A stretch of 34,846 bases of DNA from Gemmatimonadota bacterium (lineage in GTDB: Bacteria > Gemmatimonadota > Gemmatimonadetes > Gemmatimonadales > Gemmatimonadaceae), in the NCBI GenBank assembly GCA_003223455.1, contig QHVE01000026.1, positions 1-34,846 of the forward strand, given 5' to 3'. Below, piece by piece: positions 1 to 34,846 of this stretch. The notes beneath the pieces were generated by a model, which was not told where the DNA came from, made no database searches, and saw nothing but the letters and a program-made list of their open reading frames with translations. The position numbers and the translations under genes are program-made. Each line of letters starts with the position of its first letter. Within the stretch, counting starts at the first letter, position 1.

Positions 1-44
1 ACCCACTCCGAGCGCAGCGGTCCTAATCGCCCGTGTGGCTTGAC
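1..44 (+). rRNA. 23S ribosomal RNA, 3' terminal fragment
   Basis: The first bases match the conserved 3' end of bacterial 23S rRNA: GGTCCTAATCGCCCGTG followed by TGGCTTGAC, the helix that pairs with the 5' end of the molecule. The rest of the gene lies upstream of the window. The exact 3' end is uncertain by several bases; a small hairpin (CTACTC at 44-49, GAGTAG at 55-60) follows at once and may belong to processing. The 5S gene follows on the same strand, as expected for an rrn operon. Confidence 0.8.
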
Positions 45-253
45 TACTCCCAAAGAGTAGACTGCAAGCAGAGCAGCACATTGTTTCTGGATTCGACATC
101 CACGATCTACCATCGTCCGCTGTCAGCATCGAGCTGATGGTCGTGCCCAAACCACGGATCGGTCGGTCCGGCGATCGACGCCACTCGCGTCACCGCCGCC
201 CGCTGAGGTCCTCCGTCGTTCGTGCACGGCAGACAATTGAACTACCGCACTTC
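45..253 (+). other. 23S-5S intergenic spacer of the rrn operon
   Basis: This is about 209 nt between the 23S end and the 5S gene. It holds no tRNA and no convincing reading frame. Two small hairpins are visible: CTACTC/GAGTAG at 44-60 and TCAGC/GCTGA at 123-137. These could be processing signals, which is inference only. Confidence 0.5.
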
Positions 254-369
254 GCTGGCGACTAGAGCGTAGGGGCCACACCCGTTCCCATCCCGAACAC
301 GGTCGTTAAGCCCTACAGCGCCGATGGTACTCCGTCCGAGAGGACGCGGGAGAGTAGGCCGTCGCCGGC
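254..369 (+). rRNA. rrf: 5S ribosomal RNA
   Basis: The stretch shows the 5S hallmarks: the loop segment CCACACCCGTTCCCATCCCG, the GAACACGG segment, and the distal GATGGTACT and GGGAGAGTAGG blocks. Bases 254-262 (GCTGGCGAC) pair with 361-369 (GTCGCCGGC) to form helix I with one G-U pair, giving a molecule of about 116 nt, close to the usual 5S length. It follows the 23S end and precedes a strong terminator, so it is the last gene of an rrn operon. Confidence 0.95.
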
Positions 370-377
370 ACCCCTGA

Positions 378-421
378 GAAACAGCCCGACTGCGCACTCG
401 CGCAGCCGGGCTGTTTCGTTT
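378..421 (+). terminator. intrinsic terminator of the rrn operon
   Basis: A long inverted repeat lies nine bases after 5S. GAAACAGCCCG (378-388) pairs with CGGGCTGTTTC (407-417), and CTGCG (390-394) with CGCAG (401-405). One A/C mismatch separates the two helices and the loop is six bases. The descending arm ends in a short T-rich stretch (GTTTCGTTTA). It separates the rRNA from era. Confidence 0.9.
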
Positions 422-480
422 ATGCGTGTAAAACGCTCTTCCGTCGCGCACGACCAACACTGGCCACCCCGCACTTCCCC

Positions 481-1362
481 ATGTCCCGCGCTGGAATCAT
501 CACCGTCGTCGGTAAACCGAACGCCGGCAAGTCCACGCTGCTCAACCGCATCGTCGGCGAGAAGCTGGCCATCGTCAGCGACAAGCCGCAATCCACGCGC
601 GACCGCGTCGTCGGCATCCGTACGACGGCAGACACGCAGATGGTGGTGCTCGACACGCCCGGACTGCTCAATCCGAGGTATGAGCTCCATCGCGCCATGC
701 GCACGACCGCGCTCCGAGCGCTCGCCGATGCGGACATCATCGTCTACCTCGCCGATGCAACCGAGCGCGTGCCGGCTCCCCTCGAGGAAGCCGCTGACCT
801 CTCCGCGCCGCCACGTGCGCCAGTGATCACGGTACTCAACAAGCTGGACGCGTTGCGGCCGGTCGAGCGGGACGAGCTCCGGGCGCTCCTGCCCGATGCG
901 CGGTTCGTCTCCGCGTTGACCGGAGAAGGGGTCGACGACCTCCTCGTCGAGCTGGCGATCGCGCTGCCAGAGGGGCCCTTCCTCTATCCCGAAGACGAGA
1001 TCAGCACGGCATCGGTCCGGTTCTTCGTCGCGGAGCTCGTCCGCGAGACCGCCCTCGAACAGCTCGACGAAGAAGTGCCCTACAGCATTGCGTGCGCAGT
1101 CGAGGAGTTTCGAGAAGGGCAGACGCCGGTATACATTCGGACGGTTCTCTACGTCGAGCGGGACAGCCAGAAGCGTATCCTGATCGGAGCAGGCGGGCAG
1201 CGGATCCGTGACATCGGGCGCGCGGCCCGAGCGAAAGTCGAGCACCTCGTCGGCACGTCGGTCTACCTCGACCTGTGGGTGAAGGTCCTTCCCAATTGGC
1301 GCAAGAGCGACAGCGCTCTCCGCCGTCTCGGCTACCGGCACCAGGACGATCCCTCCGCATGA
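481..1362 (+). CDS. era: GTPase Era (16S rRNA-binding ribosome assembly factor)
   Basis: Era is a GTPase that binds the 3' end of 16S rRNA through a KH domain and helps mature the 30S subunit. The 293-residue product is normal for the family. Seen: G1 GKPNAGKS at 11-18, the effector region with STRDR around 38-42, G3 DTPG at 58-61, G4 NKLD at 120-123, G5 SAL at 144-146, and the KH core GAGGQRIRDIG at 236-246. The ATG at 481 gives the expected short lead into G1, although no good Shine-Dalgarno sequence precedes it. It lies directly downstream of an rRNA operon but behind a strong terminator, so it probably has its own promoter in 425-480; I cannot identify that clearly. Its stop overlaps the next start (ATGA). 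Confidence 0.97.
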   Translation: MSRAGIITVVGKPNAGKSTLLNRIVGEKLAIVSDKPQSTRDRVVGIRTTADTQMVVLDTPGLLNPRYELHRAMRTTALRALADADIIVYLADATERVPAPLEEAADLSAPPRAPVITVLNKLDALRPVERDELRALLPDARFVSALTGEGVDDLLVELAIALPEGPFLYPEDEISTASVRFFVAELVRETALEQLDEEVPYSIACAVEEFREGQTPVYIRTVLYVERDSQKRILIGAGGQRIRDIGRAARAKVEHLVGTSVYLDLWVKVLPNWRKSDSALRRLGYRHQDDPSA

Positions 1363-1526
1363 GCCTCTCCCCGCAGCTGCTCGCCATTCTCGTCTGCCCG
1401 AAGTGCAAGGGGGAACTCGAGTACCGTGAGCAGGAAGCCACACTGCTCTGTCACCAGTGCCGGCTGCGTTATCCCGTACGGGACGACATCCCCATCATGC
1501 TGCTCGACGAAGCGACCTCGTTCTGA
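1359..1526 (+). CDS. Trm112-like small zinc-binding protein (UPF0434/YcaR type)
   Basis: This 55-residue protein carries two Cys pairs, CPKC near 14-17 and CHQC near 35-38, followed by the YPVRDDIPIML signature of the bacterial Trm112/YcaR family. Archaeal and eukaryotic Trm112 proteins activate methyltransferases; the role of the short bacterial members is less well defined. The start is the ATG overlapping the era stop (ATGA). An upstream in-frame ATG inside era would only add residues encoded by another frame of era. Coupling to era suggests co-translation and possibly a ribosome- or RNA-linked role, which is inference. Confidence 0.88.
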   Translation: MSLSPQLLAILVCPKCKGELEYREQEATLLCHQCRLRYPVRDDIPIMLLDEATSF

Positions 1527-1670
1527 GCGCTCGGTGACGCCGCCACCATCTTCGTACGCCCGCGGGCGCGTCGGCTTGCGCGCGCTCGCAGCGCTGCTGC
1601 CCGTCTGCCGTCGTGGAATGCGCCGGCGTATTCGACGGACCACGCGCATCTCCGCCTCCATCCCAGGTCG

Positions 1671-2735
1671 ATGAACGTCCTCGCCGTGTTGCTGTTGTTC
1701 GTGCCTGCGGCAATCGCTGCGGAGTTCATGCACGCCAGCGCGGTGCTGATCTTCGTGCTCAGCGCGTTGGCGATCGTTCCGCTGTCCGGGTATCTGGGGC
1801 GCGCCACGGAGGAGATTGCCGCGTACACCGGGCCTACGCTCGGCGGGCTCCTGAACGCGACGCTCGGCAACCTCGCTGAGCTGATCATTGCGATCCTCGC
1901 GCTCCGCGTCGGTCTGGTGGACCTCGTGAAGGCATCGATCACGGGCTCGATTCTCGGCAATCTTCTGCTCGTGCTGGGCGCGGCGCAGCTGGCGGGCGGG
2001 CTCCGTCACAAGACGCAACGCTTCAGCGTGGCGCTCGCCGGGATGAGCATCTCGCTCCTCGTCATCGCCGTCATCGGACTGGTCATCCCGGCCGTGTACC
2101 ACAGCACGCACGTCGATCCGACGCGTGCGTTCACGCGCCGCGTCTCGGTGGGGGTCGCGACGCTGCTCATGATCGGCTACGTGCTCTCGCTGGTGTACTC
2201 GATGGGCACGCACCGCTCGGTCTTCGGCGAGTCGCGAGAGGTCGCTGACGAAGCCCACGGGCTGGCGCACGGCGCGCGCTGGTCGGTCGGTCGCGCCGTC
2301 ACGGTGCTGCTCCTCTCGGCCGGTGCGGTCGGGTGGCTCTCCGAGATCCTCGTTGGTTCGACCGAAGAGGCGATCAAACACATCGGCCTCTCGCAGGTCT
2401 TCGTCGGGCTCATCGTCGTGCCGATCATTGGAAACGCCGCCGAGCACAGCTCGGCGGTTCTGATGGCAATGCGCAACCGAATGGATCTCGCAGTGTCGAT
2501 CGCGGTTGGCTCGAGCGCCCAGGTTGCGTTGCTGATCGCCCCGGTACTCGTCTTCGTCGGACTCGCCGTAGGCCAGCCGATGGACCTGGCGTTCAGCACG
2601 TTCGAGGTGATCTCGGTCGCGCTCGCGGTGGCCGTCGCGACCTCGGTGGTGCGGGACGCGGAGTCCGATTGGCTGGAGGGCGCTTTCCTACTGCTGGTGT
2701 ACGGAATGCTGGGTGTGGCATTCTTCTACTTCTGA
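1671..2735 (+). CDS. CaCA-family calcium(cation)/proton exchanger
   Basis: A 354-residue integral membrane protein with about ten to eleven hydrophobic segments, probably an inner-membrane Ca2+/H+ antiporter of the CAX/YfkE/ChaA type. The two alpha-repeat motifs that form the ion site are visible: the first with GNLAE at 66-70, after a GGLLNAT stretch, and the second with GNAAEH at 254-259, after GLIVVPII. Both acidic Glu residues are kept. A hydrophilic loop around 180-205 separates the halves. The 144-nt gap from the Trm112-like gene contains no other gene or clear promoter. CAX is the best guess within the superfamily; ion specificity cannot be read from the sequence. Confidence 0.9.
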   Translation: MNVLAVLLLFVPAAIAAEFMHASAVLIFVLSALAIVPLSGYLGRATEEIAAYTGPTLGGLLNATLGNLAELIIAILALRVGLVDLVKASITGSILGNLLLVLGAAQLAGGLRHKTQRFSVALAGMSISLLVIAVIGLVIPAVYHSTHVDPTRAFTRRVSVGVATLLMIGYVLSLVYSMGTHRSVFGESREVADEAHGLAHGARWSVGRAVTVLLLSAGAVGWLSEILVGSTEEAIKHIGLSQVFVGLIVVPIIGNAAEHSSAVLMAMRNRMDLAVSIAVGSSAQVALLIAPVLVFVGLAVGQPMDLAFSTFEVISVALAVAVATSVVRDAESDWLEGAFLLLVYGMLGVAFFYF

Positions 2736-2778
2736 TCGGCACCCCGGCAAATGGCGCAAACCCCGGTGGCATCGCGGT

Positions 2779-2807
2779 TTGACTTCACTTCCCGCGAGCC
2801 ATATCTT
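2779..2807 (+). promoter_or_regulatory. sigma70-like promoter for the GGDEF gene
   Basis: TTGACT (2779-2784) and TATCTT (2802-2807) are separated by exactly 17 bp, matching a primary-sigma promoter in both hexamers and spacing. Transcription would begin near 2814. This lies inside the first codons of the longest possible reading frame of the next gene, which argues for a later start codon there. Confidence 0.6.
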
Positions 2808-2834
2808 GCCCCCCTACCTCGGTTGCGCCCACGC

Positions 2835-3833
2835 GTGGTCACGATCAGCGCCCTCCTCTTCGCCCCGGACGACGCCGCGCCTCCTCCCGCGCTCACCGAG
2901 TGGCTCGCACGTCACGCGGATCAGGTCATCCGCGTTCGAAGCAGCGACGAGCTGATGGCGATCTCGCTTCGCGGGCGGCCGCGAGTGGTGGCGTTCGACG
3001 CCCGCCAGGACGCGCCACCAATCGAGGCGGCGTGCGCCCGGCTCAAGCGCGACTCGTATACTGGCGTCGTCCCCGCGGTGATCCTGACGACGGATTCGGA
3101 CGCGGCGTTCGCCGCCGCGTTCGAGTCAGGGGCGGACGAGGTGCTTCGGGAAGGAGTCGGCGCGTCGGAACTGGTGACCCGGCTCGACGCGATGCTTCGG
3201 CGGTCGGACCGCGACCTCGTCGTCCACCCCTCGACACGCCTGCCCGGTGCGGTCGAGATCGAGGCGGAGGTCACGCGGCGGCTCGAGACGGGAGCACGTT
3301 TCGCGATGTGCTACGCCGATCTCGATCATTTCAAGGAATTCAACGACCGATATTCGTATTACGACGGGGATCGCGTCATCCGGATTCTGGCGAAGATTCT
3401 GCACGACGTGGTGAAAGGAATGTGCGGTGAGGAGGGCTTCGTCGGCCACATCGGTGGCGACGATTTCATCTTCGTCGTGCCGACCCAGGCGGTCGGTGAG
3501 GCCTGTGCGGAGATCGTGAACGTCTTCGATCTACTGATCCCGTATCAGTACTCCGAGCAGGATCGTCGGGCCGGTTACTTCTTCGGCAAGGACCGACGCG
3601 GGCAGCTTCATCGGGTACCCTTGATGACCGTCTCGATCGGCGTCGTCACGAACGAGCGCCGCCATTTCCAGCACGCGGCCCAGGTGAGTGAACTCGCAAC
3701 CGAAATGAAGAGCTACGCCAAGACGCTTCCCGGATCGGTGTACTCGATCGACCGGCGAACCGACAGCCAGCCGGGAGGCGTCAACCGCATCTCGGGATCG
3801 CCCAAAGCCGTCCGCGCAGGAGACATCTCGTGA
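2835..3833 (+). CDS. receiver-like/GGDEF-domain protein with GGDDF motif
   Basis: From the GTG at 2835 the product has 332 residues: an N-terminal response-regulator-like fold (about 1-125) and a C-terminal GGDEF domain (about 135-310). An ATG at 2751 would add 28 residues, but a good promoter (2779-2807) lies within that extension and the receiver-like strand begins just after the GTG. The receiver is degenerate: it has a candidate phospho-Asp (about 55) and an acidic pair, but Arg stands where the conserved Lys is expected. The GGDEF domain has YADLDHFKEFNDRY and a signature reading GGDDF (207-211), Asp replacing the usual Glu. No RxxD inhibitory site is present at the normal place; the residues there read GEEG. 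It may make cyclic di-GMP or be a non-catalytic sensor. The stop overlaps the next start (GTGA). Confidence 0.8.
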   Translation: MVTISALLFAPDDAAPPPALTEWLARHADQVIRVRSSDELMAISLRGRPRVVAFDARQDAPPIEAACARLKRDSYTGVVPAVILTTDSDAAFAAAFESGADEVLREGVGASELVTRLDAMLRRSDRDLVVHPSTRLPGAVEIEAEVTRRLETGARFAMCYADLDHFKEFNDRYSYYDGDRVIRILAKILHDVVKGMCGEEGFVGHIGGDDFIFVVPTQAVGEACAEIVNVFDLLIPYQYSEQDRRAGYFFGKDRRGQLHRVPLMTVSIGVVTNERRHFQHAAQVSELATEMKSYAKTLPGSVYSIDRRTDSQPGGVNRISGSPKAVRAGDIS

Positions 3834-4951
3834 ACGTCTCCTGTCCAGAGTGCCGGTCGGTTTTTCGCGTCGATCCGGCGAAGATCCCCGCAGTCTCGGT
3901 GCGGGCCCGCTGTTCGGTGTGCGGCGGTGTCATCACGATCGCTCCGATCGCGGGAGCGGGAGATGACTTCGGTCCTTCCAACGCACGCGAAGGTCTGGCG
4001 GGCGCTTTCCCCCCACGTCCTGCGGCGGCGCCGCGTCCTGCCACGGCGCCCACCAGTCTAGAGGCGCCACCAGCGCCTCCGCCCGCCGCGCCGCCACCAG
4101 TGCCTCCGGCCGCGGCGCCGCCACCAGCGCCTCCGCCGCCGGCGACGCCGGTAGCCGCGAGTGGGGATCCGGTCTCGCCGGCAGTGTTCGAGGCAGCGCC
4201 GGCACCACCGGCTCCGCCGACTGCTGTCCCGGCTCCTGCGCCGCCGACTCCTGCGCCGCCCAGCCCTCCTATCGCCGCGGCGCGTCCCGCCGCGCCACCG
4301 ACCCGGCCTCCCTTCGCCGCGCCGGCAAGACCAGTTGGCGGATCGCCGAGTGCTCCTGGCGCGCCGATGCCGGGAGCGCCGAGACCGGGTGGGCAAGGCG
4401 CACCGTTCACACCGTTTTCGCCAAGACCCGTGGGCGCGACCGGGTCCGCCGCACCGCTCCCTGGTCGTCCAGCGTTTGGCGGAGCACCGCCAAGACCGTT
4501 CACTCCCCCGAGCGCCGCGGCGTCCATTCCGCCGTTTGCTACGCCCAGTGGAAGCGCAAGTCGGCCACCGGCTCCACGGCCAACGACACCCCCGGCTTCG
4601 ACCCCGGTCACGTCAGCGACTCCGACGCCCGCCGTTCCTCGGCCGGTCACGCCTGCCGCCGCTGGCAATCCAACGCCGGCTCGTCCGCCCATCAATCCCT
4701 TCCTCGCCAACGACCCCAATACGAAGGCGAAGCGGTTGGCGCGCGCGCTCGTCTCGGACATCGTCGCCTACTTTCCGCAAAAGCGGGAAGAAGGGCTTCG
4801 CGACGGGACGCTCAAGCAGCTCTTCCGCGAGGAGATCAAGAAGAGCTATGAGGAGTACGTCGAACAGGTGGGGCGCGAGTTCGCCGAGGGCACGACACAC
4901 TTTCAGGACGCCCTGAACGACGTGCTCGCGGGGGGAAAGAAGCTCTTCTAG
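3830..4951 (+). CDS. zinc-ribbon protein with long Pro/Ala-rich linker and conserved C-terminal domain
   Basis: A 373-residue protein in three parts. Residues 1-40 are an MJ0042-type zinc ribbon with Cys at 5, 8, 28 and 31. Residues about 50-287 are almost entirely Pro, Ala and Gly and probably disordered. The last 85 residues are a compact charged helical domain beginning near NPFLAND and containing LARALVSDIVAY and EEIKKSYEEYVEQVG. As I recall it, this architecture occurs in myxobacteria and Gemmatimonadota, but I know no assigned function. The GTG start overlaps the stop of the GGDEF gene, so the two are likely made together and may act in one signalling pathway. The linker includes a 27-bp tandem repeat at 4061-4141. 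A Gly-rich frame on the opposite strand is a shadow. Confidence 0.85.
   Translation: MNVSCPECRSVFRVDPAKIPAVSVRARCSVCGGVITIAPIAGAGDDFGPSNAREGLAGAFPPRPAAAPRPATAPTSLEAPPAPPPAAPPPVPPAAAPPPAPPPPATPVAASGDPVSPAVFEAAPAPPAPPTAVPAPAPPTPAPPSPPIAAARPAAPPTRPPFAAPARPVGGSPSAPGAPMPGAPRPGGQGAPFTPFSPRPVGATGSAAPLPGRPAFGGAPPRPFTPPSAAASIPPFATPSGSASRPPAPRPTTPPASTPVTSATPTPAVPRPVTPAAAGNPTPARPPINPFLANDPNTKAKRLARALVSDIVAYFPQKREEGLRDGTLKQLFREEIKKSYEEYVEQVGREFAEGTTHFQDALNDVLAGGKKLF
4061..4141 (+). repeat. three copies of a 27-bp tandem repeat in the Pro-rich linker
   Basis: Units begin at 4061, 4088 and 4115, each opening with a form of GCGCCGCCACCAG and continuing with GCCTCCG. Copies two and three are nearly identical; copy one differs at a few positions. 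The period is nine codons, encoding APPPAPPPA-type blocks, so copy-number change would keep the frame. Confidence 0.65.
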
Positions 4952-4968
4952 GCGCGCGAGGGCGACGC

Positions 4969-4974
4969 TATCTT
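4969..4974 (+). promoter_or_regulatory. possible -10 element upstream of prfB
   Basis: TATCTT lies in the gap before prfB and matches the -10 hexamer of the better promoter at 2802. The sequence 17 bp upstream (TTCTAG) is a poor -35. If used, transcription would start near 4981 and give a leader of about 70 nt that includes the hairpin at 4999-5029. Confidence 0.3.
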
Positions 4975-4998
4975 TCCACAAGTTCGGTTGTCACCGTG

Positions 4999-5029
4999 CG
5001 AGCCGTCCGCCACTGCGCCGGACGGCTCG
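4999..5029 (+). other. perfect 11-bp hairpin in the prfB leader region
   Basis: CGAGCCGTCCG (4999-5009) pairs perfectly with CGGACGGCTCG (5019-5029) around a nine-base loop, with G-U pairs able to extend it. No T-run follows, so it is not a standard intrinsic terminator. It may be a terminator needing other factors for the upstream gene, or a structured leader for prfB. Confidence 0.55.
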
Positions 5030-5050
5030 TGTCATACTCGGGAGAACATC

Positions 5051-6169
5051 ATGGCGGAAAGCGAGCGCGCGCGTCTGCTGGCTTCGTACGACGATCAGCT
5101 CGCCGAGCTGAGGAGGTATCTTTGACCTCGATCACAAGCGGCAGCAGCTGACGGCGCTGGAGGCGCGAATGGGGAGCGCGGATTTCTGGAACAGCCAGGA
5201 GGCCGCGCAGGACGTCGTGCAACAGGTCAAGGGGCTGAAGAACTGGGTCGAGCCCTACGAAGCGCTCGTCGCTCGCGTGCAGAGCACACGCGAGCTCGCG
5301 GAGCTGCTCGACGCCGAGCCGGACGCCGAGATGGAGGCGGAGGTCTCGCGCGAAGCAACGCGCATCGGGGAGGAGCTCGAGGAGTTTCGACTCCGCTCAC
5401 TCCTCTCCCATCCAGACGACTTCCGTGACGCGCAGCTCGAGATCAGCGCAGGCGCCGGTGGGACCGAAGCGCAGGACTGGGCGTCGATGCTCATGCGCAT
5501 GTACACGCGGTGGGCCGAGCGCAAGGGTTTCACCGTCGAGATCGTCGACTTGAGTGAGGGCGAGGAGGCGGGCATCAAGGGCGCGGTGCTCGAGATTAAG
5601 GGCCTGTACGCCTATGGGTATCTGAAGGCCGAGAGCGGTGTACATCGACTCGTGCGCATCTCACCATTCGACTCGCAGGCGCGCCGGCACACGAGCTTCG
5701 CCTCGGTGTTCATCTACCCCGTCGTGGACACTGACATCAACATCGAGATCCGGGAGGAGGATCTGCGGATCGACGTCTTCCGCGCGTCGGGCGCGGGCGG
5801 TCAGCACGTGAACAAGACCAGCTCCGCGGTCCGCATCACGCACATCCCGACGGGTGTGGTGACCGCATCGCAGCAGCAGCGCTCGCAGCATAAGAACAAG
5901 GCGACCGCGATGCAGATGCTCAAGAACCGCCTCTATCAGATCGAGTTGAATAAGCAGCTCGCGAAGAAGGCGGAGCTCGACGCCAACAAATCCGACGTCA
6001 GCTTCGGCAGTCAGATCCGGAGTTACGTCTTCCAGCCCTACACGATGGTCAACGATCACCGCACCGAGCTGAAGATCCCGGACGTACAGAAGGTCATGGA
6101 CGGCGGGATCGATCCGTTCATCGAAGCCTTTCTCAAGGAGCACGGCGGCGAGCGGACGGGGAGCGCCGC

Positions 6170-6173
<4 letters not shown>
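5051..6173 (+). CDS. prfB: peptide chain release factor 2, with +1 programmed frameshift
   Basis: RF2 ends translation at UGA and UAA codons. The gene is split over two frames. The ATG at 5051 (GGAGA Shine-Dalgarno at 5041-5045) opens 24 codons ending CTT at 5120-5122, followed by in-frame TGA at 5123-5125. Skipping T5123 and continuing at GAC 5124 gives a 373-residue protein. The join reads LRRYLDLDHK, very like LRGYLDYDAK of E. coli RF2. The SPF stop-recognition tripeptide falls at 204-206 and GGQ, which triggers peptide release, at 249-251, almost the E. coli positions. A start at ATG 5169 would lose the N-terminal helix and miss the regulation. prfB heads the operon running to clpC, and its stop overlaps lysS (GTGA). 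Confidence 0.96.
5111..5126 (+). promoter_or_regulatory. prfB programmed +1 frameshift site
   Basis: AGGAGG (5111-5116), TAT, CTT (5120-5122) and TGAC (5123-5126) reproduce the canonical RF2 site: an internal Shine-Dalgarno three bases before the slippery CTT and a UGA in poor C context. Low RF2 lets ribosomes slip +1 and make more RF2, an autoregulatory loop well established for this gene. Confidence 0.95.
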
Positions 6174-7656
<1,483 letters not shown>

Positions 7657-7660
<4 letters not shown>

Positions 7661-8901
7661 GCCGCCTCGAGCTCGGCATCGCCTGGCGCTATCTGCGCAG
7701 TCGCCGCGGATCGAAGCTCCTGTCGCTGATCAGCGTGATCGCGATCGGGGGCGTCGTCGTGGGGGTCAGCGCGCTGATCGTCATCATGGGTGTGATGACG
7801 GGGCTGCAGAACGACCTTCGCGAGAAGATCCTGATCGGCAGTCCCGACATCCGTGTGCTCACCATGGGGTCGGACATGGTGATGAAGAACTGGGAGCCCG
7901 TATTGAAGACGGTGCGGGCGGAGCCGGGCGTGGTCGCCGCGGCGCCCTTCGTGATGTCGAAGGCGATCGTCGGCGCAGGGCACAAGTACAACGACGGCGC
8001 GTTCGTCATGGGGATCGTGCCGACGGATCTGGGGAAGCCGGTGACGACGATTCGCTCCTTCGCCACGGCCGGCGATTTCTCCTTTCGGTCGAGCGACGGC
8101 AAGCGCCGCGGCGCCGTGGTGGGTGAGCGACTCGCGAGCCGGCTCAGCGTGTACCCCGGGGTCGACTCGATCACGCTCACGACGATTGGAAGCGACGTGA
8201 GTCCCGTGACGGGCACGCTGGTGCCGAAGGAGATGAAGCTCGAAGTCACGGGCGTGTTCAACACGGGAATGTACGAATATGACGACCGGTATCTCTTCGT
8301 CTCCCTCGACGTCGCGCAGGACCTGGCCGGAATCCAGCACGATGTGACCGGCTTGGAGGTGGCGACGAAGGACCGCTGGAGTGCGGCGGCGGTGGGCGCC
8401 TCTCTCGCCAAGCGCTTGGGCTATCCGTATCGGACGGAGGATTGGCAGGCGCAGAACAATTCGCTGTTCCAGGCGCTTCGTCTGGAGAAACTCGGCATGT
8501 CGCTCATCCTGATGCTCGTGATCCTCGTGGCGGCATTCAACATCGTCGGCACACTCACGATGGTCGTGGCGGACAAGACCAAGGAGATCGGAATCCTGCG
8601 GGCGATGGGGATGACGGCGTCGTCGATTCGACGGATCTTCCTCGCGCAGGGGATCATGATCGGTGTGGTCGGGACCGCGCTCGGACTTCTGCTCGGGCTG
8701 GCCACGGCGCTCGCACTCGACTCCTACAAACTGATCCCGCTCAACCCCGAGGTATATTTCATCGATCATCTACCGGTCGCGCGGCAACCGCTGGACATCG
8801 CCGTGACCGTGGTGGCGAGTCTCCTCATCGCGGCCGCGGCCACGATCTATCCGGCGCTGCAGGCCTCGCGGCTGCTGCCCGTGGAGGCGATGCGCGAATG
8901 A
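7657..8901 (+). CDS. LolC/LolE-type lipoprotein-releasing ABC transporter permease
   Basis: A 414-residue FtsX/MacB-type permease: a transmembrane segment near residues 22-50 after a short basic N-terminus (WRYLRSRRGSKLLSL), a periplasmic domain of about 220 residues, and three C-terminal transmembrane segments from about 282 on. LolCE extracts lipoproteins from the inner membrane and passes them to LolA for outer-membrane delivery. Only one permease gene is present, so a homodimer (LolF-like) or a second gene elsewhere is possible. It overlaps lysS upstream and the ATPase gene downstream (both ATGA), which fixes the start. A related MacB-like or cell-division FtsX role is less likely given the length and the LolD-like partner. 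Confidence 0.9.
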
Positions 8902-9596
8902 GCGTGCTCGAAGCCCAAGCGCTCTCGAAGACGTACGTCGGTGGCGACGGCGGCCAGATCGTCGTGCTCGATGGGATCGACTTGCAGGTCTCCCGGGGCG
9001 AAATGGTCGCGATCATCGGCGCGAGCGGTGCGGGGAAGAGCACGCTGCTGCATCTGCTGGGTGCGCTGGATCGGCCGACGTCCGGCCGGATCCTGATCGA
9101 TGGACGCGCCCTGGATGGGATGGAGGACGACGCCGTGTCCGCGTTGCGGAACCGCACCGTCGGCTTCGTGTTTCAGTTTCATCACCTGTTGCGTGAATTC
9201 ACCGCGCTGGAAAACGTGATGATGCCGCTGCGGATCGCCGGCACGGACGAAGTGGAGGCACGGCGCCGGGCAATGGCGTTGCTGGAGCGCGTCGGATTGG
9301 GCGGCCGCGTGCAGCATCGGCCCGGCGCGCTCTCCGGTGGCGAGCAGCAGCGGACCGCCGTGGCACGAGCCCTCGCGGCCGACCCAGCCGTGCTCCTCGC
9401 CGACGAGCCGTCGGGCAACCTGGATCATCACAACAGCGAGCGGTTGCACGAGCTGTTCACCGAGCTCGCGCACGAGCTCGAGCTGGGCATGGTGGTCGTG
9501 ACGCACAACCGGTCGCTCGCGTCGCGGGCCGACCGCGTCCTGCAGCTCGAGGACGGTCGTCTCACGCACGTGGCCCTTCCGGAGGTCGTGGCCTGA
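8898..9596 (+). CDS. lolD: LolD-type ABC transporter ATP-binding protein
   Basis: A 232-residue ATPase, the usual LolD/MacB-type length. Seen: Walker A GASGAGKST at 41-49, Q-loop around VFQFHHLL (91-98), signature LSGGEQ at 145-150, Walker B with D-loop LLADEPSGNLD at 166-176, and the switch His in VVTHN. FQFHHLLREFTALENV is typical of the LolD branch. The start is the ATG overlapping the permease stop (ATGA), preceded by GGAGGC at 8883-8888. A longer open frame reaching back into the permease gene is only a shadow extension. It should power lipoprotein release with the preceding permease. The stop overlaps mcsA (TGATG). Confidence 0.93.
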   Translation: MSVLEAQALSKTYVGGDGGQIVVLDGIDLQVSRGEMVAIIGASGAGKSTLLHLLGALDRPTSGRILIDGRALDGMEDDAVSALRNRTVGFVFQFHHLLREFTALENVMMPLRIAGTDEVEARRRAMALLERVGLGGRVQHRPGALSGGEQQRTAVARALAADPAVLLADEPSGNLDHHNSERLHELFTELAHELELGMVVVTHNRSLASRADRVLQLEDGRLTHVALPEVVA

Positions 9597-10081
9597 TGCT
9601 CTGCGACAACTGCCATCAACGCGACGCCGTCGTGAATCTCACGACGATCGAGAACAACGCCGTTCGTCAGCTTCACCTGTGCGAGCAGTGCGCGGCGGAA
9701 CGCGGTGTCGAGACCTCGGTCGCCACGCCGAAGCATCCACTGGGTGAGTTCCTCCAGGCGGTGCAGCAGCAGTCGGTGCCGGCGAGCACCGACGCCGGAA
9801 AGTGCGCGTTCTGCGGCCTGACCATGAAGGATTTTCGCGCGACGGGCCGCATGGGATGCGCGCGGTGTTACTCCACGTTCGAGCCCAGCATGCGGGAACT
9901 GCTCCGCCGCGTGCATGGGAGCCCACGACACACGGGACGCGCCTACCGTCCGCCGAAGGACGAGGTGCTGGAGAAGGCGTCGGTGCTCGGCGAGCTGCGC
10001 GAGCGGCTTCGCCGCGCGATCGAGCAGGAGCAATTCGAGGTCGCGGCCGAGCTCCGCGACAGGATTCGGGTGCTGGAATGA
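9596..10081 (+). CDS. mcsA: McsA, activator of protein-arginine kinase (UVR-motif zinc protein)
   Basis: A 161-residue protein with four CxxC pairs (C3/C6, C29/C32, C70/C73, C88/C91), suited to binding two zinc ions, and a C-terminal UvrB/UvrC motif at about 130-161 (LRRAIEQEQFEVAAELRDRI). This is the McsA layout: in Gram-positives McsA activates the kinase McsB and helps target proteins to ClpC. Placement directly before mcsB, with the genes overlapping (ATGA), supports the assignment. GGAGGT lies nine bases before the ATG. No CtsR repressor gene sits upstream, unlike the ctsR-mcsA-mcsB-clpC operon of Firmicutes; lolD is there instead. Confidence 0.93.
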   Translation: MLCDNCHQRDAVVNLTTIENNAVRQLHLCEQCAAERGVETSVATPKHPLGEFLQAVQQQSVPASTDAGKCAFCGLTMKDFRATGRMGCARCYSTFEPSMRELLRRVHGSPRHTGRAYRPPKDEVLEKASVLGELRERLRRAIEQEQFEVAAELRDRIRVLE

Positions 10082-11163
10082 CATTGGATCTCTCACTCCT
10101 GCCGGACGGCGGAGTCCGGTGGCTGGACGCCGCAGGAGCGCACTCCGACGTGGTGCTCTCGACGCGCGTTCGTCTCGCGCGGAACGTGGACGGCTACGCG
10201 TTCACCGGTCGCGCGCGCGACGGCGAGCGCCTCCGGGTGCTGGTGCAGGTGCGTGAAGCGTTGCAAGTGCTGCCGGGACTGGACGATAGCCTCATGGTGC
10301 GAATCGACGAGCTTGGGCCGGCCGACCGCGCGCTGCTGTTCGAGCGCCACCTGGTGAGCAAGGAGCTGGCGGGGCTCGAGCCGCAGCATCCCCTGCGCAC
10401 CGGTGCAGCCGTGTATCTGTCGGACGGATTGAGCGTCATGATCAACGAGGAGGATCACCTCCGCCTGCAGTCGCTTCAATCGGGGTTCGAGCTCCGCGCC
10501 GCGTTCGCAGCCCTCGATCGGGTTGACCGTGAGCTTGGTGGACGGGTCCCTTTCTCGTACCACCCCGAGTTCGGTTATCTCACGGCGTGCCCGACGAACG
10601 TGGGAACCGGAATGCGGGCTTCGGTACTGATTCATCTACCGGGACTCGTGCTGACGAAGGAGATCGGGCGCGTGTTGGCGGGGCTCCAGCAGATGGGGTT
10701 GACCTACCGCGGGTTGTATGGCGAAGGGTCGGAAGTCGTGGGCAACTTCTTCCAGATCTCGAACCAGACCACGCTCGGTCGGTCGGAGGAGGACCTGCTC
10801 GATCAGTTGATCCGCGTGGTGGGTCACGTGATCGAGCGCGAAGAAGAAGCGCGTCGTGTGCTGCTGCGCGATGCGGGTTATATTATCGAAGACAAGCTGT
10901 GGCGCGCGTACGGCACCTTGCGGTATGCTCGAAGCCTCACGTTCGAAGAGGCGATGAACTATTTGAGCGGCGTGCGTCTGGCCGTCGGGCTGAAACTGAT
11001 CGGCGGCCTCAGTGTATATACCCTCAACAAGCTCCTGATCTTCTCGCAGGCCGCGCACCTATCGGCCGCGGAAGGACGATCGCTGACCGAGAGCGAGACG
11101 AACCTGGCTCGCGCACGCTATGTGCGTAGGGCGCTGGAAGAGGAAGCAGGGTCGGTCGGCTGA
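10078..11163 (+). CDS. mcsB: McsB, protein-arginine kinase
   Basis: McsB phosphorylates arginines on proteins; in Bacillus this marks them for ClpC-ClpP. The 361-residue product has the guanido-kinase catalytic features: STRVRLARN at 28-36, the acidic NEEDH at 123-127, and CPTNVGTGMRASV with Cys171. The C-terminal stretch RYVRRA (347-352) sits where Gram-positive McsB carries the RDxxRA phospho-arginine pocket, with Tyr in place of Asp; that alignment is from memory and tentative. The start is the ATG overlapping the mcsA stop, so the longer frame beginning inside mcsA is not needed. clpC follows after 33 nt. Confidence 0.95.
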   Translation: MTLDLSLLPDGGVRWLDAAGAHSDVVLSTRVRLARNVDGYAFTGRARDGERLRVLVQVREALQVLPGLDDSLMVRIDELGPADRALLFERHLVSKELAGLEPQHPLRTGAAVYLSDGLSVMINEEDHLRLQSLQSGFELRAAFAALDRVDRELGGRVPFSYHPEFGYLTACPTNVGTGMRASVLIHLPGLVLTKEIGRVLAGLQQMGLTYRGLYGEGSEVVGNFFQISNQTTLGRSEEDLLDQLIRVVGHVIEREEEARRVLLRDAGYIIEDKLWRAYGTLRYARSLTFEEAMNYLSGVRLAVGLKLIGGLSVYTLNKLLIFSQAAHLSAAEGRSLTESETNLARARYVRRALEEEAGSVG

Positions 11164-11196
11164 GAGCACGTCCACCCGGGGTCTCTCTGAGGGACT

Positions 11197-13692
11197 ATGA
11201 ACGGCTACAACTTCACTGAGCGGGTGCGGAAGGTCCTGGCGATGGCGCGCGAGGAGGCCGCACGGCTCCACCACGAATACGTGGGCACGGAGCACATCCT
11301 GCTCGGACTCATCCGCGAGGGTGAGGGGGTCGCCGCCACCGTGCTGCAGAACCTCTCCGTCGAGCTGGACGAGATCCAGCAGAAGATCGAGGAGACGGTC
11401 AAGAAGGGGAAAGCCGCGCAGACCACCGGCCCGGACCTTCCCTACACGTCGCGTGCGAAGAAGGTGCTCGAGCTGGCGATGAGCGAAGCTCGCGAGCTCA
11501 GCCATTCGTATGTCGGCACTGAACACCTCCTGCTCGGCCTCCTCCGCGAGGAGAAGGGGATCGCGGCGCAGGTGCTCACCGACGCGGGGGTCAACCTCGA
11601 GGCGGCGCGTGCGGAGACGCTGCGCATCCTCGGCACCGAGATGCCGCAGCAGCCGGGTGGGGCGCAGGCCTCTGCCGGCGCGCAGCCGACGCCCGCCGCG
11701 CCGAAGGGGGAGAAGAAGTCGAAGACGCCGGCGCTCGACCACTTCTGCCGCGACCTGACGCAGCTCGCGGCCGAGGGCCAGCTCGATCCGACGATCGGCC
11801 GCGCCAAGGAGATCGAGCGCGTGATGGAGGTTCTCACGCGCCGCAAGAAGAACAACCCGGTGCTGATCGGCGAGCCCGGCGTCGGCAAGACGGCCATCGT
11901 CGAGGGTCTGGCGCAGCTCATCGCGAACGGAGAATGCCCCGAGTCGCTGCGCGACAACCGCGTCCTGTCGCTCGACATGGCGGCGGTCATCGCTGGCACC
12001 AAGTATCGCGGTCAGTTCGAGGAGCGCCTCAAGGCGGTCATGAACGAGATCGCCCAGAACAAGAACATCATCCTCTTCATCGACGAGCTGCACACGCTCG
12101 TCGGCGCGGGCGCGGCCGAAGGCGCCATCGACGCGAGCAACATGCTGAAGCCCGCGCTCGCGCGCGGTGAGCTGCAGTGCGTGGGCGCGTCGACGCTCAA
12201 CGAGTATCGCAAGTACATCGAGAAAGACGGCGCGCTCGAGCGTCGCTTCCAGACCGTCATCGTCGATCCGCCTTCGATCGACGAGACGGTGGAGATCCTC
12301 AAGGGGCTTCGGAAGAAGTACGAGGATCATCACAAGGTCACGATCCCCGACTCGACGCTGCTCATCGCGGCGCGGCAGTCGGAGCGCTACATCACCGACC
12401 GCTTCCTCCCCGACAAGGCGATCGACGTGATCGACGAAGCAGGGGCGCGGGCGCGGCTCGCGGCTCAGGCGCCGCCGCCGGAAGTCGCTGCGCTCAAGGC
12501 CGAGCTGGAAAAGGTGAACGGCGACAAGGAAGCCGCCGTTCGCGACCAGAACTTCGAGAAGGCCGCCTCGCTCCGTGACAAGGAACGGGAGATCCAGGGC
12601 GACATCCGGAAGAAGCAGGAGGAGTGGGAGCAGCGGCGCCAGTCACACCGCCCGGTTCTCGGTGAGGAAGAGATCGCGTTCATCGTCAGCCGGTGGACGG
12701 GGATTCCCGTGACGCGGCTGCAGGAGGCGGAGACCAGCCGCCTGCTGCGGATGGAGGACGAGCTGCATCAGAACGTCATCGGGCAGGACGAGGCCATCAA
12801 GGCGATCAGCCGGTCGATCCGGCGCAGCCGCGCGGGTCTGAAGGATCCCAACCGTCCGATCGGCTCGTTCATCTTCAGCGGCCCGACGGGAGTCGGGAAG
12901 ACGGAGCTCGCCCGCTCGCTCGCGAAGTTCCTGTTCGCGGACTCGTCGGCGCTGATCCGCGTCGACATGAGCGAGTACATGGAGAAGTTCTCCGTGTCGC
13001 GGCTGATCGGCGCGCCGCCGGGCTACGTCGGCTACGAGGATTCGGGCACGCTGACGAAGGCGATCCGCCGGAAGCCGTACTCGGTCATCCTGCTCGACGA
13101 GATCGAGAAGGCCCACCCGGACGTGTTCAACATCCTGCTCCAGGTGCTCGACGAGGGTCACCTGACGGACAACTACGGCCGTCAGATCGACTTCAAGAAC
13201 ACCGTCGTGATCATGACGTCGAACGTCGGCGCACGCGACATCACGAAGGGCAAGGGGCTCGGCTTCACCACCGGCGACAGCGTCACGTCGTTCGAGCGGA
13301 TGCAGGAGAAGGTGAAGGAGGAGTTGAAGGTCGTCTTCAACCCCGAGTTCCTGAACCGTCTCGACGACGTCATCGTCTTCCATCCGCTCAATCGCGAGCA
13401 CATCACGCAGATCGTCTCGATCCTGCTCAAGGACGTGCGGAAGCGGCTGGCGGAGGACGAGCTGACGATCAGGCTCACGCCGGCGGCGACGGAGCTGCTC
13501 GTGAAGAACGGGTACGATGAGGCCTATGGAGCGCGTCCGCTCAAGCGGTCGATCCAGAAGTACATCGAGGACCCGCTCTCGGAGAAGATCCTGCTCGGCG
13601 AGTTCTCGCGCGGCGACGAGATCGAGGTCGACGCGGCCGCCGACGGCACGAAGCTCGACTTCCGGGTGCTCTCGAGCGCGTCGAAGGCGTAG
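11197..13692 (+). CDS. clpC: ClpC, AAA+ unfoldase of the Clp protease
   Basis: An 831-residue Hsp100 unfoldase. Seen: two N-terminal Clp repeats (about 1-150, each with [15 protein letters not shown]-like text), Walker A1 GEPGVGKT at 225-232, Walker B ending FIDELHT (294-300), a middle domain with a UVR-type segment at about 445-470 that marks ClpC rather than ClpB, Walker A2 GPTGVGKT at 562-569, and GLGFTTG in the second module as a candidate ClpP-docking loop. The ATG at 11197 follows GAGGGA. McsB would deliver arginine-phosphorylated clients to the N-domain. No CIRCE element or CtsR-like operator is visible before the operon. A terminator follows at 13717-13757. Confidence 0.97.
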
Positions 13693-13716
13693 CTCGGTCG
13701 GGTCGGGGCAACCACG

Positions 13717-13757
13717 GCAAGGCCGGTCGGGTCCAATGGGGACCTGGCCGGCCTTTT
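13717..13757 (+). terminator. intrinsic terminator after clpC
   Basis: AAGGCCGG (13719-13726) pairs with CCGGCCTT (13748-13755), and GGTCC (13730-13734) with GGACC (13740-13744), separated by a small internal loop. The arm ends in TTTT. It closes the prfB-clpC operon 25 nt after the stop. Confidence 0.8.
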
Positions 13758-13763
13758 CCCGTG

Positions 13764-13769
13764 TATATT
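13764..13769 (+). promoter_or_regulatory. possible -10 element just before bamA
   Basis: TATATT ends eight bases before the bamA ATG at 13778, so a transcript from it would be leaderless or nearly so. No good -35 is visible 16-18 bp upstream, where the clpC terminator arm lies. An ATG at 13787 is an alternative start that would leave a short leader. Confidence 0.35.
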
Positions 13770-13777
13770 GCTGATCT

Positions 13778-16186
13778 ATGCGACGTATGCTCAGTATCGC
13801 CGTCGCCCTGTTGTGCTATGGGGCGACGGCGCGCGCGCAGGACACCGCGGTGTCCGGCCGATGTGCGACTCCAGACACGATCGTCTTCCGCGGTGCCGAG
13901 CGCACGGGAGACGCAACCGTTCGCAGCGAGTCGGGCCTGGTGCCCGGCCCGGTCAACTATCGTGCGCTCGAGCGCGCCATCAAGGCGGTCTACGCGACCG
14001 GCCAGTTCGACGACGTCATCGCGAGCTGCGAGCTCGGCGACGGCCGGGCCGCGCTGACCTTCACTCTGAAGGAGCGGCCGGTGCTGGGCTCGTTCGACGT
14101 CACGGGGACGGACCGCCTGTCGCGGGGTTCGGTACGTGACAAGATCGAGCTGACGCCGGGGAAACCGCTCGACCCGGCCCAGGTCGCACACGCGGTGAAG
14201 CGCGTCGACTCGCTCTACCAGGCGGGTGGCTATTACCTGGCCCGAGTGAAGCCGGAGACCACGGTGGTGAATGGCCAGGTCAATCTCCTCTTCCGAATCG
14301 AGGAGGGGAGACGACTCGCCGTGTCCGGCGTGCGAATCGAGGGGAACGCGGCGCTGCGCGACAAGACCGTCGTGAAGGCGATGCAGACGCGCCCCGAAGG
14401 GTTCTTCTGGTGGAAGAAGGGCGAGCTCGACAACGACAAGATGGCCGCGGACGTCAGCGAGAAGATTCCCGGCCTGTATGCGTCGCGCGGATTCATCGAT
14501 GCCCAGGTACTGAAGGACACCGTGAGGGTAGACGCGCAGCGTGGCAAAGCGCTCGTGGACATCCAGGTCACGGAAGGGCCGCGTTACCGGATCGGAAAAT
14601 TCGAGGTGACGGGGAGCCGACACTTCTCGAGCGAGGACCTCGCCCGGTTCTATCCCTTCGGAGACCAGGGGACGACGCTCGGCGGAGCAGTGAAGTCGGT
14701 ATTGCGCGCGGGGCGCGGCGGAAACGATCGCGACTACTTCGACCAGGCGGCGTGGGAAGACGCGACACGCCGCGTCGGCGAGGCGTACGCCAACGAAGGG
14801 TACATCTACGCGAACGTTCGTCCCGTCGTGGAACGCGTCAAGGTCGGCGCGGACTCGGCGCCGACCGTCAACCTCCGGTGGGAAGTCGACGAGAAGACGC
14901 CGGCGATCGTGAACCGCGTCGAGATTCTCGGCAACGACATCACGAACGAGTCGTGCATCCGGAATCAGATCTTCGTCGTTCCGGGTGACGTGTTCCGACG
15001 CGACGCACTGCTCCGCAGCTATCAGGGCATCGGCAACCTGGGCTTCTTCGAGACGCCGCTTCCGGCGCCCGATACGAAGCCGGCGAACGATCAGGGCGAC
15101 GTGGACATCGTTTTCCACGTGAAGGAGAAGCGCACGGGGAACGTGAACTTCGGCGCATCGGTCGGGCAGGGTGCCGGCGTCGGCGGTTTCATCGGATTCG
15201 ATCAGCCGAACCTTTTCGGCATGTGCAAGAAGGGATCGCTGAACTGGCAGTTCGGCCAGTACATCAACGACTTCAGCCTCACGTACAGCGATCCGTTCAT
15301 CAAGGAGTCGCAGTTCTCGGGCACGATCACCGGCTATCACTCGCAGACGCGCTACTACATCCGCGACGTCGGCCGGCAGACGAGAATCGGCGGTCAGCTG
15401 CAGGTCGGCTTCCCGCTGTTCGGCTCCCGATTCTCGCGTCTGTTCGCGTCGTACGGCGCCGAACGCGTAAACTACGGCGGCGAAGGGCTCGTGAGCCAGA
15501 TCAACTGCGACGTCACGACGTGCGCGCGCTCGACGTTCGGTCTGAACTTCGATCACGACACGCGCATCGGGCTCCCGTTCCCGATCGATGGCGGACACCA
15601 GCTCGTGAGCGCGCAGTTCAATGGTCTGTTCGGCGGGGCGAAGTACAACCGCTACACCGGCGAGATCCGTCATCACGCGACGCTGCTCCAATTCGGCGGC
15701 GGCGCCCTCGGCACGGATCCGATCACGCTGGCGCTCAGTCTCTCGGCGCGAGGCGGCGCGGTGTTTGGCGATCCAGGCGGCTTCTTCATCTCGCAGAAGT
15801 TCTCGCTCGGCGGCGTGCAATACGGCGAGCAACTGCGCGGTTACGAGGAGTTCTCCATCACCCCGCAGGGATACATCTCGGAGACGTCGCAAACCACCGC
15901 GCAGCCGCAATCGTTCGGCAGCGCCTTCTACACGAACTCGGTCGAGCTGGGTCTCCGCATCAACCAGCAGATCTACCTGGACGCCTTCTACGACGCGGGC
16001 AACATCTGGGCACGTCCGCAGGACTTCAATCCGACCCGGCTGTTCCGCGGCGTCGGATTCGGTGGCGCGCTCGTCACGCCCCTTGGACCGCTGGGCATCG
16101 ACTGGGGGTATGGACTGGACCGAACCGAGAACGGCGTGAGCAAACCAAAATGGCAGATGCACTTCAAGCTCGGACAGCTCTTCTAA
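13778..16186 (+). CDS. bamA: BamA, outer membrane protein assembly factor
   Basis: An 802-residue Omp85 protein that folds beta-barrel proteins into the outer membrane. A signal peptide (1-20, cleavage predicted after ARA, leaving Gln21) is followed by about five POTRA-like repeats to roughly residue 440, then a 16-strand-type barrel starting near VNFGASVGQG. The L6 loop motif appears as LRGY at 686-689, and the chain ends in Phe (HFKLGQLF), the usual outer-membrane signal. A tract rich in DxDI/VxEGxRY motifs marks the POTRAs. It heads the bamA-ompH-lpx operon, the arrangement also found in proteobacteria. A 1034-codon open frame on the opposite strand is a shadow. Confidence 0.96.
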   Translation: MRRMLSIAVALLCYGATARAQDTAVSGRCATPDTIVFRGAERTGDATVRSESGLVPGPVNYRALERAIKAVYATGQFDDVIASCELGDGRAALTFTLKERPVLGSFDVTGTDRLSRGSVRDKIELTPGKPLDPAQVAHAVKRVDSLYQAGGYYLARVKPETTVVNGQVNLLFRIEEGRRLAVSGVRIEGNAALRDKTVVKAMQTRPEGFFWWKKGELDNDKMAADVSEKIPGLYASRGFIDAQVLKDTVRVDAQRGKALVDIQVTEGPRYRIGKFEVTGSRHFSSEDLARFYPFGDQGTTLGGAVKSVLRAGRGGNDRDYFDQAAWEDATRRVGEAYANEGYIYANVRPVVERVKVGADSAPTVNLRWEVDEKTPAIVNRVEILGNDITNESCIRNQIFVVPGDVFRRDALLRSYQGIGNLGFFETPLPAPDTKPANDQGDVDIVFHVKEKRTGNVNFGASVGQGAGVGGFIGFDQPNLFGMCKKGSLNWQFGQYINDFSLTYSDPFIKESQFSGTITGYHSQTRYYIRDVGRQTRIGGQLQVGFPLFGSRFSRLFASYGAERVNYGGEGLVSQINCDVTTCARSTFGLNFDHDTRIGLPFPIDGGHQLVSAQFNGLFGGAKYNRYTGEIRHHATLLQFGGGALGTDPITLALSLSARGGAVFGDPGGFFISQKFSLGGVQYGEQLRGYEEFSITPQGYISETSQTTAQPQSFGSAFYTNSVELGLRINQQIYLDAFYDAGNIWARPQDFNPTRLFRGVGFGGALVTPLGPLGIDWGYGLDRTENGVSKPKWQMHFKLGQLF

Positions 16187-16198
16187 CCTGAGGTTTTC

Positions 16199-16792
16199 AT
16201 GCGTGACCTTCTTCGTGCGACGCCGGTGGCGCTCGCTTTCCTCACCGCCCTGTCCCTCCCCGCGCACGCGCAGGGGATAAAGGTGGCATACGTCCAGACC
16301 AGTGTGCTGCTCGAGCAGGCACCCGGACGAGCGGAGGCCGAGGCTCAGTTCGACAAGGAGACGGGGGGCTACCGGGACCAGATCAAGCGGATGAGCGATT
16401 CGCTCAACGCGTTGGTGGCTGACTTCCAGAAGCGGCAGGCAACGCTCGCCGCCGCCGCGCGGGAGACGCAGGCCAAGGGGCTCCAGGCGAAGGAGGCCGA
16501 GTTCCAGCGCCGCACGCAGGAGCTCGAGCAGAAGGCCCAAGGGCGTCAGAACGAGCTCGTCCAGCCGATCCTCGACAAGATCAAGGCGGCGATCGAGGAC
16601 GTGCGCGTCGAGGGTGGCTACGCGATGATCTTCAACGCCGATCAAGGCTCGCCGATCGTCGCCGTCGACAAGAGCCTGAACGTGACGGAGCGCGTGTTGA
16701 GCAAGCTGAAGGGCACGACGGCGGCCGCAGCGCCACGTCCCAGCAGTGGCGGGACTCCCGCCCCCTCAGGCGTGACCCGTCCGAACCCGTAA
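16199..16792 (+). CDS. OmpH/Skp-family periplasmic chaperone
   Basis: A 197-residue exported protein. The signal peptide ends at about residue 24 (PAHA, Gln25 at +1). The mature part starts with the family's IKVAYVQTSVLLEQAPG and then forms a long charged helical region (about 45-125, predicted tentacle/coiled coil rich in Gln, Glu, Lys and Ala), returning to a beta strand YAMIFNAD near 140. A Pro/Ser/Thr-rich tail of about 25 residues is extra relative to E. coli Skp. It holds unfolded outer-membrane proteins in the periplasm on their way to BamA. A GAGG Shine-Dalgarno (about 16190-16193) precedes the ATG. Confidence 0.93.
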   Translation: MRDLLRATPVALAFLTALSLPAHAQGIKVAYVQTSVLLEQAPGRAEAEAQFDKETGGYRDQIKRMSDSLNALVADFQKRQATLAAAARETQAKGLQAKEAEFQRRTQELEQKAQGRQNELVQPILDKIKAAIEDVRVEGGYAMIFNADQGSPIVAVDKSLNVTERVLSKLKGTTAAAAPRPSSGGTPAPSGVTRPNP

Positions 16793-16795
16793 CGG

Positions 16796-17869
16796 GTGGC
16801 GGACTCCATTTCAGCGTCTCGTGACTTCGGCGGTGAGGGCTCTCGGGTCCTCACCGCCGAGGCCATTGCGGCTGCGGTGGGCGGAACGCTCCAGGGTGAC
16901 CCCGCCGCGCAGGTTTCCGGAGTCGCGCCGCTCGACCGGGCGGACGCGACACATCTGACCTTCCTCGCCAACGCGAAGTACGCTCCGCTGCTCGCCGAGC
17001 GGAGCATCGGCGTCCTGCTCGTGACGGCCGAGCTCGCGGACCTCGGCAACCCGCGGGCGCGCATCGTGGTGAAGAATCCGCACGAGGCGATGCTGCCGCT
17101 GCTGCCGCTGCTGTACCCGCCGCCGCCGCGGGTGCCCGGCATTCACCCCTCCGTGATTCTGGGTCGGGGCGTTGCGCTCGGCGACGAGGTGTCGCTCGGA
17201 CCAGGCGTCGTGCTTGCCGACGGCGTGCGAGTCGGGGCACGGACGCGGCTCGAAGCGCACGTCGTGCTCGGTGCCGGTGTGGAGGTCGGCGACGACTGCC
17301 ACGTCTATCCCGGCGCGACGCTCTACGCAGGGACGCGGGTGCGCGACCGCGTCCGAATCCACGCCGGCGCGCGCCTCGGATCCGACGGCTTCGGATACGT
17401 TTTCCGGGAGGGAGAGCACGCGAAGATCCCGCACGTCGGTCGGTGCATCGTCGAGTCCGACGTGGAGATCGGCGCGAACACGACGATCGATCGGGGCAGC
17501 ATCGACGACACGGTAATCGGCGCGGGGACCAAGATCGACAACCTCGTGCACGTCGCGCACAACGTCCGCGTCGGACGGCTCTGCCTCCTGATGGCGCAGG
17601 TCGGCATCGCCGGCTCGGTGCGCATCGAGGACGGCTGCATTCTCGCGGGCCAGGTGGGCGTCTCCGGCCACGTGACGATCGGCAAAGGCGCACGGCTCGC
17701 CGCGCAGGCAGGTGTCTTCGGGTCGATCCCCGCTGGTGAGACCTGGTCCGGCTACCCCGCGCGGCCGCACAAGGAAGCGCTCCGTGCGCAGGCGGCGATG
17801 TTCAAGTTGCCCTCGCTCATTCGCGCGCTGGAGCGACTGGTCGAGCGACGTCGGGACGACGAGCGCTGA
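16796..17869 (+). CDS. lpxD: UDP-3-O-acylglucosamine N-acyltransferase
   Basis: LpxD adds the N-linked acyl chain in the third step of lipid A synthesis. The 357-residue protein has an N-terminal uridine-binding domain (about 18-110) and a left-handed beta helix of hexapeptide repeats from about 117 to 310, with a C-terminal helix. Seen: GSDGFGY at 195-201 and the catalytic His255 in [10 protein letters not shown]. The chosen start is GTG at 16796, three bases after the ompH stop; the first 17 residues are not conserved-looking, so a slightly later start is possible. The stop overlaps lpxC (TGATG). Confidence 0.95.
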
Positions 17870-19134
17870 TGCGGCGTACCATCGGGCGGGCGGTCACCGT
17901 ATCCGGCACGGGACTCCATCTTGGCGTCCCGTGCACCCTCGAGTTCCGTCGCGCGGCGAGCGGATCCGGAATCCGCTTCGAGCGCCGCGACCTCGAGTCC
18001 TCGGTACCGATTCCGGCGCTGGCCGAAAGTGCCGTGCTCTCCGAGCGCCGCACCCAACTCGGCGAGGACCCCAACGCGGTCCACACGGTCGAGCATGTCC
18101 TCGCCGCCGTGGCGGCGCTGGAGATCGACGATCTGCTCATCTCGCTCGACGGGCCCGAACCTCCGATCATGGACGGCAGCGCGCAACCGTTCCTCGACGC
18201 GTTGCGCGGCGCGGGCATCACGCAGCACGCGGGCTGCGTGCGCGTGGCGCGACTGACCGGACCAGTGCGGCTCGTGGACGGCGACTCGATCTACGAAGGT
18301 AGTCCGTCGGAGCATCTCGATCTCGACGTGACGATCGACTTTCCGCACGAGATGATCGGGCGGCAGCGGTATGCCGCGCGGATGACGCCCGAGCTGTTCG
18401 AGCGCGAGCTGGGGTGGGCTCGCACATTCGGCTTCGTCCGGGAAGTCGAGCCGCTACGCGCCCGGGGACTGATCAAGGGCGCGTCGACGCAGAATGCCGT
18501 CGTGCTCGACGATCACGGCGTGGTCGAGAACGTGCTCCGCTCGCCGGATGAGTTCGTGCGACATAAGATGATGGACTGTGTGGGGGACCTCGCGCTCGTC
18601 GGCGCGCACCTGAAGGCGCGCGTCGTGGCGCACAAACCAAGTCATCGCGGCACCGTACTGTTCGTGCGTGCGATGCAGGCGTCGCTGTCCCGGGAGACCC
18701 AGGTGCTCGGAATCGAAGAGATCATGAAGGTACTGCCGCACCGCTATCCCTTCCTGCTGGTCGATCGCATACTCGAGATCGACGCGGGGAAGCGCATCGT
18801 CGGCATCAAGAACGTGACGATCAACGAGCCGTTCTTTCAGGGCCACTTCCCGGGCCATCCGATCATGCCTGGAGTCCTGATCATCGAGGCGATGGCGCAG
18901 GTGGGCGGCATGCTGCTCATGGGCGCGGTCCCGGATCACGACAAGAAGGTGGTGTACTTCACGTCGCTCAACAACGTGAAATGGCGCCGGCCCGTGAAGC
19001 CGGGCGACCAACTGCGCTTCGAGCTCGACCTGCTCCAGGTACGCGGCATGATGTGCAAGATGCAGGGCGTCGCCAAGGTCGACGGCGAAGTGGTCTGCGA
19101 AGCGGAGATGGGCGCCATGGTTCGCGACCGATGA
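17869..19134 (+). CDS. lpxC/fabZ: bifunctional LpxC-FabZ fusion: UDP-3-O-acyl-GlcNAc deacetylase / 3-hydroxyacyl-ACP dehydratase
   Basis: A 421-residue fusion. Residues about 1-270 are LpxC, the zinc deacetylase that commits the cell to lipid A: VHTVEH at 71-76 (Glu75, His76), RHKMMD with His232 and Asp236 as zinc ligands, GWARTFGF at 182-189, and His259 as the expected acid catalyst. Residues about 278-421 are FabZ, the dehydratase of fatty-acid elongation: [11 protein letters not shown] with His326 and Glu340, spaced 14 residues as in single FabZ. All catalytic residues are kept, so both halves should be active. Such fusions are known in Bacteroidetes and relatives. LpxC and FabZ compete for 3-hydroxyacyl-ACP flux, so fusion fixes their ratio. 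The stop overlaps lpxA (ATGA). Confidence 0.95.
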
Positions 19135-19907
19135 CGAGTCGCATCCATCCGACGGCGCTGGTGCACGCGGGTGCCGAGCTTGGCGCCGACGTGGAGATCG
19201 GTCCGTTCGCGATCGTCGGCGAGAACTGCCGAGTGGGCGATGGTTGCGTCATCGCGGCGCGCGCGACGCTCGAGCGCAACGTGATCCTGGGCGCCGGCGT
19301 GAAGGTGGGCATCGGCACCGTGCTCGGTGGAGATCCGCAGGATCTCAAGTTCAAGGGCGAGCTGACGACCGTCGAGATCGGCGAGGGCACGACGATCCGC
19401 GAGTACACGACGATCAACCGCGGCACGACACAGTCGTACAAGACGACGGTGGGGAAGGGGTGCTTCATCATGTCCTACGTGCATCTCGCTCACGACTGTC
19501 ACATCGGCGATGGTGTGATCCTCGTGAACAGCGTGCAGCTCGCCGGGCACGTCACGGTGGGCGACAAGGCGATCATCGCGGGCCAGAGCGCCGCGCACCA
19601 GTTCGTGAGGATCGGCCAGTACTCGTTCGTCGGCGGCTGTTCGCGCATCTCACAGGACGTGCCGCCATACATCAAGGCGGTCGGCAACCCGATCAAGCTC
19701 TATGGGCTGAACAGCGTCGGATTGCAGCGCAACAACTTTCCGGAGGAAGTGGTGCGCGAGCTGAAGCGCGCCTACCGGCTGTTCTTCCGCTCGGAGCTGA
19801 ACGTCACGCAGGCGAAGGAGCGTGCGTCGACGGAGCTGAAGCCGTTCCCCGAGGTCCAGGAGCTGCTGCGGTTCGTGGAAGAGAGTGGGCGCGGGGTGGT
19901 CGTCTGA
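19131..19907 (+). CDS. lpxA: acyl-ACP:UDP-GlcNAc O-acyltransferase
   Basis: LpxA transfers a 3-hydroxyacyl chain to UDP-GlcNAc, the first lipid A step. The 258-residue protein is a hexapeptide-repeat beta helix (about 1-190) with a C-terminal helical domain. Seen: catalytic His121 in VHLAHDCHIGDG and DVPPYIKAVGNP. The region after it reads GLNSVGLQRNNF; E. coli has GVNIEGLKRRGF, so two of its substrate-side residues differ, which could reflect a different acyl chain or sugar. The start is the ATG overlapping the lpxC-fabZ stop. The next gene begins within its stop codon region (CTGA). Confidence 0.95.
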   Translation: MTSRIHPTALVHAGAELGADVEIGPFAIVGENCRVGDGCVIAARATLERNVILGAGVKVGIGTVLGGDPQDLKFKGELTTVEIGEGTTIREYTTINRGTTQSYKTTVGKGCFIMSYVHLAHDCHIGDGVILVNSVQLAGHVTVGDKAIIAGQSAAHQFVRIGQYSFVGGCSRISQDVPPYIKAVGNPIKLYGLNSVGLQRNNFPEEVVRELKRAYRLFFRSELNVTQAKERASTELKPFPEVQELLRFVEESGRGVVV

Positions 19908-20911
19908 GCGCGCCGCTTCGCGTCGGCGTGGTCGGTGCCGGGGGACTCGGCTACCATCACGTGCGCATCCTGCGCGACATGCAGGGCCCATCGTTCGCCG
20001 GCTTCTACGACGCGCGTGCAGACCGCGCCGAACAGGTCTCGCGCGAGCTCGGCGTGACGGCGCACGCGTCGCTCGACGCCCTGCTCGACGTCGTGGACGC
20101 CGTGACGATCGTCGTGCCGACGCCAGCCCACCTCGCGGTCGCGCGCGAAGTGCTGGGGCGAGGCATTCACGCGCTGATCGAGAAGCCGATCGCCACGACG
20201 CTCGACGAGGCCGACGAGATGCTCTCGCTCGCGCGTGCAAACGGCGCTCTCGTTCAGACCGGTCACGTCGAGCGGTTCAACCGCGCGATTCGTGCGGCGC
20301 TTCCCTACGTCGACGCGCCACGCTTCATCGAGAGCGACCGCCTCGCGTTGTTCAATCCGCGCGGATCGGACGTCGCCGTGGTGCTGGATCTCATGATCCA
20401 CGACATCGACCTCGTGCACACCCTCGTCGGCGGACACCCGGCGACGGTGAGCGCCGTGGGCGTGCCGGTCCTGACGCCGTTCGTCGACATCGCCAACGCG
20501 CGCCTCACGTTCGACACGGGGGCCGTGGCGAACATCACCGCCAGTCGCGTGTCGCGCGAGCGGATGCGCAAGCTGCGCATCTTCCAGCAGAGCGGCTATC
20601 TCTCGCTCGACCTCGGCAGCGGCGAGGGAGAGTTCTTCCGGCTCCGCGGCGACGTCGACGTCGCCGCGCTGGCGTCGGCGCCTCTGGCGCTCGAGCAGTT
20701 CGTCGAGCGCATCCCGCTGCGGGCGGAGGAGGGCGAGCCGCTGCGGCTGGAATTCGAGAGCTTCCTGGCCGCCGTGCGAGGCGAAGCGCCGGTGCCGGTC
20801 ACCGGTGAGGCGGGTCGCGAGGCGCTGGCGGTCGCGCTGCAAATCGTGGCGGACATCGAACGAACGCTGCCGGCACTTTCCGGCCGCGTCCCGGCGGGCG
20901 CTCGTGCGTGA
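19904..20911 (+). CDS. Gfo/Idh/MocA-family NAD(P)-dependent oxidoreductase in the lipid A operon
   Basis: A 335-residue oxidoreductase. Seen: Rossmann GAGGLG at 11-16, acidic Asp36 after strand 2 (NAD preference likely), EKP at 93-95, HVERFN at 121-126, and an LMIHDIDL segment in the substrate domain. No ATG, GTG or TTG opens the frame before the first strand. CTG at 19904 would give MSAPLRVGVVGAG, a typical family N-terminus, and overlaps the lpxA stop as CTGA, as its neighbours do with ATGA or GTGA. The next usable codon, GTG 19928, would cut away strand 1. The position between lpxA and lpxB suggests action on a UDP-sugar, for instance GnnA-like 3-oxidation, but no GnnB-type aminotransferase is in the window. 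Function is unproven. Confidence 0.88.
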   Translation: MSAPLRVGVVGAGGLGYHHVRILRDMQGPSFAGFYDARADRAEQVSRELGVTAHASLDALLDVVDAVTIVVPTPAHLAVAREVLGRGIHALIEKPIATTLDEADEMLSLARANGALVQTGHVERFNRAIRAALPYVDAPRFIESDRLALFNPRGSDVAVVLDLMIHDIDLVHTLVGGHPATVSAVGVPVLTPFVDIANARLTFDTGAVANITASRVSRERMRKLRIFQQSGYLSLDLGSGEGEFFRLRGDVDVAALASAPLALEQFVERIPLRAEEGEPLRLEFESFLAAVRGEAPVPVTGEAGREALAVALQIVADIERTLPALSGRVPAGARA

Positions 20912-22049
20912 GATACTGTTCGTCGCCGGGGAGGCGTCGGGCGACCTCCATGCCGCGGGAGTGGCGCGGGCGCTCGTCGCGCAGGGCGCACCGTATCGCC
21001 TGATCGGGATCGGTGGCGATCAGATGCGCGAGGCCGGCGTGGAGCTACTCGAGCACACCGAGCGTCTCGCCGTCATGGGATTCGTCGAGGTGCTCAAGCA
21101 CGTCCCGTTGCACTATCGGCTGGCGCGAGAGCTCGAGCGCCGCATCCGAAGTGGCCGCGTCGCCCTCGTCGTGTTGATCGACTATCCAGGATTCAACATG
21201 AAGATCGCTGCCGCGGCGCGCGCAGCCGCGGTCCCCGTGCTGTACTACATCACGCCGCAGGTGTGGGCGTGGGGCGCCAAGCGGCTGCGCGAGCTTGCCC
21301 GCACGATCACGAAGGCAGCTGTGATCCTCCCGTTCGAGGAAGCGCTCCTGCGAAAGCACGGCATCGACGCGACGTTCGTCGGGCATCCGCTCCTGGATCG
21401 CGCCCGGACACTGCCGGACCGCGCCGAGGCACGGCGGTCGCTGGGTGTCGGCGAGGGCGAGCGGCTCCTGGCGTTGTTCCCGGGCAGCCGCGCGCAGGAG
21501 ATCGCGCGCCACCTCGATCCGTTCGTCGAGACGGCGCGTGAGCTCCAACGGCGCGATCCGGCGCTCACGGTCGTCGTGAGCGCTGCACCACACGTGGCGA
21601 TCGCGCCGGAGCGGTGCCCATATCCGCTCGTGCACTCGGCGTCGTTCACGGTCCTGCGCGCGGCGGATGCGGCAATGTGCAAGAGCGGCACGACGACGCT
21701 CGAAGCCGCCGTGGCCGGATGCCCGATGGTGGTGGCGTATCGTACCAGTGCCATCACCTACGCGGCAGCCAAGCGGCTGGTGCGCATCCCGCACATCGGA
21801 CTGGTGAACGTCGTGGCGGGACGCGAGGTGGCGCCCGAGTTCGTGCAGGATGCACTCGTGCCGGCACGCGTCGCGGATGTGCTCGCGGAGCTGCTCGACC
21901 CTGCGAGCGCGCGACGCGGCGAGATGATCTCGGAGCTGAACCGGGTGCGCGAGTCGCTCGGCGCGCCAGGCGCTGCCGAACGAGTCGCGGGGATCGCACT
22001 CGACCTCGCACGCGGCCCGGTCGACGTGGCCGCGCAGTCGGCCTCGTGA
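20904..22049 (+). CDS. lpxB: lipid-A-disaccharide synthase
   Basis: LpxB (family GT19) condenses UDP-2,3-diacylglucosamine with lipid X to form the lipid A disaccharide. The 381-residue product starts at GTG 20904 (REILFVAGEASGD follows), overlapping the preceding gene by 8 nt; an upstream ATG at 20805 would only add residues encoded by another frame of that gene. Seen: GEASGD, LIDYPGFN around 90-97, PQVWAWG around 117-123, LFPGSRAQEI around 193-202, and KSGTTTLEAAVAGCPM near 257-272. It needs lipid X, which LpxH, LpxI or LpxG would supply; none is in the window. The stop overlaps the next gene (GTGA). Confidence 0.95.
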   Translation: MREILFVAGEASGDLHAAGVARALVAQGAPYRLIGIGGDQMREAGVELLEHTERLAVMGFVEVLKHVPLHYRLARELERRIRSGRVALVVLIDYPGFNMKIAAAARAAAVPVLYYITPQVWAWGAKRLRELARTITKAAVILPFEEALLRKHGIDATFVGHPLLDRARTLPDRAEARRSLGVGEGERLLALFPGSRAQEIARHLDPFVETARELQRRDPALTVVVSAAPHVAIAPERCPYPLVHSASFTVLRAADAAMCKSGTTTLEAAVAGCPMVVAYRTSAITYAAAKRLVRIPHIGLVNVVAGREVAPEFVQDALVPARVADVLAELLDPASARRGEMISELNRVRESLGAPGAAERVAGIALDLARGPVDVAAQSAS

Positions 22050-22669
22050 CCGAGACGCGTATTCGCTGGATCGTGCGTGCGGGCACGGCGCTCATTCGCC
22101 TGCTCGCGATGACCTGGCGCGTGCGCGTCGTGAATGACGCGGGTCTGCTCGCCGCCCGCTCGGCGGGGCAGCGCGTGATCTTCACGCTCTGGCACGGTGA
22201 GCTGCTTCCGCTGCTGTGGCAGCATCGCCGCGAGGGAGTCGCCGTGGTGATCAGCGAGCATCGCGACGGCGAGATCGTCGCGCGGATCGCCGAGCAGCTC
22301 GGCTACACCACCGTTCGCGGCTCGACGTCGAAAGGCGCGAGTCGCGCGCTGATCGGGCTGATGCGCGCGGTGGAGGAGGGGCGCGACGCCGCCGTCACGC
22401 CTGACGGGCCGCGCGGACCGGCCCACGTGTTCGCGCCCGGCGCGGCGATCGCCGCACAGCGCACGGGGGTTCCACTTCTTCCCGTCCGCGCGAGCGCGTC
22501 GCGCGCGTGGCGACTCAAGAGCTGGGACCGATTCCTCGTGCCGAAGCCCTTTGCCACCGTGAGCATCACCTACGGCATGCCGACACCAGTGGAAGCATCG
22601 TCCCCACGCGAGGCCGCCGAGCAGGCGCCGCGCCTTCAGGCGCTCCTCGAGGCCGTTCCTACCGGCTGA
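22046..22669 (+). CDS. DUF374/LPLAT-type acyltransferase
   Basis: A 207-residue membrane-associated protein with one hydrophobic N-terminal stretch and the DUF374 pattern: LWHGELLPLLW around 48-58, VISEHRDGE, RGSTSKGASRAL, TPDGPRGPAHVFAPG and TGVPLLPVR. This branch of the lysophospholipid acyltransferase superfamily often lies in lipid A gene clusters and may add a secondary acyl chain, doing the job of LpxL/LpxM. That role is inference. The start is GTG at 22046, overlapping the lpxB stop; the long upstream extension of the frame overlaps lpxB and is not real. lpxK follows after three bases. Confidence 0.85.
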   Translation: MTETRIRWIVRAGTALIRLLAMTWRVRVVNDAGLLAARSAGQRVIFTLWHGELLPLLWQHRREGVAVVISEHRDGEIVARIAEQLGYTTVRGSTSKGASRALIGLMRAVEEGRDAAVTPDGPRGPAHVFAPGAAIAAQRTGVPLLPVRASASRAWRLKSWDRFLVPKPFATVSITYGMPTPVEASSPREAAEQAPRLQALLEAVPTG

Positions 22670-22672
22670 GCG

Positions 22673-23719
22673 ATGACCGCGCTCGAACAGGTCTGGTACG
22701 GCGAGTCCGCCGGTGCGCGTATCGGACGAGCGGCACTCTGGCCTGCGGAACAGGTCTACGCCGCGGCGGTCCGGCTGCGCGGCGCGCTGTACGACCGCGC
22801 GTTGCTGGAGACGCTGTCCGCGCCGCTTCCCGTGCTGGCCATCGGCAACCTCTCGGTCGGCGGCACGGGGAAGACACCGATCGCCGCCTGGGCGGTCTCA
22901 CGATTGCGCGACCGCGGTGCCCATCCCGCCGTCGTGCTGCGCGGATACGGTGGGGACGAGCCGCTCGTACACGAGATACTGAATCCCGGGACGCCCGTCC
23001 TCTGTGATTCCGACCGTGTCCGTGGCGCGCGAACGGCGCGGTCGGCGGGAGCGGACTGCGTGGTGCTCGACGATGCCTTTCAGCATCGGCGCATCGCCCG
23101 CACCGCGGATTGGGTCCTGATATCCGCCGAGCGCTTCACGAGCACCACGCACATGCTCCCAGCAGGGCCACTGCGCGAGCCGCTCGCCGCATTGGCGCGC
23201 GCCGACGTGGCGATCGTGACGCGCAAGGTCGCCTCGACGACGGAAGCGCAGCGCGTCGCCGAGCGTATCGAGTCCATGATACACGTCGGCACGGCGGTCG
23301 TGCACCTCGCGCCGAGCCATTTCGTCGACGCGCACGACGAGACGTCGCGGCCGTTGGACGCCGTTCGGGGCGCGCGTGTCGTCGCCGTCGCCGCGGTGGG
23401 TGAACCCGAGGCGTTCTTCGCGCAGCTGCGTGAGCTTGGCGCACGCGACGTGCAAGGAATCGCCTATCGTGATCATCATGCATTCACGGCTGCCGACGTC
23501 GCGCGGTTGGCTCGTGCCGCCGCGCAGGCGGACGCCGTAGTGTGCACACTGAAGGACGCCGTCAAGCTGGCTCCGCAGTGGACTCCTCGGGCTGTCCCAC
23601 TGTGGTATGTTTCGCAGCGGGCCGAGGTCGAGCATGGAGCGCATCTGCTGGATGCCTCGCTCGCGCACGTACTCGCCGCCCGCACGAGCACTCCTTCAAC
23701 CGCCGGCGCCACCGGCTGA
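22673..23719 (+). CDS. lpxK: tetraacyldisaccharide 4'-kinase
   Basis: LpxK phosphorylates the 4' position of the lipid A disaccharide. The 348-residue product has the membrane-proximal N-terminal helix, the extended P-loop [11 protein letters not shown] at 58-68, LRGYGG near 89-94, and DDAFQHRRI around 132-140, which holds the catalytic Asp and His residues. The C-terminal lobe shows the AYRDHHAF segment typical of the family. The ATG at 22673 follows the acyltransferase stop closely. No waaA (Kdo transferase), which often sits before lpxK, is found here. Confidence 0.94.
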
Positions 23720-23730
23720 CTTCAGAGCGC

Positions 23731-25041
23731 ATGGCCACCGATCTCAGGCTTACCCCGTCGAGCAATCTCGTTCACCCGGACAAGGACCGGTTCCTGAACG
23801 AGGAGAATCCCTTCGAAGCGATGATGAGCCGGTTCGATCGGGCGGCGCAGTTGCTCGATCTGGAGCCCGGACTGTACAAGGTCCTTCGCCATCCCGAGAA
23901 ACAGATCACGGTATCGGTGCCCGTGATGATGGACAACGGAGAGCTCGAAGTGTTCACGGGCTACCGTGTGCTCTACAACACCGTGCGCGGTCCGGCGAAG
24001 GGCGGCATCCGGTTCGACCTGCAGGTGACGCTCGAGGAAGTGAAGGCACTCGCGGCATGGATGACGTGGAAGTGCGCCGTCGTGAATTTGCCATTCGGCG
24101 GTGCGAAAGGGGGCGTGATCTGCGACCCGTCGGCGATGAGCGTCGGTGAGCTCGAGCGGCTGACGCGCCGCTACACGGCCGGCATCATCCACACGCTGGG
24201 TCCGGATTCCGACGTGCCCGCACCGGACGTCAACACGAACGAGCGCGTGATGGCGTGGGTGATGGACACCTACTCGATGCACCACCGGCACACCGTGACC
24301 GCCGTCGTCACGGGGAAGCCGGTCGAGATGGGTGGATCGCTGGGACGCCGTGAGGCGACGGGACGCGGCTGCATGATCGTCACCAAGGAGGCGCTGCGAC
24401 ACCTCGGGATGAAGGTCGCCGGCACGACGGTCGCCGTGCAGGGCTTCGGCAACGTCGGCAGCGTCGCGGCCCAACTGCTCGCGCGCGAAGGGTGCAAGAT
24501 CCGCGCGATCAGCGACCGCACCGGCGCGTACTACAACACGAACGGCATCGACGTGGACGCGGCGATCGAGTTCGTGAAACAGCATCGAACGCTCGAGGGC
24601 TTCAAGGACGGCGAGCAGATCTCAAACGAGGAGCTGTTGACGGCCGACGTGGACGTGCTGTTGCCGGCCGCGCTCGAGAACGTGATCACGAGCAAGAACG
24701 CGGCGAAGATCCAGGCGAAGATCGTCTGCGAGGGCGCGAACGGGCCGACCACGGCCGGTGCCGATTCGATCCTCGACGAGAAGGAGATCTTCGTCATCCC
24801 CGACATCCTCGCCAACGCCGGCGGCGTCACGGTCTCATACTTCGAGTGGGTGCAGGACCGAGGGGGCTACTTCTGGTCGGAGGAGACGGTGAACGAGCGG
24901 CTCACCGACATCATGCGGCGAAGCTTCGCCGAGGTGCTGCGCTCGTCGATGCAGCATCGGGTGAACATGCGGACGGCAGCGTACATGACGTCGATCAGTC
25001 GCGTCGCCGCCGTGCACAAGCTCCGCGGCATCTACGCGTAA
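23731..25041 (+). CDS. gdhA: glutamate dehydrogenase
   Basis: A 436-residue hexameric-type GDH that interconverts glutamate and 2-oxoglutarate plus ammonia. Seen: GPAKGGIRF near 90-98, [19 protein letters not shown] with the catalytic Lys near 113-130, [12 protein letters not shown], and the nucleotide fold [15 protein letters not shown] near 236-250. A conserved SDRTGAYYN after strand 2 fits an NAD-binding enzyme, but cofactor preference is not certain. The ATG at 23731 gives the family-like N-terminus; a longer upstream frame overlaps lpxK in another frame and is a shadow. It starts only 11 nt after lpxK, so it may share its transcript. Confidence 0.95.
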
Positions 25042-25044
25042 TCG

Positions 25045-25509
25045 GTGCGACTCGTCGTCGCCGTCGTCGGGAAACCGCGCGATCGGCATCTGGCGGCGGC
25101 GATCGACGAGTACGAGACGCGAGCCGCACGCTACTGGCCGCTGGCCGTGGCCGAAGTCCGCGAGGTGAGCGCGCGCGGCATGAGCCCCGCAGAGACGAGA
25201 CGTCGCGAAGGTGAGCGGCTGCTGGAGCGCCTGCCGGCCGGCGCGATGGTGCTCGCCTGCGACGAGCGCGGAGAGCGCTTGACGTCGTCCGAATTCGCCG
25301 GGCTTCTCGTGCAGGCCCGCGACGCAGCGCGTGACGTGGCGTTCATCGTCGGCGGAGCCCACGGTCTGGACGACACGGTGCGTCGAGCGGCGGCGCGCTC
25401 GCTGCAGCTGGCGCCGTGGACGCTGCCGCACGAGCTCGCGCGGCTCGTGCTGGCGGAGCAGCTCTATCGGGCCGGCACCATCGCCCGTGGGGAGCCCTAT
25501 CACAAGTGA
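25045..25509 (+). CDS. rlmH: 23S rRNA (pseudouridine1915-N3)-methyltransferase
   Basis: RlmH is a small SPOUT methyltransferase that modifies pseudouridine 1915 in helix 69 of 23S rRNA on assembled 70S ribosomes. The 154-residue length is typical. Seen: LACDERGERLTSSEFA, the SAM-binding knot FIVGGAHG near 108-115, and the C-terminal PHELARLVLAEQLYRAGTI followed by GEPYHK. It begins with GTG at 25045, three bases after the gdhA stop. Confidence 0.95.
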   Translation: MRLVVAVVGKPRDRHLAAAIDEYETRAARYWPLAVAEVREVSARGMSPAETRRREGERLLERLPAGAMVLACDERGERLTSSEFAGLLVQARDAARDVAFIVGGAHGLDDTVRRAAARSLQLAPWTLPHELARLVLAEQLYRAGTIARGEPYHK

Positions 25510-25632
25510 ACGATCGGCCACCGCTTCCCACCAGCATGCACCCGGGCGAACCTTTGTCGTTCGTGTGAGATTGTTCGAGTCAGCGGAGCCTTCCGATTCC
25601 GTCGACGGGACCGTCCTCCTCGCGCCAGAGCA

Positions 25633-27195
25633 ATGACCGACGTCCGCATCCTGTCCGAACCGATCGGAGGCTCGCCACTCTCGCTGCTGATGCAGCGCGG
25701 CGAGGCGCCGGGCGACTGGCTGCGCGCTCCCCCCGCGGGGCCGGAAGGCTGGCGCGAGCGGGCAGGGGAGCGCTCACGCGCGGCGGACTGGGACGCGTTG
25801 TGGAACCTCCTCGAGCCCGCGATTGCGGCGACGGGGGCCGCAGCGGCTCGGTTGACGCGGGTTCAGCGCGAGGGGGGCATCGTCGTCACCACCGGACAGC
25901 AACCCGGGTTGTTCGGCGGCCCGATCTACACGTGGACCAAGGCCATGGGCGCGCTCGCGCTGGCGGACGCGATCGAGCGCGCCACCGGCATCGCGACGGC
26001 GGCGATCTTCTGGGCCGCGACGGACGATGCGGATTTCGCCGAAGCGTCGTCCACGGTCGTCGCACGCGCCGGCGGCGCCGACCGCCTCGTGCAGCAGGAT
26101 GCGCCAGAGGCCGGGACGCCGATGGCTCTGGCGCCGGTCGGCGACCTCACCGCGCCGCTCGCGCGCCTCTCGAGTGCATGCGGCAGTGGTGCGGACCCTC
26201 GGCCACTCGACGCCGTCGCTCGCGCGTACGGCGATCCGCGGCGCACGGTCGGTGATGCATACGTCGAGTTGCTGCGGTCGCTGCTGTCGCCGCTCGGAGT
26301 CCCGGTGATCGATGCGTCGCATCCGGCGGTGGCCGCGGCCAGCCGGCCCGTACTCGAGGATGCGCTGGACGGGGCACAGGCGATCGAGCGCGCCCTCGAG
26401 CAGCGCACGACGGCGCTTCGCGCGGCTGGATTCGAGCCGCAGGTCGAGGACATGCCCGGGCTGGCGGTCGTGTTCGCGCGCGAGGGCGCGCGCAAGCGAC
26501 GGCTCGCCGTGAACGAGCGCGTCGCGCCGTCGCTCATCCTCACACCGAACGTGCTGCTCCGTCCGATCGTCGAGCACGCGATCCTCCCAACGGTCGCCTA
26601 CTGGGCGGGACCCGGCGAGCTCGCCTACTTCGCCCAGGTGAGTGCCGTCGCCGCGGCCATGGGGCGTCCGCTGCCGCTCGCGGTCCCGCGATGGTCGTGT
26701 ACGCTGCTGGAGCCCCACGTGGAGACCGTGCTGCAACGGTTGGGGCTCCAGCCCGATGATCTACGCCTTCCGCACGCCGCCGAGCGCCGCCTGGCCCGCG
26801 AGGCGATGGCTCCGCGCACGGCCAGCGGCATCGCCGCGCTTCGCGCGGATCTCGCCGCGCTCGAGGAGCGACTCGGTTCCGAGCCGCCCGAACTGGGACT
26901 GGATGCCGTCGTGCGCGGCGCAGCGGCGTCGCTCCAGCACCGCGTGGACCGCCTCGAGCGGCGGCTCCTTGCCGGCGTGGCGCGGCGCGAGTCCGTGAAG
27001 ATGCGCGACCTCGGCACCGCGCGCGGTGCGCTGTTTCCGTTCGGAGGCCGCCAGGAGCGCACGCTCAATCTGATTCCGACGCTCGCCCGTCATGGCCTCG
27101 AGCTGCTCGGCGAGCTGCATGGCGCGGCAGCGGGACATGCAGAGGCGATCGTCGGTGGTGCACCCGCCCGCGCGCACGCGGCGCCAGTGGCGTGA
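25633..27195 (+). CDS. bshC: BshC, bacillithiol biosynthesis cysteine-adding enzyme
   Basis: BshC is thought to add cysteine to GlcN-malate, the last step to bacillithiol, a low-molecular-weight thiol. The 520-residue product shows TTGQQPGLFGGPIYT with GQQPGLFGGP at 88-97, FWAATDDADF at 126-135, a Rossmann-like core, and an alpha-helical insert around 390-450 (ALEERLGSE onward), all as in the family. bshA and bshB are not in the window. The 123-nt gap upstream holds no convincing promoter. The ATG at 25633 is the only good start near the conserved N-terminus. The stop overlaps murJ (GTGA). Confidence 0.92.
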   Translation: MTDVRILSEPIGGSPLSLLMQRGEAPGDWLRAPPAGPEGWRERAGERSRAADWDALWNLLEPAIAATGAAAARLTRVQREGGIVVTTGQQPGLFGGPIYTWTKAMGALALADAIERATGIATAAIFWAATDDADFAEASSTVVARAGGADRLVQQDAPEAGTPMALAPVGDLTAPLARLSSACGSGADPRPLDAVARAYGDPRRTVGDAYVELLRSLLSPLGVPVIDASHPAVAAASRPVLEDALDGAQAIERALEQRTTALRAAGFEPQVEDMPGLAVVFAREGARKRRLAVNERVAPSLILTPNVLLRPIVEHAILPTVAYWAGPGELAYFAQVSAVAAAMGRPLPLAVPRWSCTLLEPHVETVLQRLGLQPDDLRLPHAAERRLAREAMAPRTASGIAALRADLAALEERLGSEPPELGLDAVVRGAAASLQHRVDRLERRLLAGVARRESVKMRDLGTARGALFPFGGRQERTLNLIPTLARHGLELLGELHGAAAGHAEAIVGGAPARAHAAPVA

Positions 27196-28790
27196 GCGAA
27201 GCGGTCGCCTCCGCCGCACCCGTCGCGCCTCGCAGCTCCAGCCGCAGCTCCGCGCTCATCGGCGCGGGAATCCTGCTGTCGCGCGTCCTGGGCCTGCTTC
27301 GGCAGACGCTCATCGCGCGCTACCTCGGCGCCGGTGCCGTGGCCGACGCGTTCAACGGTGCGTTCCGCCTCACCAACATTCTTCAGAATCTGTTTGGGGA
27401 AGGTGCGCTCTCGGCCTCCTTCATTCCCGTGTACGCGCACGCGCTCGAGCGCGGCGACGAACGGGAGGCCGACCGGATCGCGGGAGCCGTCGCCGCGATC
27501 CTCGCACTCGTCACGGCGCTCGTCGTGCTGGCGGGCGAGCTCGTCGCTCCGCTGGTTACCGAGGCGATCGTCGGCGGGTTCGAGGGAGCGAAGTTCGAGC
27601 TCACCGTGCGACTGACCCGGATCTTCTTCCCGGGCGCTGCGGTGTTCGTGCTCAGCGCGTGGTGTCTCGGCATCCTGAACAGTCACCGCAAGTTCTTCCT
27701 GTCCTACGCGGCGCCCGTGTTCTGGAACCTCGCGATGATCGGCGCGCTACTGCTCTTCGGGCCGCGCTACGGACAGGTCGATCTCGCCGTCGCGCTGGCC
27801 TGGGCATCGCTCGTCGGGGCGATCCTTCAGATGGGCGTGCAGCTTCCGTCGGTCTTCGGGCTCGTGCGACGCCCGCGCTTCGTGCCCGAGCTGTCGCATC
27901 CACCGGTTCGCGAGGTGATCCGCAACTTCGTCCCCGCCTTCGTGAGCCGCGGTGTCGTGCAGATCAGCGGCTACATCGATCTTCGCCTGGCGAGCAGCAT
28001 CGCGTTCGACGGCGCGGTCGGCCTGCTCAGCTACGCCCAGACGATCTACGTCCTTCCGATCAGCCTGTTCGGAATATCGATCTCCGCGGCCGAGCTTCCC
28101 GAGATGGCGCGGGAAGGCGGAAGCGATCGGGCCGCGTTCGATCGCCTGCGGGCCAGGCTCGACACTGCCATCCCGCGTGTCGCGTTCTTCTGTGTCCCAT
28201 CGGCGCTTGCCTTCCTGTTCATCGGTGATGCGATCGCTCGCGTGTTGCTGCAGTACGGGCGGTTTCGCAACATCGACAGTCTGCACACCTGGGCCATCCT
28301 CGCGGGGTCGGCCGTGGGGCTCGTTGCCAGTGCGCTCGCCCGTCTGTACTCGTCGACGTTCTACGCGCTGCGCGACACGCGTACGCCACTTCGCTTCGCC
28401 ATCGTACGCGTGATCCTCACCGGCGTGCTCGGCTATCTGTTCGCCTTCTCGCTTCCGCGCGCGCTCGAGCTGCCCCCTTGGACGGGGATTCCCGGCCTCA
28501 CGGCATCGGCGGGGATCGCTGGATGGGTCGAGTTCTGGTTGCTACGGCGATCGATCAACCAACGCATCGGGGCGACGGGCATGTCGCGGCGAGGGCTGTT
28601 CGCGCTATGGGCCGCCGGCATCCTCGCCGGCGTCCTTGCCCTCGCCGTATCCCGGCTGTGGTCGCACGGACAGACGACCATCGGCAGCGCACTGGCGATC
28701 GCCACGTTCTCGCTCGTGTACGGAGTCGGAACGCTCGCGCTCGGCGTCCCGGAGGCGCGGGCCCTCATCTCGCGCGCGAGGCGCCGCTGA
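27192..28790 (+). CDS. murJ: MurJ, lipid II flippase
   Basis: A 532-residue MATE/MOP-fold membrane protein with about 14 hydrophobic segments that moves lipid II across the inner membrane for peptidoglycan synthesis. Conserved features: Arg31 and Arg37 in LLSRVLGLLRQ, Asp52 in VADAF (the same spacing as Arg18, Arg24 and Asp39 of E. coli), and NLFGEGALSASFIPVY. The position of E. coli Arg52 is Gln65 here (ILQNLF), as I recall for many non-proteobacterial members. The start is GTG at 27192 overlapping bshC. A short basic N-terminal tail (about 20 residues) precedes the first segment. Confidence 0.94.
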   Translation: MSEAVASAAPVAPRSSSRSSALIGAGILLSRVLGLLRQTLIARYLGAGAVADAFNGAFRLTNILQNLFGEGALSASFIPVYAHALERGDEREADRIAGAVAAILALVTALVVLAGELVAPLVTEAIVGGFEGAKFELTVRLTRIFFPGAAVFVLSAWCLGILNSHRKFFLSYAAPVFWNLAMIGALLLFGPRYGQVDLAVALAWASLVGAILQMGVQLPSVFGLVRRPRFVPELSHPPVREVIRNFVPAFVSRGVVQISGYIDLRLASSIAFDGAVGLLSYAQTIYVLPISLFGISISAAELPEMAREGGSDRAAFDRLRARLDTAIPRVAFFCVPSALAFLFIGDAIARVLLQYGRFRNIDSLHTWAILAGSAVGLVASALARLYSSTFYALRDTRTPLRFAIVRVILTGVLGYLFAFSLPRALELPPWTGIPGLTASAGIAGWVEFWLLRRSINQRIGATGMSRRGLFALWAAGILAGVLALAVSRLWSHGQTTIGSALAIATFSLVYGVGTLALGVPEARALISRARRR

Positions 28791-28815
28791 GCGAACGGGA
28801 GCTCGACCTGGCGGG

Positions 28816-28821
28816 TATTAT
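28816..28821 (+). promoter_or_regulatory. possible -10 element just before uvrC
   Basis: TATTAT ends four bases before the first uvrC ATG (28826) and seven before the second (28829). A transcript from it would be leaderless. No good -35 is visible, so this is weak. Confidence 0.3.
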
Positions 28822-28825
28822 TGAG

Positions 28826-30781
28826 ATGATGTCCGTGCCCGCTACCATCCTCGAGAAGATCCCGCACCTGCCCGAATCGCCGGGTGTGTATCTCTGGCGA
28901 GACGCGCAGGGAAAGGTTCTGTACGTCGGCAAGGCGAAGCGCCTGCGCTCGCGCGTGCGGAGCTATGTCGCCACGGACCATCGCGAGAGTGTGAAGACGC
29001 GAGCGCTCATGGAGCAGGCCGAGGCGCTCGACACGATCGTCGTGCCCAGCGAGGCGCACGCGCTCATCCTCGAAGCCAACCTCATCAAGGAGTACAAGCC
29101 GCGGTTCAACATCGCGCTGCGCGACGACAAGTCGTACCCCTACATCAAGGTCACGGTGCAGGAGCCGTTTCCGCGCGTATGGGTCACCCGTCGTCTGCAG
29201 AACGACGGAGCGCGGTATTTCGGCCCGTATACCGACGTCGGCGCGATGCGGCGGTCGCTCGATGTCGTGAAGCGGCTCTTCACCGTCCGGTCGTGCAACT
29301 TCGACATGCCGAAGCAGATGCCCGACCGGCCGTGTCTGGACTATCACATCGGACGATGCAAGGCGCCGTGCATCTTCGCGCAGACCCAGGCGGAGTACGC
29401 GGCGATGATCGACGAGGTGATCGACTTCCTCGACGGGAAGCCCGAGGAGGTGGAGCGGAAGATTCGCGAGCGGATGGCGCTCGCCGCGGAGTCGCTCGAC
29501 TTCGAGCGCGCCGCCCAGCTCCGCGACGTGCTGTCGCATCTCGAGACGATGGAGGAGCCGACCGTCGTGATGGAGGTCGAAGGCGGCGACCGCGACGTCG
29601 TCGGCTACGCGCGCGACGGCGACGAGGCCGTGGTCGCCCTCATGCGCATCCGCGGCGGCAAGCTGCTCGCGCGCGACCACCAGTTCGTCGAAAACATCGA
29701 CGGCGAGCGCGACGAGGAGGTGCTGGCGAGCTATCTCGCCGGACCGTATCGGCTGCTGCACGAGCGCGCGCACGAACTGATGCTTCCCTTCGAGGTCGAC
29801 GACCGAGCCGTGGTCGAGGAGTCGCTCGAGCGTACGAAGATCCACGTGCCGCAGCGCGGTCCTCGACGCGACCTGATCGAGCTGGCGCAGCAGAATGCGC
29901 GGCATCTCCTCGAGGAAGCGCGTCTCACTGGTGAGGCGACGGAAGAGCGGGCTGGCGATCCGGTGTACGAGCTTCAGCGTCAGCTCGGCTTGCAGAAGGT
30001 CCCGCGCGCCTTCGTGTGCTTCGACATCTCGCACGCGCAGGGGACGGACACAGTGGCGTCATGCGTCTGGTTCCAGAATGGCCGCCCGCACCGCTCCGAG
30101 TACCGGAAGTTCAAGGTGAAGACCGTCGAGGGGATCGACGATTTCGCGTCGATGCGCGAGGTGGTCGGGCGTTATTTCCAGCGCCGCCTCGACGACGACC
30201 GCCCGCTGCCCGATCTGGTATTGATCGACGGAGGCAAGGGCCAGCTCAACGCTGCCGCGGAGGCCCTCGAGCATCTGGGACTCGCATCTCTGCCAATCGT
30301 CAGCCTCGCCAAGCGCGAGGAGGAAGTGTTCCTTCTGGGTCGGTCCGAGCCGCTCCACCTGTCGCGGCGCTCGCCCGCGCTCCGCATGCTTCAGCAGGCG
30401 CGCGACGAAGCGCATCGCTTCGCCATCACGTTCCAGCGGAAGCGTCGCACCGTGCGCACCATCACCTCGGAGCTGCTGCGCATTCCGGGCATCGGTGAAT
30501 CGAAGCGTCGGTTGTTGCTGACGACGTTCGGCAGCCTGCAGGCGATTCGCGATGCCACGCCCGAGCAGATCGGGGCGCTACCGGGCTTTTCGGTGAAGAG
30601 CGGCCAGCGCATCCTCGAGGCACTCCGCACGTCCGACGCGACCGCGACCGCGCCCGCGATCGTTCCGCCCGCACCGGCGGCGACGGAGGAATCCCCCGAT
30701 GCACCGCCTCTCGATTCGCCATCGGTTCAGGATGACACGAGCGAGCTCGCGAGCCCCTCGAGCGACGCCGACTCTCGATGA
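28826..30781 (+). CDS. uvrC: UvrC, excinuclease ABC subunit C
   Basis: UvrC makes both incisions in nucleotide excision repair. The 651-residue product has the GIY-YIG nuclease (GVY at 20-22, YVG at 33-35), a Cys-rich patch (CLDYHIGRCKAPC), a UVR motif (ESLDFERAAQLRDV), the RNase H-like nuclease with Asp400 in FDISHAQG and Asp468 in DGGKGQ, and a double helix-hairpin-helix (about 552-606, with IPGIGESKRR and LPGFSVKSG). A Pro/Ser-rich tail of about 45 residues is extra. Either ATG 28826 or 28829 could start it; the long upstream extension of the frame overlaps murJ and is not real. The stop overlaps thrC (ATGA). Confidence 0.96.
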   Translation: MMSVPATILEKIPHLPESPGVYLWRDAQGKVLYVGKAKRLRSRVRSYVATDHRESVKTRALMEQAEALDTIVVPSEAHALILEANLIKEYKPRFNIALRDDKSYPYIKVTVQEPFPRVWVTRRLQNDGARYFGPYTDVGAMRRSLDVVKRLFTVRSCNFDMPKQMPDRPCLDYHIGRCKAPCIFAQTQAEYAAMIDEVIDFLDGKPEEVERKIRERMALAAESLDFERAAQLRDVLSHLETMEEPTVVMEVEGGDRDVVGYARDGDEAVVALMRIRGGKLLARDHQFVENIDGERDEEVLASYLAGPYRLLHERAHELMLPFEVDDRAVVEESLERTKIHVPQRGPRRDLIELAQQNARHLLEEARLTGEATEERAGDPVYELQRQLGLQKVPRAFVCFDISHAQGTDTVASCVWFQNGRPHRSEYRKFKVKTVEGIDDFASMREVVGRYFQRRLDDDRPLPDLVLIDGGKGQLNAAAEALEHLGLASLPIVSLAKREEEVFLLGRSEPLHLSRRSPALRMLQQARDEAHRFAITFQRKRRTVRTITSELLRIPGIGESKRRLLLTTFGSLQAIRDATPEQIGALPGFSVKSGQRILEALRTSDATATAPAIVPPAPAATEESPDAPPLDSPSVQDDTSELASPSSDADSR

Positions 30782-31885
30782 GCGTATGGCATCTCGAGTG
30801 TTCGGCCTGTGACTACGTGGGGGCCGGTCGAGCGATCGCCTCGGTCTGTCCTCGCTGCGGCCAGCCGCTCCTCGTACGCTACGACTCGCCCTGGCCGGCC
30901 CGCGATGAGATCTCCTCGCGGTGGGACCTCTGGCGCTACCGCGCCGTGCTCCCGATCGACGAGAGCGAGTCGCCGGTCTCGCTCGGCGAGGGGGTGACGC
31001 CGCTCCTCGACTCACCGACGCTGGCTCGTGCGCTCGGTGTCGCCAGGCTGTGGATCAAGGACGAGGGGCGCAACCCGACGGCGTCGTTCAAGGCGCGCGG
31101 CATGAGCGCCGCGGTCACGCGTGCGAAAGCCCTCGGCGTGCCCGGGCTCGTCGTCCCCACGGCGGGGAACGCCGGAGCGGCGCTCGCCGCGTACGGCGCG
31201 GCCGCATCGCTGGCGGTTCGCGTCTTCGCGCCCGCGAGCACTCCCTCGCCGATCCTCGCGACGATCCGCGCACTGGGTGCGGAGCTCGATCTCGTGGAGG
31301 GCCACATCGGCGACGCGGGACAGCGCTCACGCGCGTTTGCCGACGCGGAGGGATGGTTCGACATGTCCACGCTGCGCGAGCCGTATCGGATCGAGGGCAA
31401 GAAGACGATGGGGATCGAGATCGCCGAGCAAATGGAATGGCGGCTGCCGACGCACGTCGTCTATCCGACGGGCGGTGGAACGGGGCTGATCGGCATGTGG
31501 AAGGTGTTCGCCGAGATGCGCGACGGTGGGTGGTTCTCCTCCGACGTCGCGCTGCCGAGCATGATCTCCGCGCAGGCAACGGGGTGCGCGCCGATCGTGC
31601 GAGCGTTCGAGAACGGCGCCGTCTCGGCGGTTCCATGGGAGGATCCGCAGACGCACGCCAGCGGACTGCGAGTCCCCGGTCCTCTCGGCGATCGGCTCAT
31701 CCTGCGCGCCCTCCGCGAGAGTGGCGGTACCGCCGCCGCCGTGACCGAGAATGTGATCGCGCGTGAGACGCTTCGGCTCTCGCGCGAGACCGGCATCGAT
31801 GCCGCTCGTGCGGTCGGGTGCCGTACCGCGCGATGCGGAGGTCGTGCTGTTCAACACGGGAAGCGGCGCTTCGTATCGCTTCTGA
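30778..31885 (+). pseudogene. thrC: threonine synthase, frame-disrupted by a small internal deletion
   Basis: ThrC makes threonine from O-phosphohomoserine with PLP. Residues 1-343 are good: a zinc ribbon (Cys 8, 11, 24, 27), SFKARG with the PLP Lys105, TAGNAGAALAAYG, and the PTGGGTGL phosphate loop. After ETGIDAA (about 31782-31806) the expected PEGGA-type segment of roughly a dozen codons is missing and the frame changes. The normal C-terminus, LVRSGAVPRDAEVV then LFNTGSGASYRF, is intact in the next frame from 31805 to the TGA at 31883. The missing length must be 3n+2 bases. The original frame instead runs without a stop into larC. It could be a true mutation or a sequence/assembly error; the otherwise clean gene favours a recent event or error. 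Confidence 0.8.
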
Positions 31886-31941
31886 GCGGGGATCACTCGC
31901 GCCTCGACTGGCGCGCCATCCCATACGCTGCGCCATCGACC

Positions 31942-31947
31942 TATCTT
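31942..31947 (+). promoter_or_regulatory. possible -10 element just before larC
   Basis: TATCTT ends six bases before the larC ATG at 31954, the same hexamer as in the promoter at 2802. Transcription would begin about at the ATG, giving a leaderless mRNA. The -35 position (TCCCAT) is poor. Confidence 0.35.
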
Positions 31948-31953
31948 GACCGC

Positions 31954-33129
31954 ATGCGCACCGCGATCCTCGATCCGTTCAGCGGCATCTCCGGCGACAT
32001 GACGCTCGGCGCGCTGATCGGCGTTGGCCTGGACCGCGACTGGCTGCGCGCGCTGCCGGCGCAGATCGGACTCCCCGACGTGGGCGTCGTCATCCGCGAG
32101 GTGCTGCGTGGCGAGATCGTCTGCTGGAAGGTGGATTTCGACGTCCCGCCTCAGCCACACGGTCGGCACATCGATCAGATTCGCGAGCTCGTCGCCGCGT
32201 CGGGCGCGCCGACGGAAGTGCGGGAGCGAGCCGACCGCGTGTTCTGGTCGATCGCCGAAGCGGAGGGGGAGATTCACGGGCTGCCTCCGACCGAGGTGCA
32301 TCTGCACGAGGTGGGCGCGGTCGACGCGATTCTCGACGTCGTCGGCGCGGTCTGGGGGTTCGCGCAATTGGGCGTGGAAGACGTTCGCTGCGGTGTCATT
32401 CGCACGGGGGACGGAACGGTGCGCGCCGCGCACGGCCTGCTGCCCGTGCCCGCGCCGGCGACGCTCAAGCTGCTCGAGGGGCACCGGGTCAGTCCCGGCC
32501 CCGACGGCGCTGGCGAGCTCGTCACGCCGACCGGCGCGGCGCTCGTGCGTGAACTCTCGACGGGAACTCCCCCCGACGAGTACGTACCGCGCGCCAGCGG
32601 TTTCGGGGCTGGCGCGAAGGACTTTGCGGGGCGTGCCAACGCGCTGCGGATCGTGCTCGCGGACGTCGACGCGCGAACCGCAGTCGATGGTCAGCGCGAG
32701 CCCATCGCCCTCGTTGCGGCCGATCTGGACGATATGTCGCCCGAGTATCTTGCCGCCGTTGCCGACCGTGCGCGCGTCGAGGGCGCGCTAGATGCGTTAC
32801 TCGTGCCCGTCACGATGAAGAAGGGACGCCAGGGCACGCGCGTCGAGATACTCTGCCGCCCCGAGGACGCGGCACGATTCGAAGCACTACTGCTCCGTGA
32901 GACGAGCACGATCGGAGTTCGGCGAACGGAGTGGAGCCGCAGCGTGCTGCCGCGCGAGGAGCGCCTCACGGACGTACTCGGTCATTCCGTGCGCCTGAAA
33001 GTCGTGACGCTGCCGAATGGTGAGCGAAGGGCAAAACCCGAGTTCGACGACGTGCAACGCATCGCACTGGCGACCGGCCGTAGCGCTTTCGATATTTATC
33101 AGCTTGCCCTCGCGGCAGATCGCCGCTGA
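31954..33129 (+). CDS. larC: LarC, nickel-pincer cofactor nickel insertion protein
   Basis: LarC inserts nickel into the pyridinium bisthiocarboxylate mononucleotide cofactor first found in lactate racemase. The 391-residue product is full length: ILDPFSGISGDMTLG at the N-terminus, LPPTEVHLHEVGAVDAILD near 108-126 with clustered His, VTPTGAALVREL, and the C-terminal domain with DLDDMSPEYLAAV and MKKGRQGTRVEILC. In Lactobacillus the two halves are joined by frameshifting; here one frame covers both. The ATG at 31954 begins exactly at the family N-terminus, although the disrupted thrC frame runs into it without a stop. larA, larB and larE are not in the window, so the client enzyme is unknown. 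Confidence 0.92.
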   Translation: MRTAILDPFSGISGDMTLGALIGVGLDRDWLRALPAQIGLPDVGVVIREVLRGEIVCWKVDFDVPPQPHGRHIDQIRELVAASGAPTEVRERADRVFWSIAEAEGEIHGLPPTEVHLHEVGAVDAILDVVGAVWGFAQLGVEDVRCGVIRTGDGTVRAAHGLLPVPAPATLKLLEGHRVSPGPDGAGELVTPTGAALVRELSTGTPPDEYVPRASGFGAGAKDFAGRANALRIVLADVDARTAVDGQREPIALVAADLDDMSPEYLAAVADRARVEGALDALLVPVTMKKGRQGTRVEILCRPEDAARFEALLLRETSTIGVRRTEWSRSVLPREERLTDVLGHSVRLKVVTLPNGERRAKPEFDDVQRIALATGRSAFDIYQLALAADRR

Positions 33130-33153
33130 CGGCCGCCCCGATGCCAGATTCAG

Positions 33154-33171
33154 ACGCCGGTTTTTCGGCGT
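33154..33171 (+). other. small hairpin between larC and the TPR-like gene
   Basis: ACGCCG (33154-33159) pairs with CGGCGT (33166-33171) around a GTTTTT loop. No T-run follows, so it is at best a weak terminator or a leader structure for the next gene. Confidence 0.35.
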
Positions 33172-33196
33172 GACCCGTTCCCCGGAGATAGCTGAA

Positions 33197-34846
33197 ATGG
33201 CTGTGTTCGTCAGAATTCTGCCGGCAGTCGCCCTGCTGGCCGCGACCGCGACATCGCTGCGTGCGCAGGGCACGCCCGCCCCGGCTGCACAGCCGGCGCC
33301 ACCAGTGTGTGAGGCCTCCTCGCCCGGCGGCAGTGTGGGCGCCCGCGCCAATCTGAGCCTGCAGTTGGCAACGAAGGACCAGGCGGCCATGAAGACCAAC
33401 CCGGCGAGCGCCGCGAGTGCCGCGAAGAACCTGCAGACGGCGGTCAAGACGCTCGAAGGCCCCGCGAAGGGAGAAGAGCTCAACCGCGATTACATGCTGG
33501 GTAGCGTGCTGGCGATGTGGCTGAACCAGCCCGACGTCGGCTACTCGCCCAAGCGCAGCGCCGTCGGGTTCACGACGAACCCCGACGCCACGATCGATCT
33601 GGTCTCCACGATCGACTCGCTGTTCAAGATCGTCGAAGCGTCCAAGCCCGGCTGCTCCTACTACACCGCCTACTGGCGCGGTGGGCAGCAGGGGTATCTG
33701 ACGATGGTGAACAACGCCATCGCGGCACTCAACGCCGACAAGCTCGACTCGGCGACCTACTTCGCGACGCTGGCGAACAAGCTCTATCCGGGCTCGCCCT
33801 ATGGTGCGATGGTGCTGGGCAACATCGCCAACAAGAAGAACAACAACGACGAGGCCGTGAAGTACTGGCAGGCCGCGGCCACCTCGGCCGCGGCGGACAC
33901 CGTCTATCGCGACGTGCAGCGTCAGGTGCTCGGCAACATCGCGAGCGTGTACATGAGCACCGCCCGCGACCCGAAAACACCGAAGGCCGCGCAGGCCGAA
34001 GCCGCGAAGAAGGCGACAGAGGCGTACAACCAGCTTCTCGCGGTTCCGGGCACGAGCGGCTCCGTCGCCAGCGGTGCGAGACAGAATCTGCAGCAGGCGC
34101 TTCTGATCACGGGCGACACATCGTCCGTGACGAAGAGCTACTCGGACATGCTCACGAATCCGACCGCGTACGACTACCAGGCGCTCCTGACGTCGGCCGT
34201 GGCGGCGGTGCGCGCGAATCGCAACGCGGATGCGGCAAAGCTGTTCGAGAACGTGCTCGTGGTGAACCCGTACAACCGCGATGCGCTGTTCAACCTCGCA
34301 GTGACGTACCTGAACATCGGACAGCAGGAGAAGGTGCCGCCGCTCGTCACGCGGCTCGTCGCCGTCGATCCGGGCAATCCCGAGAACTACCTGCTCGCCG
34401 CGCGCGCGTACGTGGACATCGTGAAGACGCGGAAGGGTCCTGCCGTCGCGGCGACGAACGACACGACCATGACCTGGTTCAACCGCAGCCAGAAGCTGCC
34501 GGTCGAGGTGACCTTCTCGGAGTTCAGCCCGGGTGAGAAGCAGGTCGAGATCGCCGGCACCGTGCTCGATCGGCGCGACAAGGCGGCACAGGCGGAGCAG
34601 GGCGGCACCACGTCCTCCGGATCGGCGGCGGCACGCGCAGCGGCGGCCAAGAAGGCGGCGGCCGCAGCCGCTTCGCTCCCCCCCAAGGCCGTGACGCTCA
34701 AGTTCGAGGCGCTCGACAAGAGCGGCACGGTGCTCGGCTCGCAGTCCGTGACGACCGACCCCCTGCAGCCGGGCAAGAGCGCGCCCTTCCGAGTGAAGAT
34801 CGACGCGGCGAACGCGGTCGCCTACCGCTACACGCTCGGCGACTGA
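33197..34846 (+). CDS. exported TPR-like repeat protein with C-terminal beta-sandwich-like domain
   Basis: A 549-residue protein I do not recognise by name. A signal peptide (1-23, LRA then Gln24) leads to an Ala/Pro-rich spacer and a long all-helical region (about 45-410) with TPR-like units, clearest in ALFNLAVTYLNIGQQEKVPPLVTRLVAVDPGNPENYLLAARAY read as two consecutive helical pairs near 375-420. Two Cys (38 and 153) could form a disulfide. Residues about 435-549 look like a beta-rich FxLyD-type domain (VTLKFEALDKSGTVLGSQSV), split by an Ala/Lys-rich insert (about 470-495). The start ATG at 33197 has GGAG nine bases upstream. A periplasmic scaffold role is a guess. The stop is the last codon of the window. 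Confidence 0.82.
   Translation: MAVFVRILPAVALLAATATSLRAQGTPAPAAQPAPPVCEASSPGGSVGARANLSLQLATKDQAAMKTNPASAASAAKNLQTAVKTLEGPAKGEELNRDYMLGSVLAMWLNQPDVGYSPKRSAVGFTTNPDATIDLVSTIDSLFKIVEASKPGCSYYTAYWRGGQQGYLTMVNNAIAALNADKLDSATYFATLANKLYPGSPYGAMVLGNIANKKNNNDEAVKYWQAAATSAAADTVYRDVQRQVLGNIASVYMSTARDPKTPKAAQAEAAKKATEAYNQLLAVPGTSGSVASGARQNLQQALLITGDTSSVTKSYSDMLTNPTAYDYQALLTSAVAAVRANRNADAAKLFENVLVVNPYNRDALFNLAVTYLNIGQQEKVPPLVTRLVAVDPGNPENYLLAARAYVDIVKTRKGPAVAATNDTTMTWFNRSQKLPVEVTFSEFSPGEKQVEIAGTVLDRRDKAAQAEQGGTTSSGSAAARAAAAKKAAAAAASLPPKAVTLKFEALDKSGTVLGSQSVTTDPLQPGKSAPFRVKIDAANAVAYRYTLGD

Follow-up and report, generated by a model that had tools for sequence, protein, structure and literature searches.

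An apparent thrC-larC fusion in a Gemmatimonadota draft genome coincides with the absence of 38 nt from a threonine-synthase-like gene

Does the 783-codon open reading frame that runs from a threonine-synthase-like gene into larC encode a fused enzyme, or does it merely connect a broken gene to its neighbor? The window, meaning the whole stretch of DNA that was analyzed, is 34,846 bp long and constitutes an entire contig (C96) of a draft genome (G000) of 4.96 Mb in 127 contigs. The named relatives nearest to this genome are Gemmatimonadaceae, nearly all of them metagenome-assembled (MAGs). No conspecific genome was found among the genomes compared; the nearest relative is 77% identical in protein. 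A first-pass annotation, made from the letters alone, had placed a frame-changing deletion in thrC after the residues ETGIDAA and had noted that the original frame meets no stop before larC. Both observations were confirmed by the alignment and by the open frame. The features are as follows:

30778..33129, + strand: apparent thrC-larC open reading frame, 783 codons, open incidentally
30778..31804, + strand: 5' part of the threonine-synthase-like gene (PRK08197 type), in frame; 453 bits to NCBIfam PRK08197 (cut-off 303), 74-77% identity with same-genus orthologues
31804..31805, + strand: junction at which, by alignment, 38 nt are absent compared to all relatives (spacing of 38 nt in 91/91 distinct relatives)
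31805..31885, + strand: displaced original C-terminus, LVRSGAVPRDAEVVLFNTGSGASYRF and a stop, in the next frame; translation compared with relatives
31805..31956, + strand: out-of-frame tail plus intergenic spacer, a meaningless linker of the apparent fusion; no family match between residues 371 and 396
31957..33129, + strand: larC, intact, with its own ATG; covers positions 2-375 of the 375 in Pfam Ni_insertion

The start ATG of the threonine-synthase-like gene overlaps the stop codon of uvrC (ATGA). The PRK08197 threonine synthase profile matches residues 3-348 of the open reading frame with 453.4 bits, so that the cut-off is reached despite the truncation; an intact orthologue (L003) scores 488 bits. 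The window gene thus resembles the PRK08197 / NF006050 threonine synthases in its profile match, and its orthologues share the uvrC-thrC-larC neighborhood; it differs from the family in that the last ~39 residues are missing or out of frame. LarC, which acts in nickel pincer cofactor biosynthesis (Pfam Ni_insertion, TIGR00299, NF052512), is covered by its complete profile in one frame, over residues 397-774, and the larC start in the window aligns with the starts in most relatives. The LarC domain itself is no different from its homologues; only the frame upstream of it is unusual.

In the relatives, 13 codons (APEGGCALxVxxx) separate GIDA from LV..G..P.DAEVV.FNTGSGASYR. The 13 codons between D-A and L-V-R are replaced in the window by one retained G, so that exactly 38 nt (3x12+2) are absent: the letters GAT GCC G are followed directly by CTC GTG CGG TCG GGT. 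If the lost copy began with GCTC, the junction could lie up to 3 nt further on, as far as 31807. The first-pass annotation had deduced a loss of 3n+2 bases, about 35-38 in number, and was right on both counts. Reading from CTC in the next frame recovers the normal C-terminus, slightly longer than that annotation had quoted, with its stop at 31883-31885; this stop is bypassed in the 783-codon frame. Spacing across the lost segment was constant in every distinct relative in which it could be measured. The comparison with close relatives that had been proposed as a check covered 110 loci, which include some genes twice because they were fetched from two collections; of these, 108 are intact, a contig end truncates one, and the window alone is broken.

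The missing stretch removes the conserved APEGGCAL segment and shifts the frame of the last 26 residues, among them the conserved N-T-G-x-G motif; the window gene therefore lacks an in-frame, complete C-terminus carrying the PEGG and NTGxG motifs. In alignments with solved threonine synthases, the lost segment falls on their CEPASAA-like segment and the displaced NTGSG on the LTGHG of the Thermus thermophilus enzyme; the Thr of this motif presumably contacts the PLP ring nitrogen. On the strength of these alignments, the truncated enzyme is predicted to be inactive. A literature search on the PLP contact of Thr317 found nothing usable, and the same was true of a search on LarC frameshifting. 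A rescue by programmed frameshifting was rejected on the ground that the missing bases belong to conserved coding sequence.

The thrC-like gene and larC are neighbors in most of the family, each with its own stop and start and with a median gap of ~30 nt. The order uvrC, thrC-like gene, larC is conserved in the relatives as separate open reading frames. The shifted frame lacks a stop before larC in 10/22 relatives, and the same 38-nt loss would open an in-frame larC fusion in 5/22; the fusion is therefore incidental. When 298 genomes of the phylum were scanned, all matches listed that span both genes contained at least one stop, with the exception of the window's own. A stop-free thrC-larC fusion was thus confined to the window, both among these listed matches and among the 110 loci.

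That a ThrC-LarC fusion enzyme functions here and was selected as such is highly improbable. In its favor, no stop interrupts the frame and both large domains can be recognized; against it, the PLP enzyme has lost its conserved PEGG segment and its NTG motif, the linker consists of a coding tail read out of frame, no second fusion occurs among the matches listed for the 298 genomes, and chance alone is expected to produce an open fusion in about a fifth of the relatives. We give just as little credence to a variant in which the deletion is real and fixed and a 783-residue ThrC'-LarC chain is made and used, for example with a catalytically dead PLP fold serving as the scaffold to which LarC is tethered. 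Whether the deletion is real or stems from the assembly, a functional ThrC-LarC fusion is very improbable.

Very probably, the window gene is no new fused enzyme; the false fusion arises from an assembly lesion or from an ordinary broken copy of the gene. In this single draft assembly, one conserved PRK08197-type gene is broken because 38 bp are absent close to its 3' end; with the original stop bypassed, the frame happens to stay open into an intact larC, and LarC is probably still made from its own start. Genes disrupted by indels are known to be read as fusions in draft genomes, and this is an ordinary instance of that kind of event: one out-of-frame indel bypasses a stop and joins two neighboring genes. 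The window differs from the commoner cases in having lost 38 bp, as opposed to 1-2 nt in a homopolymer.

The first-pass annotation had also called for a search for a second thrC, and two further complete ThrC genes were found in the genome. The second ThrC (C14:609-1934) overlaps the end of thrB and scores 266 bits to TIGR00260, against a cut-off of 167; the third lies on C62, near another thrB, and scores 252 bits. Two separate sets of thrB plus thrC are therefore present (C62:42149-45878 and C14:4-1934). The operon on C14 is cut by the assembly: homoserine dehydrogenase extends past the end of C53, and thrB is truncated at the start of C14. These two contig ends presumably belong together, because the order thrA-thrB-thrC is found in a relative (G004). 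The window gene scores 137-140 bits to the TIGR00260 thrC equivalog, under the cut-off of 167.1. Most of the intact orthologues in the sampled family score 135-160 bits, and three reach 168-183. The window gene is a separate PRK08197-type paralogue below the TIGR00260 cut-off, like most of its intact orthologues, and for this reason "thrC" is here a family name that does not prove a role. Thr_synth_N (PF14821) had no match in the genome; it is not part of this type of ThrC.

The first-pass annotation had argued that, if the loss were real, threonine synthesis would depend on another gene. Other ThrC genes do exist, as it supposed; the consequence is weaker than it stated, and its interpretation is in this respect only partly supported. 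Threonine synthesis probably never rested on the window copy alone, because two other ThrC genes score above the cut-off, whereas the window gene and most of its orthologues score below it. A literature search on threonine synthase in Gemmatimonadetes found nothing usable.

In contrast to G000 and G004, four relatives (G008, G010, G015, and G018; 92-100% complete) gave no match to PF00742 (homoserine dehydrogenase) and no thrB that reached the cut-off, in a search confined to these families, and they lack a canonical second ThrC. All four keep the PRK08197-type gene, which adjoins uvrC and/or larC in the loci examined, those of G008, G010, and G018. Since these relatives keep the gene without a recognizable homoserine dehydrogenase and homoserine kinase, there are hints that the PRK08197-type gene is perhaps not a threonine synthase, and its true substrate is uncertain.

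None of the remaining thrC-like codons is changed at a near-invariant position (0/97), and the displaced tail fits the family perfectly. The dN between the window gene and its same-genus orthologues is 0.177-0.200, compared to ~0.07-0.13 among those orthologues. The larC dN differs less (0.223-0.262 for the window against 0.158-0.229 among same-genus relatives). The raised dN of 30778-31803 relative to larC, without changes at near-invariant positions, counts against the favored explanation: it could mean that constraint had relaxed somewhat before the deletion, or that the lesion is older. Long-standing pseudogene decay was not seen at the near-invariant sites, though dN is mildly raised. Because no other gene checked on the contig is broken and the 97 near-invariant positions show no decay, the lesion is either recent or an assembly error.

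Between these two, a recent real deletion and an assembly error, the balance is near even. For the assembly error, we put the chance close to one half: the gene would be intact in the organism, and either 38 bp from a very GC-rich stretch would have dropped out of the contig or two strain variants would have been joined in it. This is consistent with the fragmented draft and with nearest named relatives that are nearly all MAGs, with a lost segment that is ~76% GC in the relatives, with the lack of decay at near-invariant sites, with a homologue in 60/60 of the nearest genomes (a clear orthologue in most), and with assembly breaks elsewhere, such as that inside the thrA-thrB-thrC operon. Against it, homopolymer errors do not usually take the form of a clean 38-bp loss, the junction is not spanned by any exact long repeat that could mislead an assembler, no break was seen in the other genes checked on the contig, and the assembly contains no second copy of the region, intact or otherwise. 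A duplicate or haplotig with an intact allele was sought in the assembly and not found. A literature search on indel errors in MAGs found nothing usable.

The real deletion, which would be recent and would have inactivated a dispensable paralogue in this lineage, we rate a little short of an even chance. Redundancy with the two other ThrC genes would have helped it, as, possibly, would slippage between short repeats: the junction in the window holds a single GCTC, whereas two same-genus relatives (L003 and L008) have two, as direct repeats exactly 38 nt apart over the breakpoint. The slightly raised dN of the window gene also fits a real loss. On the other hand, the deletion is seen in a single genome, and nearly all of the nearest genomes retain the gene, even the four sampled ones without homoserine dehydrogenase or thrB above cut-off, so that it is probably not freely dispensable.

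In either case, an annotation pipeline would record a threonine synthase-LarC fusion that is seen in no other genome examined, and a pathway model could mistake the organism for a threonine auxotroph despite its two other ThrC genes.

Two other frames of the contig deserve mention. At 17869-19134, lpxC and fabZ, as named from reading the sequence and not from a family search, form one continuous open reading frame of 421 aa. This stretch also aligns without a break in G003, G004, G010, and G022, and the putative lpxC-fabZ is therefore a conserved fusion, unlike thrC-larC. At 5050-5180, upstream of the prfB open reading frame, a short frame ends in AGGAGGTATCTTTGACC, the classic programmed +1 frameshift site of release factor 2; prfB annotated from 5169 misses its N-terminus.
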